From NCBI RefSeq assembly GCF_011304195.1, contig NZ_CP049887.1:558001-622000 (forward strand): a DNA stretch of 64,000 nt, given 5' to 3'. The translations under genes were made by a program, and so were the position numbers. The notes under the pieces were generated by a model. It searched no databases. It saw only the letters and a program-made list of their open reading frames with translations, and was not told the DNA's origin. Positions 1-64,000 of the stretch are shown one piece after another; within the stretch, counting starts at the first letter, position 1; each line of letters starts with the position of its first letter. Source of the DNA: Vagococcus hydrophili. GTDB lineage: Bacteria > Bacillota > Bacilli > Lactobacillales > Vagococcaceae.

Positions 1-146
1 AATGAAATTTTTGTGATTAACGTCTTATTTCGTGAAGTTAAACATCTCGTTACAACTTCAATATAGTTATCTTTCAAAAAGTAGATTCTTTAAACTGGAT
101 GAAAAAAAGGACTAGCTTTTTGATTTTAACTTCAATTCTATATTTC

Positions 147-953
147 TTACGGTGCAGTTACTAATGACCAAGTTACTTTAGACTCATACGTTCCTTTAGC
201 CATGTTAGAAGCTGTTTTATTAGGGATTGTTAATTGAACAGCTTTGTCTGCTGTATCAGGTGTTCCTGTACCAATAACGCCTGTTGGTGCTTGATAATCT
301 TTACTTTGTCCAAATTCTAACGTATAACGACCTTTACCTTCTTTTTTAGCTGCGTCTGCTTTGAAGACTTCCACTGAATTAAATGTTTTATCATCTTCAC
401 CTGCACCTAATACAATATCACCAGATTTTACAAAAGAACCAGGTGTGTTGGTATTATCTGTTTCTGGTTTTGCAATTCCGTTGTTATAAGTAATTGTTGA
501 ACCACTTAATACGTTAGAACCTGAAGTAAATTGTTGACTCATTTTAGCTTGTAATACGTAACCATAAACATCTGAACGAACATCTGCAAATTGAATTAAT
601 GCACCACGGTCACCCGCCTCAGTCTTGATTGGAGCTGCATTAGTTTTAATTTCTCCAGCTTTTGGCGCGATTTTTCCAAAATTAAGTTTTGAAACAAGCT
701 CTACTTTAAGTGGTCCTTTGTTTGGGTTTGGATCTACTGTTTCTGGATCAGTTGGTTTTGTTGGGTCTTCTTTTTCCGGATCTGGAATTTTACCATCTGT
801 ATCTGGTCCACCTGTATCGCCATCACCATCGACAATAACTGTACCTGTTGACTCTAATTCTTTTGCATCGGCTGCTGAAGCGATTGTTCCACCGATTGTT
901 GATGCTGCTAAAATAGCTAATAGTACTGATGCACTTTTTGTTGTAAATTTCAT
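147..953 (-). CDS. Small WxL-domain surface protein
   Basis: Predicted secreted protein of 268 residues. It has a signal peptide (cleavage likely after Ala27), an Asp/Pro-rich linker at about 40-80, and a C-terminal WxL domain that in this family binds peptidoglycan non-covalently. The distal motif is Trp-Ser-Leu at 262-264, five residues before the C-terminus. The proximal motif is Tyr-Val-Leu at 132-134, so the usual Trp is replaced. An AGGAGG site precedes the ATG. It lies 67 bp after another WxL gene and probably belongs to the same locus (compare csc clusters of lactic acid bacteria). The family is clear; the ligand is unknown. Confidence 0.88.
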   Translation of the reverse strand: MKFTTKSASVLLAILAASTIGGTIASAADAKELESTGTVIVDGDGDTGGPDTDGKIPDPEKEDPTKPTDPETVDPNPNKGPLKVELVSKLNFGKIAPKAGEIKTNAAPIKTEAGDRGALIQFADVRSDVYGYVLQAKMSQQFTSGSNVLSGSTITYNNGIAKPETDNTNTPGSFVKSGDIVLGAGEDDKTFNSVEVFKADAAKKEGKGRYTLEFGQSKDYQAPTGVIGTGTPDTADKAVQLTIPNKTASNMAKGTYESKVTWSLVTAP

Positions 954-1020
954 TATTATTTCCTCCTAAGAATATTCTTTATTTTTTTAAAATCTCTTTA
1001 ACAGAGTTTTTTAAACATAG

Positions 1021-1773
1021 TTACGGGGCTTCTGATAAAATCCAAGTCATTTTTGTTTGATATTCTTTTGCCACAATTTTTGTTGCATCTGGAACTTTCA
1101 AACTAACGGCTTGATTGACACTTTTTCCTGATTTTTGATTATTTTCAATTGTCACTGGTTGATTTTTGTCATTCTCCTTTGACGCACCAAATGCAATAGT
1201 CCAAACGCCGGCTCCTGAAGTTTCATCTGCACGAGCGACTTCATATACTTGACCAATATTATTAATAGCTAAGGTATCTCTCGTAACAGAAGGTGAGTTA
1301 TTTGAACTAGATGAGTTAGCCCAGCCTTTATCTAATGATAGAACCGCTCCTGTTAACTCATCATAAGTATCCGTTTTAAATTGTGTTTCTTGTTTCACTT
1401 GTAGGGACCAACCAGTTCTTTTTTCTCGAAAATCACTGACTTGGATAAACGTTCCACGCAACTTACCTTCTGTTCCAACTTTATTAGCTAACGTTGGATA
1501 GACTCTATTGGTTTCTGTGACTTTTACCTTGCCAAAGTCTAATGAAGAAACATAATCGATTCTTAATGAGCCCGAAGTTGAAGGACTTGGTCCTGGTTCA
1601 ATCACCTCTTCTGGCTTTTCTGGATCAACAATCTCTGTTTTTCCTGAATCGTCAACCGTGACATTTCCTTTTTGATCCAAAGTAGCTGATTCACCAAAAG
1701 CACTGGTTACTGACATGATTGAGAGAATAATGAGTGTTCCTGCGAAACTCATTTTTAAATATCTTTCTTTCAT
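1021..1773 (-). CDS. Small WxL-domain surface protein
   Basis: Predicted secreted cell-wall-associated protein of 250 residues. A signal peptide ends near residue 27. A short acidic, Pro-rich linker (about 48-65) is followed by a WxL domain with both motifs intact: Trp-Ser-Leu at 122-124 and Trp-Ile-Leu at 244-246 near the C-terminus. It overlaps the end of the upstream LPXTG gene by 4 bp (ATG inside the stop region), so translation is probably coupled. Its layout matches the neighbouring WxL protein but the linker is shorter. The role is inferred to be part of a surface complex with the LPXTG and large WxL proteins. Confidence 0.88.
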   Translation of the reverse strand: MKERYLKMSFAGTLIILSIMSVTSAFGESATLDQKGNVTVDDSGKTEIVDPEKPEEVIEPGPSPSTSGSLRIDYVSSLDFGKVKVTETNRVYPTLANKVGTEGKLRGTFIQVSDFREKRTGWSLQVKQETQFKTDTYDELTGAVLSLDKGWANSSSSNNSPSVTRDTLAINNIGQVYEVARADETSGAGVWTIAFGASKENDKNQPVTIENNQKSGKSVNQAVSLKVPDATKIVAKEYQTKMTWILSEAP

Positions 1774-2081
1774 TCTTTCGCACCAACTTTCTTTTTAAAG
1801 AAAATTCCTACTAGAAGAAGGAAAAAGATTCCTACTAATGTATTGCTGTCACTTCTTTTTTCTCCAGTTTTAGGTAACACACGTTCTAAATTTTTGAAAC
1901 TTGTCTTTTCTATTTTCTTTGAATCAACATTCTTTTTTTCTTCCAATTCGAACGTAATTTTCCCTGGAACCGAAACCTGACCACCTTCAGCACCTGTTGC
2001 TTCAGTTTGTTTGTTTGGAAAACTAGTCAAGCAAAGAAAAGCTAACATACTAAGTAGTAGGTATTTAATTTTTTTATTCAC
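1770..2081 (-). CDS. Small LPXTG-anchored protein of a WxL/csc-type locus
   Basis: Short sortase substrate of about 103 residues. It has an N-terminal signal segment, a charged middle, LPKTG at about 69-73, then a hydrophobic segment and a Lys-rich tail. I chose the GTG at 2081 because GGGAGG lies 8 bases upstream and the start falls after the stop of the preceding gene. An in-frame ATG at 2129 lies inside that gene and has no site. Small LPXTG proteins of this size are a standard member of csc/WxL clusters (CscD-like). It may tether or organise the non-covalently bound WxL proteins, which is an inference. Confidence 0.8.
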   Translation of the reverse strand: MNKKIKYLLLSMLAFLCLTSFPNKQTEATGAEGGQVSVPGKITFELEEKKNVDSKKIEKTSFKNLERVLPKTGEKRSDSNTLVGIFFLLLVGIFFKKKVGAKE

Positions 2082-2101
2082 TCTGATAACCTCCCAGTAT
2101 C

Positions 2102-4990
2102 TTATGGCTGACCTGCCATTAATGTCCATCTTATTTTGCCTTCATAGCTTCCTGCTTTCAGTTCATCTTTTGCTTTAAACTTCAATTTAATGCCATCACT
2201 TTGTGGGGTTGTGCCCCAAGTATCAGTCACGTCAACCTTGCTTTGATTCTCTTGTTTTTGTACATAGATATTTTGAGAATTACTAGACAATTCTAATTCT
2301 GAATCACCTGTTTTATAAATAACTTTTCCAGCTAACTCTTCTCCATTTGACATTAGTGGGGATGCTAATGTCGCGGAAAGAGTCCAACCATCTGTTGCTT
2401 TAGCACGTGTATCTGAAACTACTAATCGATCATCAATTGAGGGGTTGTCGACTGTCATATTTTTTGCTTGATAAGTCACCTTTCCAAAATCAATCGTTTT
2501 GGGGGCTGAAATTAAACTTAAACCACCTAAAATAGGGGTTTTAACTTCATTCGATTGACGGGAAATTGGAACTGATTCACCGTTAACAATATAATAAGCA
2601 GTCATGTTAGCTTTAGTTTCAATCACATCTTCAGTTTTAGCATCTTCTTTAACTGTAGCAATATATCTCACTTTAAAATCGTCACTATTAACAACTGATT
2701 CTGTTAAAGAAACTTTAATTGCGTTGGTTTCTGGAGTATATTGACCAACTCCAATGACTTGATTTTGACTGTTAATAACCTTAATATCTCTAATATCTTT
2801 TAGCTTTGGATCAACTGAAATACTCAGGTTGACATTTGTATAATTATCTTTGATCATTTCAGCAGAATATTTCATTCCACTACTTACCTGTAACGTGTAG
2901 GCTATATCTTCTCTTTGGGAAACTCCTGTTGTATCTGCGGTAAGTTTTAAATCAAAATGAACTGATTTGTAAGTAAATGTAACTATTAAAGGTTTATCTT
3001 CAACTGAAATTTTTAAACTTCCGTCTGGGGAAAGACTTTGTTTAGAGTCATTAACTTTTGCTGATGTGACTTCAAATCCTGGTACTTTTAAAGAATTCAC
3101 TGTTTGCTCTGAGTTTGAATCGTATTCAGTAATTGATTCTTTAGCTATCACTTTTCCAGTTTCATCTACATGGTTCACTGTTACTTTTTGTTTATCTAAA
3201 AGGTATATTAAATAAACGTCGATATCTAAACCATTATTAAATTCACCTTTAATCGAACTACCTTTAGTCTCATCCACTTTTACAAATTTGTAATTAGTAA
3301 TATCTCTAATCTCATCTGTGTAATCGTAAGTTTGCGTTTCAAATCCAGTTTTTTCAACAACATTTGCTACTTCTTTTCCTTTTTCATCTACATAATGAAT
3401 GTGGGCTTTTCTTTGTTCCAAAACTTTTACGGGGACGGTAAAAGTGGCGGTTAGTTGTGATGATTTACCTTTTAAAGTAACCTCAACACTATCTTGCCCT
3501 TTGTTAGAAAAGACTTTGCTTTGAATATTACTAATTTCTACTTCATCACCTTCAAAAGCACCATCAAAGTCAGTAAACAAATCTGTAACGTCGTATTTTG
3601 ACCAATCTGTTGTTGATGAATACTGTGCAACAGTCTGTTCTTTAGGAGTCGCAGTCACTCTTGCTTTTAGCCTGGCATCAGCTTTTCTTGAATCAGAGTA
3701 ATTAGTATTCGTCTTATAGTATGTACTCGCTGGAAAAACATAGTACCCATTGTTATAATATTCTGACTTTTTAACATCTGATTTTACTTGTCCTGAGATA
3801 TTGATTCGATAAGAATTATCAACAAAACCAGCACTAGATAGTAATCCACTATTAACAATAAAACCTATTTGATTCGTCTCCGGCGACCTATAAGCTAAAT
3901 CAAAAGCATTAGAAACTGTTTTACCTTGGATATCTTTTACATTGTATTGAATGTTGTTAATATCCACTGCTTTATCTAACGTTACGAATAAAACATAAGA
4001 GGTAGGATAAAAATTAGGTTTCGCTTGAATCGGCATGTCTTGTATCACAGTATAAGCTACTTGATTACTTTTAGGATCTTCGTTAGTGTGACCCATAATC
4101 TCTGGATAAGGTAGTTCTAATTTAGTAATCGGATCTAATTCATATTTGAAATATGAGGTACTACTTTTCAAGGTTGTCATAGTAGTATAAAATACTCCAT
4201 ATCGTAAATCTAATAAATTAGTAAAGTTAGTATCCGGGGTTTCAGCCGCTCCATTTGTACCTATAGCAGTAATTTGATTTAGATTCGTACTATATTGAAT
4301 AGATGTATTATCGTAAACATACAACTGATGAGAAGTATTAGCGTTGACTGTAACTGACTTGTACGAATTAACTCGACGATAGTTCCACATACCTTTATAG
4401 TCGCTAACTCTTACTTCTGTTCCTGATTTTAAAAACTCATACTCAAAATAAATATCTGTGTTTTTTCCACCACCACCATTTCTAAAGTGGAGGAAATTAT
4501 CATCTTGTTGCTTCTTGGTACTTTTGTAAGAAGGCACATATAGTTGAACATCACCTGTTGAACTGTTATTTCCATTTTTATACCCTAGATTAATTCTTAA
4601 ATCAATATATTCACCTTGATAGATAGCAACTCTATTTAATCTAACGGAACTATTTTTATTCGGTGTAGAGGACATGATATTTTTATTAAATCTAACACTA
4701 TTTGCTCCGTTTGCTTGGGCATAGTTCTTATTATTATTCGCATCATTTGTTGTTCCTCTAAAAGAGTAATACATATCTTGTGATATCCTCAACTGAGTAG
4801 AATACTCTCCAGATATTGTACTTCCATCTGTTGCTTCTCCAGTTTTATTGTTGATGACTTTAATTCCAGGTAGATTAGCTAATGAGGGGGCAGCCTTAAC
4901 TGTTACACTTTGAAGCAGCACACCACAGATAACTGTCGTAACAATCAAATAAAACTTCAAAAACCTTTTTTTATATATTTTCCTTTTCAC
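2102..4990 (-). CDS. Large WxL-domain surface protein with MucBP-like repeats
   Basis: Secreted protein of 962 residues. It has a signal peptide (first 33 residues), a large N-terminal region of unknown fold, two MucBP-like modules at about 525-600 and 600-665 (each starting with a His-x-Asp-Glu-x-Gly style strand), a DUF11-like or Ig-like stretch, and a C-terminal WxL domain from about 820. The WxL motifs are Trp-Thr-Leu in 'DGWTLSA' and in 'IRWTLMAGQP' at the extreme C-terminus. Translation starts at a GTG preceded by AGGAGA. It is the first gene of the leftward locus and probably the adhesive or mucus-binding component. The DUF916/DUF3324 partner usual in such clusters is not in the window. 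Confidence 0.85.
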   Translation of the reverse strand: MKRKIYKKRFLKFYLIVTTVICGVLLQSVTVKAAPSLANLPGIKVINNKTGEATDGSTISGEYSTQLRISQDMYYSFRGTTNDANNNKNYAQANGANSVRFNKNIMSSTPNKNSSVRLNRVAIYQGEYIDLRINLGYKNGNNSSTGDVQLYVPSYKSTKKQQDDNFLHFRNGGGGKNTDIYFEYEFLKSGTEVRVSDYKGMWNYRRVNSYKSVTVNANTSHQLYVYDNTSIQYSTNLNQITAIGTNGAAETPDTNFTNLLDLRYGVFYTTMTTLKSSTSYFKYELDPITKLELPYPEIMGHTNEDPKSNQVAYTVIQDMPIQAKPNFYPTSYVLFVTLDKAVDINNIQYNVKDIQGKTVSNAFDLAYRSPETNQIGFIVNSGLLSSAGFVDNSYRINISGQVKSDVKKSEYYNNGYYVFPASTYYKTNTNYSDSRKADARLKARVTATPKEQTVAQYSSTTDWSKYDVTDLFTDFDGAFEGDEVEISNIQSKVFSNKGQDSVEVTLKGKSSQLTATFTVPVKVLEQRKAHIHYVDEKGKEVANVVEKTGFETQTYDYTDEIRDITNYKFVKVDETKGSSIKGEFNNGLDIDVYLIYLLDKQKVTVNHVDETGKVIAKESITEYDSNSEQTVNSLKVPGFEVTSAKVNDSKQSLSPDGSLKISVEDKPLIVTFTYKSVHFDLKLTADTTGVSQREDIAYTLQVSSGMKYSAEMIKDNYTNVNLSISVDPKLKDIRDIKVINSQNQVIGVGQYTPETNAIKVSLTESVVNSDDFKVRYIATVKEDAKTEDVIETKANMTAYYIVNGESVPISRQSNEVKTPILGGLSLISAPKTIDFGKVTYQAKNMTVDNPSIDDRLVVSDTRAKATDGWTLSATLASPLMSNGEELAGKVIYKTGDSELELSSNSQNIYVQKQENQSKVDVTDTWGTTPQSDGIKLKFKAKDELKAGSYEGKIRWTLMAGQP

Positions 4991-5388
4991 TTAGGCTCTC
5001 CTTTCTTCCTTTTTTGTATATAAATTCTACGCTTTATGAACGAAGAAGTATACATAATCCTCATATCAAACATCATTATAGACACTAACAACATAAAAAT
5101 AATATATACGTGTTGTTATCAAGGCATAAACATAGTATAAAATTTATACGTTTAAAAAACAACCTTTTTTTAATAAATAACAAAAATTAAATTTTCAACG
5201 TTATAAAATCCTTTCATTGACACCATTTTATTTTTTATAAAATAATGTGTTTTAAATACATTTTTTAACGCCTAATTTACTTAAATTATTTTTTTATGTA
5301 ACTAACTCAATAAATGTTGCAACTAACCCACAAATTATTTTCATGATAAACTAATTTTGCTATTCTAGGGTTGTAAGGAGGAGGACAC
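4991..5388. promoter_or_regulatory. Divergent AT-rich intergenic region, WxL locus / LytTR gene
   Basis: This 398-bp gap separates the leftward WxL locus from the rightward LytTR gene and must hold both promoters. I see no credible reading frame in it. A possible minus-strand promoter for the WxL genes lies near 5060-5095 (TTGTTA, 17 bases, TGATAT), but the match is only fair. A strong paired repeat upstream of the LytTR gene is listed separately. Confidence 0.4.
5297..5330 (+). promoter_or_regulatory. Candidate LytTR operator (two 13-bp direct repeats)
   Basis: TGTAACTAACTCA at 5297-5309 is repeated as TGCAACTAACCCA at 5318-5330. The two differ at two positions and sit exactly 21 bp apart, two helical turns. 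LytTR regulators bind paired direct repeats at about this spacing, often upstream of their own gene. The site lies 59 bp before the LytTR start codon. Autoregulation is inferred, not shown. Confidence 0.55.
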
Positions 5389-5841
5389 ATGAAATTAAAT
5401 ATTACGTATTCAGAAGAAAAAAATCAAGAAGAGATTGAGATTATCAGTCACCCAAGTAATCAGTCATTTTTAAATCAATTAACTAAAAATTTCAATCAAC
5501 CACAAACTTTGATTGTCACACAACCTAGCAATAATAGGCAAAAAATTATTGCCATCTCTGATATTGAAGCAATTACAGCATTAGGTCATTTATCTAAAGT
5601 AACTCTGACAAATCAAGAGAGTTATTTTTACTCTAAACGAATTAAAGAATTAACCTTTTTAAATCAGCACAACTTATATCAAATTAATCAATCAACTTTT
5701 ATTAATCTAATGTGTGTGACATCTTTTCAAGTTGAAAAACACGCTCGTTTAGAAATTCTAACTCACAGTCAAACAAGTTATATCGTTAGTCGTCACTATG
5801 TTAAACAAATTAAGGAGAGGTTATTATGTTCAAACAATTAA
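5389..5841 (+). CDS. LytTR-family DNA-binding regulator
   Basis: A 150-residue stand-alone regulator. Residues about 55-145 fit a LytTR DNA-binding domain, including a 'YSKRIKEL' segment and a C-terminal 'SRHYVKQIKERL'-type helix. There is no receiver domain, so it is not a classical response regulator. The next gene overlaps it by 16 bp and encodes a DUF3021 membrane protein. This pairing matches the LytTR Regulatory Systems (HdrRM/BrsRM type), where the membrane protein restrains the regulator. A strong AGGAGG site precedes the ATG. The signal it senses and its target genes are unknown; the paired repeat upstream suggests autoregulation. Confidence 0.85.
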   Translation: MKLNITYSEEKNQEEIEIISHPSNQSFLNQLTKNFNQPQTLIVTQPSNNRQKIIAISDIEAITALGHLSKVTLTNQESYFYSKRIKELTFLNQHNLYQINQSTFINLMCVTSFQVEKHARLEILTHSQTSYIVSRHYVKQIKERLLCSNN

Positions 5842-6236
5842 AACAATCATTCATTCAAACAACGTTAGGTTCTACTGTTTGGGTTACATTCTTAGCCACA
5901 CTAGTATTTCACAAAAAAATGGTTCCTTTTAACTTTTTCTGGCACATCCTAGCGATTGGTTTTTTATTTGGAATCATCTTTGGTGTGTTCTATCCTTATC
6001 TTTGGCAATACGCTACCCTAAAAGCAGGGACAAATATTGCGATTAGTACTCTTGTGAATGTCACTTTCGGCTGTTTAGCTGTTTATCTCTTTTCACCAGA
6101 GATGTTTTCATTCATTCAACCTTATCTTTTGCTTTTTGTTTTATTGACGTTTATCGGGCATTTAATTGCTTATTACTTCTATTCAAAACATGAAACAAAA
6201 AAACTAGCCAATGAATTAAATCATTTATTATCCTAA
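5826..6236 (+). CDS. DUF3021 membrane protein, putative LytTR inhibitor
   Basis: A 136-residue integral membrane protein with four hydrophobic segments (about 13-32, 40-62, 70-90 and 98-117) and a charged C-terminal tail. It fits DUF3021, a family almost always encoded directly after a short LytTR regulator. In studied LytTR Regulatory Systems such partners act as membrane antagonists of the DNA-binding protein. The start lies within the last codons of the LytTR gene, behind an AGGAGAGG-type site, so the two are translationally coupled. A strong bidirectional terminator follows. Confidence 0.82.
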   Translation: MFKQLKQSFIQTTLGSTVWVTFLATLVFHKKMVPFNFFWHILAIGFLFGIIFGVFYPYLWQYATLKAGTNIAISTLVNVTFGCLAVYLFSPEMFSFIQPYLLLFVLLTFIGHLIAYYFYSKHETKKLANELNHLLS

Positions 6237-6238
6237 AT

Positions 6239-6285
6239 AAAAAAGGAAGAGTCTGTGAATTCATCTCACAATCTCTTCCTTTTTT
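6239..6285. terminator. Bidirectional terminator between convergent genes
   Basis: AAAAAAGGAAGAG at the left pairs with CTCTTCCTTTTTT at 6273-6285, with a second short GTGA/TCAC stem inside. T-runs follow on both strands. It sits between the converging DUF3021 and ABC permease genes. Confidence 0.85.
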
Positions 6286-6292
6286 CCTATCA

Positions 6293-9034
6293 TTATTCTG
6301 TGGATTTTAAAGCCTCTATCATATCCACTTTGATTAATCTTCTGTGCATAAAGAACATAACTATTAGAGAAAATAGGATCGTCAACAATGCCGAATAAAG
6401 ATAACTAATTCCATGAATGTCTGGTGGGAACATCATCATATCAACTTCTGCCGTTTGGAGAACAAATCCGTGAAGTAATTTTCCTAAGACACATCCCAGT
6501 AAAATTCCTAGGACTGTTAAAATATTATTTTCCCTGTAAACATACATCGTCACTTCTTTATTATAAAAACCTAACACCTTAATGGTTGAGAGTTCTCTAA
6601 TTCGCTCCGAAATATTGATGTTAGTTAAATTATATAGGACAATAAACGCAAGCATCGCCGCTGAAACAATCAATACCCAGACCACAATATTCAAGCTTCC
6701 CATTGTATCATCCATCGCTTTACCAATTTGGCTTGTAAAACTCACATTGATTGCTTTTTTAGTATTCATTAGTTGTTCAGCTAATTTTTCTTCCTCTTGT
6801 TGACTCAACTTATCTTTAAACGTCAACAAATCAACATTGTACTTTGGCTTTTCACCAAATGTCTGCTCATAAAATTTAGGTGTCATATAAATAAAGTGCA
6901 TGGCATAATTTTCAACGATATGACTTATTTTAACTTCCTTTTCATCTTCGCCACTACCTTTTATTTTCAGACTATCCCCTTCTTTTAATCCATACAGTTT
7001 TCCTAATTTTTCATTAATAATAACTCCTGAGTCATCTAAAGAGTATAACTTACCTGATGCACGGTCCTTAAAGGTAATAAAATCATGGAGATTTTTTGTT
7101 TCCTTTGGTGTATCCACTACTACTTCTTGCTTTTTATAGCCATCATTTAAGACTTCTACCGTTTTTTGAGATAAGACTAAATGGGACTCGTAAACAGTTA
7201 AAGCATCTCTCTCTTTTTCATACTTATTCGTTTCTTCCTCTGTAGCATCAGGGTTATAAACCACTGTGGCATCATAGTGCCAAATTTTTGAAAACTGGAT
7301 ATCAACAATGTCCCCGATTGAATCCTTTAATCCGAATCCTGTAATAATCATTGCCATACATCCTGCAATACCTAAAACCGTCATTAACATTCGCTGTTTG
7401 TACCTAAATAAATTCCGCGCTGTTACTTTTTGATTAAAGTTAAATCTTGACCAGATGAAAGGTATCTTTTCTAGTAAAATTCTTTTACCTGGTTTTGGTG
7501 CTTTAGGCCTCATTAGTACAGAAGGCGTACTTAATAAATCGACTCTTAAAACAATCATTGATGATAACACTGTACATAGAAGTGCCACTACAAGTGATTG
7601 GATTGAGTAACTTGGATAGTAAGTGATAATCACAGGTGGCAAGTTATACAAACTGCCATATGCATTATAAATAACTGATGGGAAAACATTAAAACCAATA
7701 ACAAGTCCTAATAAACTCCCTATCACACTAGCTAATACCGCATAAACTATAAATTTTTGAGCTATTTCAAAATTACTGTAGCCTAATGCTTTAAGCGTGC
7801 CTATTTCACCCCGTTTTTCATCCACCATTCGAGTCATGGTGGTTAAACAAATCAGTGCAGCAATCATGAAGAAAAATACAGGAAAGACAGTTGCAATGGA
7901 AGAAATACGGTCCGCGTTGTCTTTATATTCTGTGTAAGCAGGATTAACATTCCGATCTTGATAAACATATTTAATATCCTGTAGAGAATCAACTTCATCT
8001 TCCTTTTTCTCTAAGTCAGTTTGTTTGCTTTGAAGTGTTTTTTCTTCTGAATTTAATTTTTCTTCTTGTTCTGCTAAACTTTTTTCAGACGTTTTCAAAG
8101 CTTCTTTCATCTCTTGTGGAACTGGTTGTCTCATTTTTTCAGCTGTTGTTACTTGCTCACTTTGGGTACTTAACTCTTTTTTAGCCGTTTCTATTTGCTG
8201 TTTAGCATTCGTTAATTGGTTTCTACCTGTTTCAAGTTGTTCTTTTCCTTCTTGAATTTGGGCTTTTCCATCTTGGTATAATGTTTTAACGCGTTCTTTT
8301 TGAGATGAATCTAATTGTTTTTTTAGTTCTTTTTGATTGGTTTTTACTCTTTTTTCATACGTCTTACTATAACTTTCTAATTTTTCAGTGTTTTTATACG
8401 TCACATAAAGCTCAGTAAAAACATCAAGATTAAAATCTGTGGTGGGGACAATACCAAAAATATCCACTGAGCCTTTACCAACATTGGTATTTCCTCTAGA
8501 AACTTGATCAATATACATAGGACTATTAATTAAGCCAACCACTTCATAATTTTCTGTTGTTAGTTTATCCTCTGTTGTTTGAATGGTTATTTTATCACCA
8601 ATTTTATATTTTTTAAGCTCTTTAGCTCTATTATCTAAAGCAATTTCACCAGTTTTTTCAGGAAGTTTTCCTTCCAATAATCTTGGTTGATTTAGTTGTT
8701 GTTTTTGGTCATATGACATCAAACGAATGACGGTATTCTCGGTTTTTTCTGTAGCATCTATGGTGTAGCTACCTTCAGCTTGTTTTACTTGTTTATTTTC
8801 TTTCACTAATTCTAACTCTTTATTTTCAAGACCAATGGGGGAGACGACTTTACTATCCATTAACTGCTGATCTTTATAATAAGTATCTGCCGTGTGAATC
8901 ATATCTGGTCCTGTTGCTTTGATTCCTGCATAAAAACAAACACCTAATAAAATAATTAGTAGAATTGAAAAAAATCTTGCTTTAGATTGTAGAATCTCCC
9001 TAATATTGGATTTCCTTAAGGCTTTTTTACTCAT
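6293..9034 (-). CDS. FtsX-type ABC transporter permease, large form
   Basis: A 913-residue permease with two FtsX domains. It has one membrane segment at about 19-37, then a large extracellular region with a long Glu/Lys/Gln-rich coiled coil (about 215-345). The first cluster of three membrane segments lies at about 378-505, another single segment at about 549-568, a second extracellular region, and a final three-segment cluster at about 775-905. This layout belongs to the MacB/SalY-like exporters that act on lipids, peptides or cell-envelope targets rather than importers. Its ATPase gene lies 11 bp upstream in the same direction. The substrate cannot be read from sequence. Confidence 0.85.
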   Translation of the reverse strand: MSKKALRKSNIREILQSKARFFSILLIILLGVCFYAGIKATGPDMIHTADTYYKDQQLMDSKVVSPIGLENKELELVKENKQVKQAEGSYTIDATEKTENTVIRLMSYDQKQQLNQPRLLEGKLPEKTGEIALDNRAKELKKYKIGDKITIQTTEDKLTTENYEVVGLINSPMYIDQVSRGNTNVGKGSVDIFGIVPTTDFNLDVFTELYVTYKNTEKLESYSKTYEKRVKTNQKELKKQLDSSQKERVKTLYQDGKAQIQEGKEQLETGRNQLTNAKQQIETAKKELSTQSEQVTTAEKMRQPVPQEMKEALKTSEKSLAEQEEKLNSEEKTLQSKQTDLEKKEDEVDSLQDIKYVYQDRNVNPAYTEYKDNADRISSIATVFPVFFFMIAALICLTTMTRMVDEKRGEIGTLKALGYSNFEIAQKFIVYAVLASVIGSLLGLVIGFNVFPSVIYNAYGSLYNLPPVIITYYPSYSIQSLVVALLCTVLSSMIVLRVDLLSTPSVLMRPKAPKPGKRILLEKIPFIWSRFNFNQKVTARNLFRYKQRMLMTVLGIAGCMAMIITGFGLKDSIGDIVDIQFSKIWHYDATVVYNPDATEEETNKYEKERDALTVYESHLVLSQKTVEVLNDGYKKQEVVVDTPKETKNLHDFITFKDRASGKLYSLDDSGVIINEKLGKLYGLKEGDSLKIKGSGEDEKEVKISHIVENYAMHFIYMTPKFYEQTFGEKPKYNVDLLTFKDKLSQQEEEKLAEQLMNTKKAINVSFTSQIGKAMDDTMGSLNIVVWVLIVSAAMLAFIVLYNLTNINISERIRELSTIKVLGFYNKEVTMYVYRENNILTVLGILLGCVLGKLLHGFVLQTAEVDMMMFPPDIHGISYLYSALLTILFSLIVMFFMHRRLIKVDMIEALKSTE

Positions 9035-9045
9035 TCATATCCCTC

Positions 9046-9750
9046 CTACCATTCTATTTCTTCTACTGGTATAGGATGTTCATTTAAATCAATACTTCTG
9101 ACTTTAGCATCATTCACTCGAATCACTCGATCTGCCATTTTAGCTATTTCTGAATTATGAGTAATCACAATGACCGTTGTCTTCTGTTTACGGCAGGTAT
9201 CTTCTAATATTTTCAGTACTTGTTTTCCTGTTTCAAAATCTAAAGCACCTGTTGGCTCATCACACAACAGGAGTTTAGGGTTTTTAGCTAAAGCTCGAGC
9301 GATCGCCACTCGTTGTTGTTCTCCCCCTGATAATTGGGAAGGAAAATTAGCTTTTCTGTGATCTAAGTTAACTAATGTTAAAACCTCATCCACATCAAGT
9401 GCGTTAGTTGAAACTTGAGAAGCCAGTTCTACATTTTCTCTTGCCGTTAGATTAGGAACTAAATTGTAAAATTGAAACACAAAACCAACATCTAGTCTTC
9501 TATAGGTCGTTAGTTCTTTGGCATTATGTTTAGCAATATCCACACCATCTACAATAATTTGACCTTCATCACAACTATCCATACCACCTAGTATATTAAG
9601 AACCGTTGATTTTCCTGCTCCACTAGGTCCTAAAATCACAACGAACTCCCCTTCTTCAATGGAAAATGATACGCCGTTGTTGGCAACAATCACGTTGTCC
9701 CCCATATGATACCTTTTAAATACATCTTTCACTTCTACATAGCTCATCAT
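9046..9750 (-). CDS. ABC transporter ATP-binding protein (LolD/MacB type)
   Basis: A 234-residue ATPase of the exporter class partnered with FtsX-type permeases. It has Walker A GPSGAGKST at 41-49, signature LSGGEQQR at 140-147, Walker B LLLCDEP at 160-166 and an H-loop 'VITHN' near 198. It is the first gene of a two-gene operon with the large permease and should power its conformational cycle. The start is ATG at 9750 or the next codon, also ATG. Family assignment is firm; what is exported is unknown. Confidence 0.92.
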   Translation of the reverse strand: MMSYVEVKDVFKRYHMGDNVIVANNGVSFSIEEGEFVVILGPSGAGKSTVLNILGGMDSCDEGQIIVDGVDIAKHNAKELTTYRRLDVGFVFQFYNLVPNLTARENVELASQVSTNALDVDEVLTLVNLDHRKANFPSQLSGGEQQRVAIARALAKNPKLLLCDEPTGALDFETGKQVLKILEDTCRKQKTTVIVITHNSEIAKMADRVIRVNDAKVRSIDLNEHPIPVEEIEW

Positions 9751-9846
9751 GACACCTCACTTTTTCTTATTTACTAATTATATCAAAGTAAATTGGTTTT
9801 TCTAAATAAAATCCGTTTTTTATGAAGAAAACTATAAAACGAACTG

Positions 9847-9875
9847 TTGTTCTTACTTTCTTTATCACGTATAAT
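9847..9875 (+). promoter_or_regulatory. Sigma-A-type promoter of the nuclease operon
   Basis: TTGTTC at 9847-9852 and TATAAT at 9870-9875 are separated by exactly 17 bases. The promoter lies 27 bp before the nuclease start codon, which has a GGGGGAAG-type ribosome site. Confidence 0.7.
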
Positions 9876-9902
9876 GATGGTAGATAAATTAGGGGGAAGA
9901 CA

Positions 9903-10580
9903 ATGGCAAAAAAGAAGCAACATAAACAAAAACATCCGGCATCACTTTTAATCGGTTTAATTATTCTTTTAGGATTAGCTTTTGCAGGCGTTCAGTTACC
10001 AGATTTTTTAAATGATTTTTTACTACCTGGTAACACAAAACCAACCAGTCAAAAGACAACTCAAGCACCTAGTAGCCAATCTGGTGATAATCCGGGACCG
10101 ATTGAGCATGGGGATGCGACTTTTACTCAAGAAGAGATGAAAGACAATAAAAAGGGCTGGATTCATTACGGAGAATACGATCAATTTGATCGCCCGACAA
10201 CGGCTGAAGCTTTAATTACACCTGCTATGATTGGAACTGGAACGGGAGCTAAACAGGACATCCGACCACCAGGATTTATTTCAGGAACTGATCCAAATAA
10301 TCATTCAAGAGGTCATTTAATTGGTCGCCAACTCGGTGGTAGTGGTGAAGATCCTAAAAATTTAGTCACACTTTATCAAAACCCTGTGAATACGCCTTTT
10401 ATGACGAAGTATGAAAACATGGTCCGAAAAGCAGCTGATAACGGTGAAACCATTCGTTACCGAGTGAAACCAATTTACGAAGGTGACATTGGTATGCCGA
10501 CTGCCGTTCAAATGGAAGGTAAGGGTTTAAATAAACATACGAAAATTAACTTCAATGTTACGATAGAAAATAAAAAATAG
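9903..10580 (+). CDS. Membrane-anchored DNA/RNA non-specific endonuclease
   Basis: A 225-residue protein with a Lys-rich start, one hydrophobic segment (about 14-32) and a Ser/Thr/Gln-rich linker to about 65. The C-terminal nuclease domain resembles EndA/streptodornase-like enzymes. The catalytic region reads SRGHLIG with His138, a variant of the DRGH motif, followed by a QLGG turn and Asn160 in 'LYQNPVN', as expected for the metal-binding Asn. The enzyme would sit outside the membrane and cut DNA (and perhaps RNA) for nutrient use, competence or antagonism. A SUKH-like gene follows after 12 bp. Confidence 0.85.
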   Translation: MAKKKQHKQKHPASLLIGLIILLGLAFAGVQLPDFLNDFLLPGNTKPTSQKTTQAPSSQSGDNPGPIEHGDATFTQEEMKDNKKGWIHYGEYDQFDRPTTAEALITPAMIGTGTGAKQDIRPPGFISGTDPNNHSRGHLIGRQLGGSGEDPKNLVTLYQNPVNTPFMTKYENMVRKAADNGETIRYRVKPIYEGDIGMPTAVQMEGKGLNKHTKINFNVTIENKK

Positions 10581-10592
10581 GAGGTTTGCGTG

Positions 10593-10961
10593 ATGTTTAA
10601 GGAATTAGAAACTGAACTTAAAACAGCTGAACCAAAAGACTTCTTAACTCTTTTGAAAGAAAAAGAAATATCAGATTATAAGGGGTATCTACTATTCAAT
10701 CTAACCAATATAGAAAGCAACTTCTATCAAAATCTTGAATTTTTAAAAGACGATGATATTTGGTTACAAGAGGAACTTAAAGATTATGCGATTGTTGCTC
10801 AAACCATTGATAATGACTATGTTCTTGCTACAGACACCTCTGTTTTGGTTATTCCTTATAGCTTAAATAAAAAGGATAGTGAGTTTTTTGAGTTAAGTTC
10901 TATTGACTTTTTCATTCAGTTAGAAGAAAAAAATTTAAATAGTAATATTTTAGCTAGTTAG
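10593..10961 (+). CDS. SUKH/SMI1-KNR4-like protein, candidate nuclease immunity partner
   Basis: A 122-residue acidic cytoplasmic protein. The C-terminal half ('DYAIVAQTIDNDYVLATDT', then a 'SSIDFFIQL' helix) follows the SUKH pattern of alternating strands ending in a helix. SUKH proteins frequently neutralise toxin nucleases. AGGAGG at 10579-10584 overlaps the nuclease stop codon. The ATG at 10593 is 8 bases away and preferred over the GTG at 10590. Tight coupling to a non-specific nuclease supports an immunity role, which is inferred. Fold assignment by eye is moderate. Confidence 0.55.
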   Translation: MFKELETELKTAEPKDFLTLLKEKEISDYKGYLLFNLTNIESNFYQNLEFLKDDDIWLQEELKDYAIVAQTIDNDYVLATDTSVLVIPYSLNKKDSEFFELSSIDFFIQLEEKNLNSNILAS

Positions 10962-11005
10962 AAAGACAAAATTTACAAATCAAACATCCAAATAATAAGC
11001 AAAAG

Positions 11006-11050
11006 AACTCAAAACCACTCAGCATTTTTGATTGATTTTGAGTTTTTCTA
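11006..11050 (+). terminator. Terminator after the nuclease operon
   Basis: AACTCAAAA at 11006-11014 pairs with TTTTGAGTT at 11036-11044, followed by a short T-run. The loop is long (about 21 bases), so strength is uncertain. Confidence 0.55.
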
Positions 11051-11146
11051 CTTGCTCAGCAGTAACCGATTTTTTTAAATTAGGTTTCAAAAATAAACTT
11101 ATGCTATAATGGTTCCAATTTAATTAATTTTTAGGAGGAATGCTTA

Positions 11147-11737
11147 ATGGGATTAATTGTTTTAATCGGACCGCACGCTGTTGGAAAAATGACGATTGGG
11201 AAAGCGCTTGAAAAAAGAATCGATGGGAAATTATTATTTAATCACCAAACTATTGATATTTATGCTAATTTTTTAGGCTATACCAAGGAGACTTTCCGTT
11301 TATCAGATGACACACGTTTTAATTTATTTGAAAGTTTTGTTAAGACACCTAAGACGAATACCACTAAAAATATTATTTTTACTGTACTTGCTGATTTTAG
11401 CAGCTCTTATGATATTGAGTTTCTCCATAAAATTGCTGCTATCTTTCTGGCAGAAAATCAAGATGTTTTCTTTGCGGCACTGCAAGCTGACATGGCGACG
11501 CGTTTAAAGCGAAATACTCATGAAGATCGTTTAAAAGCCAAGCCTTCAAAAAGAGATCTTGAATTTTCAAGAAATGAACTTCTGACCAGTGTTGATAAGC
11601 ACTGTTTAGAAATTGATGATTCCAAGCTTAAGGAATTATTCCCAGAAATACCTACACTAACAATCAATAACACAAAGCTTTCAGCAGAAGAGGTAGCCAC
11701 AAAAGTTATTCATCATTTTAAACTAGACTCCCGTTAA
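11147..11737 (+). CDS. P-loop kinase-like (shikimate-kinase-like) ATPase
   Basis: A 196-residue P-loop protein with Walker A GPHAVGKMT at 8-16. This form is typical of a widespread family of shikimate-kinase-like AAA proteins. Helical segments with 'HEDRLKAKPS' at about 125-134 could be the lid. The substrate is not known and could be a small molecule or RNA. The gene stands alone behind an extended -10 TGCTATAAT (11102-11110) and an AGGAGG site. It is probably a housekeeping or salvage function; I do not recognise a specific name. Confidence 0.7.
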   Translation: MGLIVLIGPHAVGKMTIGKALEKRIDGKLLFNHQTIDIYANFLGYTKETFRLSDDTRFNLFESFVKTPKTNTTKNIIFTVLADFSSSYDIEFLHKIAAIFLAENQDVFFAALQADMATRLKRNTHEDRLKAKPSKRDLEFSRNELLTSVDKHCLEIDDSKLKELFPEIPTLTINNTKLSAEEVATKVIHHFKLDSR

Positions 11738-11801
11738 CAGTGTCACATTCTGACATCATTAATTGCTATACTATAGTTATCATTCTCAGGAGGCGTTTTA
11801 T

Positions 11802-12407
11802 TTGAAATATTTATTTTTAACTTCATCATTTATAGATAGTTATCAATTTTTAGAAGAATTTACTCAAGAGTCGATCAAAGGAAAAAAGATTGTTTTTATT
11901 GATATTGCTAGTCAGGTTGAAGAAAATTCTGACTACATAGAAGAAGGTATCAATCTATTAAAAACTCTAGGAGCTCACGTGACTCTTCTAGATAAAGACA
12001 AGCATAATTACGAAGCATTGGTCCGCGAAACTGATTATATCTATGTCGCTGGTGGTAACACTTTTTATTTACTTCAAGAACTCAAAAAAACAGGTTTAGA
12101 CAAATTAATCATTCAACATATTGAAGCTGGTAAACTTTACATTGGTGAATCAGCAGGTTCTATTATTATGGCAAAAGATATCTCTTATATTAAGCACATG
12201 GATGACATAAGTATGGCACCTGAGTTAGCTGATTATACTGGATTAAATCAAATCGATATCTCTCCTGTTCCTCATTTAGAGAACGAATATTTAGATGAAG
12301 CTGTTCAAACTATTTTAGTAACTGAAAAAGAAGTTTGCCAGTTAACCCCGTTTCGCGATAATGAAGTCTTAACCTATAAAAATAATAAACTAAAAAAGCT
12401 AAGTTAA
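11802..12407 (+). CDS. Peptidase S51 (dipeptidase E-like)
   Basis: A 201-residue cytoplasmic protein of the S51 family. The nucleophile elbow is GESAGS with Ser117, and an upstream GGNT motif lies at 84-87. S51 members hydrolyse Asp-X dipeptides or related bonds. I chose the TTG at 11802 because AGGAGG (11788-11793) lies 8 bases upstream; an in-frame TTG at 11763 lies upstream of that site. Family PepE enzymes are about 200-230 residues, so the length fits. The exact dipeptide preference is not determined. A strong terminator overlaps the stop codon. Confidence 0.8.
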   Translation: MKYLFLTSSFIDSYQFLEEFTQESIKGKKIVFIDIASQVEENSDYIEEGINLLKTLGAHVTLLDKDKHNYEALVRETDYIYVAGGNTFYLLQELKKTGLDKLIIQHIEAGKLYIGESAGSIIMAKDISYIKHMDDISMAPELADYTGLNQIDISPVPHLENEYLDEAVQTILVTEKEVCQLTPFRDNEVLTYKNNKLKKLS

Positions 12408-12432
12408 GGCGTAGTCCCTAACTTAGCTTTTT
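12393..12432. terminator. Bidirectional terminator overlapping an S51 stop codon
   Basis: AAAAAGCTAAGTTA at 12393-12406 pairs perfectly with TAACTTAGCTTTTT at 12419-12432. A- and T-runs on both sides allow termination of the converging S51 and M24 genes. The stop codon lies inside the stem. Confidence 0.88.
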
Positions 12433-12434
12433 AT

Positions 12435-13526
12435 TTATCCTAAAATCGTTAATTCTTTTGGATAGTGATTTAAATTCTCACAGCCATCTTCTGTCACAAT
12501 CACTAAATCTTCAATTCTAACGCCCACTTCACCTGGCACATAAATCCCTGGTTCAATTGAGAAAATATTGCCGACTTTGGCTTTTGTATGATTTGCCCCT
12601 GAAACATCTCCTGCTTCATGGCACTCCATCCCAATAAAGTGACCTGTACGGTGTGTAAAGTACTCACCATATCCTTTTTCAGTAATATAATCACGAGCAG
12701 CTGCATCAATTTCAGCAAATGTAACTCCTGGTTTTACTTTTTCTATGGCACGCTTGTTCGCTTCAAGAACAGTCTCATAAACTTCACGACTTTTATCTGA
12801 TACTTCTTTGTAGAAAAATGTACGAGTCATATCAGAACAGTAGCCGTTTTTCATACCACCGATATCGATAATAATGCTATCACCAGCCGTTACAATACTA
12901 TCATCGTTCATGTGATGAGGGTCTGCTCCATTAGCACCGTAAGCCACGATTGGGTCAAATGAAAAGCCTGAATTACCTAATTCTTTATAGATAGTAGCTA
13001 ATTTTTCAGTCATGGCAAGTTCCGTTAATTTCTCAGGAACTAAATCTGCCAACTTACCAACAGCTGTATCATTGTCTCTTGATACTTCACGCATTTTTTG
13101 TTTTTCATCTTCTGATTTAATGGCACGAACATCATCGGTAATCTCTGAACTTAAGGCAAAATGACTCACTTCTTTGCCAACTTTTTTCATTAAGCCAAGT
13201 AAAAATTCTGCTGCCCAATGTTTATCTACAGCAATAATTTCATCATGATTCAGTTGATCAGCTAACACACCAATGCCTTTTCCTTCGTCGATATCATCCA
13301 CTTTGACCACTGGCATGCCTAAATCTGATGCTGGAATTGGGAATAATTTGTTGATCACAGCCACATGTTCTCTATTTTCTTTAAGAACCAACGCAGCTAA
13401 TCTTTCACCTGGTTCGATCATTTTTCCGGTTAAGTAAAAAATGGTCATCGGATCTGAAACGATTAGTTGGGGCATATTTCTAATTTCCATCTCTTTTAAT
13501 ACATTTTCTAATCTTTCCTTATACAT
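12435..13526 (-). CDS. M24 metallopeptidase (Xaa-Pro dipeptidase, PepQ-like)
   Basis: A 363-residue enzyme with a creatinase-like N-terminal domain and a pita-bread M24 catalytic domain. Metal ligands are visible in order: Asp in 'IIDIGG', Asp in 'CSDMTRT', His in the 'HFIGMECHE' region, Glu325 in 'EPGIY' and Glu339 in 'RIEDL'. Such enzymes cleave X-Pro dipeptides or N-terminal X-Pro bonds in the cytoplasm for peptide nutrition. The gene is leftward and follows nagA after a terminator. A paralogue lies at 45024-46088. Which of the two is the true PepQ is not decidable here. Confidence 0.85.
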   Translation of the reverse strand: MYKERLENVLKEMEIRNMPQLIVSDPMTIFYLTGKMIEPGERLAALVLKENREHVAVINKLFPIPASDLGMPVVKVDDIDEGKGIGVLADQLNHDEIIAVDKHWAAEFLLGLMKKVGKEVSHFALSSEITDDVRAIKSEDEKQKMREVSRDNDTAVGKLADLVPEKLTELAMTEKLATIYKELGNSGFSFDPIVAYGANGADPHHMNDDSIVTAGDSIIIDIGGMKNGYCSDMTRTFFYKEVSDKSREVYETVLEANKRAIEKVKPGVTFAEIDAAARDYITEKGYGEYFTHRTGHFIGMECHEAGDVSGANHTKAKVGNIFSIEPGIYVPGEVGVRIEDLVIVTEDGCENLNHYPKELTILG

Positions 13527-13545
13527 CTTACGACCTCCTTAATTT

Positions 13546-13582
13546 AAAAAAGTAGCTTGAGAAAAATCCCAAACTACTTTTT
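13546..13582 (-). terminator. Terminator after nagA
   Basis: AAAAAAGTAG and CTACTTTTT form a stem around an inner TTG.G/C.CAA extension. On the minus strand it ends in a T-run right after the nagA stop codon. Confidence 0.75.
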
Positions 13583-13592
13583 CTTACACTTA

Positions 13593-14744
13593 CTATTGTA
13601 CTTGAAAACGACACTCGCCGTCTAGGTAAGTTGCTTCTAAATCTAATGCATCTGATAAAACAATAAAATCTGCAGCGCGTCCGCGAGTGATACTACCACA
13701 CACATCGTCCATTTTACAACTAACAGCAGGAACGTAACTTGCCATCATGATTGCTTCTTCTGGGGTTGCGATTCCCCATTCAACCACATTTTTAACCGCT
13801 TCTTTGAGTCTTAAAATACTCCCTGCTAAATTACCTTCAGCCATACGAGCTGTTCCATCTTTAACGGTTACTGGGAACTCACCTAACATGTAATCTCCAT
13901 CAGGCATACCACCAGCCATCATACAATCTGTAATCAAGGCAATGTGATCATGTCCCGCTTTTTCCATTAAAATATTAGCCGCATCTGGATGCACATGATG
14001 TCCATCACAAATCAATTCAGAAAAGACGTGTTTTAAATTCATTGCGGCACCAACCATTCCAGGTTCACGGTGATTTAAGCCACGCATGCCATTAAAGGCA
14101 TGAACAAAGACACTGGCACCACATTCAACCGCTTCGCTGGCTTCAGCTAATGTAGCATTACTATGTCCAAGGGCAACGACAACACCATTATCAGTCACTT
14201 CTTTTACAAAGTCAGAGACACCTTCACGCTCTGGTGCTAAGGCGATTTTTTTGATAATTCCACCTGATACTTCTTGCCATTCATTGAATATGTCAATATC
14301 TGGATCAGAGAAATAACCAGGATTTTGAGCGCCTTTGTATTCTTCTGTAAAGAACGGTCCTTCAAAGTAAATCCCTTGAATTTTCGCACCCTTCACATCT
14401 TGATAAACCTCACCAATCGTTTTAGCAACCGTTGTTAACTGTTCACGGCTAGATGTTAACGTTGTTGGTAAAAATGACGTCACACCACAAGACAATAAAT
14501 CTTCAGACATTTGCTTAATACCTTCAGCATTTGCGTCCATCACATCATTATTTTTAAACCCATGAATATGAGTATCCACTAGACCTGGGGCAATCCATTT
14601 ATCTGTATAATCAATGACTTTTTCTGTTTCTTCTGGTTTTTCTTTCGTTACTTTCCCAAAAATACCATCTGTAATATCTAAAAATCCAGGGCCTTCTGTC
14701 CCACTTGTTAAGAAAAATTTATCTGCATAGATTACTGTTTTCAT
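13593..14744 (-). CDS. nagA: N-acetylglucosamine-6-phosphate deacetylase
   Basis: A 383-residue amidohydrolase that converts GlcNAc-6-phosphate to glucosamine-6-phosphate plus acetate in amino-sugar and cell-wall recycling. Visible features are 'DTHIHG' metal-binding residues near 60, 'YFEGPFF' with the Glu ligand, 'ALGHSNA' and 'VHAFNGM' His ligands, and the catalytic Asp in 'LITDCMMAGG'. The ATG at 14744 is preferred (AGGAAG 8 bases upstream) over an in-frame TTG two codons earlier. It is a single-gene unit between terminators and spacers. No cre site was confirmed by eye. Confidence 0.93.
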   Translation of the reverse strand: MKTVIYADKFFLTSGTEGPGFLDITDGIFGKVTKEKPEETEKVIDYTDKWIAPGLVDTHIHGFKNNDVMDANAEGIKQMSEDLLSCGVTSFLPTTLTSSREQLTTVAKTIGEVYQDVKGAKIQGIYFEGPFFTEEYKGAQNPGYFSDPDIDIFNEWQEVSGGIIKKIALAPEREGVSDFVKEVTDNGVVVALGHSNATLAEASEAVECGASVFVHAFNGMRGLNHREPGMVGAAMNLKHVFSELICDGHHVHPDAANILMEKAGHDHIALITDCMMAGGMPDGDYMLGEFPVTVKDGTARMAEGNLAGSILRLKEAVKNVVEWGIATPEEAIMMASYVPAVSCKMDDVCGSITRGRAADFIVLSDALDLEATYLDGECRFQVQ

Positions 14745-14992
14745 TGTCAAAACTTCCTTCTATATTTGTTACCTTAAACCTATCACTAAATGCTTTTTTC
14801 GTCAAGGATTGGTCTATACAATACATGTGAATGAAATTTCATAACTGGATATCGAACATACGGACTATTTTTCTGATTTAATTTTGTTTAAATGACTTTT
14901 TTTATACAGAAATATGTTATAATTATGCCATTCATTCGTTCGTTACATTCATTATTAGTTACATAACTTAGTACAGATGGGAGCGCTAACCT

Positions 14993-15169
14993 TTGGAAAT
15001 TAATAGTAAAGTAAACTTCGATTGGCAAGGTAGCCAATTTGAAGGAATTATTGAAAAAGAATACGAAAATTCAGTCCTATTAGCTGTTGTTAATCCAACA
15101 ACAGAATTAAAAGAAAAATATTTAGGACGTTTGGTAGTTAGTAAAAAAACTTGCCAACAAGTTGGTTAA
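14993..15169 (+). CDS. Small DUF2187-family protein
   Basis: A 58-residue protein starting at TTG (14993), with GGGAG nine bases upstream. It shows the DUF2187 pattern: an N-terminal strand with 'FDWQGSQFEG', a central 'SVLLAVV', and a C-terminal 'YLGRLVVSKKTC'. DUF2187 proteins are short and widely conserved in Lactobacillales, with a predicted small beta-barrel fold and no established function. The gene is solitary and ends just before a strong bidirectional terminator. The unusual start codon makes it easy to miss. Confidence 0.75.
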   Translation: MEINSKVNFDWQGSQFEGIIEKEYENSVLLAVVNPTTELKEKYLGRLVVSKKTCQQVG

Positions 15170-15190
15170 TTTTAACTTTGAATAACAAAA

Positions 15191-15224
15191 AAACAAGCTG
15201 AAAACAGGGTCAGCTTGTTTTTTT
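15191..15224. terminator. Bidirectional terminator between DUF2187 and aminotransferase genes
   Basis: AAACAAGCTGA at 15191-15201 pairs with TCAGCTTGTTT at 15210-15220, with an 8-base loop, followed by a long T-run. A-runs on the other side serve the leftward aminotransferase. Confidence 0.9.
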
Positions 15225-15225
15225 T

Positions 15226-16443
15226 TTATTTTTGACGGTAATTTTGTAAAAAGTCTCCTAATGCGTCTGTGGTCATTTTTAATTCATCTACTTTAGGTAA
15301 ATAGACAATCCTAAAATGATCTGGTGTTGGCATATTAAAGCCTTTACCATGGACTAGTAAAACATGTTTTTCATGAAGAAAATCCAAAACAAATTTTTCA
15401 TCATCTAAAATATTAAATTTTTTCGTATCAATTTTAGGGAAGATATAAAATGCTGCTTTTGGTTTTTTTGCTGTAATTCCTGGAATCTCATTTAAAGCGT
15501 TTGTGATGAACTCTCGTTGCTCATAAATCCGTCCACCAGGAAGTAATAGCTCATCTACGCTTTGATAGCCACCTAGAGCTGTTTGGATAATTTGTTGAGA
15601 CAAGACATTCGAACATAGTCTCATAGATGCCAACATATTCAAGCCTTCAATGTAGCCTCTCACATGTTTCTTTTCACCACTAATAACCATCCATCCACAT
15701 CTAAACCCTGCTACTCGGTGTGATTTGGATAACCCATTAAAAGTAATGACACATAAATCGGGAGCAAGGGTCGCAATCGAAATATGCTCTAAACCATCCA
15801 TCACCAAACGATCATAAATTTCATCAGAATAAATAATTAATTGATGTTCTCGCGCTACTTTCACGATTTCTTCTAGTAATTCTTTAGGATAAAGTGCTCC
15901 TGTTGGATTGTTTGGATTAATTAAAACAATCGCTTTTGTGCGACTTGTAATCTTACTTTTTATATCAGCAATATCTGGATACCACTCGGCTTCCTCATCA
16001 CATACGTAATGAACCGCATTTCCACCGGCTAACGTCACAGCTGCTGTCCACAATGGGTAATCGGGCATAGGAATTAAAATCTCATCTCCGTTGTCAATCA
16101 ACCCTTGCATTGACATTGTAATTAACTCACTGACCCCATTACCTGTATAAATATCATCGATATCAACATTTGGAAAGCCTTTTAATTGGCAATATTGTTG
16201 AATCGCTTTTCTTGCTGAAAAAATTCCTTTTGAATCAGAATACCCTTCTGAATGTCTCGCATTCGTAATCAAGTCATCAATCACTTCGTTGGGTGCTTTG
16301 AACCCAAACGCTGCTGGATTCCCTGTATTTAATTTAATGATATCAATGCCACGTTTCACCATTTTATCGGCTTCTTCTAAAACAGGACCTCGTACATCAT
16401 AACTAACATGATCTAATTTTGACGATTTATTATAAAATTTCAT
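15226..16443 (-). CDS. Class I aminotransferase (AlaA-type, alanine-forming)
   Basis: A 405-residue PLP enzyme. The N-terminus 'KSSKLDHVSYDVRGPVLEEA' is characteristic of the AlaA-type glutamate-pyruvate transaminases. The PLP Lys is in 'LSKSHRVAGFRCGW', with the Asp/Tyr pair in 'YSDEIYDRL' and the Arg in 'DHFRIVYLP' for the carboxylate. The ATG at 16443 has GGGAGG seven bases upstream; longer in-frame starts up to 16509 lack a site and exceed family length. It probably makes alanine, which feeds the peptidoglycan stem. It follows an acyl-ACP thioesterase gene with a gap of about 100 bp. Confidence 0.85.
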   Translation of the reverse strand: MKFYNKSSKLDHVSYDVRGPVLEEADKMVKRGIDIIKLNTGNPAAFGFKAPNEVIDDLITNARHSEGYSDSKGIFSARKAIQQYCQLKGFPNVDIDDIYTGNGVSELITMSMQGLIDNGDEILIPMPDYPLWTAAVTLAGGNAVHYVCDEEAEWYPDIADIKSKITSRTKAIVLINPNNPTGALYPKELLEEIVKVAREHQLIIYSDEIYDRLVMDGLEHISIATLAPDLCVITFNGLSKSHRVAGFRCGWMVISGEKKHVRGYIEGLNMLASMRLCSNVLSQQIIQTALGGYQSVDELLLPGGRIYEQREFITNALNEIPGITAKKPKAAFYIFPKIDTKKFNILDDEKFVLDFLHEKHVLLVHGKGFNMPTPDHFRIVYLPKVDELKMTTDALGDFLQNYRQK

Positions 16444-16542
16444 CCTTTGTCCTCCCAAAGTGATCTGTGTTTCTTTTTCTAAAATACGCTTACTCTCATC
16501 AATTTGCAACTTTTTTTTAATAATATGACTAAAATTTATATT

Positions 16543-17271
16543 TTAAGAATGCCATGTTATATTAGCTTCTGCACAAATATCCTCACCTACAGTTACTTGA
16601 TGACGACTAGTATTATCCTCGTCTTGTTGATAACTGCTTGTAACGACTTCACCATATCTAATTTCTTTATTAAATTTAATCGAAACACTACTAGGTCGTT
16701 TTTCTGTTAACCAATCAATCTCTAATACATCTATCATCCAATCTAAATAAATCGCATTATTAACATGTTGATTGTCATCTATATCATAGTATCTCACACT
16801 GTATTCTTTACTTTGAGTAATTTCTTCAACTGGTAATACCTTCTCACCACGTTTAATTCGTTTAATTTTTTCTGATTCAAAAGGAGCAATAATCTCATCT
16901 AAGACACTACCCATTTTGCGCTCTTTAAGATCCATTAAGGCAAATGTTGTTTCCATCGTCACGCATTCATTGCCTTCTTCGTCTAAAATCCAAAAATTAC
17001 GATAACAGAAAAATTTATTATAGTTCGCAGCTTCTGTTCCTAGAGTTACTGTTTCGCCGGCTACTGGTAAACGTTTAATTGAAATATCATGTTGCAAGAT
17101 AATCCATCCTAATCCAAACGTATGTACATAAGCATCACTTACACCTAATGACTTACTTTGATTACCAGAAATTTGAATTAAAATTTTTACTAATGTTGGT
17201 ATTTTTAAATAATCACTTCGATCACATTCGTAAGAAGGAATAACGTATTTTTCTGTGTATTTTTTTGCCAC
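16543..17271 (-). CDS. Acyl-ACP thioesterase
   Basis: A 242-residue double hot-dog thioesterase that releases fatty acids from acyl carrier protein. Typical landmarks are 'LGWIILQHDISIKRLP' in the first hot-dog and 'YDIDDNQHVNNAIYLDWM' in the second, where Asn and His are the expected active-site residues. Length matches bacterial FatA/FatB-like enzymes of lactic acid bacteria. It is leftward and may share a transcript with the aminotransferase. In Firmicutes these enzymes can adjust free fatty acid output. Family is firm; chain-length specificity is unknown. Confidence 0.9.
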   Translation of the reverse strand: MAKKYTEKYVIPSYECDRSDYLKIPTLVKILIQISGNQSKSLGVSDAYVHTFGLGWIILQHDISIKRLPVAGETVTLGTEAANYNKFFCYRNFWILDEEGNECVTMETTFALMDLKERKMGSVLDEIIAPFESEKIKRIKRGEKVLPVEEITQSKEYSVRYYDIDDNQHVNNAIYLDWMIDVLEIDWLTEKRPSSVSIKFNKEIRYGEVVTSSYQQDEDNTSRHQVTVGEDICAEANITWHS

Positions 17272-17388
17272 TTTATTTACCTCTTTTTTATTTTATTAGT
17301 TATACTCCCTATCATACCAAAAAAAATCTCTTTCATGCTACCAATTTACTTTTAAGAAACTTCCTCTCTTGTAACCCTTATGATTGCT

Positions 17389-17417
17389 TTGTCTGAGTAA
17401 TACAAGTAAAATATAAA
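17389..17417 (+). promoter_or_regulatory. Sigma-A-type promoter of zwf
   Basis: TTGTCT at 17389-17394 and TATAAA at 17412-17417 are spaced by exactly 17 bases, 32 bp upstream of the zwf start codon. Confidence 0.65.
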
Positions 17418-17449
17418 ATGAATATTACGATTAGAAAGTAGGCTATGCT

Positions 17450-18964
17450 ATGTCACAAGATAACAAAGCGTTATTTATTATATTTGGCGGTACCGGAGAT
17501 TTAGCGAAAAGAAAACTTTATCCTTCATTATTTAGACTGTTCCGTAAAGGAAATATTAATAAACATTTTGCAGTCATCGGAACAGCTCGTCGCGAGTGGT
17601 CAGATGACTACTTTAGAGAAATCGTAGCAGAGTCGATTGAATCATTACAACCAACACAACAAGAAATCACAGATTTTACTTCTCACTTCTACTATCAAGC
17701 ACATAACGTGAATGACACAGCTGAATACCAAGTATTAGGAGATTTAGCTAATCGTTTAGATGAGGAATACCAGTTAGATGGTAATCGTTTGTTCTATCTA
17801 GCTATGGCTCCAAGATTCTTTGGCACAATTTCAAAACATATAAAATCAGAAAAAATCATGACAGAAAATGGTTTTAGTCGCCTAATCATCGAGAAACCTT
17901 TTGGTACAGATTATGAAACAGCTGAGTTATTAAATAATGAAATAGGCGCAGCTTTCAAGGAAGAGCAAATTTTCCGTATTGATCATTATTTAGGAAAAGA
18001 AATGGTTCAAAATATTTCAGCCGTTCGTTTTGGCAATAACATTTTTGAATCTCTTTGGAATCATAAATACATTGAGAGCGTCCAAATCACTTTAGCTGAA
18101 AGTTTAGGTGTGGAAGAGCGCGGTGGTTATTACGATCAAAGTGGTGCCTTAAAAGATATGGTTCAAAATCATATTTTACAAGTCGTTTCGCTCCTTGCGA
18201 TGGAACCACCTACTATTTTTTCAGAAGAAGCGATTCGAACTGAAAAAATCAATGCTCTAAAAGCAGTCAGAGTTTACGATGAAAAAGAAGTCTTACACGC
18301 AGTTGTTCGTGGACAATATGCTGAAGGTAAATTAGGTGACAACTCATTTGCTAGCTACAAAGACGAACCTGGTGTAGAGGAAAACTCTCAAACGGAAACA
18401 TTTGTCGCCGCTAAGTTTATGATTGATAACTTTAGATGGGCAGGTGTGCCTTTCTACGTTCGAACAGGTAAACGCCTCACAGAAAAAGGAACTCGCATTA
18501 ATATTGTCTTTAAATCAACACCAATCAACGTTTTTAGAGAAGCAAGTAATGATCCTGCTGATTTACCTGAAAATATCTTAACGATCTATATTCAGCCAAC
18601 AGAAGGCTTCTCATTAACCCTTAACGGTAAAGAAATTGGTGACGGCTTTAACATTGATCCCGTGAAACTTGATTATCGTCATTCACAAGAAAACCTAGAC
18701 AACAGTCCAGAAGCCTATGAAAAATTAATTCTTGATTGTCTTAAAGGTGACGCGACAAACTTCACTCATTGGGATGAAGTGGCGACTTCTTGGAAAATCG
18801 TAGATATCATTCGCCATACTTGGGACAAAGAAACAACTCCGATTCCTACTTATCCAGCAGGTTCAATGGGTCCAAAATGTGCCTTTGATTTACTTGAATC
18901 AGATGGACACAAATGGGTTTGGGAACCAGATGCGTGGTATAAGGAACAAGGTTTAATTAAATAA
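17450..18964 (+). CDS. zwf: Glucose-6-phosphate 1-dehydrogenase
   Basis: A 504-residue enzyme that oxidises glucose-6-phosphate to 6-phosphogluconolactone and supplies NADPH through the oxidative pentose phosphate route. The coenzyme site 'GGTGDLAKRKL' is at about 13-23. The substrate motif 'RIDHYLGKE' near 175-183 carries the catalytic His and Lys, preceded by 'IIEKPFG'. Length matches bacterial Zwf. The ribosome site is weak (AGTAGG). It stands alone between its own promoter and a strong terminator, opposite the thioesterase gene. Confidence 0.96.
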   Translation: MSQDNKALFIIFGGTGDLAKRKLYPSLFRLFRKGNINKHFAVIGTARREWSDDYFREIVAESIESLQPTQQEITDFTSHFYYQAHNVNDTAEYQVLGDLANRLDEEYQLDGNRLFYLAMAPRFFGTISKHIKSEKIMTENGFSRLIIEKPFGTDYETAELLNNEIGAAFKEEQIFRIDHYLGKEMVQNISAVRFGNNIFESLWNHKYIESVQITLAESLGVEERGGYYDQSGALKDMVQNHILQVVSLLAMEPPTIFSEEAIRTEKINALKAVRVYDEKEVLHAVVRGQYAEGKLGDNSFASYKDEPGVEENSQTETFVAAKFMIDNFRWAGVPFYVRTGKRLTEKGTRINIVFKSTPINVFREASNDPADLPENILTIYIQPTEGFSLTLNGKEIGDGFNIDPVKLDYRHSQENLDNSPEAYEKLILDCLKGDATNFTHWDEVATSWKIVDIIRHTWDKETTPIPTYPAGSMGPKCAFDLLESDGHKWVWEPDAWYKEQGLIK

Positions 18965-18970
18965 TAGAAA

Positions 18971-19010
18971 AGGGACTGTGACATAAGTACGTCACAGTCC
19001 CTCTTTTACA
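18971..19010 (+). terminator. Strong terminator after zwf
   Basis: A perfect 12-bp stem (AGGGACTGTGAC at 18971-18982 with GTCACAGTCCCT at 18991-19002), an 8-base loop and a T-run. Confidence 0.9.
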
Positions 19011-19020
19011 AACAAAACGG

Positions 19021-19130
19021 TGTCACAGAAGTAGCTTCTTCGGAAATAAGCCGAAAATCACAAAAATTTAAAAAGCAATTTTCGTAATTTCCTTCTTATC
19101 TCTTGAAGCTGAACACTTCTGTCACAACCT
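19021..19130. repeat. Long imperfect inverted repeat after ileS
   Basis: TGTCACAGAAGT at 19022-19033 pairs with ACTTCTGTCACA near 19116-19127. Inner GCTTC/GAAGC and CGAAAAT/ATTTTCG pairings give a roughly 105-base imperfect hairpin. It lies directly downstream of the leftward ileS stop codon and could serve as its terminator, although it lacks a classic T-run. The gene-free stretch 18965-19132 holds only this and the zwf terminator. Confidence 0.6.
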
Positions 19131-19132
19131 CT

Positions 19133-21919
19133 TTACTCTAATCCATCCACTAATGCTTCTGGGAAGTTCTCTTCAACGATCGTTGCACATCTGTGACATA
19201 GGTTGCTTAATTTTTCATGACTACCCACATCTTCTTTGACCCCACGACAACGTTGACAAGTTTCACCTTCTGCACGTTCAACTAAAACTGACATATTATC
19301 AAACTTAACAGCTTTTTCGGAAACCTCAGCATTAACTGAAGCCACTTCAAAACCTGAAACAATTAATACTTGTTCTAAGTTTGCATTTAAAGCTTCTAAT
19401 AACACTTTAACTGGTTCACTTGGGAAGATAGTCACTTTAGCTTCAAATGATTTACCAATTAATTTTTCAGTACGCGCTTCTTCTAGAGCTTTTAAGACAT
19501 TATCGCGAACATCCATGAAGTTACTCCATAAATCTAGAATTTCATCTTGATCTGGGTAAACTGTAAATCCTGGAAGCTCAGCTAATTGAACGAACTCTTC
19601 TTCTTCCTGTAAATACTCCCAGATTTCTTCTGCTGTATGAGGTAAGATTGGTGTCATTAATTTTGTTAATGCCACTAACACTTCATAGAAGACAGTTTGC
19701 ATCGCACGACGATCGTAATTATCTTCTGCTTCAATATAAACCACATCTTTAGCAAAGTCTAAGTAGAAAGCTGACAATTCATTGTTACAGAAGTTAACTA
19801 ATCTCTTATACACAGTTGAGAATGAATAACTATCATAACCCTTTTCTCTAATTGTTTGGATTTCTTGATTCAAGCGAATCATCATATATTTATCCACAGA
19901 ACGTAAATCGTCATATGCCACAGCGTTTGCTTTTGCGTCAAAGTCAGATGTATTAGCAAGTAAGAAACGCATCGTATTACGGATTTTACGATAAACTTCT
20001 GCAATTGAGTTCAGTGTATTCATATCAACACGTACGTCTGATTCATAATCCACACTAGCTACCCATAAACGTAAGATATCAGCACCTAATTGGTTAGTTA
20101 CTTTACCTGGTTCAATGGTATTACCTAATGATTTACTTTGTTTACGGCCTTGAGGATCTAAAGTGAATCCTTGTGATATAACAGCTTTATATGGAGATAC
20201 GCCGTTAATCGCTACACTGGTTGTAATACTTGAGTTAAACCAACCACGGTATTGATCAGATCCTTCTAAATAAAGATCAGCTGGGAATGACAAGTTATCA
20301 CGACCACGTAAGACAGCTTCGTGTGATGATCCTGAATCAAACCATACATCCATGATATCTGTTTCTTTAGTAAACTCGCCATTTGGACTTCCTGGATGAG
20401 TAAAGCCTTCTGGTAATAAGTCTTTGGCTTCACGTTCAAACCAAACTCTTGATCCATGTTCAGCAAAAAGATTAGCTACATGTTCAATAATTTCTGGTGT
20501 AATGATTGGTTCTTCATTTTCAGCGTAAAAAATTGGTAATGGCACACCCCACGCACGTTGACGAGAAATTACCCAATCTCCACGGTCGCGAACCATGTTA
20601 TAAAGACGTGTTTTACCCCATGGGATAATCCAATCCACTTTTTCAACTTCAGATAAAATATTATCTCTAAATTTATCAATTGAAGCAAACCACTGAGCAG
20701 TCGCTCTAAAGATAACTGGTTTTTTAGTTCTCCAATCATGTGGATAACTATGTGTAAAGAAGTCTAATTTAAGCAAAGCGCCTTTTTCTTCTAACAATTC
20801 AGTAATCATTGGGTTGGCTTTATCGTAGAAAATCCCTTCAAATCCAGGAGCTTCAGCCGTGAAACAGCCTCTGTTATCCACAGGAGATACCACATCTAAA
20901 TTATATTTACGCCCAACAATGTAGTCATCCTCACCATGACCTGGTGCTGTATGAACTAAACCAGTCCCTGCATCCAGTGTCACGTGATCACCTAAAATAA
21001 GTAATGATTCACGGTCGTAGAATGGATGTTGAGCTGTCATATTTTCTAACATTTCACCCTTGAATTCTTCTAAAATTTCAGGATTTTCCCAACCAATCGC
21101 ATTAGATACTGTCTCTAATAAATCTTTAGCTACAACATATTTTTTACCTTCAACAGCCACAATCACATAAGCAAAATCTTTATTTACAGTAATGGCTAAG
21201 TTTGCTGGTAACGTCCAAGGAGTTGTTGTCCAAATAACAAAGTTAACATCATCTGCTAATTTACCTTGGCCATCTTTGATTTTGAATGCTACATAAATAG
21301 AAGCTGATTTCACATCTTTGTACTCAATTTCTGCCTCAGCAAGTGATGATTCACTTGATGGTGACCAGTAAATTGGTTTTAAGCCTTTATAGATATAGCC
21401 TTTTTCAGCCATTTTACCAAACACACGAATTTGTGCTGCTTCGTAATCTTTCGTTAAAGTAACATATGGGTTGTCCCACTCGCCACCAATACCTAAACGT
21501 TTGAAATCTTCTCTTTGTGTATCAACTTGCGTTAAGGCATACTCTTCACATTTTTTAAGATACTCTGCACGTGACATTTCTTTACGTTTAACACCTTTGT
21601 TTGTTAATACTTGCTCGATTGGTAAACCGTGAGTATCCCAACCAGGAACATAAGGTGATCTAAACCCAGCCATTGATTTAGAACGAACAATGATGTCTTT
21701 ACTAATTTTGTTTAACGCATGACCTAAATGGATATTACCATTCGCATAAGGAGGTCCATCATGTAAAATAAAAGTTGGTTTACCTTCATTTAATTCTTGA
21801 CGACGCTCATAGATTTTTTGTTCTTCCCAGTTTTTTTGCCATTCTACTTCTCTGTTAGGCAAGTTGCCTCTCATTGGAAAACCTGTTTTACCTAAATGTA
21901 GTGTTTCTTTTGTTTTCAT
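19133..21919 (-). CDS. ileS: Isoleucyl-tRNA synthetase
   Basis: A class I synthetase of 928 residues that charges tRNA-Ile. The HIGH box is 'HLGH' at 64-67. The KMSKS box reads KQSKS in '[10 protein letters not shown]', a Met-to-Gln variant. An editing (CP1) domain with '[11 protein letters not shown]' is present, and the C-terminus has a four-Cys zinc site ('CQRCRG' and 'CHRC'). The ATG at 21919 with GAGAGG nine bases upstream is preferred over the GTG two codons earlier. A T-box leader precedes it. It ends the dcw-linked block after divIVA, the usual Firmicutes order. Confidence 0.96.
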
Positions 21920-21949
21920 ACACACATTCCTCTCTTTTAAAAAAAATAT

Positions 21950-22165
21950 ATAAAAAAAGACTCCTCCCTAAAAAGGGACGAAGTCTTCGTGTTACCACCC
22001 ATGTTTAATACTGGATTAATCCAAGTATTCTCTCTCATGATAACGGTCTTTAACCGGCTACACTTACTTGTCTTTCGGAAGTAGCATTAAATGAAGGATC
22101 TTTCCTATACTAGAGTCTTATCAGGTTTTCACTATCCCTGACTCACTTAAAAGAATAACACAGGC
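21950..22165 (-). promoter_or_regulatory. T-box leader (isoleucine-responsive) of ileS
   Basis: Read on the minus strand, a stem I hairpin region is followed by the T-box sequence GGGTGGTAACACG (from about 21999 down to 21987). A terminator hairpin (GACTTCGTCCCTTTTTAGGG and downstream T-run, about 21955-21985) follows. The T-box pairs with the uncharged tRNA end and competes with the terminator. A possible AUC specifier lies at 22097-22099, but I could not verify the specifier loop. The context before ileS makes an isoleucine response very likely. Confidence 0.9.
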
Positions 22166-22181
22166 TTTTCTATTTCATTTT

Positions 22182-22943
22182 TTATTTTACGCGACTACGG
22201 CTAGCACGTTCTGGACGGCCACCTTTTTTAGTCTCTTCTTTTACTTTATCTTCTTTTTTAGCAGGTTTCTCTTCTGGTAATACAATTTCAGTTGTTTCCT
22301 TAAATTCAGGTTTAACTTCAATTGCTACAGCTGTAGGATCACTACTGTTTGCAGATTCAACAGCGTCAAGAACTTCTCTAAATGCTGTATGACTACTATC
22401 CACATAAGCACCAAATGGTTTTAATAATTCATCCCACTCACCACTTTTTACAATTTGTAATTGTGATTCTAACAACACAGATAAGTTTCTGTGGAAGACA
22501 CGTGTTTTTTTCTTCAAATCATCTGTTTCAACAGCTAATTGACGAGCACGTTCACTTGCTTCAAGTAAAATTTGGTTCGCTTTGTTTGTTGAACCTGTGA
22601 TTAATTCTTCACTCATTTTATTTGCATGAGCTAAAATATCTTCAGATTGTGCTTGTGCTTGTTGAATAGCCAAGTCACTTTCTTTTGTTGCATTTTCTTT
22701 CAATTTGTCAGCTGTATCTTGTGCCACAATAATTGATTGATTTAATGAATCTTTTAATTCATTGAAGTAACTTAATTTTTCTTCGGCTTGTTTTGCTTGT
22801 TTTTCTAGTTCTCTGTTTTCAGATACTAATTTTTCTACATCTAATGCGATTTGATCTAAGAAATCATCTACTTGATCTTTGTCATATCCTTTAAATTTCG
22901 ATGCAAAACTCTTACTCGTAATATCGATTGGTTTTATTGACAT
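22182..22943 (-). CDS. divIVA: Cell-division initiation protein DivIVA
   Basis: A 253-residue coiled-coil scaffold that recognises negative membrane curvature at septa and poles. The conserved N-terminal lipid-binding domain begins 'IKPIDITSKSFASKFKGYD', followed by long coiled coils (about 30-160) and a low-complexity Lys/Glu-rich tail that ends 'RASRSRVK'. It is the last division gene of the cluster, before the ileS T-box. In ovoid Firmicutes it organises septal and peripheral wall growth. Confidence 0.95.
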   Translation of the reverse strand: MSIKPIDITSKSFASKFKGYDKDQVDDFLDQIALDVEKLVSENRELEKQAKQAEEKLSYFNELKDSLNQSIIVAQDTADKLKENATKESDLAIQQAQAQSEDILAHANKMSEELITGSTNKANQILLEASERARQLAVETDDLKKKTRVFHRNLSVLLESQLQIVKSGEWDELLKPFGAYVDSSHTAFREVLDAVESANSSDPTAVAIEVKPEFKETTEIVLPEEKPAKKEDKVKEETKKGGRPERASRSRVK

Positions 22944-22963
22944 TCTTTCACCTCATAAAAAAG

Positions 22964-23767
22964 TTACTTTCTTAAGACACGAATGCTTAAGCGAACTTTA
23001 TCTTTTTTTGTTTTTCCATGTTCTTCAAGTATTTGAATTCGTCCTAACTTTCTCACTGATATAATATCAAGATAATCGACGACATAATCCACTCGCTCTG
23101 TTTCGACCCAATTAATTTTGACTCGGTTTGATTCTACTACTTGTTTGGCTCTTTGCCTAGATATATTATATACTGTGGAAATAATATTATCAATTCTTAA
23201 GGAACTGACTGTTAAAGACTCTTCTTGCCATTCATTCGTTGGAATCAAAAGATCAGTATACGCTATTTTTTCAAAGCGAACACCAAAGGACCCAATTTTA
23301 TCCACTTGATTCACAATGTAATTCGCCATAGAGTCTTTAATAAATACTTGCCACCTAGAGCCATCAGTAATAATATCACCAATAAACTCTCGTTTGACGC
23401 CAGTACTCATTAATGTACCGAGAATTTTACCATGGCTCAATGAACCAAATTTAGTTGGGTATTTTATTTCATATACTTCAATTTCGTAATCTTCTTGCTG
23501 TGGTTCATAATAACTTGGATAAATCACTGCACATTGCCGCTCAGAATTTTCAAATCCTCCAAATAAAGAAAAAGTGATATCACTTTTTGTCCCTATTAAG
23601 CTACTTAAAATAAACGCTTCTCTTGGGTTTAAAAACTCAGTAACATAAGGTGCGTATTGATTTTCTACTTGTTCAAACCAACTAATCACATTATCAATAA
23701 AAGGATGCTCGTCCTTGCGAAAATGCTGATACACATTAGCTAGCAAAAAACTCACATCCTTTCTCAT
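22964..23767 (-). CDS. ylmH: YlmH, S4-domain RNA-binding protein
   Basis: A 267-residue protein with an N-terminal YlmH domain and a C-terminal S4 RNA-binding domain at about 187-250 ('RLDNIIS'-like start, here 'LRIDNIISTVYNISRQRAK'). YlmH binds ribosomes and has been linked to rescue of stalled large subunits, as well as to division when deleted in some cocci. It sits between ylmG and divIVA in the conserved cluster with a spacing of a few bases, implying cotranscription. Confidence 0.92.
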   Translation of the reverse strand: MRKDVSFLLANVYQHFRKDEHPFIDNVISWFEQVENQYAPYVTEFLNPREAFILSSLIGTKSDITFSLFGGFENSERQCAVIYPSYYEPQQEDYEIEVYEIKYPTKFGSLSHGKILGTLMSTGVKREFIGDIITDGSRWQVFIKDSMANYIVNQVDKIGSFGVRFEKIAYTDLLIPTNEWQEESLTVSSLRIDNIISTVYNISRQRAKQVVESNRVKINWVETERVDYVVDYLDIISVRKLGRIQILEEHGKTKKDKVRLSIRVLRK

Positions 23768-23774
23768 TTAAAAA

Positions 23775-24053
23775 TTAATAACCGAAAAATATTCGTGTTA
23801 TCAGCATAACAAATCCTTTACTTGCAAGTTGTAATGCAACAACTGCTACAATGATTGTAAAATCTATTGGACCAAATGACAAAGGCAAACGGTCAAATAA
23901 ACTTAAGTAAGGTCTGCTAATTTTTATAATAAATTGTCCTATTGATGTTTCATATGCTCCTGGAAACCAAGATAGTAATGCATATGCCACAAGTACAAAG
24001 GAATAAATTTCTACTACTTTAAGAAATATCATTAAAAGATTCATAATTAACAT
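23775..24053 (-). CDS. ylmG: YggT/YlmG family membrane protein
   Basis: A 92-residue membrane protein with two hydrophobic segments (about 5-27 and 65-88) around a short polar link containing 'SRPYLSLFDRLPL', typical of the YggT family. The family is linked to division and membrane organisation by its fixed position between sepF and ylmH. AAGGAT lies upstream of the ATG at 24053; a second ATG three codons on is possible. The biochemical role is not established. Confidence 0.9.
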   Translation of the reverse strand: MLIMNLLMIFLKVVEIYSFVLVAYALLSWFPGAYETSIGQFIIKISRPYLSLFDRLPLSFGPIDFTIIVAVVALQLASKGFVMLITRIFFGY

Positions 24054-24065
24054 AAATGTACATCC

Positions 24066-24632
24066 TTAATAATTAGATAAGTGTGTCGAAATTAAACTTT
24101 GTGCTACTGATGAATCAACATCCACATTTGCTGGTGAGCAAATAAATATCTCTTCACCAATTCGTTGAATATCTCCATCTACAGCATAAATAGCACCAGT
24201 AATAAAATCAACCACTCTTCGTGCTTGGAATTCTTCCATTGCTGAAAAAGTGATAATCACGATTTCTTTTCTAAATAATGCTTGTGCAATGGATTTGCAA
24301 TCTGAATAAGCTCTAGGCTCGAATACAGTAATTTTGCGGTGTACACGTTTATTTTCAGTTTGACGTCGTTGATTTTTCTCGTTCACATTTTGATAAGCGT
24401 TCATATCAACAACCTTCTTATTAGCTAAATTATTTGAAGAAGTTTGACCTAAAGAAGACGTATTCGTTTCTTCAGACGCTTGATAAGCGTAAGATGGTTC
24501 ATTAGAATATTGTGTCTCTTCTTTTTCAAAACTTTCTTCATCTACCATGGGAGTGTCTAAATTAATATCTGCTTCCTGTGAATCGTCCAGTCCAAAAAAA
24601 TTGGACCAATTTCTAGATTTAAATAAATTCAT
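24066..24632 (-). CDS. sepF: Cell-division protein SepF
   Basis: A 188-residue protein. An N-terminal amphipathic membrane-targeting segment is followed by a variable Ser/Asn/Gln linker to about 85 and the SepF core at about 95-180 ('VFEPRAYSDCKSIAQALF', then 'RVVDFITGAIYAVDGDIQRI'). SepF anchors and bundles FtsZ filaments as an alternative to FtsA. It overlaps the ylmE stop codon by 4 bp, so translation is coupled within the ftsZ-distal operon. Confidence 0.95.
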   Translation of the reverse strand: MNLFKSRNWSNFFGLDDSQEADINLDTPMVDEESFEKEETQYSNEPSYAYQASEETNTSSLGQTSSNNLANKKVVDMNAYQNVNEKNQRRQTENKRVHRKITVFEPRAYSDCKSIAQALFRKEIVIITFSAMEEFQARRVVDFITGAIYAVDGDIQRIGEEIFICSPANVDVDSSVAQSLISTHLSNY

Positions 24633-25339
24633 CTTTCTGCCACCTCGTTTCCTTCTTCATTAAAAAAATTTGAGCCTACTCGAACAAACGTTGCACCTTC
24701 TTGAATAGCTATTCCAAAATCACGGCTCATTCCCATACTTAATTCTGTACAAGGGGCATAATTTAAGTTTTTCTCTTCAATCGTTACTTTCAACTTATTC
24801 AACGTAGAAAAAATTAAATGTAAATCAACTTCACTCGCATTAAACGGTGCCATTGTCATAAGACCTACAATAGATATGTTTTCAAATTCAGACAGCGAAA
24901 GAATAAACTCTTCAACTTCTGACACTGACAAGCCCTGTTTAGATTCTTCACCTGAAACATTAACTTGAACAAAACATTTTATTTGGTTGTCGGCTCGCTT
25001 ATTAATTTCATTAGCGAGACTAAAACTATCTAAAGCATGAAAATAGTCAATTTCGTTAATAATTGATTTTACTTTTCGCCGCTGTAAATTCCCAATAAAA
25101 TGCCATTTAATTTGCTTTTGATCAGCTAAATACTCTTTTTTTTCTATTAATTTTTCCATTCTATTTTCTGCTAAATGGATCATTCCATTGTCCACAACTT
25201 GTTTCGTTGTTTCACTATCTACAGATTTACTGACACAAATTAAGTTCACAAGAGACGCGTCTCTGTGACTTAATTCGCAGTTTTTTTGAATGGTTTCTTT
25301 AATTGTTTGAATGTTCGTTTTTATCGTCTGCTCAAGCAC
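24629..25339 (-). CDS. ylmE: PLP homeostasis protein (YggS/YlmE family)
   Basis: A 236-residue PLP-binding protein with a single barrel domain. The PLP Lys is in 'LICVSKSVD' near 35, with 'WHFIGNLQRRK' and 'LSMGMSRDFGIAIQEGATFVR' as family landmarks. It buffers pyridoxal phosphate and affects amino-acid and keto-acid balance. Translation starts at GTG (25339) behind AGGTGAG. It lies 15 bp after ftsZ in the usual Firmicutes order. Confidence 0.93.
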   Translation of the reverse strand: MLEQTIKTNIQTIKETIQKNCELSHRDASLVNLICVSKSVDSETTKQVVDNGMIHLAENRMEKLIEKKEYLADQKQIKWHFIGNLQRRKVKSIINEIDYFHALDSFSLANEINKRADNQIKCFVQVNVSGEESKQGLSVSEVEEFILSLSEFENISIVGLMTMAPFNASEVDLHLIFSTLNKLKVTIEEKNLNYAPCTELSMGMSRDFGIAIQEGATFVRVGSNFFNEEGNEVAER

Positions 25340-25353
25340 TACCTACTCACCTC

Positions 25354-26613
25354 TTATTTTTTTCTTCTAAAGAATGGTGGAGTACTAAGTTCATCATCAT
25401 CTTCATCTGAAGAATGATCTGATTCAGTGTTACTAAATGTATCAAAATCTCTCTTTTCGATTGATTCAAATTGTGTTTCATCAGGTACATTACGTGTTGG
25501 TGCTTCACGACGAATATCCCAATCACCAAATGCGCCATTATTTGTATTCGTTGCTTCAACTTCAACTTGTTTAGCTTCTTGAGTTGGTCTTACTTGACGT
25601 TGAACCATTCCTTGAGTTGTCACATTGCCTCTTGGAGCCATTGGACGTTCTCTTTTACCTGGATCAATTCCAGTTGCGATAACTGTTACGATGATTTCAT
25701 CACCTAGTTGATCATTAACTGATGTACCTAAGATGATATTCACATCGCCACCAGTTGCACTTGCCACAATTTCAGAAGCATCTTGCGCTTCGAATAATGT
25801 CATATCTAATCCACCAGTGATATTTAATAAGACTTGCTCAGCTCCTTCAATAGAAGTTTCTAATAATGGAGAAGCAATAGCTTTTCTCGTTGCTTCAATG
25901 ACACGGTCTTCACCATTTGCCACACCAATACCCATAAGAGCAGTTCCTTGGTCTTCCATAACTGTTTTCACATCGGCAAAGTCTAAGTTGACATAACCTG
26001 GTGATGTAATAAGATCTGAAATACCTTGAACACCTTGACGTAACACGTTATCAGCTTCTCTAAAAGCTTCTAACATTGGTGTTTTCTTGTCAACGATTTC
26101 TAATAAGCGGTTATTTGAAATAATAACTAATGTATCAACATTTTCTTTTAATTCTGAAATACCTTCAGCAGCAAATCTGCTACGTTTTGGTCCTTCAAAA
26201 CTGAATGGTCTTGTCACCACACCAACTGTTAAAGCTCCTTGAGCTTTAGCAATTCCTGCAACAACAGGTGCTGCACCGGTACCAGTACCGCCACCCATTC
26301 CAGAAGTAATAAATACTAAGTCAGCGCCTTGTAATGAAGCTGCAATTTGCTCTTCACTTTCACCAGCTGCTTTTTCTCCCACATCTGGTAAAGAACCTGC
26401 GCCAAGTCCTTTTGTAAATTTTGGTCCTAATTGAATCACTGTTTCAGCTTTTGAATGTTGTAGAGCTTGAACGTCTGTATTAGCTACGATAAATTCTACT
26501 CCCTTAACACCCTCGTCAATCATGCGGTTTACGGCATTACCACCAGCGCCACCGACACCGATAACTTTGATAACTGCACCAGTGTTTACTGTGCTATCTA
26601 AAGAAAATTCCAT
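25354..26613 (-). CDS. ftsZ: Cell-division GTPase FtsZ
   Basis: A 419-residue tubulin homologue that forms the Z ring. The GTP-binding tubulin signature GGGTGTG is at 107-113, the T7 loop carries the catalytic Asp in '[11 protein letters not shown]', and a Gln/Asn/Glu-rich linker (about 320-405) leads to the C-terminal peptide '[10 protein letters not shown]' that binds FtsA, SepF and others. An AGGAGG site precedes the ATG. It follows ftsA with a 21-bp gap. Confidence 0.98.
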
Positions 26614-26634
26614 TGTTTGTTTCCTCCTAGGATA

Positions 26635-27969
26635 TTAATCGAATATGTTAGACAAGAAACCTTTAAACTTGTTACCGATTCCTTCTTTTTCAGTTGCTTC
26701 TACTTCAACTTCTGTAATTGTTTCTTTTGGTTGTACGGGTTGTGTTTCTACTTTTTTAGGTTGCTCCATTGGAACTTCTCTATTTTTAGTTACCGTTTTT
26801 TTCTTGTTGTCATAAATAGCTAATTTAGTCACGTGATAAACTTCATCTAATTGAGCAACATACTCAACAATTGCGATGCCATTAGCAAAGACTGGGTTAC
26901 GTAAGCCCATATGATTTGGAACGTACAATTTAACGTTTGTTCCAAAAATATCAGCGGCTAACTCTACCACACCTGGTAAACTAGCTGCTCCACCAGTTAA
27001 GATAACTCCTCCTGGTAAATTAAGTGCGTCAATACTATCTAAAACTGCTTTAGATTTAGTAAAGATTTGCTCAACACGCGCTTCAATGATTTCAGATAAA
27101 TATCTTTCATCAATTTTAACTGGTTCATTTTTACCAATCACATCAACTGGAAATTCTTCGTTAGAAGATGTTCTTTCTGGGTAAGCATAACCGTAGTTAA
27201 TTTTTAAAGCTTCTGCATTAGTTAACGATGTGTTTAAAACAACAGAGATATCTTTAGTAACAAACTCGCCACCCTCTTGTTCTACGTGAGAGAATTTTAA
27301 TTCTCTTTCGTACATAACAGATGTAGTTGTTTGTCCGCCACCCATATCAATAATTGTTGTTCCAAAATCTTTTTCACCATCAGAAAGAATTGATTCAGCT
27401 AAAGCTAACGGTGTAATAACCATTTCCTCTACGCCTAAACCAGCTTTTTCTACACATTTGCGAATGTTGTGAACGATTGTTTTAGGGCCTGTAAATAATA
27501 AGCCTTTCATGTCTAAACGAACGCCAATCATTCCTCTTGGATCTTTGATGCCTTCGAAGCCATCTACTTTAAATTCTTGTGGAATTAAAGTGATTACTTG
27601 GCGTTCTGGTGGAGTTGATCTTACAACAGCTGCTGATGCAACATTTTTAACATCTGCTGAAGTAATTTCTTTTGATTCTGTATTAACAGCAATCATACCT
27701 TCACATTTTTCAACTTGAAGTAAGTTAGCTGGAATGCCCACACTAACGCTTCTAATTTGTACGCCTGATTTTTCTTCTGCTTGTTTAACTGCTCTTTGAA
27801 TAGATTGAACAGCTTTATCGATATCAATAACGATACCTCTGTCTAATCCTTTTGATTTTGCATTTCCAACGCCAATAATATTAATTTGATTTTCTATATA
27901 CTCAGCTACTACGACTTTCACTGAAGTTGTTCCAATATCAAGACTCACATGTATTCCTGTTTTTGCCAT
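26635..27969 (-). CDS. ftsA: Cell-division protein FtsA
   Basis: A 444-residue actin-like ATPase that links FtsZ to the membrane. Phosphate-binding segments 'LDIGTTSVKV' (10-19) and 'IIDMGGGQTT' (about 207-216) and the adenosine motif 'LTGGAASLPGV' are present. A Glu/Thr-rich linker leads to a C-terminal amphipathic helix 'IGNKFKGFLSNIFD' for membrane targeting. The 139-bp gap upstream probably contains an internal promoter for ftsAZ. Confidence 0.97.
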   Translation of the reverse strand: MAKTGIHVSLDIGTTSVKVVVAEYIENQINIIGVGNAKSKGLDRGIVIDIDKAVQSIQRAVKQAEEKSGVQIRSVSVGIPANLLQVEKCEGMIAVNTESKEITSADVKNVASAAVVRSTPPERQVITLIPQEFKVDGFEGIKDPRGMIGVRLDMKGLLFTGPKTIVHNIRKCVEKAGLGVEEMVITPLALAESILSDGEKDFGTTIIDMGGGQTTTSVMYERELKFSHVEQEGGEFVTKDISVVLNTSLTNAEALKINYGYAYPERTSSNEEFPVDVIGKNEPVKIDERYLSEIIEARVEQIFTKSKAVLDSIDALNLPGGVILTGGAASLPGVVELAADIFGTNVKLYVPNHMGLRNPVFANGIAIVEYVAQLDEVYHVTKLAIYDNKKKTVTKNREVPMEQPKKVETQPVQPKETITEVEVEATEKEGIGNKFKGFLSNIFD

Positions 27970-28108
27970 GAAAGGTGTTCCCTCCTATTTTCTAACAGAG
28001 TCTTCCTCTATTATTGCATAATACCTCACACCATTCTATCATAAAATAGGGTATTAAATAAAGAAGAATACTATAATTGTTATTATTTTTTTCTTAAAAT
28101 TTGCTCTG
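27970..28108 (-). promoter_or_regulatory. Gap upstream of ftsA, possible internal promoter
   Basis: A 139-bp intergenic gap in an otherwise tightly packed cluster. On the minus strand a TATTAT-type -10 is visible (near 28019-28024) but no -35 of good quality at 17 bases. A GGAGGG ribosome site precedes ftsA. The promoter assignment is tentative. Confidence 0.3.
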
Positions 28109-29047
28109 TTACTCTACAACTTGACTTGAACTACTTTCTACAGTGGATTCTGATGTTTTATGCGGGTATGAAAATACCCCTGAAAGACCCGCTTCCATAT
28201 CAATAACACCCTTATCTTTCATTTCAGCGGTTATCTTATCATAAAAAGCCATCTTGTCTGCAATAGTTGTTGATAAACCGATGACTTCATTGCCATCTTT
28301 CATCTTAAACTTAATTCTAAATGGATTCGTTTTTGTTGCTAATGACTCGATACTCTCAATATTTTCTTTCAGCGTTGCATCAAATCGATTATAGGCATCT
28401 AAGAACTCATTGAGATTTTCACCCTCTTTAAAATTTTGAAGTAGTGGTAAATTTTTCTTCATGTCTTTAACAGGTTCTTTCAAAATAGTGCCATTAGATA
28501 AGACTTCATAGTTTTTCCCACTCGTTTTAACATAACCAATTGTTGGGTACTCTTTAATCGTAATTTTCAATTGATTCAAGTTAACTAAACTAATTTTAGC
28601 CGTTTCGATTCTCTTATTGTCTTTTTTGACATTTTGAGCCATGACACTCTTATTAAAATATTGTTCCCATAAACTTTTACCTACTTTTATTTCAGAAGAT
28701 TGAACCACTTCATTTAAATCACTATTTTCTACTCCCGAAACAACAATTTTCCCTACTTTGCTTAAAGGTGAAATAAAGTATAATGTAATAAAAATTGAAA
28801 TAACTAAGATACCTAAAATTAAGGACAAGCGTTTAAACAATTCTTTTTCTTTTGGTGACTGGCTATATCTTAATTTACTAAAACTTAAACCAGCACTTTT
28901 TTCTTCAGAAGTTACATTTTTTTCATCACTTTGCTTTTGTTCAGATTGTGACGCTGTTTCATTTTCAGAAGACTCTTTTTTATCTTCTTGATTCGGAAGC
29001 ATTAACTGTTTTTTGATATTTTCTTCATGATTATTATTGTCAGTCAT
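28109..29047 (-). CDS. divIB: Cell-division protein DivIB/FtsQ
   Basis: A 312-residue bitopic membrane protein. The cytoplasmic N-terminus (about 1-78) is rich in Glu/Gln/Ser and one membrane segment lies at about 79-99. The extracellular POTRA domain starts 'VGKIVVSGVEN', followed by a beta domain and a Ser-rich C-terminal tail. DivIB with FtsL and DivIC regulates the septal transglycosylase/transpeptidase pair. It lies 13 bp after murG. Confidence 0.93.
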   Translation of the reverse strand: MTDNNNHEENIKKQLMLPNQEDKKESSENETASQSEQKQSDEKNVTSEEKSAGLSFSKLRYSQSPKEKELFKRLSLILGILVISIFITLYFISPLSKVGKIVVSGVENSDLNEVVQSSEIKVGKSLWEQYFNKSVMAQNVKKDNKRIETAKISLVNLNQLKITIKEYPTIGYVKTSGKNYEVLSNGTILKEPVKDMKKNLPLLQNFKEGENLNEFLDAYNRFDATLKENIESIESLATKTNPFRIKFKMKDGNEVIGLSTTIADKMAFYDKITAEMKDKGVIDMEAGLSGVFSYPHKTSESTVESSSSQVVE

Positions 29048-29060
29048 TTTCTGCCTCCTC

Positions 29061-30155
29061 TTATGAAGTTAACGTCGTGATTAAACGGTACAAACGGTCA
29101 GTAGCATCTTGAATACCTTCTTTTTTAGATGAAGCTGCCATTGCAAGTCGCTTATCTGAATCAAGCATTAATTCATCAATTTTAGCGACCAAAGTCTCTT
29201 GATTTAACTCCGCATTTGGTATCATCACAGCAGCTTGCTTATCGACTAAACTTTGAGCATTTTTTGTTTGATGGTCATTTGTCACATTGGGACTTGGAAT
29301 TAAAATTGAAGGCAGTCCTAATGATGTGATTTCTGCTAGGGACGTAGCACCGGCACGACCAACAACGACATCCACATTAGCTAATACATTTTCCATATTT
29401 TTAATGTAAGGCACAAGCTTTATGTTGCTTTTTTCGCCAGTTATCGTTGCCCATTTTTCTTCTACATCACTAAAATAAATCTCACCTGAGGCGTATAAGA
29501 CTTGATAAGGTTTTGTTTTAAGCATTTCCAAGCTATCTAAAACAGCCTCATTAATTGCTAACGCGCCACGACTTCCTCCAAATATTAAGACTGTTGGAAT
29601 ATCTGTTTTCAAATCATATTGACTTAAAACTTCCGACTTCTTAATATTAGCCACTTCTTGAGCTCTGGGATTACCTACCATCACTACTTTTTCAGAAGGA
29701 AAATCTTTAGCTACATCAGAAAAACAGATACCTATTTTATTTACATATCTGGATAAAAACTTATTGGTCATACCTGCCACACTATTTTGCTCGTGGATGA
29801 TTGTTGGAATGTTTAGTTTATGAGCTGCATAAACAACAGATCCACAAACATAACCACCTGTTCCAATCACAATATCTGGTTCAAATTTCCTAATAATCTG
29901 TTTTGCTTTTTTGATACTACTTAAAAATAATTGAATTGTTTTAAAGTTGCTTAAGGATAAAGAGCGTTTAAATCCTTGAATTTCAATTGTCTCAAAAGGG
30001 ATACCTTGATCTGGAACAATCTTACTTTCCAATCCTTTTTTTGTCCCAACAAATAAAAACTCAGCGTCAGGATGTTTCGCTTTAATATATTTCACGAGAG
30101 ACACAGCTGGATAAATATGACCACCTGTTCCACCACCGGATACTAATACTTTCAT
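29061..30155 (-). CDS. murG: Lipid II synthase MurG
   Basis: A 364-residue GT28 glycosyltransferase that adds GlcNAc from UDP-GlcNAc to lipid I on the inner membrane face to give lipid II. It has the N-terminal glycine loop '[11 protein letters not shown]' (7-17), the second loop '[12 protein letters not shown]', and the donor site '[11 protein letters not shown]' with the conserved Glu. It lies 4 bp after murD. Confidence 0.97.
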
Positions 30156-30159
30156 GTTT

Positions 30160-31527
30160 TTACCTACTTACTATTTGTTTTATTTCTTTAACAAACGCTT
30201 CTCCGCGAATTTCAAAGTTTTTATATTGATCCCAACTGGCACAAGCTGGTGACAAGAGAATAGCATCTTCTCTTTCACTTATTTCCCATGCAGCTTTCAC
30301 AGCTTGTCCCATGTCTGATACTTTCACACAATTTGTCACACCCATTTTTTTGGCTGTTTCAATTAATTTATCTGCGGTTTCACCTGTGGCAACGAGTGCT
30401 TTCAACCCTACTAAAGACTCCTCTAACTCTTCAAAGCCATTCCCACGATCTAAACCACCCGCAATTAAAACTAAATGTTCATTATTAAAACCACTTAAAG
30501 CTTTTTCAGTGGCTAAAATATTCGTTGCTTTTGAATCATTGTAAATTCTCACACCATCATACTCACCAATAAATTCAGTTCGGTGAGGAACACCTGAAAA
30601 GTTCATTAAAGTTTGTCTGATACTCTCATTTGACACACCTGATAATTTAGCCACGATAATCGCTGCTAAAGCATTCTCAATGTTGTGACTACCTGGCACA
30701 CCAACTTCTGATGCTAACATAATTTTTTCATCTTTATAAACTAAAGCATCCTCTAAAAGATAAGCTCCTTCTTTTTCCAGACAAGTTGTTGAAAAATAGA
30801 TGACTGTAGCTTTAGTTGTTTCTGCTAATTTTCTTAATTCTGCTTGATTACCATTTAAAATCAAATAATCAGCTGACGTCATATTTTTTTGAATTTCCCA
30901 TTTAGCAGAAACATAATTATCACGACTTCCATGATAATCAATATGCGCTTCAAACAAGTTCGTAATTAAAGCAATAGATGGTTTAAATTTATCAATTCCC
31001 ATTAATTGGAAACTTGATAATTCAGTGACTAAAACATCATCACTTTTTGCTTTAAGAACCACATCACTTGTTGGAAAGCCAATATTACCTGCTAATTTAG
31101 CTTCACCTTTAGATCGTTCGCTATTTAATAGTTGGTAAATCATCGTTGTTGTTGTTGTTTTCCCATTTGTTCCTGTTATACCAATAAATTCAGCCTCTGA
31201 AACGGCATGTGCTATTTCTACTTCTGTCATAATTGGAATATTTTTTTCAATTGCTTTTTCGAGAATAGGATTCGTATATGGAATCCCAGGGTTTTTGACA
31301 ATTAGCGAAAATCCTTCATCAAGTAAATCGATTGGATGGCTTCCTGTTATCACAGTCATTCCTAAAGCAAGCAATTCTTGCGCTTCTGGATTTTCATCTA
31401 TGTTTTTTGCATCATTCACTGTAACAAACGCGCCTAATTGATGTAATAACTTGGCTGCTGCAACACCGCTTCTAGCTAATCCTAAAACTAAAATCTTTTC
31501 ATTTGCGTATTCTGCTGCTTTTTTCAT
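30160..31527 (-). CDS. murD: UDP-MurNAc-L-Ala:D-Glu ligase MurD
   Basis: A 455-residue Mur ligase that adds D-glutamate to UDP-MurNAc-L-Ala. It has an N-terminal Rossmann-like domain ('[10 protein letters not shown]'), a central ATPase with '[10 protein letters not shown]' near 115, and a C-terminal domain with the 'NDSKATN' and 'LSPACASWD' motifs. The ATG at 31527 has GAGGAG ten bases upstream; an in-frame ATG at 31545 overlaps that site and is unlikely. It lies between mraY and murG. Confidence 0.97.
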
Positions 31528-31546
31528 ACCAATCGATCTCCTCATA

Positions 31547-32515
31547 TTATAAATATAAAATAGCTAATGTAATACCTGACATAACCAATCCTACTATCCA
31601 AAAAACAATGTCGATTTTCCATTCACTCCAACCACTTAATTCAAAGTGATGATGAATCGGTGACATTTTAAAAATTCGTTTACCTGTTAATTTAAATGAT
31701 GCCACTTGTAAAATCACGCTTAACGTTTCTACTACATACACTAACCCAATTAATAAAAGTGTCCATTCTTGATGTAATAAGATTGAGATTGCTGCTAACA
31801 TACCGCCTAATGCCAGTGAGCCCACATCCCCCATAAAGATTTTAGCAGGCTTTTTATTATAAACAAGAAAACCTAACAGAGCACCGATTGAAGCAATACA
31901 AATTAAAAGAATATCATATTGTTCTTGTTGCCATGCAATAATGGCATAGGTTCCAAACGAAATAGATCCTAACCCTGACACTAAGCCGTCAATTCCATCT
32001 GTTAAATTCACTGCATTTGAAAATCCTACTAACCAAAAGACAACAAAGGCACCATAGATAACACCCATATCCACATTTCCAAGGAACGGAATATAAAGTA
32101 AAGTACTAATACCTGCTGATTTCATAATGAGATAAAGAATAATCCCACCAACAATTTGACCTAATAGTTTTTGTTTAGAATTCAACCCTAAATTACGTTT
32201 TTTAAAGACTTTAATAAAATCATCTAAAAATCCTAATAAACCGTATAAAGCTAAAATAAATAAAATACTCCAGAAAGAAGAAGTTAACTCTTCTTTCCAA
32301 AAAGCTGTAATAATTGAAGCAAGTACAATACTAAACAAGAAAACTAATCCACCCATTGTTGGTGTTCCTGTTTTAGCTAAATGAGCTTGTGGCCCTTCTT
32401 CTCTGACTGCTTGTCCCATTTTTTTTACTTTAAAAAAAGCTATAAATTGAGGTATTGTCATTAAAACAAATGCGAACCCTAAGGATAAAGGGATTAATAA
32501 TTCTGTAAGTATCAT
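31547..32515 (-). CDS. mraY: Phospho-MurNAc-pentapeptide transferase MraY
   Basis: A 322-residue polytopic enzyme with about ten membrane segments that makes lipid I from UDP-MurNAc-pentapeptide and undecaprenyl phosphate. Catalytic motifs: '[10 protein letters not shown]' with the Asp pair, '[11 protein letters not shown]', and 'PIHHHFEL' near the C-terminus. It sits between the class B PBP and murD with short gaps, in the standard dcw order. Confidence 0.97.
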
Positions 32516-32531
32516 AATTCTCTCCTAATTT

Positions 32532-34421
32532 TTAATTATCTGAACTAACCGTATCGACTTTAAACGCATGTTTTAACATACTATTTGAAATATCTGAGAT
32601 TAATTTTTGAGGACTACCATGTTCTCCAGTAATTGTTGGTCTTTTTAGTGTAACGTACATAATATATTGTGGGTCTTCGGTGGGAGCAATTTGAACCACT
32701 GAGTACAGATAATCATATTCACCTTTCACTAATTGTCCACTATCAAATATTTCTGCAGTTCCTGTTTTAGCCGACACATTAACTCCATCAATTCCATAAG
32801 TTTCATATCCTGTTCCATACTCAGGATCATTTACTGTATCTTTCATAAAATCTAACACCTTATCTGCAGTTTCAGGTTTGATAGGTTGACCAACCTTTTC
32901 TGGTTTATAAACCTCTTCATCTTTACCGTCTTCTGATGTGATTTTTTGAATGTACTGAGGTTTCATCATCGTTCCTTTATTCGAAATCGCTGTGAATCCT
33001 TGCATCATTTGGAAATTCGTGACACCAATTGCTTGTCCAAATGAAGACATGGCTGTATCTACCGGATTTTTATCGCGAATATTTCCAGCTTCTTCAAAAG
33101 GTAATCCGGATTTAGTTGATTTACCAAAGCCAAATTTTTGTAGGTAGTCTTGCCATTTAGTTCCCATTTTCTGCTCTAAAAGAACCATCCCTACGTTACT
33201 TGACCATGATAAGGCTTGTCTGTAGGTCAACGTTCCTTTGCCTTCTGGTTTCCAATCTCTAATTGGTGTATCGTAAACCTGAATTTGCCCCGATTGGAAG
33301 GTTTCATTTTCATTTAAGTTACCCGAATCAATAGCTGCTGCTGTTGTAAAGACCTTCATTGTTGATCCTGGCTCATATGGTTTTTGGACTAAGAGATTTT
33401 GCCATACTGGTTTTGGTTTATCTTTTTCTTCGTAAAGCCCTTCTTTTGTTTGCGGATCAAAGGTTGGACGTTGTGAAGCAGCTAAGATTTGACCAGTTTT
33501 TGCATCCATCAGCATTGCTGTTATATCTTCTGGGTTCGACTTTTCGAACACTTCATCCATCACTTCTTCTAAACGGAGTTGAAGGTTACTATCTAAGGTT
33601 GTATAAATATCTTTTCCATTGACAGCTTCTTTATCTACAATGACAGAACCAGGTAATTCATTTCCTTTACTGTCTTTTTGATAATACTTAAAGCCATCCT
33701 CACCTTTAAGAACATCATCATAGGCTTTTTCAATTCCCATACCATTCTTACCAGTTAATTTAGAATCTTCTTCATCTGCATTTTCTGGTTGTGCATATCC
33801 TACTATATAAGAAGCATATTTTCCGTTAGGGTACATTCTATCTGGATGTTCCGTAAAGTAAATTCCGGTAATTTTTTCTTTTTCTAACGCTTTTTCAATA
33901 TTTTTTTTCGTTTCTAAAGATAAATTTTTACCTTTAGAGCCAAACTCAGTACTACCGTAATACTTACCATCGGCATTTTTCTTAACTTCCTTACTCAATT
34001 GCTTATGAGTTATTTCTTTATCGATACCTGCATATTGATTCAAAATATCAGCTATCTTATCTTTATCCTTATCATGGACAAAAAGTTCCACATTGTTTAA
34101 GCCAATATAATCTTTTCCTAATTCAGCATATAACGAATAGGAAGTAGCATCTTCAGCAATTGGTTGTCCATTTCGATCATAAATGGTTCCCCGTTTTGCC
34201 TTGATGATGCTACTTCCTTGATATAGATCCTGTCTTTTCTTATCTAAACTTTCAGATCCAACTTTACCTACTCCGATAATATAAACAAAGCGCATTGCAA
34301 AAAGAAGGAAAATGGCAATAGTTGTTCCAAAGAGTATAATCCCTACTTTTTTTCTATTGCCAGATGGTGTTAAGTTTTTTGACGCTATTTTTTTTTTGAA
34401 TTTCCGTCTAAAATCTTTCAT
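32532..34421 (-). CDS. ftsI: Septal class B penicillin-binding protein (FtsI/PBP2x-like)
   Basis: A 629-residue division transpeptidase. A short cytoplasmic tail precedes one membrane helix at about 27-48. A dimerisation domain with 'AKRGTIYDRNGQPIAED' near 77 follows, then the transpeptidase domain: SxxK in 'PGSTMKVF', SxN in 'SWSSNVGM' and KTG in 'SAKTGTAE'. No C-terminal PASTA repeats are visible, unlike streptococcal PBP2x. It overlaps ftsL by one base and is the expected target of beta-lactams at the septum. Confidence 0.95.
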   Translation of the reverse strand: MKDFRRKFKKKIASKNLTPSGNRKKVGIILFGTTIAIFLLFAMRFVYIIGVGKVGSESLDKKRQDLYQGSSIIKAKRGTIYDRNGQPIAEDATSYSLYAELGKDYIGLNNVELFVHDKDKDKIADILNQYAGIDKEITHKQLSKEVKKNADGKYYGSTEFGSKGKNLSLETKKNIEKALEKEKITGIYFTEHPDRMYPNGKYASYIVGYAQPENADEEDSKLTGKNGMGIEKAYDDVLKGEDGFKYYQKDSKGNELPGSVIVDKEAVNGKDIYTTLDSNLQLRLEEVMDEVFEKSNPEDITAMLMDAKTGQILAASQRPTFDPQTKEGLYEEKDKPKPVWQNLLVQKPYEPGSTMKVFTTAAAIDSGNLNENETFQSGQIQVYDTPIRDWKPEGKGTLTYRQALSWSSNVGMVLLEQKMGTKWQDYLQKFGFGKSTKSGLPFEEAGNIRDKNPVDTAMSSFGQAIGVTNFQMMQGFTAISNKGTMMKPQYIQKITSEDGKDEEVYKPEKVGQPIKPETADKVLDFMKDTVNDPEYGTGYETYGIDGVNVSAKTGTAEIFDSGQLVKGEYDYLYSVVQIAPTEDPQYIMYVTLKRPTITGEHGSPQKLISDISNSMLKHAFKVDTVSSDN

Positions 34422-34807
34422 TATTTTATTTTCCTTATGTTATCTTCTCTTACCTTGATTTCAGCCTTTTCAGCAATTCCTTTAACCCGGTCTGCTCTGA
34501 GCAATTCATTTTTTTCTTGCTCTAACTTATCAATAGCACTATTAGATTCATTCATTTTTTGTTGAACAGCGGTGATTGCTTCTTCTTCTCTATTAATTGC
34601 CGTTGTCATTTTAATTGTCGCAATCGATAGAAATAAAAACGTCACGATAAAAGTTGCAAAAACAATCTTTTCTAACTTGCTGACTTTTCTGAGTTTACTT
34701 TTAGGTACTAAGTAAGGAATCGTTTCTTGTAACCTTTTCTCGCTTTCAGGAGGTAAGGTCTGTGCATAATCATAAATCATTGGTTCTTGTTTTTCCGGTA
34801 ATGACAT
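34421..34807 (-). CDS. ftsL: Cell-division protein FtsL
   Basis: A 128-residue bitopic protein. The cytoplasmic N-terminus (about 1-45) is followed by one membrane helix (about 47-68) and a short extracellular coiled coil with leucine-zipper character ('IDKLEQEKNELLRADRVKGI'). It forms the FtsL-DivIC-DivIB complex. Its stop overlaps the PBP start and it begins 3 bp after rsmH. Family sequence is poorly conserved; position supports the call strongly. Confidence 0.9.
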   Translation of the reverse strand: MSLPEKQEPMIYDYAQTLPPESEKRLQETIPYLVPKSKLRKVSKLEKIVFATFIVTFLFLSIATIKMTTAINREEEAITAVQQKMNESNSAIDKLEQEKNELLRADRVKGIAEKAEIKVREDNIRKIK

Positions 34808-34809
34808 TC

Positions 34810-35775
34810 CTATCCCATCCTTTCAGGAGTTATTTTTTCGGCTACTCGAAGTTTCGCACTTCTTGAGCGGTTATTTGCTTCCAACTCTTCACTTGAAGCA
34901 ACAATCGGTTTTCTATTAATCATTTTTAATGTCGGTTGATATTCCACAGGTACCATAGGCAAACCTGGTGGTAAATCTTTTGGTTGACTATATTCTTTGT
35001 AGATATTTTTAACAATCTTATCTTCTAAAGAATGGAAGGTAATCACACTAATACGACCTTCGTGATTCAATAGCTCAATAGCTTGTTCTAGTGACTCTCC
35101 GATAACTTCTAATTCACTGTTAACTTCAATTCGAATCGCTTGAAAAACTCGCTTAGCCGGATGTCCACCTTTTCTTCTAGCTGGTGCCGGTATCGCGTCT
35201 TTAATCAATTCTACTAATTCGCCCGTTGTTTCTATTGGCTTTTCAATTCTCTTTTTCTCAATCAATCTAGCAATTTGTTTTGAAAATTTTTCTTCTCCGT
35301 ATCTGAAAAAGATTTTCACTAATTGCTCATACGGATACTCATTCACAACATCAAAGGCACTAATCGGTGCTGTTTGATCCATTCTCATATCTAAAGGAGC
35401 ATCTTGATGATAACTAAAGCCTCGTTCTCCCTCATCTAATTGAGGAGACGATACACCTAGATCATATAAGATACCATCAATTTCATTGACACCATGTTTA
35501 GCTAATTCTGCTTGTAAATATCTAAAATTCGCCTGGATAAACGTTACTTTACCTTGTTCTAACTCATTTTTTAATTTAATACTAGCATGTTTTATAGCTG
35601 TCTCATCTTGATCAAACGCATAAAGATGACCCTTTTCAGATAGTTGTGAGAGAAGGTACTGGCTATGACCAGCTCCGCCCAATGTACAATCTACATAGAT
35701 GCCATCAGGTTTAATATTAAGTCCATCAACTGTTTCTTTCAGTAAAACAGTGACATGTTCAAAAGTTTCTGACAT
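34810..35775 (-). CDS. rsmH: 16S rRNA (cytosine-1402-N4)-methyltransferase RsmH
   Basis: A 321-residue SAM-dependent enzyme (MraW) that methylates N4 of C1402 in the ribosomal P site. The SAM-binding loop '[14 protein letters not shown]' lies near 29-42, with '[21 protein letters not shown]' and '[16 protein letters not shown]' as family blocks. It is the second dcw gene, 25 bp after mraZ. Confidence 0.97.
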
Positions 35776-35799
35776 AAATATCTTTCTCCAACCTTTAGT

Positions 35800-36231
35800 T
35801 TAAAAACCAAAATCAATCATCGTTTCAGCAATATCATCAAAATTCTCTTCTGCATCTTGTGAGAATTCTATCCAACGCTCTTCGCTCCAAATCTCAATTC
35901 GATTTGAAACCCCAATTATGACACATGGCTTCTCTAATTTCGCATAATTTCTTAAATTTAAGGGAAGATTAATTCTTCCTTGTTTATCAATTTCACATTC
36001 AATAGCAGCGGAATAAAAAAAGCGGACAAATGTACGTGCTTCTTTTTTTGATAGTGGCATTTCTTTCATTTTCTCTTCTAAAATTTCCCACTCACTCATC
36101 GGATAACCAAATAAACATCCATCCATTCCTCTTGTTACGACAAATTTTTCGCCTAAGCTTTCTCGCAGTTTTGAAGGAACAATTAGACGTCCTTTTAAGT
36201 CAATATTATGTTGATATTCTCCCATAAACAT
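35800..36231 (-). CDS. mraZ: Transcriptional regulator MraZ
   Basis: A 143-residue double SpoVT/AbrB-type DNA-binding protein. The two half-domains have the marks '[17 protein letters not shown]' near 10-26 and '[16 protein letters not shown]'. MraZ binds tandem GTGG-type boxes in front of its own gene and controls the dcw cluster. GAGGTGA precedes the ATG at 36231. Three boxes with a 10-bp period lie upstream (36271-36297). Confidence 0.96.
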
Positions 36232-36270
36232 AAAAGGTCACCTCGACTCGCCACTCAATAGAACTAGTCT

Positions 36271-36297
36271 ACCACATTCCCCCACTTTCTACCACAT
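36271..36297 (-). promoter_or_regulatory. MraZ boxes, three tandem sites
   Basis: On the minus strand GTGGTA, GTGGGG and GTGGTA occur with a strict 10-bp period, between the promoter and mraZ. MraZ proteins recognise tandem TGGG-type repeats with this helical spacing, so this is the expected autoregulatory operator of the dcw operon. Confidence 0.8.
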
Positions 36298-36320
36298 TCT
36301 TAGTAAAAAAATTAAGATTT

Positions 36321-36349
36321 GGTATAGATTGTAATAAAAGTGAAAACAA
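36321..36349 (-). promoter_or_regulatory. Promoter of the dcw operon
   Basis: On the minus strand TTGTTT (36349-36344) and TATACC (36326-36321) are separated by exactly 17 bases. The -35 directly abuts the T-run of the DUF3397 terminator. Confidence 0.65.
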
Positions 36350-36351
36350 AA

Positions 36352-36386
36352 AAGACAATACTAGAATAGATACTAGTTATTGTCTT
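36352..36386 (-). terminator. Terminator after the DUF3397 gene
   Basis: AAGACAATA plus CTAG pairs with CTAG plus TATTGTCTT around a short loop, followed on the minus strand by a T-run. It separates the DUF3397 gene from the mraZ promoter. Confidence 0.8.
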
Positions 36387-36392
36387 AGTTTT

Positions 36393-36764
36393 TTATTTTA
36401 AAAACAGGATAATACTTACTAAAATAAGTAAGAAATAAATTAGTAAAGTAATTAAAAAGATGATTCGCCACACCATTTTCAAATAACGTTTATACTTAAT
36501 TTCTTTGTACTGATACGCTTGAAACACTGCTATCAACATAGAAACAAGTAAAACAATTAGCAATGTATAAGGTAAAAAACTCTCATCAAACGTTGCTTTT
36601 GATAAGTAATGAATTCCTACTAATAAAAACGGTGTTGCAATATCGGGTGATTTGATACCATATTTTTTTTCAAGAGAAGCTTTTTTTACTAAAAAAGAAC
36701 TTCCAAATAATAATATTAATGGAAAAGTATACCAAAAAAAGGTAACTATGGTGAATTTTTGCAT
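36393..36764 (-). CDS. DUF3397 family membrane protein
   Basis: A 123-residue membrane protein with about four hydrophobic segments and a short charged loop after the third ('QYKEIKYKRYLKMVWR'). It fits DUF3397, a small family commonly found just upstream of mraZ in Lactobacillales. The ATG at 36764 has AAGGGA about nine bases upstream; a longer in-frame start at 36815 lacks a site. Function is unknown. A terminator separates it from the dcw promoter. Confidence 0.75.
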   Translation of the reverse strand: MQKFTIVTFFWYTFPLILLFGSSFLVKKASLEKKYGIKSPDIATPFLLVGIHYLSKATFDESFLPYTLLIVLLVSMLIAVFQAYQYKEIKYKRYLKMVWRIIFLITLLIYFLLILVSIILFLK

Positions 36765-37072
36765 GTGATTATTTCCCTTCACAATCCTCTTGTAAGCTTC
36801 ACTACTAAGACACACCTATTATACGTTAGATAGATGTCAATCCCATAACAAGGGTTAGTCTTATAAAGACGTCTTTGTAACAAGCATTACAGAACAAGGC
36901 TTTTTCTATATTTAATCCTTTAAACAATTATAATTCATCTCGAGGAACAGTTCAATTTTTTTCAAGTTAATTTTTTAAGCATTATTTAAATTGCTCCTCA
37001 CCTTGATTCCTCATCTTATTCGGTGTAAACTATTATCATTGAATCTAAGATTAAAAGGCGGAAAAAAATATT
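36765..37072. promoter_or_regulatory. Divergent intergenic region with a near-perfect 20-bp palindrome
   Basis: This 308-bp gap between the leftward DUF3397 gene and the rightward DUF4044 gene holds no reading frame. AAAGACGTCTTT at 36865-36876 is a perfect palindrome that extends to 36861-36880 with one mismatched pair. It could be an operator; no cognate regulator is evident nearby. Confidence 0.4.
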
Positions 37073-37192
37073 ATGAGTAAAAAACCAAAAAGCACTTTCT
37101 CAAAAATCACTACTGTAGTTATTTGGGTGATGTTAATTGCCATGGTAGGCGGAGCAGTCGTAACTGCACTAGCAAGCTTAGGTATGATTTAA
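37073..37192 (+). CDS. Small DUF4044-family membrane protein
   Basis: A 39-residue single-pass membrane protein. A Lys-rich start ('MSKKPKSTFSKIT') is followed by one hydrophobic helix at about 14-37. AAGGCGG lies upstream of the ATG. Short proteins of this pattern (DUF4044) are conserved near mraZ in Enterococcaceae and related families, with no known function. It is directly followed by a copy of the hairpin repeat described at 37197. Confidence 0.7.
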   Translation: MSKKPKSTFSKITTVVIWVMLIAMVGGAVVTALASLGMI

Positions 37193-37196
37193 AACA

Positions 37197-37320
37197 AAAG
37201 TGAATAAAAAATCGGTTTGCTCCAAGTAACTGGAAGAAATGAAAAACAATTCGCGCTTTTTGAATTGATTTTCATTTCTGAAGTTGTCGTGGGAGCAGAT
37301 TTTTTATTCCGGATTAAACA
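37197..37320. repeat. Structured hairpin repeat, copy A
   Basis: A long imperfect hairpin. Outer stem 37202-37213 with 37298-37309 (12 bp perfect). Next stem TGCTCC at 37218-37223 with GGAGCA at 37292-37297. An internal loop contains AACT/AGTT. Inner stem 37236-37252 with 37262-37278 (16 of 17 paired) and a 9-base loop. It shares layout, loop size and conserved internal-loop sequence with copy B at 43764. It ends with CCGGATTAAACA. Confidence 0.8.
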
Positions 37321-37323
37321 TGG

Positions 37324-37379
37324 TGATGAAAAAGGCGTTCAACTTCAAGTAACATGGAGTTAAACGTCTTTTTCATTTG
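37324..37379 (-). terminator. Shortened repeat unit acting as recN terminator
   Basis: ATGAAAAAGGCGTT at the left pairs with AACGTCTTTTTCAT at the right (one mismatch), right after the recN stop codon. Its left half matches the start of repeat copy C (43893 onward), so it looks like an internally deleted repeat unit that now serves as a terminator. Confidence 0.65.
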
Positions 37380-37380
37380 A

Positions 37381-39057
37381 TTATTTTTTCTGTGCAATCG
37401 ACAATAATTCTTTCGCATGCTCCAATGTCAGCGGCGTGATTTCTGCTCCCGACAACATTCTAGCAACTTCATCCACTCGCTCGGTCGCTGCCAATTCACT
37501 AACACTTGTTTCTGTTCGCTTATTTATTATTTCCTTTTTGATAAAATACTGAGTATCAGCAATCGCTGCCACTTGAGGCAAATGAGTGATACATAGTACT
37601 TGAGAGTTCGTTCCAATTTGATGGATTTTCTCTGCAATTGCTTGAGCCACTCGACCACTTACACCAGTGTCCACTTCATCAAATACAATACTTGTCATAC
37701 CGTGATTTTTCGAAAAAATTGTTTTTATCGCTAACATCACACGAGATAACTCACCGCCAGAAGCCACTTTAACTAAAGGTTTCAAATCTTCCCCTAAATT
37801 GGTAGAAATGAAAAATTCAACTTTATCTAAGCCTGTTTCATTCGGTTTATCTAACTCAGTAAACATTACTTTAAAGCGAGTGTTTTCCATGAATAAGCTT
37901 TTTAATTCTGTTAAGATATTTTCTTCTAAGTTTCCAGCTGTTTCTTTTCGGCATTGACTTAGCTCTCGACCTAAAGAATCAACCAATTCTTTTTCAGATT
38001 CCAAATCCCGTTCTACCTGTTCAACATCTAAGCCACCAAATTCTGAAAGAGATAGTTCTTCTTTAATATACTCAAAATGCTCTAATATTTTTTCAACAGT
38101 CTCACCGTATTTTCTTTTCAACTGACGAATGACATCTAGCCTGCTTTCAACTTCGAGCAAACGAGATTCATCCAATTCCAAATCATCCACAAATGCCGAA
38201 ACATTTGTTAGAGCTTCTTGTAAGGAGTAGTAACTTGTTTGAATCAACTCACTTGTTTCTTTATAAGATGGATCTAAATCTTCAATGCTACTCATCTCAT
38301 TCATTGCCTGAGCAACTAAATCCAACGCCTGACTTTCATCACCATTGATAGCATTATACGTATTTTTTAAACCGTCTGTAATTTGTTGAAAACTAACTAG
38401 TTTTTTTCGTTCCTCTAGAAGTTGCTCTTCCTCATTAGGTAAAAGTTCCGCTTCATTAATCTCTTCAAATTGAAATTGCAACATGTCCATTCGTTGAACA
38501 TATTCTTTTTCATTAGCATGAAATTTCTTAAGGTTCATTTCTAATTCTTTGAATTTAGTATAATGTATCCGATAATCAGCTAATACAGGCGTCAAACGAT
38601 CCACATCAAACTGATCCAACAACCCTAAATGATGAGTCGCTTCCATTAATTCTTGATGCTCGTTTTGACCATGAATATCAACCAAATATTGTCCCATCCC
38701 TCTTAAGGTTTTCGTATTAACCAACTGGCCATTAATGCGACAGTTATTTCTCCCGGTTCGGTAAATTTCTCGTTGAACAACCAAGACATCATCAACCATC
38801 TCAATGCCACAATCTGCTAAATAACGATCCATCTCTTGATTACTTTCAACATAAAAAGACCCTTCAATGCGACATTTTTCTGCCCCATCTCGAATAAAAT
38901 CACTGGAACCACGCCCGCCAACAATCAAACCCATCGCATCAATAATAATCGATTTACCCGCACCTGTTTCACCAGTCAGAACTGTCATACCTTCTTTAAA
39001 TTCAATATTCAAATTAGAAATAATCGCAAAATCTTGGACAGATAATTCTTGTATCAT
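37381..39057 (-). CDS. recN: DNA repair protein RecN
   Basis: A 558-residue SMC-like ATPase for double-strand break repair. Walker A 'TGETGAGKS' is at 28-36, long coiled coils run from about 150 to 375, and the C-terminal lobe has signature 'VASGGELSRVML' and Walker B 'SIVFDEVDTG'. It is the last gene of the leftward nusB-recN block, after argR, the common Firmicutes order. Confidence 0.96.
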   Translation of the reverse strand: MIQELSVQDFAIISNLNIEFKEGMTVLTGETGAGKSIIIDAMGLIVGGRGSSDFIRDGAEKCRIEGSFYVESNQEMDRYLADCGIEMVDDVLVVQREIYRTGRNNCRINGQLVNTKTLRGMGQYLVDIHGQNEHQELMEATHHLGLLDQFDVDRLTPVLADYRIHYTKFKELEMNLKKFHANEKEYVQRMDMLQFQFEEINEAELLPNEEEQLLEERKKLVSFQQITDGLKNTYNAINGDESQALDLVAQAMNEMSSIEDLDPSYKETSELIQTSYYSLQEALTNVSAFVDDLELDESRLLEVESRLDVIRQLKRKYGETVEKILEHFEYIKEELSLSEFGGLDVEQVERDLESEKELVDSLGRELSQCRKETAGNLEENILTELKSLFMENTRFKVMFTELDKPNETGLDKVEFFISTNLGEDLKPLVKVASGGELSRVMLAIKTIFSKNHGMTSIVFDEVDTGVSGRVAQAIAEKIHQIGTNSQVLCITHLPQVAAIADTQYFIKKEIINKRTETSVSELAATERVDEVARMLSGAEITPLTLEHAKELLSIAQKK

Positions 39058-39071
39058 ATATGATCACCTTC

Positions 39072-39518
39072 TTATACAATTTCTAATATCCTAGTTTCCA
39101 AATCAAGAGCTAACTCTTCTGATTTAGCAAAAATCAAGACTTTATCATCATTCACCATCACTGTAAATATATCAGCTTTATAATAAGATTCAATCGCGCC
39201 ACCTAACGCAAATCCACTACCTGGTTTAGTAATGATCACAATCATCTTATCCATTTGATGAATATCCATAAAGGAACTTTTTAACATCCGCTCAAACTTC
39301 GCAAAACTCGAACGATCCTCTTCCGGCATACTATACGTGAAGTGTTTATCTTCGCCTTGTTTTTTAACTAATTTCATTTCTTTAATATCTCTCGACACGG
39401 TTGCTTGAGTCACCAAAATATTATTTTCTAGTAATAATCGAACTAATTCTTCTTGCTTAGATACTTTTTCTTCAGTAATAATCTTCTCAATCCACTGATG
39501 TCTTTCTTGCTTTCTCAT
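39072..39518 (-). CDS. argR: Arginine repressor ArgR/AhrC family
   Basis: A 148-residue regulator with an N-terminal winged helix-turn-helix ('NNILVTQATVSRDIKEMKLV') and a C-terminal hexamerisation and arginine-binding domain ('GSGFALGGAIES'). It senses arginine and controls arginine metabolism; enterococci often have several paralogues. It lies between tlyA and recN. Whether this copy is a repressor or an activator is not decidable from sequence. Confidence 0.92.
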   Translation of the reverse strand: MRKQERHQWIEKIITEEKVSKQEELVRLLLENNILVTQATVSRDIKEMKLVKKQGEDKHFTYSMPEEDRSSFAKFERMLKSSFMDIHQMDKMIVIITKPGSGFALGGAIESYYKADIFTVMVNDDKVLIFAKSEELALDLETRILEIV

Positions 39519-39541
39519 TTTTGTTTCCTCCAGTTAACAAA

Positions 39542-40366
39542 TTACGTTAGCCTACTATGAGATAACTCTACAATCTCTTCTGCTGACAAATCACTTAAAA
39601 ATTGTCCCATGCCATCAGCAGGTTTCAAGTGAGCTAAAAATTCAATGTTCCCATCCCCACCTGTAATCGGTGAAAAATCAAGTCCTTCTACATTAAAGCC
39701 AAACTCTTGAACAAAAGTTAGCACGTCTTTCAACACAGATAAATGAACTTTCTTATCTCGAATAATCCCTTTTTTACCAACTTGAGCTTTTCCAGCTTCA
39801 AATTGTGGCTTAATCAGAGCAACGACCTCCCCATCAGAAGAGATAATCGTTCTTAAGACAGGTAATATCAATTTTAAAGAAATAAAAGACACATCAATAG
39901 ACGCGACATTTGGTTGCCCTTTGGTAAAGTCTTCTAATTTAGAATATCTAAAGTTAGTTTTTTCCATTACTTCTACTCGCTCGTCTTGTCTTAACTTCCA
40001 AGCTAATTGATTAGAACCAACGTCTAAAGCGTAGCTCATTTTGGCACCATTTTGCAAAGCAACATCAGTAAATCCTCCTGTGGAAGAACCAATATCAAGT
40101 AATGTTTTCCCTTCAAAATCAATAGAAAAAGACGACATTGCTTTTTCTAATTTTAAACCACCACGAGAAACATATTTTAACGCCTGTCCTTTTAACCTAA
40201 GAACAGAATCAGCTGAAATTTTCTCACCCGGCTTGTCATAACGAACACCATTAGCATCTACTACAAGTCCTGCCATGACATTTCTTTTTGCCTTTTCACG
40301 CGTTTCACTTAACCCTTGTTGAACGACTAAAACGTCCACACGCTCTTTTTTTACTTTTTCGCCCAT
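39542..40366 (-). CDS. tlyA: TlyA-family rRNA 2'-O-methyltransferase
   Basis: A 274-residue protein with an N-terminal S4 domain ('RVDVLVVQQGLSETREKAKR') and an FtsJ-like Rossmann methyltransferase domain ('LLDIGSSTGGFTDVAL'). Family members methylate cytidines in 16S and/or 23S rRNA. Its ATG overlaps the stop codon of ispA by one base. The neighbourhood (ispA, argR, recN) is the canonical one for yqxC of Bacillus. Confidence 0.92.
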   Translation of the reverse strand: MGEKVKKERVDVLVVQQGLSETREKAKRNVMAGLVVDANGVRYDKPGEKISADSVLRLKGQALKYVSRGGLKLEKAMSSFSIDFEGKTLLDIGSSTGGFTDVALQNGAKMSYALDVGSNQLAWKLRQDERVEVMEKTNFRYSKLEDFTKGQPNVASIDVSFISLKLILPVLRTIISSDGEVVALIKPQFEAGKAQVGKKGIIRDKKVHLSVLKDVLTFVQEFGFNVEGLDFSPITGGDGNIEFLAHLKPADGMGQFLSDLSAEEIVELSHSRLT

Positions 40367-41262
40367 TATAATACCTTCAATTCTTCTAAAATAGCATCTA
40401 ATAACGTTTCTTTTTCAGGATAACCTAACAATACTTTACTTTGATTTAACGATTTTTGCGCTTGGTTACAGTAAGATTCAAATGCCTCTTTGGCTCCGTC
40501 TAAACCTAAAAATGAAACATAAGTATTTTTATCATGAGCCGCATCCGCCCCTGTTTTTTTACCAATAACCGCTTCATCCCCAATAACATCCAGTAAATCA
40601 TCTTTCACTTGAAAAGCCATACCTAAACATTCAGCATATTCAACAAGATTCTTTTTAACTTCCATATTATCAGAACTTAACGTTACACCAGCTTCCACTG
40701 CAAATTTGATCAATTCACCCGTTTTTTTACTGTGCATCTTTTGAAGCTCGTCTAATGTGATTTGTTTGTTCTCACCCAACATATCTTCCATTTGGCCAGC
40801 AATCATACCACTTGCCCCTGACGCTTTTGCGAGCAGACTAATTAACTCAACTTTTAAAGAACTGTCCAGTGTTGTTTCTGACACTAAATGAAAAGCCTCT
40901 GTTAATAAAGCATCTCCCGCTAGAATGGCTACTGCCTCACCATAAACTTTATGATTTGTTGGCTTACCGCGTCTTAGATCGTCATCATCCATCGCTGGTA
41001 GATCATCATGAATTAAAGAGTACGTATGGATCATCTCTAAGCTCGCAGCCACACTGTAATGTTTTTTCTCTAAAGGGATATCAAAAAAATCTACTGTTCC
41101 TAAAAGAAGTAGCGGTCTAAATCTTTTACCACCAGCCGCAAGAGAATAGTTCATCGCTTCTACTAATAATTCAGATTGATTGTGCCCTTTTAAAAAAGAC
41201 ATCATTTCTTGATCGATTAAAGGAATTTGTTCCGTCGCAAATTCTTTATAATTCAAACTCAT
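40366..41262 (-). CDS. ispA: Polyprenyl (farnesyl) diphosphate synthase
   Basis: A 298-residue all-helical prenyltransferase that makes farnesyl or geranyl diphosphate for undecaprenyl phosphate and quinones. First Asp-rich motif 'DDLPAMDDDDLRRG' near 86-99, second 'FQVKDDLLDVIGD', and 'GKKTGADAAHDKNTY' before the C-terminal helices. It follows xseB by 2 bp and overlaps tlyA by one base, indicating one transcript. Confidence 0.95.
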   Translation of the reverse strand: MSLNYKEFATEQIPLIDQEMMSFLKGHNQSELLVEAMNYSLAAGGKRFRPLLLLGTVDFFDIPLEKKHYSVAASLEMIHTYSLIHDDLPAMDDDDLRRGKPTNHKVYGEAVAILAGDALLTEAFHLVSETTLDSSLKVELISLLAKASGASGMIAGQMEDMLGENKQITLDELQKMHSKKTGELIKFAVEAGVTLSSDNMEVKKNLVEYAECLGMAFQVKDDLLDVIGDEAVIGKKTGADAAHDKNTYVSFLGLDGAKEAFESYCNQAQKSLNQSKVLLGYPEKETLLDAILEELKVL

Positions 41263-41264
41263 CG

Positions 41265-41495
41265 CTACTCTCCCTGTTCTTCAAAAGGTACTTCTTGACC
41301 ATCATCTGACATAATTTTTGTTAATGTTTCTTCTGCGTTAGTCAACGTTTCTTGGCATAATTTACTCAAAGCAATACCTTTTTGAAATTGATCTAAAGCA
41401 TCCTCTAAAGGTACCTCACCTGTCTCTAATTGTTTCACTATATTCTCAAGTTCCTCTAAAGAAGCTTCAAAGGTTTGTTTTTTTTCTTTTACCAT
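41265..41495 (-). CDS. xseB: Exonuclease VII small subunit
   Basis: A 76-residue subunit of the single-strand-specific exonuclease VII. It shows the family core '[20 protein letters not shown]' followed by '[17 protein letters not shown]'. The ATG at 41495, with AAAGGA about ten bases upstream and placed 4 bases after the xseA stop codon, is preferred over an in-frame start at 41516 inside xseA. Confidence 0.93.
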
Positions 41496-41499
41496 ATTC

Positions 41500-42840
41500 T
41501 CAATCCTTTCTAACAACGTTTTTAGCAGTTGCCTCTATCACGCCGTCTGACAAATGAATATTTAATAGTTGCTCTTCCTCTATTTCATCCACTGATTTTA
41601 TAATTTTTTCATTCACTGTTGTGTAACTATAACCGCGTAGCATTGTTTTAAGAGGGCTCAACATATCCAAACGCACTACTGATTGCTGCATCTCTCTCTT
41701 TTTATCTGCTAACAAACGTGCCATACTTTTTTCTAATTTATCATCTAGAAATACCACTTGTTGCTTCGATACATTCACTTTTTCTTGAGGATTTCTAAAA
41801 TAAAGTCGTTGCTTCATTTGTTCAAAAGCTTTTTCTTTTTGATTTATCTCTTGTGCTAAACTTTGCTCTAATCTACGGTTCAGTGTATCTAATTGAATCG
41901 AAAAAGCTTCATACAAACGTTTAGGTTGCTTAAAAACAAAAGAATTCATCGCGTGTTCATGTTTTTGTTGCTTGTGTTTTATTTGCACAGACACCGCTTG
42001 AACCAAACGATTTTCTTTTTCCTTAATCCTTAACAACTCTTCTCTTAAGACTGGTGTTGCAAGTTCTGCTGCTGCTGTGGGTGTTGCTGCTCTCATATCC
42101 GCCACTAAATCCGCAATCGTTATATCTGTTTCATGTCCCACAGACGAAATAATAGGTGTTCTCGCTTCAAAAATAGCTCGAGCCACATTTTCTTCATTAA
42201 ACGGCCACAAATCTTCAATCGATCCGCCACCACGGGCAACAATCATCGTGTCATACTCGCTGCTTTGATCCACTTCTTTGATCCGACGAGTAATATCAGC
42301 CGCTGCTTTATCACCTTGAACCAAAGTCGGAAAGACTACCAGCTGAGCAATTGGGTACCTTCTTTTAACTGTCGTCATAATATCTCTCACAACAGCCCCA
42401 CTTGGACTGGTTACAACTGCAATCTTTTTAGGATACTTAACTAAAGGCTGTTTAAAATCAGGATTAAATAACCCTTCTTGTTGGAAAGTTTTTTTACGTT
42501 CTTCTAGCGCTTGATACAAAGCGCCAACACCATCTGGTTCCATGTGTTCCACGTAGATTTGATAACTTCCGCCAGGCTCATACAAAGAAATCCGCCCAAT
42601 AACTAAAACTTTCATACCTTCTTCTGGCTTAAATTTTAATTTCCCAAAGGCACCTTTAAACATAATCGCTGAAATCTTCGCTTGATCATCTTTTAAACTA
42701 AAATATTGATGGGCATTAGGTCTCATTCTAAAATTTGAAATCTCTCCTGTTAAAAAGATACGCTCTAGATACGGATCTGCTTCAAATTTTCGTTTTAAAT
42801 ATTTAGTTAGCGCTGTTACTGTTAAATATTTTTCAGTCAT
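41500..42840 (-). CDS. xseA: Exonuclease VII large subunit
   Basis: A 446-residue catalytic subunit of exonuclease VII. An N-terminal OB fold (about 1-100) binds DNA, the central nuclease domain carries '[12 protein letters not shown]' and '[16 protein letters not shown]', and a long coiled coil (about 270-400) binds several XseB copies. It is cotranscribed with folD upstream (gap 17 bp) and xseB downstream. Confidence 0.96.
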
Positions 42841-42857
42841 CTCTTCACAATCCTTTA

Positions 42858-43700
42858 CTAACCTCTAGCATTTGCAACGGTTTGCTCCATTAACATCGCA
42901 ATCGTCATTGGACCAACACCACCAGGAACAGGCGTAATGTAAGACGCTTTTCGACTAACTTCATCAAACTTAACATCCCCTACTAAATGGCCGTCTACAT
43001 GTCGGTTCATCCCAACATCAACCACCACTGCGCCTTCTTTAATATGATCTGCTCTTAAAAATTCAGACTCGCCAATTGCCACAATTACGATATCCGCTTC
43101 CTTTGTAATAGCTTTTAAATCTTTCGTATGAGAATGAGTTATCGTAACCGTCGCATTGCTCATTAATAATAATTGACCCATCGGTTTTCCCACAATATTA
43201 CTACGACCAATTACCACAGCTTTTTTTCCAGCAACCTCTACATCATGTTCCTCTAGTAATCTCATAATTCCGTAAGGGGTACAGGGTAACTTATCAGGTT
43301 TCCCAATAAATAATTTCCCCATATTCAGCGGATGAAACCCATCCACATCTTTTTTAGAATCAATCGCTAAAATAATTTTCTCTTCATCAATATGTTTAGG
43401 TAGTGGCAATTGTACTAATATGCCATCTACCTGTTGGTCTTCATTGTACTCATTGATTCGTCTTAACAACTCTTCTTCAGTTGTATTTTCAGGCAAACGA
43501 TCAACTTGGGAATGAAACCCAATATTTTTTGCTGAATTCTCTTTATTTTTAACGTAAACTTGACTCCCTACATCTTCACCGATTAAAATAACCACTAATT
43601 TTGGAAGTCTTTTCCCCTTTTGTTTCCATCCAGCAACTTCTTGCTTCAGATTTTCTTGAATCTTATCGCTAAGTGCGCGACCATCTAATAATATTGCCAT
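42858..43700 (-). CDS. folD: Bifunctional methylene-THF dehydrogenase/cyclohydrolase
   Basis: A 280-residue enzyme that interconverts methylene-, methenyl- and formyl-tetrahydrofolate. The active-site Lys lies in 'SQVYVKNKENSAKNIGF', 'QLPLPKHID' is conserved, and the NADP site reads 'VVIGRSNIVGKPM'. The ATG at 43700 has GGAGG eight bases upstream; an in-frame start five codons earlier lacks a site. A repeat array separates it from nusB. Confidence 0.96.
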   Translation of the reverse strand: MAILLDGRALSDKIQENLKQEVAGWKQKGKRLPKLVVILIGEDVGSQVYVKNKENSAKNIGFHSQVDRLPENTTEEELLRRINEYNEDQQVDGILVQLPLPKHIDEEKIILAIDSKKDVDGFHPLNMGKLFIGKPDKLPCTPYGIMRLLEEHDVEVAGKKAVVIGRSNIVGKPMGQLLLMSNATVTITHSHTKDLKAITKEADIVIVAIGESEFLRADHIKEGAVVVDVGMNRHVDGHLVGDVKFDEVSRKASYITPVPGGVGPMTIAMLMEQTVANARG

Positions 43701-43763
43701 TAAAAACACCTCCAAAATTTAATTACACATGCCTACATTCTAGCATAAAAAGAATTTTTGGAA

Positions 43764-43888
43764 AACAGAGTGAATAAAATATCGTTTTGCTCCAAGCAAT
43801 TGGAAGAAATTAAAAATAAGCCATGGTTTTAGGCTTGATTTTAATTTCTGAAATTGCCGCAGGAGCAGATATTTTATTCCGGACTACA
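43764..43888. repeat. Structured hairpin repeat, copy B
   Basis: Same fold and spacing as copy A with different bases: outer stem 43772-43783 with 43868-43879, TGCTCC/GGAGCA at 43788-43793 and 43862-43867, inner stem 43806-43822 with 43832-43848 (15 of 17 paired), 9-base loop. Changes relative to copy A occur in pairs on both sides of the stems. Its first 28 bases are identical to copy D. Confidence 0.8.
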
Positions 43889-44010
43889 CAGAGTGATGAA
43901 AAAGGCGTTTAACTCCAAGCAACTGGAGTGAATACTAAACAATCCACGTTTTTCGAATTGCTTTATATTAGTGAAGTTACCGAAAGAATTGCCTTTTGAA
44001 TCCGGATTAA
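43889..44010. repeat. Structured hairpin repeat, degenerate copy C
   Basis: A third unit follows head to tail. AAAAGGC at 43900-43906 pairs with GCCTTTT at 43991-43997. The conserved internal-loop sequence CTCCAAGCAACTGGA (43913-43927) and its partner TGAAGTTACCG (43972-43982) are kept. It ends CCGGATTAAAA like copy A. The CTCC/GGAG stem is lost. Confidence 0.65.
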
Positions 44011-44038
44011 AACAGAGTGAATAAAATATCGTTTTGCT
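44011..44038. repeat. Structured hairpin repeat, truncated copy D
   Basis: A perfect 28-base match to the first 28 bases of copy B (43764-43791), then divergence before the nusB stop codon. The exact identity suggests a recent duplication or recombination within the array. Confidence 0.75.
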
Positions 44039-44060
44039 TCACAAAAAAACTCAAACAAAA

Positions 44061-44486
44061 TTAATTGTCTGAGTCAATTTCTTTCATGACAGATGATAAC
44101 ACACCGTTGATAAAACGACGAGACTCATCATCACTAAATGTTTTCGCTAATTCGAGAGCTTCATTTAAAGATACTTTATGCGGAATATCCGACACATAAA
44201 ACATTTCGAATAAGGCAAGTCTTAAAATCGTTAAATCAGTTTTTGCAATTCGACTAACTGTCCAACGTTTTAAATGTTTTTCGATATGTTGATCTAATTC
44301 TGCTTGACGCTCTTTTACACCAGCAACTACTACTTTTACATATTGAGGAATTTCTTCACTCTGTTGTCCTTCATATAAATCTAGAACATTTTCAATGGCT
44401 TGATCAATTTCTATATCTTCAAGGTACAACATAGAAAAATTGACTTGAAACGCTACTTCTCTTAACTGATGTCTTGTTAAATCCAC
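44061..44486 (-). CDS. nusB: Transcription antitermination factor NusB
   Basis: A 141-residue all-helical RNA-binding factor for rRNA antitermination. Family marks are 'LTRHQLREVAFQ' at the N-terminus and 'VSLNEALELAKTFSDDESRRFINGVL' before the C-terminus. I chose GTG at 44486: GAGGAAG lies six bases upstream and the start follows the stop codon of the Asp23 gene by one base. In-frame ATG codons inside the upstream gene would add a non-family extension. Confidence 0.93.
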   Translation of the reverse strand: MDLTRHQLREVAFQVNFSMLYLEDIEIDQAIENVLDLYEGQQSEEIPQYVKVVVAGVKERQAELDQHIEKHLKRWTVSRIAKTDLTILRLALFEMFYVSDIPHKVSLNEALELAKTFSDDESRRFINGVLSSVMKEIDSDN

Positions 44487-44487
44487 T

Positions 44488-44916
44488 CTATTCTTCCTCA
44501 TCTTCTGAATCAAACAACTCGTCTAAATCTGGTAATGAAATTTTTTCAGGAACTACGCCCACCACATGAACGTTAACTTCTGCTAATTCCAAATCCGTCA
44601 TATATAAAACTTGTTGCTTAACTTTTTCTTGCATGTCTATTGCTACTTTAGGTACTGAAACACCATAATTTAGATAACAAAATAAATCAATAAGAATGTT
44701 ACCTTCATCGTTTTTTAATGATACCCCTTTATCGTGGACTGATCCACCAAATAATTCGGTAACATTTGATGCTAAATTACCACGCATCGCATAAACACCC
44801 GCTACTTTAGACGCCGCAATCCCAACGATAACTTCTAATACCTCAGGAGCAACAACAATTTCTCCACCAATTTCTTGATTATTGCTGCTTAGGACTAAAT
44901 CTTTACTTTCTGCCAT
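44488..44916 (-). CDS. Asp23/Gls24 family protein (YqhY-like)
   Basis: A 142-residue envelope stress-type protein with the Asp23 core ('GEIVVAPEVLEVIVGIAASKV', then 'NYGVSVPKVAIDMQEKVKQQV' and 'VNVHVVGVV') and an acidic C-terminal tail. In Firmicutes the yqhY gene sits directly before nusB, as here, and has been linked to fatty acid synthesis control. An AGGAGG-type site precedes the ATG. The efp gene that often precedes it is absent. Confidence 0.9.
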   Translation of the reverse strand: MAESKDLVLSSNNQEIGGEIVVAPEVLEVIVGIAASKVAGVYAMRGNLASNVTELFGGSVHDKGVSLKNDEGNILIDLFCYLNYGVSVPKVAIDMQEKVKQQVLYMTDLELAEVNVHVVGVVPEKISLPDLDELFDSEDEEE

Positions 44917-45023
44917 CTGTCTTCCTCCTTCAGTTCATTTTAACTTGAGAAACCTACAATCTGATTGAAATAACTTTACCTTTAAAACATTAAGAATAAA
45001 GCATTTTTCCTCATTTGTCTATT

Positions 45024-46088
45024 CTATAAAATAATAAGCTCTTTTTCAGAATGTGTCAATCTCTTTATCCCATTCTCTGTGACTAACATATCATCTTCAA
45101 TACGAACGCCGCCAATCCCTGGTAAATAAATACCTGGTTCATTTGTAATCACATTACCTGCTACAAACGATTTTTCTGCCATCTTAGAAACGTTAGGACC
45201 TTCATGAATCTCTAACCCGATTCCGTGACCTGTCGAATGACCAAATGCCTCACCGTATCCTTTAGACGTAATATAATCACGAGCGACAGCATCTAACTCA
45301 GCGCCTGTCATACCTGGTTTAGCAACATCTAATACTTTCTGTTGCGCCTCTTTAACAATTTGATAAATTTCTTTTAATTTTTCACTTGGTTCACCTAAAG
45401 AAATAGTACGCGTCATATCCGAAACATACCCTTCATAGTAACAACCAAAATCAATCGTAATAAAATCACCTTGTTCAATCACTTTCGCGCTAGCCACTCC
45501 GTGAGGCATCGCAGATCTTAACCCACTAGCTACGATTGTTTCAAAAGAAACACCTGAAGCACCTAAACTTCTCATATAGAAGTCAAGTTCGTTCGCTACT
45601 TGAATTTCTGTCATCCCTGGTTTGATATACGTTAGAATATGACTAAACGCTTTGTCTGCAATTGCACACGCTTTTTCGATAATTTTAACTTCATCTTCAT
45701 CTTTAATTTCTCTTAACTCTTCAATCATTCCTGAAACAGGAATCAAATCAGCTTCCATAATCATTTCTAATTGAACGTATTCTTTAAAAGAGACTGTCGC
45801 TTCTTCAAAGGCAAGGGTTGTCAATTCTTTTTCTTCTACTAAATCGGCCACAACGTCAAAAATCGGTCCAAAATTCTGAACAACCTTGTAACCAGTACAT
45901 TGTTTCTCAGCTTGTTCTGTGTATCTAAAATCTGTAATAAAAAATGCGTCATCTAAGGTAATTAAAGCAACACCTGTCGTTCCAGTAAATCCTGTTAAAT
46001 AACGTAAATTGTATGAACTTGTAATTAAAAATGACGAAATATCTTCTTTAATCATTTCTTTTCTTAAATTATCCACTCTATTTATCAT
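45024..46088 (-). CDS. M24 metallopeptidase (Xaa-Pro peptidase, YqhT-like)
   Basis: A 354-residue aminopeptidase/prolidase with a creatinase-like N-domain and M24 catalytic domain. Metal ligands lie in 'ITIDFGCYYEG', 'VSDMTRT', 'HSTGHGIGLEIHEGP', 'ITNEPGIYLPG' and 'GVRIEDDM'. The position before the Asp23-nusB genes matches yqhT of Bacillus. It is a paralogue of the gene at 12435-13526. Its upstream flank is the left end of the integrated element. Confidence 0.88.
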   Translation of the reverse strand: MINRVDNLRKEMIKEDISSFLITSSYNLRYLTGFTGTTGVALITLDDAFFITDFRYTEQAEKQCTGYKVVQNFGPIFDVVADLVEEKELTTLAFEEATVSFKEYVQLEMIMEADLIPVSGMIEELREIKDEDEVKIIEKACAIADKAFSHILTYIKPGMTEIQVANELDFYMRSLGASGVSFETIVASGLRSAMPHGVASAKVIEQGDFITIDFGCYYEGYVSDMTRTISLGEPSEKLKEIYQIVKEAQQKVLDVAKPGMTGAELDAVARDYITSKGYGEAFGHSTGHGIGLEIHEGPNVSKMAEKSFVAGNVITNEPGIYLPGIGGVRIEDDMLVTENGIKRLTHSEKELIIL

Positions 46089-46180
46089 CTAAACTAACAC
46101 CTTTCCCTATATTTCTATTACTATTATAACAAAAGGACTTGCTAAATTAAACCAACTCGCTACTTTCTGTGCAATAAAAA

Positions 46181-46208
46181 AACAACCCAATAAATTGAGT
46201 TGTTTAAG
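46181..46208 (-). terminator. Displaced native terminator of the rplU-rpmA operon
   Basis: AACAACcCAAT pairs with ATTGaGTTGTT, ending on the minus strand in a T-run. It lies four bases beyond the left attachment repeat, exactly where the rpmA stop codon would be followed by its terminator if the element were removed. Confidence 0.7.
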
Positions 46209-46211
46209 AGT

Positions 46212-46230
46212 ATTATTTAGCTACTGGATA
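46212..46230. repeat. Left attachment site core (19 bp)
   Basis: ATTATTTAGCTACTGGATA, identical to 59529-59547. It duplicates the last codons and stop of rpmA (read on the minus strand). Confidence 0.9.
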
Positions 46231-46335
46231 GAGAAAGTTCTACTTTTAGCATATTTTAACCTGTCACAAGAAACGCTATATAATAGTAGACTTTTGTTAA
46301 AACATATTCAACAAGTCGTAATATGTATCATTCAA

Positions 46336-46357
46336 ATGGCATTCATTATGGCATTCA
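46336..46357. repeat. Integrase arm-type sites, left pair
   Basis: ATGGCATTCA occurs twice with a 12-bp period (46336-46345 and 46348-46357). The same pair with the same period occurs near the right end at 59436-59457. Such paired repeats near both ends are typical arm-binding sites of Tn916/lambda-type integrases. Confidence 0.75.
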
Positions 46358-46389
46358 AAAGCTACGGGTGAGATGGTGAGTTTATATAA

Positions 46390-46416
46390 AATAAGAGGCG
46401 GTTCTCGTCTCTTATT
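46390..46416 (+). terminator. Hairpin inside the left end of the element
   Basis: AATAAGAGGCG pairs with CGTCTCTTATT (one mismatch) around a 5-base loop. Moderate T-content follows on the plus strand. It may insulate the element from chromosomal transcription. Confidence 0.5.
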
Positions 46417-46591
46417 TATTTTAATACATTATTAAACTTACAAATAGCATATAGATAGTATTATTTAGCTGGGGGCAATATTTAAATAAACATTTAAAGT
46501 TATTTGTATTCCTGTTTACAATCTAAAAAAAATTATTTATAATTTAAATTTAAAAATAAAATATTGTGGTCAACAATATGAGGTGAAATAG

Positions 46592-46861
46592 ATGGATTTA
46601 CAAAAACAGTTTGAAAATTTAATAAATGAATCAGTCGATAAACGTGTAGCTGATATTGAAGCTAAGATAGTAAAACCTTGGGTTCTAATGCGAGACATTA
46701 GTGGAAATTTAGAAAAAGAAGCTCGTTGGATAACCAAACATTTTTGTACTACACATTTTATAAATTTAGGATTAGTAAAAAAAATTGGTGGAGAATGGCA
46801 TTTTTTAAATCCCGAGTTTTTGAATTATATTCATGATGTTTGGTGGAAAGAACAAAAATAA
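46592..46861 (+). CDS. Small phage-type protein, DUF771-like
   Basis: An 89-residue protein, the only gene in the left part of the element on the plus strand. The C-terminal half ('KPWVLMRDISGNLEKEARWI' ... 'GGEWHFLNPEFLNYIHDVWW') resembles DUF771-type phage proteins, which have a DNA-binding-like fold and are often found near integration or early regions. GAGGTGA precedes the ATG. Opposite orientation and end location suggest an accessory or cargo gene with its own promoter. Assignment is tentative. Confidence 0.5.
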   Translation: MDLQKQFENLINESVDKRVADIEAKIVKPWVLMRDISGNLEKEARWITKHFCTTHFINLGLVKKIGGEWHFLNPEFLNYIHDVWWKEQK

Positions 46862-46926
46862 ACTATATTTATAGCTGTTAATTACATTTTTTTAATCAAA
46901 AAACTTTTTATAAATAGATATTTTAT

Positions 46927-49236
46927 CTACACTGGTACTCCTCCTGCATCAATAATCGCTTGTTTAGCTGCCTTTGCCATTTGTCTGTTGGCTCTGTCTA
47001 AATCGGATGGATTATTAGCATCTACTTTGGCGATGTGGATGTGAACTTCAGTTTTTCCATTTCCAATATGTCCTTTTCCACTAAATCCCTCTTTTTTCTC
47101 TCTATCAGATAGTGGAGTAACTGTTGTTTTACCATTTTTATTTGATAATAGCTCCGGCCCAGCTTCACCTACGATTGCTTGTCCATTCAATAGATGTCCA
47201 CCTTCAGCAAGATATGGTATTTCACTAATATTAATACCTTTTCCACCCATTTTTGGAACCCAATCAGGCATCTTAATTTTATTAAGACCGCCAATTACAC
47301 CATTAATCAAAGAGATAATAAGATTTAAAGGCGCTTTTGCTAAAGCTACTAAGCCATCAAATACACCACCAAATATTTTTTGTACTCCTTCCCAAGCTTG
47401 CGACCAATTCCCTGTAAATACTCCAGAAATAAAATCAATCAAACCATCAAATATTTTCATGCCGGCATCCACAAAACTGCCTAACACAACGAGAACTCCA
47501 TCAAACACACCACCTAAGTAACCAGATATGTAATTACACACTTGAACTATTACATCGCTAATCCCTTTAAAGAACGCATTAACACCATCATGAAACCATT
47601 CAACATTATTATAGGCCCACACTAAACCAGTTATAAATGCCGCAATAGCTGCTGCAATTAATACAAAAGGATTAGCTGCTAAAAAGGTTGTCAACGCACT
47701 CCAAACACTCATTAAAGCATTAACTCCTGTCACTATTTTAGAAATAGACCCCATAAAAGAACCTAAAATAACTAGCAATGGACCTATTGCTGCTATAACA
47801 ATACCAATCCACACGATCATTTGTTTATTTTCATCTGACAAACTTCTAAACCAGTCTGTTACCGATTTTACTGATTTGCTGACCGTTTCAAAAATAGGTA
47901 ACAATGTAATTTGAATTTGTTCTCCTAATTCTCCCATCCCTTCCTTTAATTGATTTTGTGCTATTTTTGCTTTATCAATAGGATCTTGTATCTCTTCAAA
48001 TGTTTTATCCACTGTCCCAGCTGCATCTTTTGCCGCGTTTGCTAAACCATCCATGGAAAGAGATCCACCGTCTATTGCTTCAATCATTTTAGGCGCAGAC
48101 TTAGAACCAAATACCTCACTAGCAATTCTCAATTTCTCTTGTTCAGTAGTAGCTCCTTGTATTGCTGAAATTGTACCTCCTAAACCTTCCTGCATAGTTT
48201 TATTGTCCTTAGCATAATTAACATTAGCTTTAGCTAAATAACCAATAGCACCCGCTGAGTCAATACCCGCTTTCTCCATTTGACCAATTAAAGTAGTTGA
48301 TTCTGCAAACCCAAGACCCATATTTTTAAGCTGTGGTGCTCCTGAATTAACTGCCTCAAATAACTTATCCACACCAACACCAGTGTCTTGACTCGTTTTA
48401 GAGACTACATCCAAAACCATTGGTAGGTCATCCATTGATAATCTAAATAGATCCATAGATTTCTTGGCATTAATAGTTGAATCTGACACTTCTGAACCAT
48501 TTATTTCTGAAAATTTAAGCATACTTTCAGTTGTTCCTTCAAGCTCTTTACCCATCAACCCAAATTGAGTATTAACCTCACCTATACCACTAGAAATATC
48601 ACTCATTTCAGCTGGTATATTATCAATCACATTTTTAAAGCTGTCTTGTAATGACTCTAACTGACTTCCCGTAGCTCCAGTTGCTGTAGTGATACCATCT
48701 AAGGAATCATCTAGCTCTGTAAATGATGATAAAGCTGCTGCTCCAATACCCAGGATAGGCGCTGTTAATCCTAATGACATCCTTTTTCCAACGTCTTTTA
48801 CTTTAGTTCCAGCTTCTTCAATTTTTTGTATCTTTTTAGCTGTATCTATAGAGATATTCCCTTGCTCTTTTAATGCTTCATTTGTTTCTTCTAAAGCGTC
48901 TCTTAGTTTATTTTCTCCAGTTTCAGATTCTAATAATTTTTTGTATAATTTTTGAGACTCATTAGAATATTCACCAGTTTCTTTAGCTGCTTTTTCATAT
49001 TGCTCTCTTAATAATTTTGTTCTATTTTCGGCAAGTGACAACTGCTTTTCTAATTTTTGTTTGGTTGCTGTTAACTTCTCTGTTGCAGTAGCATCCTTAT
49101 CCATTGCTGAAGTATGATTTTTGTATTCAGTTGCTGCTAGATTTATTTCTTTGTTTATTTCTTTAACTGTTTTTGAATAGGAAACCTCTCCACTTGTTTT
49201 GAACCTTAATACTACATCAGATTCTTTTGTTGACAC
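46927..49236 (-). CDS. Phage tail tape measure protein (TP901 family)
   Basis: A 769-residue protein. An N-terminal coiled coil (about 20-145) is followed by the TP901 tape-measure core ('FTELDDSLDGITTATGATGS', to about 440), hydrophobic segments at about 470-600, and a C-terminal 'AIVGEAGPELL' block typical of tape measure proteins. These fix phage tail length and help genome ejection. I chose GTG at 49236 (GGAGGG six bases upstream) over an in-frame start at 49275. No other tail gene is present around it, which is odd. Confidence 0.88.
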   Translation of the reverse strand: MSTKESDVVLRFKTSGEVSYSKTVKEINKEINLAATEYKNHTSAMDKDATATEKLTATKQKLEKQLSLAENRTKLLREQYEKAAKETGEYSNESQKLYKKLLESETGENKLRDALEETNEALKEQGNISIDTAKKIQKIEEAGTKVKDVGKRMSLGLTAPILGIGAAALSSFTELDDSLDGITTATGATGSQLESLQDSFKNVIDNIPAEMSDISSGIGEVNTQFGLMGKELEGTTESMLKFSEINGSEVSDSTINAKKSMDLFRLSMDDLPMVLDVVSKTSQDTGVGVDKLFEAVNSGAPQLKNMGLGFAESTTLIGQMEKAGIDSAGAIGYLAKANVNYAKDNKTMQEGLGGTISAIQGATTEQEKLRIASEVFGSKSAPKMIEAIDGGSLSMDGLANAAKDAAGTVDKTFEEIQDPIDKAKIAQNQLKEGMGELGEQIQITLLPIFETVSKSVKSVTDWFRSLSDENKQMIVWIGIVIAAIGPLLVILGSFMGSISKIVTGVNALMSVWSALTTFLAANPFVLIAAAIAAFITGLVWAYNNVEWFHDGVNAFFKGISDVIVQVCNYISGYLGGVFDGVLVVLGSFVDAGMKIFDGLIDFISGVFTGNWSQAWEGVQKIFGGVFDGLVALAKAPLNLIISLINGVIGGLNKIKMPDWVPKMGGKGINISEIPYLAEGGHLLNGQAIVGEAGPELLSNKNGKTTVTPLSDREKKEGFSGKGHIGNGKTEVHIHIAKVDANNPSDLDRANRQMAKAAKQAIIDAGGVPV

Positions 49237-49237
49237 A

Positions 49238-49393
49238 TTATTCCCTCCTCGTTGATATGTGATACGCTTTACCACATATATTCTTAATATTTACTGAATG
49301 ATATTTATTTGCTTTAAAAGGTTTCTTAATTTTAATTCTTGCACCTTTTTTACTTGTACAAAATTTGACACATTTTACATACTTAGATTTCAT
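49238..49393 (-). CDS. Possible small basic protein before the tape measure gene
   Basis: A 51-residue open frame (ATG at 49393, stop at 49238-49240) whose stop codon is one base from the GTG of the tape measure gene. It is very basic, with Cys residues in 'KYVKCVKFCTSKKG'. No clear ribosome site lies upstream. It could be real and coupled, or a remnant of a lost structural gene. I recognise no family. Confidence 0.3.
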   Translation of the reverse strand: MKSKYVKCVKFCTSKKGARIKIKKPFKANKYHSVNIKNICGKAYHISTRRE

Positions 49394-49692
49394 CTATAAA
49401 CCATTGAAACAACCCACTTCACACACCTCTAAAGACAATTAAATCAAAGCAACTAAAACAAATATGAATTTACTTATTTTTTTACATTTTAAATTTTTGA
49501 TTCATCTTTAAAATCCTTTGAAATCAATAATTCCTTACTTGTTTTACGATGCTCTGAATGTTTTTAAACCGATTCATCCCCCCTTTCTTTTTTAAAATGC
49601 TCTAGAGGTGTCTGAAGAGGTCCCCTTCCCTATCCCCAAAGCTATCAACTTTAGAAAAATAGGTAGGGGGGCTTTATCAGAACTAGGTGCTA
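49394..49692. other. Gene-free stretch between tape measure and capsid genes
   Basis: About 300 bp with only very short frames, including a 17-codon frame behind a GGGGGG run (near 49582). In tailed phages this interval normally holds head-tail connector and tail tube genes. It looks like the scar of a deletion, or a spacer in a rearranged satellite. No repeat or RNA gene is evident. Confidence 0.4.
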
Positions 49693-50820
49693 CTACTTGA
49701 GTCCATCAATATCAAGTTTAAACGCTGCCGTTTCAAATGGACCAAAGATTAACTTGCCATCACTGATTTGATACACTGAAACACCAATTTTATTTTCATC
49801 TGCATATTTTTCGTTTAATCTTTGGATTTCTAAATTTGATAATACATCTTGTATAAAGAAATAATTAAAGTTTCCAAAATACATAACTGGTAATGATGGA
49901 ACATCACTGTCTACTTCATCAGATACCTCAACTGGATAATTAAGCAATGTGAAATCAAAGTCATCATTTCCATTTTCTTTTAAAATTGGATTTCCATCCT
50001 CACTTAAAAGAGATTCTAATTTTGTTTGAGCAGCTCTATTAATTAACCAGGTAGCACCTTTCCTCATAGCTGTTGGTAGCGAGTTTTTTGCTCCTACTAG
50101 ATATTTATAAAAACTATCGGATAGTGTTCGAGGTATATATCGAACTGCCTTATTGTTTAACGAATACGGATTATCGTTTGAATGAATAAACCACTCTACT
50201 TCTTTTCTTACAATTGCTTTTCCTATTTCCTCAATAAGTATTTTTTCAATATCAAATTCTGATTTGTTTTCTAATTTTTTTGTAAATTTAACTAAGCAAT
50301 CAAATTCTATAGGTTCTAACCACACGACTTCAACTTCAGTGTCTGTTTCTGGAATCTTATTATTTTCATCACGTTCACTTTTTACAATATTAGCCTCTGC
50401 TTTTCTTACTATCATTGGTATTCCTTTTTTTCCTTTTTGAGTATATACCTGTCCTAACTTACGCATCGGATTGACTTCTTGAACATACGATATAATTTTA
50501 TGTGACATTTTTTTAGAGATTAGGGCTTTCCCTCCATTGACAACAATGCCTAAACTTCTCATTTCTTCAGTAGTCATATTACCTGTTAAATAATTTGCTA
50601 AACCTCTTGCCTCTGATTTTTTATTACTTATCGGTTTTTTTTTTACTTTTTTTCTTTCTACTTTTTTCGTTGTTTCTTTTGCCTTATTAATCTTATTAAT
50701 AATTTGCTTACGTTTAATATCTACTCCTACTTGAGATTTTTCTTTATGAGCTTTTGCTCTTGATGCTGTTCTAAATTCATTTGCTCTTCTTGTTCCTAGT
50801 AATTGCTCAATTGTTGCCAT
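49693..50820 (-). CDS. HK97-fold phage major capsid protein
   Basis: A 375-residue capsid protein. Residues about 105-375 follow the HK97 major capsid pattern: an E-loop/P-domain start ('MRKLGQVYTQKGKKGIPMIV'), 'KFTKKLENKSEFDIEKILIE', a spine-helix region, 'ATWLINRAAQTKLESLL' and a C-terminal 'FGNFNYFFIQDV' block. The N-terminal 95 residues are unusually Lys/Arg-rich rather than the usual delta scaffold. It follows the coiled-coil gene by 2 bp. No protease, portal or terminase gene is near. Confidence 0.85.
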   Translation of the reverse strand: MATIEQLLGTRRANEFRTASRAKAHKEKSQVGVDIKRKQIINKINKAKETTKKVERKKVKKKPISNKKSEARGLANYLTGNMTTEEMRSLGIVVNGGKALISKKMSHKIISYVQEVNPMRKLGQVYTQKGKKGIPMIVRKAEANIVKSERDENNKIPETDTEVEVVWLEPIEFDCLVKFTKKLENKSEFDIEKILIEEIGKAIVRKEVEWFIHSNDNPYSLNNKAVRYIPRTLSDSFYKYLVGAKNSLPTAMRKGATWLINRAAQTKLESLLSEDGNPILKENGNDDFDFTLLNYPVEVSDEVDSDVPSLPVMYFGNFNYFFIQDVLSNLEIQRLNEKYADENKIGVSVYQISDGKLIFGPFETAAFKLDIDGLK

Positions 50821-50822
50821 TC

Positions 50823-51422
50823 TTATATACCGTCCTTTTTACTTAATTTAATGTTTTCTGATATTGTTCTGATTCCAACGCGATCTCGGTTAACTCTTTC
50901 TCCTAAATTATTCCAATATGAGCCATCACGATACGTTACATCATCGTTGAATATTTTTTCTAGATAATTATTTGATGACGTTATTTCTTGATTAATTTGT
51001 TGAATTGATTGACTATATTCTTCTGCTTTTCCAATATATTGATTATAAAAATACTCTGCTTCTTCTTTAATTTTTTTAAGCATATTTTCTTTTTCCGACT
51101 TATATTTTTTCATTTCAATAAGTACTGGATCTAAAGAGATTTCTTTCTTGATAGAGGATTTTTCTAAAAGTAACTCCTTCTCTTTAATCAACTTCAATTT
51201 CATTCTTAATTGAGTTAGTTCTTCTTCAATACTTTCGGTTGTTCTCTGTTTACTAAATAATTTTTTTGGTTTTAATACGCTTAATATACTACTTTCATGC
51301 TCCTTACTTAATTTATCAATTTTAATTAATAGCTCATTTTCCTCCTTTCTACACTCATTTAAAAATGTAGCTTTCCTTTTTTCTATTTCTTTAATTTCAT
51401 TGATTGTTTGCAAATTTAACAT
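50823..51422 (-). CDS. Coiled-coil protein of unknown function before capsid gene
   Basis: A 199-residue protein, largely Glu/Lys-rich coiled coil (about 5-55, 65-100 and 105-160), with a Trp-containing C-terminal part ('GSYWNNLGERVNRDRVG'). I do not recognise a family. Its place directly before the major capsid gene is where phage scaffold or protease genes usually lie, so a capsid assembly or size-determining role is possible. AAGGAT precedes the ATG. Confidence 0.6.
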   Translation of the reverse strand: MLNLQTINEIKEIEKRKATFLNECRKEENELLIKIDKLSKEHESSILSVLKPKKLFSKQRTTESIEEELTQLRMKLKLIKEKELLLEKSSIKKEISLDPVLIEMKKYKSEKENMLKKIKEEAEYFYNQYIGKAEEYSQSIQQINQEITSSNNYLEKIFNDDVTYRDGSYWNNLGERVNRDRVGIRTISENIKLSKKDGI

Positions 51423-51442
51423 TTTTATCCTTCTTTCATTTT

Positions 51443-51724
51443 TTATAATGTATGTTCAGTTATAGATATATTTAAATAATTTGAAAAAATACGTTCAATT
51501 GTTCCGTCATTTTTTAGAATGTTAACTACATTAGGTTCTTTAGAATCATGATAAATACTTTTCACATCCATATTTTTTTGAATTGTGACGTGAACTAAAC
51601 CATTAAAATATGTTACTTTTTTTATATCAGTTTTAACTGTGGTTGGTTTTAACTCTTCATCTTTTATAATGAATCTACTATCTGAAGGATTATTTGGTGC
51701 TTTGTATTTTCTAGTTCCTCGCAT
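51443..51724 (-). CDS. Hypothetical protein of the satellite structural block
   Basis: A 93-residue protein with a basic start ('MRGTRKYKAPNN') and a predicted beta-rich body. No family recognised. GGAGAG lies upstream of the ATG. It is the first gene of the coiled-coil-capsid set and directly follows one copy (51742-51841) of the 100-bp repeat that flanks the second recombinase. Expression of this set might therefore depend on sequences in that repeat. Confidence 0.55.
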   Translation of the reverse strand: MRGTRKYKAPNNPSDSRFIIKDEELKPTTVKTDIKKVTYFNGLVHVTIQKNMDVKSIYHDSKEPNVVNILKNDGTIERIFSNYLNISITEHTL

Positions 51725-51741
51725 AAAATCACTCTCCGACT

Positions 51742-51841
51742 ACTTGCGAATATATATCATAATCACAAATGCTTTTTTATCTTTGTAACCATTGATACTA
51801 CTACTCTTACATCACTTTTTTACTAACCAATAGTTTTGCTA
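51742..51841. repeat. Left copy of recombinase-flanking direct repeat
   Basis: It begins with a 27-bp core matching 52683-52709 except for three bases, all in the central 7 bp. Further matches at equal spacing are ATCTxTG..CC.TTGATAC (51779-51798) and AATAGTTTTG (51829-51838). The core has inverted 11-bp arms (ACTTGCGAATA and TAATCACAAaT) around a 7-bp spacer, like a tyrosine recombinase crossover site. Confidence 0.75.
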
Positions 51842-51854
51842 TTTTTAATTCACT

Positions 51855-52664
51855 TTATTTATTCTTTATCCCCCTAAATGTTTTAGCCAATTCTTCCTTA
51901 GACATTTTTGTATAAATAGTTGTTGTCTTAATGTCTGAATGACCTAACATCTGTTGTAATGCTGTTGAATCACCTCCGTCTGCTATAAATTTCTTAGCAA
52001 AATAATGGCGTAATGAATGGGGATAAACTCTTGATAGCTTAACTTTTGCTTTTCCTGCAGTTGCTTTTAATTCTTGCCGATAATAAGATTGTGTTTTATT
52101 AAAAATTATTTGAGTGTTTTCCATATTATTTGAGTAACTTCTCAATTTCTTTTTAAGAAATGAAGGAATATCTATTATTCTTATTTTCCCTTTGTTCCTT
52201 ACTTCGATAATGGCAGAATAGAGATCATCTTTTTTTAAAGCGCAAACCTCACTTATTCTTAGTCCAGTATTGGCAATTGTTAAGATAAACAACGTCATTT
52301 CCTTATCCGAATACTTCAACAAGCGCTCAAAATCCTCTTGTGTGATACTCTCCCTATGTGTCGTTGTTTGTTCCTTGAACAATTTCAGTTTTAAATCTGA
52401 GCGTTCTACCCAATTTAAGTAAATGTTAATGGCCGTAATCTTTTGATTGCACGTACTTGTTTTATATTTTTTACCTGGTGCATACGTGTCCTCTTTAAGA
52501 TGCTGCTTAAAACGAATCAAATCCTCTTTTGTCACTTGATCAACATAATTGTTTTGTAAAAAGTCATCCAATTGGCTAAGTGTCATCATATAATTTTTAA
52601 TGGTATTTGCTGCAATCTCATTTTCTATGCAGTAAAGTTTGTAATCATTAAGCCTTACAAACAT
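51855..52664 (-). CDS. Second tyrosine recombinase (XerC/D-like)
   Basis: A 269-residue recombinase with an N-terminal SAM-like core-binding domain (about 1-90) and a catalytic domain. Active-site residues are visible: Arg in 'NTGLRISEVCAL', Lys in the beta-hairpin, 'HSLRHYFAKK' with His and Arg, His in 'LGHSDIKTT', and the Tyr nucleophile in 'TIYTKM'. It has no arm-binding domain, unlike the integrase at 58260. The gene lies between two direct repeats with recombination-site character. It is preceded by a GGGGGA site. It may excise or move its own cassette. Confidence 0.85.
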   Translation of the reverse strand: MFVRLNDYKLYCIENEIAANTIKNYMMTLSQLDDFLQNNYVDQVTKEDLIRFKQHLKEDTYAPGKKYKTSTCNQKITAINIYLNWVERSDLKLKLFKEQTTTHRESITQEDFERLLKYSDKEMTLFILTIANTGLRISEVCALKKDDLYSAIIEVRNKGKIRIIDIPSFLKKKLRSYSNNMENTQIIFNKTQSYYRQELKATAGKAKVKLSRVYPHSLRHYFAKKFIADGGDSTALQQMLGHSDIKTTTIYTKMSKEELAKTFRGIKNK

Positions 52665-52682
52665 ATTTATCCCCCTTTTTCC

Positions 52683-52781
52683 ACTTGCGAATACATCGCA
52701 TAATCACAAGTAAAATAAAATCTCTGCTCCCCTTGATACATATAGTTTTATAAGACATTTAAAAAAATAATAGTTTTGACT
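52683..52781. repeat. Right copy of recombinase-flanking direct repeat
   Basis: ACTTGCGAATA-CATCGCA-TAATCACAAGT forms an almost symmetric site, 18 bp upstream of the recombinase start codon. The repeat continues with ATCTCTG..CCCCTTGATAC (52720-52739) and AATAGTTTTG (52769-52778), matching the left copy at a fixed distance of 940-941 bp. Confidence 0.75.
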
Positions 52782-52797
52782 AATTTTTTTCTACGTT

Positions 52798-53352
52798 TTA
52801 CCAATTTCGGTCTAATAATCTTCTTTCAAATCCGCAATTTTCTAGACTCTCAACTATTGCTCTTTCTGCTTTGTTGTCAGCATTAAACGTGTAAGCTTCG
52901 TCAAAAGAGGGACTTAAAACTAAGTCCGTATGAGAAAAACTAAACTTAGCAGTGCTTTCACTTCCAAATCCTTTAACATAATATCCTTTTAGTTCCATAT
53001 AGATATATTGTTCGTTGTTCTTAATAGCTTGGCTGACTTCATCCATAATGGCTTCTAATCGCTTAATAGCACGATTTTTATTTTCTCTAAACTCTTCTAA
53101 ACTAACGTTACCCTTACTAGCTGCTACTTCATCTTTTACCGGAATTACACTAAGATAAATCCCCCTAGCTTTATCAAATTTAGAATAAACAGTTGAATCA
53201 TAATACTTTTCTTTTAGTGCTTGCCTGTCATCTGCACTTAACTTGTTTAATGAATTAAACAATAATTTACCTGTTTTTCTTTCATGATCGTTTAGCACAT
53301 TAATATTCTGTTCTAACATCTTCCAATGTCGCAAAAAGAAATCTGATTTCAT
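52798..53352 (-). CDS. Hypothetical satellite protein
   Basis: A 184-residue soluble protein. The N-terminal half is helical with 'LNKLSADDRQALKEKYYDS', somewhat like sigma-type or ArpU-type regulators. The C-terminal half reads as mixed strand ('QYIYMELKGYYVKGFG'). AGGAGGGAG precedes the ATG, and it is 11 bp from the next gene. I do not recognise a family; a late regulator is one possibility. Confidence 0.55.
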   Translation of the reverse strand: MKSDFFLRHWKMLEQNINVLNDHERKTGKLLFNSLNKLSADDRQALKEKYYDSTVYSKFDKARGIYLSVIPVKDEVAASKGNVSLEEFRENKNRAIKRLEAIMDEVSQAIKNNEQYIYMELKGYYVKGFGSESTAKFSFSHTDLVLSPSFDEAYTFNADNKAERAIVESLENCGFERRLLDRNW

Positions 53353-53363
53353 TTTTCTCCCTC

Positions 53364-53861
53364 CTAGATAGCAAAGTAATCACACAAGTTTTCCAAGTTC
53401 TCATTAAAATCTTCTGTTATTTCTACATAAGAATTCACTTGTTCTGGTTCAATTCCTTCTCTCAAACAAATCATGGCTTCAATTTCATATATTTCTTCCA
53501 GTGTTTTGTGATACATTTTTTTGGTTAATTTGTTGGTTTCTCCTAACCTAAAAATGCTCAGTAATTTATCACACTCTTTTTGAGGTAATTCAGTAAGGTA
53601 CCTAACAAAGTATTTTAATCTCAGTTCATTTCTCTCTATTCGCTGATCAATATATTCAATGCCTTTTAATAGACTAGGTACCTTCGTATCTTGCCTAAAT
53701 CCTCTTGATATTACCCCTAGTTCTGTATATTCCAACCTAGTCAACATTGTTTGAGAGTAAAACCATGAGCTCAAATCTTTTTTTGACTGTTCAAGTTGTT
53801 TATTCAATTCATCTAGATGAAAATATTTTTCAATCTCATTGAGCTCATCAAAATCAAACAT
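53364..53861 (-). CDS. Hypothetical phage-type protein, possible late regulator
   Basis: A 165-residue, highly charged helical protein. The arrangement 'YIDQRIERNELRLKYFVRYL' then a downstream helical segment recalls DUF1492/ArpU/RinA-type phage regulators that drive late genes, but the match is weak. It lies 15 bp after the DnaC-like gene with GAGGGAG before its ATG. It could equally be a packaging-related small protein. Confidence 0.5.
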   Translation of the reverse strand: MFDFDELNEIEKYFHLDELNKQLEQSKKDLSSWFYSQTMLTRLEYTELGVISRGFRQDTKVPSLLKGIEYIDQRIERNELRLKYFVRYLTELPQKECDKLLSIFRLGETNKLTKKMYHKTLEEIYEIEAMICLREGIEPEQVNSYVEITEDFNENLENLCDYFAI

Positions 53862-53876
53862 GGCTTTACTCCCTCT

Positions 53877-54710
53877 TTATTGTTTTAATTTATACGCTAT
53901 TTCTCGTTTGTCACTTATCTCATTGAAATCCATGTAAATGACATTTGTTTTTATCCTTGAAATAATACGTTCATCCATAAGACGGCTTAATTGCTCGATA
54001 GTGAGGTTACTTGTAAATAAGGTGGATTTCCCTTCCCTAGCGTTTAAAATGTTATAGAGCGTGTTTATAGTGAAATCTGACGCCTGTTTAGTTGTGTTCA
54101 TAGATAACTCTGCACCGATGTCATCTAAGCCTAATATATCGGTATCACTTAGTAGCTTCATGTAATAAGCTTCGCCTTTTAATTCTCTTGGATCATTGAA
54201 AGACTTTTTAATGTTACCTAGTAACTTAGGAACTGAGACGAACAAACAACGCTTTTCAGTGCTTATTTCGTTAATATTTTTTAAGATACCCACTAGTAAA
54301 TGGCTCTTGCCTGTTCCTGCACTGCCATACATAAACACATTCCGATTGTCCTCTATGACTTCTCTAGGCGTGGTGTTAGCTTTCTTTTTGATATGGCTTT
54401 CTTCATCATTTTTGTTTATGTAATCTCTTATGCCTTTATCCAAGATTGCCCGATTATGAACGATACTATTTTGATAAAAGAACAACCTTCTGCCCTCAGC
54501 CGTATTGTCAAAATGTTCTCGTGTCTTTTCGTAAGCAAACTCTTGATTATTCTTTTCTAATTTGCAGCGTGGACAGATAATTTCTCCCTTAAAATGAATC
54601 ATATTTAATTTTTCATGACCTGGCACATCACAATGCTCTGGCAACTCAATATAACCTGTTCTTTCAATTTGAGAATCTGGTATTTTTAGTTCTCCCATTT
54701 TTAAAACCAT
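53877..54710 (-). CDS. DnaC/DnaI-like helicase loader ATPase
   Basis: A 277-residue AAA protein that would load the replicative helicase at the element's origin. An N-terminal zinc-finger-like part ('CDVPGHEKL' ... 'CPRCKLEK') is followed by Walker A 'YGSAGTGKSHLL' near 127-138, Walker B 'ILGLDDIGAE' and sensor 1 'TLFTSNLT'. It partners with the DnaD-like initiator encoded 10 bp upstream. GAGGG lies five bases before the ATG. Confidence 0.88.
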   Translation of the reverse strand: MVLKMGELKIPDSQIERTGYIELPEHCDVPGHEKLNMIHFKGEIICPRCKLEKNNQEFAYEKTREHFDNTAEGRRLFFYQNSIVHNRAILDKGIRDYINKNDEESHIKKKANTTPREVIEDNRNVFMYGSAGTGKSHLLVGILKNINEISTEKRCLFVSVPKLLGNIKKSFNDPRELKGEAYYMKLLSDTDILGLDDIGAELSMNTTKQASDFTINTLYNILNAREGKSTLFTSNLTIEQLSRLMDERIISRIKTNVIYMDFNEISDKREIAYKLKQ

Positions 54711-54720
54711 CTAATCCCTC

Positions 54721-55560
54721 CTAAAAAGGTAAATCATCCATATAGTCGCTTTCTAATTCTCGACTTTTGCCAACATCTTTAAATTCTTCTCTCCATTCGG
54801 GTGGAATATAAGTAACTTCTGGCTTATCGTTACTAGTAACGTTACTTGTCAGGTATTCATCTTGCCACCCTTTATTTACGAACCACGTCACTGCTTGGCG
54901 TACAAATTTTAGTTCTGTTCGTTGGATTTCAATTTGCTTTTTATAGTCCGATAATCCTTCTAAAATCTTTTCATCCGTCACACCATCTTTGATAGCTCTT
55001 TGATAGGCTTTAAAAGATTTATCTTTTCCTTGCTTTCTTCCTTTTGGATATTGTTCCCAAATTTCATCGAATTTATTTTTTAAACTGACTGAATCAGCTT
55101 CTTTAGAAGATGATTGATTATTATTTGTAGTCTCTGTAGTAGTCTCTGTGTAGTCTATGGTATTGGTGTGTTCATTCTGAACAACTCCATCTGTTCTATT
55201 TGAACTACTCGTCTGTTCATTTTGAACACATCGATTGTTCATACAATTCAATGTTTCATAATTGATTGAATACCATTTAGTTTTGTCAAATCCAGCTTTG
55301 TTAAAATTACCAGTTATAACTAGTTCTTTTTTTATTAAACTTGATATAGTACGCCTTATAGTCATAACAGACCAAAAAGGAAACTGTTTATTCCACCCTT
55401 CGTAAGTGTTGTATATCCACTTTTTACCATTAAAAACATGATTACTTTTTTCTATCCAATAATGTACCTGCTGTATAAATATCGCTTCATTTAAACCTAT
55501 TTCTTTAGCAAGTTTTGGCAAAACCTGTATAGGATAATCATCGATTAGTAGTTTACTCAC
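54721..55560 (-). CDS. Replication initiator, DnaD-like with winged helix
   Basis: A 279-residue phage-type replisome organiser. The N-terminal winged helix (about 1-108, 'ALAKEIGLNEAIF'-like start) binds DNA. A Ser/Thr/Asn-rich linker (about 110-155) is followed by a C-terminal DnaD-like helical domain ('KFDEIWEQYPKGRKQGKDKS'). The linker-coding DNA contains four evenly spaced TGTTCA-type repeats, a likely replication origin. Translation starts at GTG with a GGGGG site. Confidence 0.8.
   Translation of the reverse strand: MSKLLIDDYPIQVLPKLAKEIGLNEAIFIQQVHYWIEKSNHVFNGKKWIYNTYEGWNKQFPFWSVMTIRRTISSLIKKELVITGNFNKAGFDKTKWYSINYETLNCMNNRCVQNEQTSSSNRTDGVVQNEHTNTIDYTETTTETTNNNQSSSKEADSVSLKNKFDEIWEQYPKGRKQGKDKSFKAYQRAIKDGVTDEKILEGLSDYKKQIEIQRTELKFVRQAVTWFVNKGWQDEYLTSNVTSNDKPEVTYIPPEWREEFKDVGKSRELESDYMDDLPF
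55127..55250. repeat. Candidate replication origin, iteron array inside the initiator gene
   Basis: Palindromic 15-mers TGTTCATTCTGAACA (55169-55183), TGTTCTATTTGAACT (55192-55206) and TGTTCATTTTGAACA (55214-55228), and a half-site TGTTCAT (55236-55242), start at intervals of 23, 22 and 22 bp. On one side three GTAGTCT repeats occur (55127, 55139, 55150). Origins within initiator genes are known for lambda O-type phage systems. Confidence 0.6.
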
Positions 55561-55562
55561 TT

Positions 55563-55925
55563 CTAAACCCCCAAACTTTCTTGATAGTTATAAATCAATC
55601 CTTCATTCCATGTATTTAAATTAGCAGCTTCAACACTTTGGATTCTTTCAGTCATATTTACAGTTTGCATTTTGATACTCCTTAATCCTTCTGACCGTTC
55701 TTTTTCGTTTATAGGGATATAAAAGCCATTATCTGAATTTATACCTCTTGAAGCGCAAATTGGAATTCCATGAATCATGATTAATCGACTTATAACAGAT
55801 TGGATGCTTCTTTCATCAATTCCAATTGATTTAGTTATTTCTTTTAAAGGAATTTTTTTATCTTTGCCTCTTGGAATCATACAGACCACTGATGTTTCAA
55901 TAATTGATAGTTCTTTTCTTTTCAT
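55563..55925 (-). CDS. Winged-helix DNA-binding protein of the replication block
   Basis: A 120-residue protein with a predicted winged helix-turn-helix in its N-terminal half ('IPLKEITKSIGIDERSIQSVISRL') followed by a wing-like segment. The ATG at 55925 has AAGGGG eight bases upstream; an in-frame GTG at 55931 overlaps the upstream stop codon. It is 2 bp from the initiator gene. It probably acts in replication or its control; no specific family is recognised. Confidence 0.65.
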   Translation of the reverse strand: MKRKELSIIETSVVCMIPRGKDKKIPLKEITKSIGIDERSIQSVISRLIMIHGIPICASRGINSDNGFYIPINEKERSEGLRSIKMQTVNMTERIQSVEAANLNTWNEGLIYNYQESLGV

Positions 55926-55930
55926 ATTCA

Positions 55931-56149
55931 CTACCCCTTATCAAGAAACTCAATAGTATTATCAGTTTGTTCGATTGAAGCTAATTTAATACAAGAGACC
56001 AACCCATTTAAACCATCTAAGTCATCAATTGTAATATCGTTAAGAGAAGTAAACTTATCATCTATGAAATCTTGTAAACCTTTAATTGCATTTGCTAACA
56101 TAACTTGCCCTCTTAATAACTTCATATCAGTAATTTTTTTATTTTCCAT
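55931..56149 (-). CDS. Small hypothetical satellite protein
   Basis: A 72-residue acidic helical protein ('KITDMKLLRGQVMLANAIKG' near the start). The ATG at 56149 with GGGG nine bases upstream is preferred; the ATG at 56164 is too close to its possible site. It is part of the leftward early operon. No family recognised; products of this size in this position are often phage-derived regulators. Confidence 0.5.
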   Translation of the reverse strand: MENKKITDMKLLRGQVMLANAIKGLQDFIDDKFTSLNDITIDDLDGLNGLVSCIKLASIEQTDNTIEFLDKG

Positions 56150-56174
56150 TTTTAAATTCCCCATTCCCTATAAT

Positions 56175-56258
56175 TTGTGATAGAATAAGGGATAATTAGA
56201 CTTGCAAATCTATTTATCCCGCACTGTTAAGAACGCCAATTCTTACGGTGCTTTTTTT
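56175..56258 (+). ncRNA. Candidate small RNA antisense to the early operon
   Basis: On the plus strand, TATAAT at 56169-56174 is followed by a hairpin (GGGATAA at 56189-56195 with TTATCCC at 56214-56220). A terminator follows: GCAC/GTGC and TAAGAA/TTCTTA stems, 56221-56251, then seven T. All flanking genes are on the minus strand, so a plus-strand terminator there is unexplained otherwise. No good -35 is visible. Confidence 0.4.
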
Positions 56259-56538
56259 ATTCATAAAGAAAATTTTCTACAGCTTCTATCATTTCCATTT
56301 CTTTCTTAATGCCTTCTAAGTCTTTAATTACTTCGCCTAATTTTTCACTTGGTACACAAGCTATCACTTCACTCTTATCATTAAATAAAATAGATCCTTC
56401 ATCGGTCACATTTTTTAAAATTTCAATTTGACCTTTAATAAGCTCTTCCCATCTTAAACTGTAATCAAAAATTTTATTTTCTAGATCTTTAAGTGTTTGT
56501 TCTGATTTGCCAGTATTCATTTCAATAATTTTATCCAT
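56257..56538 (-). CDS. Small helical satellite protein
   Basis: A 93-residue, charged, helical protein ('TGKSEQTLKDLENKIFDY' near the start, 'IEAVENFLYE' at the end). The ATG at 56538 has AGGAG seven bases upstream, after the previous stop codon; longer in-frame starts overlap the upstream gene. No family recognised. Confidence 0.55.
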   Translation of the reverse strand: MDKIIEMNTGKSEQTLKDLENKIFDYSLRWEELIKGQIEILKNVTDEGSILFNDKSEVIACVPSEKLGEVIKDLEGIKKEMEMIEAVENFLYE

Positions 56539-56548
56539 TTCCATTCTC

Positions 56549-56776
56549 CTAAAATTCAAATTTGCCTTCATTAGCTTCGTATTCCTTTAACTCATTAACC
56601 AGTTTTTCCGCTTCTCTCATTTCTTCCATCGCTTCCTGGAACGTTTGACTATTACAAATATCTTCCACAAAATTTTCACTCTTAGAATCCATACGATCAA
56701 AATATTGAATTGATGCCAATTTATTAGTGATAGATCGTTTTAGCCGATAAAATTCTTTGTATTTTTCACTTTGCAT
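56549..56776 (-). CDS. Small helical satellite protein
   Basis: A 75-residue helical protein ('QSEKYKEFYRLKRSITNKLA' start, acidic C-terminal half). The ATG at 56776 is preferred; it lies inside the last codons of the membrane-protein gene, giving an 11-bp overlap and likely coupling. A weak AAGTGAG lies upstream. No recognised family. Confidence 0.55.
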   Translation of the reverse strand: MQSEKYKEFYRLKRSITNKLASIQYFDRMDSKSENFVEDICNSQTFQEAMEEMREAEKLVNELKEYEANEGKFEF

Positions 56777-56954
56777 ATTTCTCACTTCTTTTCTTTTTCG
56801 GTTGAAATGATGCAATGTCTAAATTAAACAAAAACATCATAAACATTGGAATACCTAGAACAGCTATTAACTTACCGTCTAAACTTCCTAATATCATTCC
56901 TAGCACAAATACAACTAGTAAAGCTCCGTAACGTCTAACAGCGTAAATATTCAC
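56766..56954 (-). CDS. Small two-helix membrane protein
   Basis: A 62-residue membrane protein with two hydrophobic segments (about 9-24 and 28-47) and a Lys-rich tail ('QPKKKRSEKYAK'). Translation starts at GTG (56954) with GGAGG seven bases upstream. It is an early-operon gene of the element. It could be an exclusion-type protein, but nothing specific supports that. Confidence 0.6.
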   Translation of the reverse strand: MNIYAVRRYGALLVVFVLGMILGSLDGKLIAVLGIPMFMMFLFNLDIASFQPKKKRSEKYAK

Positions 56955-56988
56955 TTCTATTCCTCCATCCGCAAACGCCCATTTGCTT

Positions 56989-57258
56989 TTATCTTTGATT
57001 TTTTAACATGAACCGATCTAACTCTTTGGTGTAATAAAAAACATTTCCACCTTCTATTGGTTCATACCTCTTTAAACCGTTCTTTTCATACTTAAGCAAT
57101 GTTCCAATTGAAACGCCATCATAATACTTAGAGACATTCTTTTGCTGTATAAAAGGTGGCTTTTGCGCTTGTTGCTCCACTAGTTCAATCATTCGTTGAT
57201 AAGTTTCTTGATGTTGCTTTAGTAACTCTTGTTCGTACTCGATACTGAACATTTTCAA
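56989..57258 (-). CDS. Excisionase/HTH_17-like DNA-binding protein
   Basis: An 89-residue protein whose C-terminal part ('NVSKYYDGVSIGTLLKYEKNGLKRYEP') fits a MerR-like winged helix as in excisionases and HTH_17 proteins. The N-terminal part is helical. GAGGAG fits a TTG start at 57258 (8 bases); an in-frame GTG at 57267 overlaps that site. A tandem TACTAAG operator (57272-57288) directly precedes it, so it is likely repressed by the CI/Cro pair. Confidence 0.6.
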   Translation of the reverse strand: MKMFSIEYEQELLKQHQETYQRMIELVEQQAQKPPFIQQKNVSKYYDGVSIGTLLKYEKNGLKRYEPIEGGNVFYYTKELDRFMLKNQR

Positions 57259-57271
57259 ATCAGTCACTCCT

Positions 57272-57288
57272 CTTAGTATTTCTTAGTA
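57272..57288 (-). promoter_or_regulatory. Operator 1 (tandem TACTAAG)
   Basis: Minus strand: TACTAAG-AAA-TACTAAG, two identical heptamers 10 bp apart. Located upstream of the excisionase-like gene. Confidence 0.6.
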
Positions 57289-57290
57289 AA

Positions 57291-57491
57291 TTAATTAAAA
57301 AAAATATCATCAATTGTAATATTTGGAAATAAAGGCTTTAAAATTTCTTTAAACTTCATTTTTTCTTTATCAGAAAATTGAGTTTGCCTTTTCTCTTTTT
57401 TCCAATAAGCTTGCTTAGATATATTGAATTTTTTTGCCATTTGATCTTGAGTCATCCCTAACATTATGCGATACCCTGCTATTTTATTCAT
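57291..57491 (-). CDS. Cro-like helix-turn-helix repressor
   Basis: A 66-residue XRE-family DNA-binding protein. The helix-turn-helix reads 'MTQDQMAKKFNISKQAYWKKEK'. The ATG at 57491 has AGGTGA eight bases upstream; upstream in-frame codons run into the operator region. It diverges from the CI-like gene, with two operators between them, forming a lysogeny-type switch. Confidence 0.82.
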   Translation of the reverse strand: MNKIAGYRIMLGMTQDQMAKKFNISKQAYWKKEKRQTQFSDKEKMKFKEILKPLFPNITIDDIFFN

Positions 57492-57509
57492 GTCAATCAC
57501 CTCTTTTTT

Positions 57510-57526
57510 CTTAGTATATCTTAGTA
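57510..57526 (-). promoter_or_regulatory. Operator 2 (tandem TACTAAG)
   Basis: Minus strand: TACTAAG-ATA-TACTAAG, 10 bp apart, just upstream of the Cro-like gene in the divergent control region. Confidence 0.6.
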
Positions 57527-57568
57527 CAATTAAATTTAAACATATTTTTTTACATAAGTCAAACATTT

Positions 57569-57585
57569 CTTTGTATTTCTTAGCT
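57569..57585 (-). promoter_or_regulatory. Operator 3 (degenerate TACTAAG pair)
   Basis: Minus strand: AGCTAAG-AAA-TACAAAG, two mismatched heptamers with the same 10-bp period, on the CI-gene side of the divergent region. Confidence 0.45.
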
Positions 57586-57633
57586 AAATAGTTTAATATT
57601 GAATTATCATTTTAAATAGGAGATTTTAAAGAC

Positions 57634-58203
57634 ATGGATAATAATAAACCTTCACCAATTGAAGTAGGTCAACGAATACGAAATATCAGATTAGAGAAAG
57701 GAATGAGTATGGATGATTTTGGTTTCTTAATTGATGGTTCAGCCAAAAGTGGGACAATCGCCAATTGGGAAACTGGAAAAAATCTACCTAATCCAAATAG
57801 ACTAAAAAGAATTGCTGAAATAGGAAATACAACAACTCTATATTTATTATATGGAATTCTCCCCTTAGATAATCAATATATATTACCTAAAGAAGATAGT
57901 GATGAAATAAAATTAGTGTTAAATCAAGATAAAACACTTAATATAAAAGAATCAATCCTCAAATCAGTAGTTGAAGATTTAACAACGTTTAACTATTCTA
58001 ATTTAAATGAATTTGATTTAAGCTTATTGTTTCATTCTTTGGAATTTATTAAATTAGATTCTGACGAACAAATTGAAAAATTACTTATAAAATTCATTTC
58101 TAATTTAAACTGGAAAATAAAAAATCAAAGTATTGATAAAGATATTATCACTAAAAAATTAGAAAATATTATCACTGATTTTGAAAATGACATAGAATTA
58201 TAA
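57634..58203 (+). CDS. CI-like repressor of the element
   Basis: A 189-residue regulator. N-terminal XRE helix-turn-helix at about 10-65 ('IRNIRLEKGMSMDDFGFLID', then 'NWETGKNLPNPNRLKRIAEI'). The C-terminal half is acidic and helical and has no peptidase S24 motif, so it is unlikely to self-cleave. Induction would need a helper protein or antirepressor, as in phage-inducible islands. AGGAG precedes the ATG. It is followed by the integrase gene in the same direction. Confidence 0.82.
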   Translation: MDNNKPSPIEVGQRIRNIRLEKGMSMDDFGFLIDGSAKSGTIANWETGKNLPNPNRLKRIAEIGNTTTLYLLYGILPLDNQYILPKEDSDEIKLVLNQDKTLNIKESILKSVVEDLTTFNYSNLNEFDLSLLFHSLEFIKLDSDEQIEKLLIKFISNLNWKIKNQSIDKDIITKKLENIITDFENDIEL

Positions 58204-58259
58204 CAGTATTTCTCAAACTCCTCGCAAACGCCCGTAGCAAGATAAGGGAGAGAAAACAA

Positions 58260-59432
58260 ATGGCAACATTCAAGCAATACGATAAAAAAGACGGTTCTAA
58301 GGCGTGGCAATTCCAAGCCTACTTAGGTGTTAACCCGACAACAAACAAGGCAGTAAAGACAACAAGAAGAGGTTTCAAGACAAAAAAAGAAGCCCAACTA
58401 GAACTTAATCGTTTACTAGTGGACTTTGAACAGAACGGATTACAAAAAGAGACGGTTACGACCTTTAAGGAGGTTTGTGAGCTTTGGTTGATAACTTATA
58501 AGAAAACAGTTAAAGAGACAACCTACATCACGACAGAGCGTTATATGACCAAGTATGTCTTGCCTTCATTCGGAGATATTAGAGTGGATAAACTTAACTT
58601 AAAAACATGCCAGGTAGAAGTTAATAAGTGGGCTGACAAAACGAAAATGTATAAAATAATCTTGCAGTATGCTTCTAAAGTAATGGAATATGCGATCAGT
58701 TTAGAGTTAGCTGACCGCAATCCTTTTAACAGTGTTATACGACCTACACCAAAAAAAGTGATAGAGCAAGATAAAATAAAGTTCTATACGTTAGACGAAT
58801 TAAAGCAGCTGTTTGAGTTCCTGGAGAACAGAGTTAAACAAAACGCTAACGGTCAATTAATGCAAAAATATTTTTCTGAATTGGATCTTACTCTATTTCG
58901 GTTTTTGACCTATTCGGGATTACGCGGTGCTGAAGCAAGCGCCTTAGAATGGCAAGATATTGATTTCATTGATAAAACAGTGACAGTTAATAAAAATATG
59001 TCTCTTACAAAGAATGGCTTTGTTGTCTCTACGCCTAAAACTAAAAGTTCATATAGAACGATCACTTTAGATGATAAAACGCTTAGATTGCTTAAAAAGT
59101 GGCAACTAAGACAAAAAGAAATGCTCTTTGCTAATGGTTTAAGAGATAATAACGTTGTCTTTACTAACTTGTTCGGTGAACGATTCACTAGACAAGATTT
59201 ATATCAACGTGCTTCCAGGTTATCAAAGGCTGCTGATCTTCATGTAATTGGCGTTCATGGTTTTAGACATACCCACGCATCACTTTTATTTGAGAGTGGT
59301 GCCAGCATGAAAGAAGCACAAGTTAGATTAGGTCACAGCAGCATCGAAATGACTATGAATATCTATACCCACGTTACAAAAGAAGTCACTGAAAAAACAG
59401 TTGAGAAGCTAATGAAATTTGCTAATTTGTAG
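58260..59432 (+). CDS. int: Tyrosine integrase of the element
   Basis: A 390-residue site-specific integrase with three domains: arm-binding AP2-like N-terminus (about 1-55), core-binding domain (about 65-165) and catalytic domain (about 190-385). Catalytic residues: Arg in 'YSGLRGAEASAL', 'HGFRHTHASLL' with His and Arg, His in 'LGHSSIEMTM', and Tyr in 'MNIYTHV'. It recombines the 19-bp core in rpmA; paired ATGGCATTCA sites near both ends fit arm binding. GGGAG precedes the ATG. Confidence 0.95.
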   Translation: MATFKQYDKKDGSKAWQFQAYLGVNPTTNKAVKTTRRGFKTKKEAQLELNRLLVDFEQNGLQKETVTTFKEVCELWLITYKKTVKETTYITTERYMTKYVLPSFGDIRVDKLNLKTCQVEVNKWADKTKMYKIILQYASKVMEYAISLELADRNPFNSVIRPTPKKVIEQDKIKFYTLDELKQLFEFLENRVKQNANGQLMQKYFSELDLTLFRFLTYSGLRGAEASALEWQDIDFIDKTVTVNKNMSLTKNGFVVSTPKTKSSYRTITLDDKTLRLLKKWQLRQKEMLFANGLRDNNVVFTNLFGERFTRQDLYQRASRLSKAADLHVIGVHGFRHTHASLLFESGASMKEAQVRLGHSSIEMTMNIYTHVTKEVTEKTVEKLMKFANL

Positions 59433-59435
59433 TCA

Positions 59436-59457
59436 ATGGCATTCAAAATGGCATTCA
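59436..59457. repeat. Integrase arm-type sites, right pair
   Basis: ATGGCATTCA at 59436-59445 and 59448-59457, same 12-bp period as the left pair. They lie 3 bp after the integrase gene and 71 bp inside the right attachment core. Confidence 0.75.
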
Positions 59458-59481
59458 ATTTCAATTCAAGACAAAATAAAA

Positions 59482-59516
59482 AAGCCTAAGCCCTTGATAG
59501 ATAAGGGTTTAGACTT
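59482..59516 (-). terminator. Element-encoded terminator for rpmA
   Basis: AAGCCTAAGCCCTT pairs with AAGGGTTTAGACTT (two mismatched pairs) around a short loop, and the minus strand then runs into T-rich sequence. It lies inside the element, 13 bp past the attachment core, and replaces the displaced chromosomal terminator at 46181. Confidence 0.75.
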
Positions 59517-59528
59517 ATAATAAATTTA

Positions 59529-59547
59529 ATTATTTAGCTACTGGATA
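59529..59547. repeat. Right attachment site core (19 bp)
   Basis: Identical to 46212-46230. It comprises the final codons and stop codon of rpmA on the minus strand, so integration leaves the gene intact. Confidence 0.9.
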
Positions 59548-59814
59548 TACAGACACTTGAGTTTTTTCGCGGCCTTTACGTTCGAAACGTACAACACCTT
59601 CAACTTTAGCGTACAATGTATCATCTCCACCACGGCCAACGTTTACACCTGGATAAATTTTAGTACCGCGTTGACGGTATAAAATTGAACCACCTGAAAC
59701 AGTTTGTCCATCAGCACGTTTAGCACCTAAACGTTTTGATTGTGAATCACGACCGTTAGTTGTAGAACCGCCCCCTTTTTTGTGGGCGAATAATTGTAAG
59801 TTAATTTTCAACAT
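59530..59814 (-). CDS. rpmA: 50S ribosomal protein L27
   Basis: A 94-residue ribosomal protein of the peptidyl-transferase centre region. Its N-terminus '[18 protein letters not shown]' carries the Firmicutes leader removed by the Prp protease, expected between Phe9 and Ala10 by analogy with S. aureus. Prp is encoded just upstream. The last codons serve as the integration site of the mobile element. An AGGAGGTG site precedes the ATG. Confidence 0.98.
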
Positions 59815-59835
59815 GAAAAAAGCACCTCCTTGAAA

Positions 59836-60156
59836 TTATTTTACACGAATATATGATTCATATTCTTTTTCGATATCTCTCAACCCAATATATAGACTGT
59901 TCATCAGAATATCTGTTGTTTCGATTTGTTTATCAGACAAATCTGACAAAATCTCAACAAACAAGTAACCATCATCCATATCTACGATTGGTTGATAACC
60001 CGCTAATTCGTCAATACTGTTCACTACATTTATCGCAAGGACAGAGGCAGCGGCACAAACTATATCAGAACCCGATTCAGCAAAATCAGCATGACCAGAC
60101 ATTTCAAAAGAAACAATCCTATCAGCATCTTTTCTGGTAAACTTAGCTTCGATCAT
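59836..60156 (-). CDS. prp: Ribosomal-processing cysteine protease Prp (YsxB)
   Basis: A 106-residue protease that trims the N-terminal leader of L27. The catalytic pair is His22 in 'MSGHADFA' and Cys34 in 'DIVCAAAS'. It sits between rplU and rpmA as in most Firmicutes. The ATG at 60156 is likely; an in-frame TTG one codon earlier is possible. The ribosome site is weak. Confidence 0.93.
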   Translation of the reverse strand: MIEAKFTRKDADRIVSFEMSGHADFAESGSDIVCAAASVLAINVVNSIDELAGYQPIVDMDDGYLFVEILSDLSDKQIETTDILMNSLYIGLRDIEKEYESYIRVK

Positions 60157-60182
60157 CAAGATACCAACTTTCTAAATTTTAA

Positions 60183-60491
60183 TTATGCGTTAATTGCATC
60201 GATCATTACTTTAGTGTAAGGTTGACGATGACCTTGTTTACGATGTGAATCTTTTTTAGGTTTGTATTTGTAAGTTACAACTTTCTTTTGTTTTCCTTGT
60301 TTTTCAACAGTTCCTTCAACAGTTGCACCTTTAACAGTTGGAGCACCAATCTTTGTTGTTTCTCCACCTACTAAAATAACTTCATCAAACACAACTTTTT
60401 CGCCAGCTTCTACGTTTAATTTTTCAACGTAAATTGCTTGACCTACTTCTACTTTTAATTGTTTACCACCAGTTTTTACAATAGCGTACAT
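60183..60491 (-). CDS. rplU: 50S ribosomal protein L21
   Basis: A 102-residue 23S rRNA-binding ribosomal protein. Starts '[17 protein letters not shown]' and ends '[19 protein letters not shown]..', both highly conserved. It is the first gene of rplU-prp-rpmA, with a GAAGGAGGTG ribosome site and a structured leader in front. Confidence 0.98.
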
Positions 60492-60604
60492 GTTTGTTCC
60501 GCACCTCCTTCTCTTTACTTAGACTCGCCAATTTAAGCGCCGTAACTGAATACAGTCTGAATACTTAATATGTGCGGTTGTAGTTGTGGTGCACACAAAT
60601 ACAA
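60492..60604 (-). promoter_or_regulatory. Candidate L21 leader RNA
   Basis: About 113 bases of leader between the predicted transcription start and rplU, with GTGTGCAC near its 5' end and complementary segments such as GGCGC/GCG. Firmicutes have a conserved L21 leader that is thought to bind L21 for feedback control. I matched it by position and general character, not by a covariance model. Confidence 0.55.
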
Positions 60605-60611
60605 CATTAAT

Positions 60612-60640
60612 ATAATATCAAAAAAAAAGAGATAGGTCAA
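60612..60640 (-). promoter_or_regulatory. Promoter of rplU-prp-rpmA
   Basis: Minus strand: TTGACC (60640-60635), exactly 17 bases, TATTAT (60617-60612). The -35 lies inside the terminator hairpin of the upstream TetR gene. Confidence 0.7.
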
Positions 60641-60658
60641 CAAAATGTTGGCCTATCT
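60620..60658 (-). terminator. Terminator after the TetR gene
   Basis: AGATAGGTCAAC (60630-60641) and GTTGGCCTATCT (60647-60658) form a 12-bp stem with one G-T pair and a 5-base loop. The minus strand then has nine T. Confidence 0.88.
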
Positions 60659-60668
60659 TTCAATTTTT

Positions 60669-61283
60669 TTATTCTGCGTCAGAAACAAATAATTCTTTCA
60701 AGCCAATCTCAACAAATAATTCTGATCTAAATAATTTAGCCACATTAGTTGCCATGTAGTGATTCGCATAAATTTTTCCTTCAACAACCCACGCATCTGC
60801 AATACCAAGTAATGCAAACACTAAGAAGTTATTCAATAACTCTTTAGGCATTTTTCTAACAGGAATAGAGTTTCCGTAATTCACATGTTCTAAGATGTAA
60901 TCATACAACTTATCACTAAATAACGTTCTATACATTTCTGCATCATTTTCTTTTAATAAAGTAACAAAGAATTCTGGTGACTCACCAATGTAGTCAAACA
61001 CTCTGTCTAAAATAATTTGAGGAATCAACTTATCTTCATTGCCATCATAAGCAACATATTTCACGACATTATCGTAAAAGTCCTCAATAATTTCTTCCAT
61101 AATCGTTTCAACGAATGTATCTTTATCACGATAATGTAAATAGAATGTTCCCCTTGTTACACCTGCTTGATTTGTTAAGTCTTTGATATTCATCTCACTT
61201 AACTTACGAGTTTTTAGTAAATCTAAAAACGCTTGTCTTAGTTTCTTACGAGTTTTAACAACTCGTGGATCAATTTTCCCCAT
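60669..61283 (-). CDS. TetR/AcrR-family transcriptional regulator
   Basis: A 204-residue regulator. The N-terminal helix-turn-helix (about 10-55) includes 'MNIKDLTNQAGVTRGTFYLHYRDKDTF'; the C-terminal half is an all-helical ligand and dimer domain. The ATG at 61283 has AAGGGGAAG eight bases upstream; in-frame extension to 61361 lacks a site. It is a single-gene unit next to rplU and no obvious transporter is adjacent, so its targets are unknown. Confidence 0.88.
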   Translation of the reverse strand: MGKIDPRVVKTRKKLRQAFLDLLKTRKLSEMNIKDLTNQAGVTRGTFYLHYRDKDTFVETIMEEIIEDFYDNVVKYVAYDGNEDKLIPQIILDRVFDYIGESPEFFVTLLKENDAEMYRTLFSDKLYDYILEHVNYGNSIPVRKMPKELLNNFLVFALLGIADAWVVEGKIYANHYMATNVAKLFRSELFVEIGLKELFVSDAE

Positions 61284-61512
61284 ATTATTCTTCCCCTTAC
61301 TTAATGTACTAAAACTTAAAATGCGTTCTACGAAGTTTCCCAATAGCCTCCTACAACACATACATGATTATATATCATCTATTGTCTTTTGTCTAGTATT
61401 ATTGCTTGGTGTTTATTTATTATCTATTTATTCTTCTTAATTTATTTACTACCAATCTTTGTAAATAATAATTATAAAAAGAACATTCGAAAAAACTTTT
61501 TTAAAATTATGC

Positions 61513-61541
61513 TTGACTATTCTTTCAAAATTTATTATGAT
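61513..61541 (+). promoter_or_regulatory. Promoter of tRNA-Arg
   Basis: TTGACT at 61513-61518, exactly 17 bases, TATGAT at 61536-61541, about 25 bases before the tRNA. The stretch 61284-61512 upstream shows no gene. Confidence 0.75.
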
Positions 61542-61566
61542 ATTCATGTTGCTTGAAGCAGACGAT

Positions 61567-61640
61567 GTCGCAGTAGCTCAGCTGGATAGAGCATTCGCCT
61601 TCTAAGCGAATGGTCGGGGGTTCGAATCCCTCCTGCGACG
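61567..61640 (+). tRNA. tRNA-Arg (anticodon TCT)
   Basis: A 74-base cloverleaf. Acceptor GTCGCAG pairs with CTGCGAC with discriminator G. The anticodon stem TTCGC/GCGAA holds loop CTTCTAA, anticodon TCT (reads AGA). The T arm contains GTTCGAATC. CCA is not encoded. Its own promoter and terminator flank it, so it is a single-tRNA unit. Confidence 0.95.
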
Positions 61641-61650
61641 TTTAATAACA

Positions 61651-61686
61651 AAAAGACAAAAGGCTTATGCCTTTTGTCTTTTTTAT
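61651..61686. terminator. Bidirectional terminator between tRNA-Arg and trmR
   Basis: AAAAGACAAAAGGC pairs perfectly with GCCTTTTGTCTTTT (14 bp) around a 4-base loop, with T-runs on both strands. The end of trmR overlaps it. Confidence 0.9.
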
Positions 61687-62375
61687 TGTTCTTCTATGAC
61701 AATATTCTCAACATCTTTACTAATCATCAAAACGCCGTCACCTAGGGGTAAAACCGTGACAGTTAAGTCTGGATGTTCTAAAACAGTATCATATAGTTTG
61801 TTTAACTTTCTATAAATGGTTCGCTGACTTCTTGGAATATCTTTAATGTCGTGCATGATTGTTCCTGCTTGAAAAACATCATCAATCATCAGAACCCCAT
61901 CAACTCTTAACACTCTTAAACATTCAGGTAAAAATTCAATATACTTTGATTTAGCACTGTCCATAAAAATAAAATCATATGGTCCCTCTAAAGTCGGTAA
62001 TACTTCTTTAGCATCTCCTTCGAGTAAGGTCACTCGTTCAGATAATCCAAATTTTTCAAAATTCGCTTTAGCCTTTCTAATCATGACATCAAAGCGATCG
62101 ATTGTTGTAACATGCCCGTCTTCACCTATTGCCTCAGCCATTAAGCTTCCAGAAAAACCAATAGCTGTTCCAATCTCTAAAACATTTTTAGCTTTCATTT
62201 GTTTTAAAAAGAATCTTAAAAAGGTTGCCGTCTCATTAGGAATTATAGGAACATTGTCTTCGTAAGCTTGCTGCTGCAACTCACCTAACTCACCTTCCAT
62301 CTGTCTTTGTCTATTTCTCACTAAATCTAAAATTTCATCCTTTAAAACAGGACGATGCATCATTTCATTTCTCAT
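61683..62375 (-). CDS. trmR: O-methyltransferase, tRNA 5-hydroxyuridine type (TrmR)
   Basis: A 230-residue SAM-dependent class I O-methyltransferase. SAM motif 'VLEIGTAIGFSGSLMAEAI' lies near 63-81, with acidic 'TTIDRF' and the metal-binding 'FIFMDSAKSKY' and 'LMIDDVFQAG'. Homologue YrrM/TrmR of Bacillus methylates 5-hydroxyuridine at the tRNA wobble position. The ATG at 62375 has AAGAAGGG about seven bases upstream; earlier in-frame codons lack a site. It diverges from fbp. Confidence 0.85.
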   Translation of the reverse strand: MRNEMMHRPVLKDEILDLVRNRQRQMEGELGELQQQAYEDNVPIIPNETATFLRFFLKQMKAKNVLEIGTAIGFSGSLMAEAIGEDGHVTTIDRFDVMIRKAKANFEKFGLSERVTLLEGDAKEVLPTLEGPYDFIFMDSAKSKYIEFLPECLRVLRVDGVLMIDDVFQAGTIMHDIKDIPRSQRTIYRKLNKLYDTVLEHPDLTVTVLPLGDGVLMISKDVENIVIEEQ

Positions 62376-62466
62376 TAAGGTACCCTTCTTTCTCATTCCT
62401 TGTTGATTATACAAATTTTTTTATCCAAAAACAATTATTTATATTAAGTATTATAATCGGTATAGG

Positions 62467-62495
62467 TTGACTACTTGTTATTTTTATCATATCAT
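62467..62495 (+). promoter_or_regulatory. Promoter of fbp
   Basis: TTGACT at 62467-62472, exactly 17 bases, TATCAT at 62490-62495, followed by an AGAGGT ribosome site and the fbp start. Confidence 0.7.
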
Positions 62496-62526
62496 GGCTT
62501 TAAAAAGACAAGAGGTATATATCGAT

Positions 62527-64000
62527 ATGATGACTAAAGATAGATATTATGATTTACTTGGTTCAAAATTTAATTCTTCAGAAGAAATTGTAAGCGAAAT
62601 CATCAACTTAAAAGCTATCCTCAACTTACCAAAAGGAACTGAACATTTTGTCAGTGATATTCACGGAGAATACAATGCTTTTCAACATATTTTAAGAAAC
62701 GGCTCAGGAAATATCAAAGAAAAAATCAAAGAACTGTTTCATCACATCTTAACACCTCAAGAACAGCAAGAGTTAGCAACCCTTATTTATTATCCCGAAA
62801 AACGACTAAAAATCACAAATGGTTTAAGAAACGATGAATGGTATAGACACAAAATCGATCAATTGATTCAATTGGTTCGTTTTTCTTCCTCTAAATACAC
62901 TCGTTCTAAACTAAGAAAATCATTTCCAAAACGATATGCCTATATTATAGAAGAACTTTTATTTCAAACAAGTAACCAAACAGATAAGAAAAATTATTAC
63001 ACTCAAATTATCGAGACAGTCATTCAATTAAATCAAGCCGACACCTTAATTATCGATCTTTGTTACACTATTCAGCGTTTGGTTGTGGATCATTTACATG
63101 TTGTTGGAGATATTTATGACAGAGGACCTGAACCTGATAAAATTATTGAACGCCTCATGACACATCACTCGATGGATATCCAGTGGGGAAATCACGATAT
63201 CATTTGGATGGGAGCTGCTTCCGGTTCACCAATCTGCATGATGAATACGATTAGAATTTCAGCAAGATACAACAATTTATCAATTATCGAAGACACGTAT
63301 GGTATTAATCTCAGACCTTTACTAACCTATGCTGAAAAATACTATCATGATAACCCTGCTTTTAGACCAAAAATTGAACCTGATCATACAGAAAGCAAGG
63401 AGGAACTATTAGAAACAACGAAAATTCATCAAGCAGCTGCCATTTTACAATTTAAATTGGAAGAACAATTAGTTAAAAGGAGACCTGAGTTTAATATGGA
63501 GCATCGGCTTCTCCTTAGCAAAATCGAACATGACACATCAACGATTACTATTAAAGGACATACTTATCCTTTACACGATACCTGTTTTGAGACAGTTTCA
63601 AAAGAAGATCCTTCTAAGTTGTCACTCGAAGAGGAAGAAGTCATTCAACGATTACTTCAAAATTTCATTCAATCAGAAAAATTAAAACGTCACGTTAATT
63701 TTCTTTTTAAAAAAGGAAACATGTATTTAGTCTATAACGAAAATTTACTAATTCACGGTTGTGTTCCTTTAAACGAAGATGGAAGTTTTCAATCGATTGT
63801 CTTTGAAGGTAAAGAATACAGCGGTAAAAAATTAATGGATTACTTCGAAGTTTGCCTAAAACAATCTTATAAAAATCCTGAAATGCATGACGATTATAAA
63901 ACTGACATTATCTGGTATCTTTGGTCTGGTGAAAACTCTTCTCTTTTTGGAAAAAAAGAAATGACGACCTTCGAAAGATATTTTATTAAAGACAAGAAAA
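62527..64000 (+). CDS. fbp: Fructose-1,6-bisphosphatase class III (truncated by window end)
   Basis: The first 491 codons of a Firmicutes-type (class III) fructose bisphosphatase, which removes the 1-phosphate in gluconeogenesis. Metal-binding phosphoesterase motifs: 'VSDIHGEYNAF' near 43-53, 'VVGDIYDRGPEPDK' and 'WGNHDIIWMG'. Full-length enzymes have about 640 residues, so roughly 150 are outside the window. Two consecutive ATG codons (62527 and 62530) follow AGAGGT. Confidence 0.95.
   Translation, partial: MMTKDRYYDLLGSKFNSSEEIVSEIINLKAILNLPKGTEHFVSDIHGEYNAFQHILRNGSGNIKEKIKELFHHILTPQEQQELATLIYYPEKRLKITNGLRNDEWYRHKIDQLIQLVRFSSSKYTRSKLRKSFPKRYAYIIEELLFQTSNQTDKKNYYTQIIETVIQLNQADTLIIDLCYTIQRLVVDHLHVVGDIYDRGPEPDKIIERLMTHHSMDIQWGNHDIIWMGAASGSPICMMNTIRISARYNNLSIIEDTYGINLRPLLTYAEKYYHDNPAFRPKIEPDHTESKEELLETTKIHQAAAILQFKLEEQLVKRRPEFNMEHRLLLSKIEHDTSTITIKGHTYPLHDTCFETVSKEDPSKLSLEEEEVIQRLLQNFIQSEKLKRHVNFLFKKGNMYLVYNENLLIHGCVPLNEDGSFQSIVFEGKEYSGKKLMDYFEVCLKQSYKNPEMHDDYKTDIIWYLWSGENSSLFGKKEMTTFERYFIKDKK

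What the first reader, a model, noticed from the sequence alone, without database searches (positions are those of the whole stretch)
37197..44038. Dispersed structured repeat with compensatory base changes
Copies A (37197) and B (43764) are 120-base imperfect hairpins with the same stem lengths, the same 9-base apical loop and a conserved internal loop (AAGyAAyTGGA opposite TGAArTTGyCG). Stem bases that differ between copies change in pairs: outer AAAAAATC/GATTTTTT versus AAAATATC/GATATTTT; middle AACT/AGTT versus AATT/AATT; inner GAAATG/CATTTC versus GAAATT/AATTTC; apical CAATTC/GAATTG versus TAAGCC/GGCTTA-like. Such covariation means the fold is kept by selection or by a copying mechanism. 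Units are arranged head to tail (A plus a shortened unit after recN; B, C and D between nusB and folD). Copy D matches 28 bases of B exactly, showing recent movement or duplication. This could be a new structured RNA, a REP-like element or a transcript-processing site.
Basis: seen in the sequence. Interest (0 to 1): 0.8.

Follow-up and report, generated by a model that had tools for sequence, protein, structure and literature searches.

The report
Folded repeats at gene-end terminators
The two hairpin loci are members of a large family of small folded DNA repeats that appear to have spread through this bacterium by settling at the ends of genes beside transcription terminators, and whose relatives, probably including a repeat already described in Enterococcus faecalis, occur patchily across lactic-acid bacteria.

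Summary
I placed 148 in 96 arrays. The fold is strongly supported: 31 of 39 pairs covary over 68 units, reached by 0 of 500 shuffles, and 30 of 31 pairs over 46 chosen sequences from several genera.

Arrays sit at gene ends. In 74 of 96 a same-strand gene lies upstream, median 2 nt from its stop codon. A terminator-like hairpin lies within 130 nt of the array's 3' end in 84 of 96, against 20 of 95 on the 5' side. Sister species G004 has no full unit at 9 of 12 mapped sites, both window sites included. About 7 nt of host flank recur at unit junctions. G·T exceeds A·C on one strand whatever the neighbouring genes' direction.

Best reading: non-autonomous mobile repeats, related to E. faecalis Efa-1/EFAR, that insert at terminators. 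REP/RAYT is not supported: no Y1 transposase match in either high-copy genome. The mobilising enzyme is unknown.

The parts
37200..37316 (+). Unit A: full hairpin unit (arms R and S), 7 nt after the stop codon (37190-37192) of a 39-codon + strand ORF
   Evidence: 39 of 39 consensus pairs; the site has no unit in sister G004
37323..37376 (+). Shortened terminal unit: R' arm followed by its own complement, a terminator-like hairpin between the + strand ORF and recN (- strand, stop side at 37381)
   Evidence: 37318-37385 as RNA, z -6.5; not listed by the consensus terminator scan
43770..43886 (+). Unit B: full hairpin unit
   Evidence: 39 of 39 consensus pairs
43893..44009 (+). Unit C: full unit with a partly decayed fold
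   Evidence: 33 of 39 consensus pairs
44017..44041 (+). D: truncated terminal R' arm; with 8 nt before it, identical to the start of B over 30 bases
   Evidence: sister G004 has only a solo R arm at this site
44048..44075 (-). Terminator of nusB that the B-C-D array abuts (array antisense to nusB and folD)
19026..19132 (-). Unit of the related Enterococcus-type subfamily, next to a hairpin at about 18968-19007
   Evidence: 84% identical to an E. faecium plasmid unit; sequence; hairpin seen by eye only

Best explanation
A Vagococcus branch of a family of small non-autonomous mobile repeats found mainly in Lactobacillales. Each 117-nt unit is one imperfect hairpin (arms R and S). A unit lands beside an intrinsic terminator at a gene's 3' end and repeats about 7 nt of host flank. 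Further units follow at the same place, by fresh insertion or by local tandem duplication, giving R-S-R-S-R', where the last arm R' abuts the terminator hairpin. Units can be reduced again to a solo R arm. Shown: fold and covariation, copy number, placement, sites without a unit in a sister species, flank repetition, strand-specific pairing. Inferred: that insertion is done by an enzyme acting in trans, that the folded single R-to-S strand is what that enzyme or the copying process recognises, that solo R arms are deletion products, and that units act as terminators once in place.
For: At least 150 units in the own genome; 31 of 39 pairs covary, 0 of 500 shuffles. Patchy: 7 of 14 genomes of the genus, own included. 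Of 12 own arrays mapped in G004, 7 have no unit there, 2 only a solo R arm, 1 a divergent unit, 2 a unit. The 7 nt before a later unit match the host flank above permutation, also where the first two units are dissimilar (18 arrays: 0.706 against 0.524, 0 of 1000; 6 perfect) and in single-unit arrays (35 arrays: 0.694 against 0.535, 0 of 1000; 7 perfect). At 811785 the sister's unoccupied site shows that the repeated ACAAGC is host coding sequence. Terminator-like hairpin on the 3' side in 84 of 96, on the 5' side in 20 of 95. G.T 200 against A.C 39, the same trend in arrays without a same-strand upstream gene (one unit per array 28 against 2).
Against: No transposase or autonomous copy was found; only PF01797 was tested. 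Flank repetition is perfect over 7 nt in only 6 of 18 and 7 of 35 arrays, so either it decays fast or not every junction arises that way. 39 of 74 within-array pairs are near copies, so local duplication is common. 33 of 96 arrays show no truncated terminal arm to the HMM. 12 of 96 show no terminator-like hairpin by my criteria. The G.T excess could partly be a mutational bias or be inherited by young copies.
Confidence: 0.62

Rival explanations
1. A host-selected 3'-UTR RNA: the hairpins are kept because they end, stabilise or process the mRNA of the gene before them.
For: 74 of 96 arrays follow a same-strand gene, median 2 nt after its stop codon; G.T tolerated on the same strand as that mRNA; at site A the element's shortened hairpin stands where the sister has another terminator-like hairpin.
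Against: 22 of 96 arrays have no same-strand upstream gene and show the same G.T excess; the sister lacks a full unit at 9 of 12 of the same sites; 7 of 14 genus genomes have no match.
Confidence: 0.15
2. An ordinary MITE: a cut-and-paste IS transposase in the genome acts on the double-stranded inverted ends, and the long hairpin is only a by-product.
For: Inverted ends and a flank repeat of about 7 nt; high copy number without coding capacity.
Against: The outer arms vary between copies with compensating changes, whereas a sequence-specific transposase should keep the letters; G.T excess on one strand. No IS with matching ends was sought genome-wide, so this stays open.
Confidence: 0.2
3. No mobility: vertical descent with slippage, unequal crossing-over and gene conversion between arrays.
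For: 39 of 74 within-array pairs are at least 90% alike in the inner stem; solo R arms at two sister sites look like deletion products.
Against: 26 of 74 within-array pairs are below 0.7, like pairs from different arrays (mean 0.666), yet first junctions of dissimilar units still repeat the host flank; 7 of 12 sister sites have no unit and no clear arm, although ancestral presence with later loss is not formally excluded.
Confidence: 0.1

Closest known systems
Efa-1 family / EFAR elements of Enterococcus faecalis (Efa-1: PMC2267715, passages and section 11; EFAR, Venditti et al. 2007: recalled, not read)
   Same: Model R1, built from this genome, finds 9 units in an E. faecalis record. By eye, 8 of these 9 have a second, terminator-like hairpin beside the unit, giving about 165-170 bp (two of the eight imperfect), like the printed Efa-1 (163, two adjacent stem-loops, intergenic, 65 members). 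Site A has the same plan.
   Different: No printed Efa-1 or EFAR sequence was compared letter by letter. The Vagococcus-type units form head-to-tail arrays of up to six units, and their sequence differs enough that BLAST with A finds nothing in the plasmid collection.
BOX, RUP and SPRITE repeats of Streptococcus pneumoniae (PMC3049150, passages and section 6)
   Same: Small structured repeats, enriched between convergent genes; BOX encodes the stop codon of 36 CDSs and has variable tandem modules; SPRITE is terminator-like.
   Different: BOX repeats its middle module (boxB) between boxA and boxC; here whole hairpins repeat and a truncated first arm often closes the array.
REP/BIME with RAYT
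   Same: Intergenic imperfect hairpins in clusters (recalled).
   Different: No Y1_Tnp match in the two high-copy genomes; units run head to tail.

Membership tests
Efa-1/EFAR | Homologous, structured repeat unit present in E. faecalis | tested here: met
   R1 finds 9 units in NZ_CP143580.1 (E 4e-12 to 3e-7); a related unit is 86% identical to E. faecalis DNA by BLAST
Efa-1/EFAR | Two adjacent stem-loops in about 163-170 bp | tested here: inconclusive
   Met at site A (117-nt unit plus shortened hairpin) and by eye in 8 of 9 E. faecalis copies; many Vagococcus arrays have several units
Efa-1/EFAR | Sequence identity with published Efa-1/EFAR members | not testable with these tools
   No printed sequences at hand; the EFAR paper is not in the library
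Efa-1/EFAR | Insertion into a stem-loop target (recalled from the EFAR abstract) | tested here: inconclusive
   Terminator-like hairpin beside the 3' end in 84 of 96; at site A the sister has a different hairpin at the place
REP with RAYT | Y1 (RAYT/IS200-like) transposase in genomes rich in the repeat | tested here: not met
   PF01797: 0 matches in G000 and G004; 8 of 14 genus genomes have it, 6 of them without the element
MITE | Terminal inverted repeats and target-site duplication | tested here: inconclusive
   Imperfect inverted ends; flank repetition above permutation but perfect in a minority
MITE | An IS in the same genome with matching ends | not tested
   No genome-wide search for ISs with like ends was made
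Known RNA family (Rfam 15) | Match to a curated covariance model at the element | tested here: not met
   None at the window's arrays at gathering score; up to E 1 none at the arrays of L091, L106, L114, L120 (which listed one other match, Ref84)
Pneumococcal BOX | boxA-boxB(n)-boxC modules | not tested
   No BOX model was available; the plan differs as described in PMC3049150

The most novel reading that the evidence does not exclude
A family of mobile elements spread over Lactobacillales that is recognised by its fold on one single strand, targets the boundary between a gene's end and its terminator, repeats about 7 nt of host flank, can take further units beside an existing R arm, and is moved by an enzyme that is not a RAYT and is not yet known.
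Probability: 0.35. Interest if true: 0.75.

Novelty: new variant of a known kind. Interest (0 to 1): 0.52.

Why it matters
It ties a repeat known from one Enterococcus species to an order-wide family with a covariance model, strand information and natural sites with and without a unit. That makes two open questions testable: what moves such repeats, and whether their insertion at terminators changes the ends of transcripts.

Tried and rejected
REP/RAYT: not supported by the distribution of PF01797. Known RNA family: no Rfam match at the arrays examined. S arm pairing with the next unit's R arm instead of its own: own pairs hold in 302 of 312 cells, next-arm pairs in 232 of 312. Pure tandem duplication: 26 of 74 within-array pairs are unlike. 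An integron attC-like site was considered because of the stop-codon position; the neighbours at the window sites are core genes (recN, nusB, folD), but no integrase search was made. The generic terminator scan of the window gave 6 against 4.2 expected and did not list the A-side hairpin. A first terminator script with stricter stems crashed after giving 59 of 96 on the 3' side and no controls; the looser rerun gave 84 of 96 with controls; both use thresholds of my own. R1 on 24 named folD loci gave one weak partial match, E 0.07. BLAST of unit A in the plasmid collection gave none. Paper searches for EFAR found no paper on it; led to PMC2267715 and PMC3049150; (Vagococcus with interspersed repeat) gave 0 and one search gave 2 papers that I did not open. 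I do not claim that the family is absent from print. PMC4894674 (passages) concerns a restriction system and is irrelevant.
Full report
Observation. Copies A, B, C and the truncated D are in the sequence as described. A and B fold far better than shuffles on both strands; C alone is weaker, with 33 of 39 consensus pairs against 39 of 39 for A and B. Used as a BLAST query, A finds 76 places in the own genome (40 of 121 first-look candidates scored; a few are antisense shadows). A covariance model, R1, was made from 68 of the 75 full units then at hand (7 left out as near-identical neighbours). It finds 150 places, which is the cap of scored candidates (150 of 4264), so this is a lower bound. 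An end-pattern scan lists a few more places outside the stretches I fetched.

Host. Its genus mate G005 has a contig of 35,810 bases carrying folD, as has NZ_JAFLVX010000008.1 of Vagococcus sp. DIV0080, so the genus is Vagococcus by inference. The sister G004 has FolD 93% identical.

Fold. On 68 units, 31 of 39 pairs have changes on both sides and 96.7% of cells pair. Shuffled letters give 83.3% and 17.1 pairs, with 0 of 500 as high on any of the five measures, and slid partners give at most 53.9%. In an alignment of 46 sequences (5 from the own genome, the rest my selection from loci of other genomes and records), 30 of 31 predicted pairs have double changes. At pairs whose commonest form is Watson-Crick, G.T outnumbers A.C 200 to 39 over 148 units, 138 to 17 with one unit per array, and 28 to 2 in the 22 arrays without a same-strand upstream gene, again one unit each (42 to 11 with all 31 distinct units there). 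So the fold is kept on one strand, irrespective of the direction of the neighbouring genes. This fits selection during copying better than selection in place on each mRNA, though young copies could carry over an older pattern and a mutational bias is not excluded.

Anatomy. A unit is 117 nt plus a junction of about 6-8 nt. I found 96 arrays with at least one full unit: 58 with one, 29 with two, 6 with three, 2 with four and 1 with six. In 63 of 96 the last HMM hit is a truncated first arm R'; some others have one too short for the HMM, such as D in the window. Within one array, pairs of units are either near copies (39 of 74 at 0.9 or more) or unlike (26 of 74 below 0.7).

Placement. With my own ORF caller, arrays lie between convergent genes in 47 cases, between two genes of the array's own direction in 27, antisense to both neighbours in 20, and between divergent genes in 2. 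In the 74 cases with a same-strand gene upstream the median distance from stop codon to array is 2 nt and 58 lie at 0-10 nt; negative distances mean that the called frame runs into the unit. Of gaps of 40 nt or more in the fetched stretches, arrays fill 2 of 76 divergent and 94 of 272 others (Fisher p 6e-10), and 47 of 72 convergent against 47 of 200 tandem (p 4e-10). The stretches were chosen for their arrays, so only the contrast counts. A terminator-like hairpin lies within 130 nt of the 3' end in 84 of 96, within 130 nt of the 5' end in 20 of 95, in 5 of 96 shuffled controls and after 86 of 259 called genes without a nearby array. In the 20 antisense arrays the hairpin is found in the reverse direction in 18 (forward in 7). 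Hence the common point seems to be the terminator rather than the mRNA strand.

Turnover. Twelve of the 96 own arrays could be mapped in the 400 kb of G004 that I took. At 7 there is no unit and no clear arm (496789, 595200 = site A, 622481, 656342, 663289, 811785, 916477; at 622481 and 663289 some R-like letters remain, at 622481 part of the flank does not align, and at 916477 the sister carries other DNA). At 2 there is a solo R arm (601770 = site B-D, and 833844). At 2 there are units (753390, and 823238 with one instead of four). At 707711 there is a divergent unit (read by eye). At 811785 the sister shows the host gene ending CAACAAGC; in the own genome ACAAGC returns at each unit junction. 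Over all arrays the 7 nt before a later unit match the host flank with 0.661 identity against 0.529 permuted (118 comparisons, 0 of 500). Where the first two units are dissimilar the figure is 0.706 against 0.524 (18 arrays, 6 perfect), and in single-unit arrays with a terminal arm 0.694 against 0.535 (35 arrays, 7 perfect; 0 of 1000 each). Insertion with target duplication would leave this; tandem duplication alone does not explain the dissimilar cases.

Distribution. R1 matches 7 of 14 genomes of the genus, own included, 17 of 29 of the family in 6 of 8 genera, 66 of 295 of the order in 23 of 72 genera with only 12 candidates scored per genome, and 8 of 299 of the class, 6 of these 8 outside the order. 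Named genomes and records: 9 units in E. faecalis NZ_CP143580.1, 24 in the genome of Enterococcus rivorum, 3 on an E. faecium plasmid, 1 on a Lactiplantibacillus plantarum plasmid; none in Vagococcus acidifermentans or Enterococcus sp. 665A. The own genome also carries the Enterococcus-type subfamily (19 BLAST matches, some short, 40 of 60 candidates scored), one of them in the window at 19026-19132.

Known relatives. Petrillo et al. 2008 (PMC2267715; passages and section 11 seen) list Efa-1 in E. faecalis: 65 members, 163 long, intergenic, two adjacent stem-loops. By eye, 8 of the 9 E. faecalis copies found with R1 have the same plan, two of them imperfectly. EFAR (Venditti et al. 2007) is recalled and was not read. 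Pneumococcal BOX, RUP and SPRITE repeats (PMC3049150; passages and section 6 seen) share the enrichment between convergent genes and, for BOX, donated stop codons. PF01797 is absent from the two high-copy genomes, and Rfam has no match at the arrays examined.

Verdict. A fold-conserved, apparently mobile repeat family, related to and probably the same family as Efa-1/EFAR. The spread over the order, the single-strand pattern, the flank repeats and the gene-end/terminator rule are the parts I have not seen described in the passages I read. The enzyme and any host use remain unknown.

Noticed in passing
window 19026-19132 (-): A unit of the Enterococcus-type subfamily (84% to an E. faecium plasmid unit), also beside a hairpin; not in the finding.
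   Followed up: partly
window 1-60: Fragment resembling the end of an Enterococcus-type unit; bases 5-31 are an inverted match (89%) to 19043-19069.
   Followed up: no
window 60511-60589 (-) and 61567-61640 (+): Ribosomal protein L21 leader and a tRNA gene, both ordinary.
   Followed up: no
own genome 973197, 1071961, 1613866, 2056212, 2150874: Single units starting GTGGGTCAA and ending CCCCTGACTA or CCCCTAACTA; four of the five are followed by a similar tail TTAAAGATTATT or TTATAGATTATT and a hairpin of the type GAGGCTGACATTTGAGTCAGCCTC: a sub-type with a partly shared tail.
   Followed up: no
L106 407-496 (+): Weak match to RF02846 Ref84, an Enterococcus sRNA (43.4 bits, gathering 52), ending beside a short R-arm hit at genome 1616093-1616132.
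   Followed up: no
own genome 1766853 and 1770175: Two arrays 3.3 kb apart behind identical called gene ends (107 codons each), so gene and array site look duplicated together.
   Followed up: no
plasmid records OL539428.1 (E. coli) and NZ_CP151545.1 (P. aeruginosa): Records of Gram-negative hosts carry an Enterococcus-type unit (86.2% and 84.5% to the query); possibly transfer or a mislabelled record.
   Followed up: no
NZ_CP143580.1 (L258, L261): A 747-kb E. faecalis record labelled plasmid carries core genes such as ligA, pcrA and gatABC in its first 50 kb, so it looks like a piece of chromosome.
   Followed up: no
phage collection records named Listeria phage LM 4-11-1 and LM 4-14-1: 53 of 76 phage records with a match to the Enterococcus-type unit are named Listeria; several are short unannotated contigs, perhaps host DNA.
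   Followed up: no
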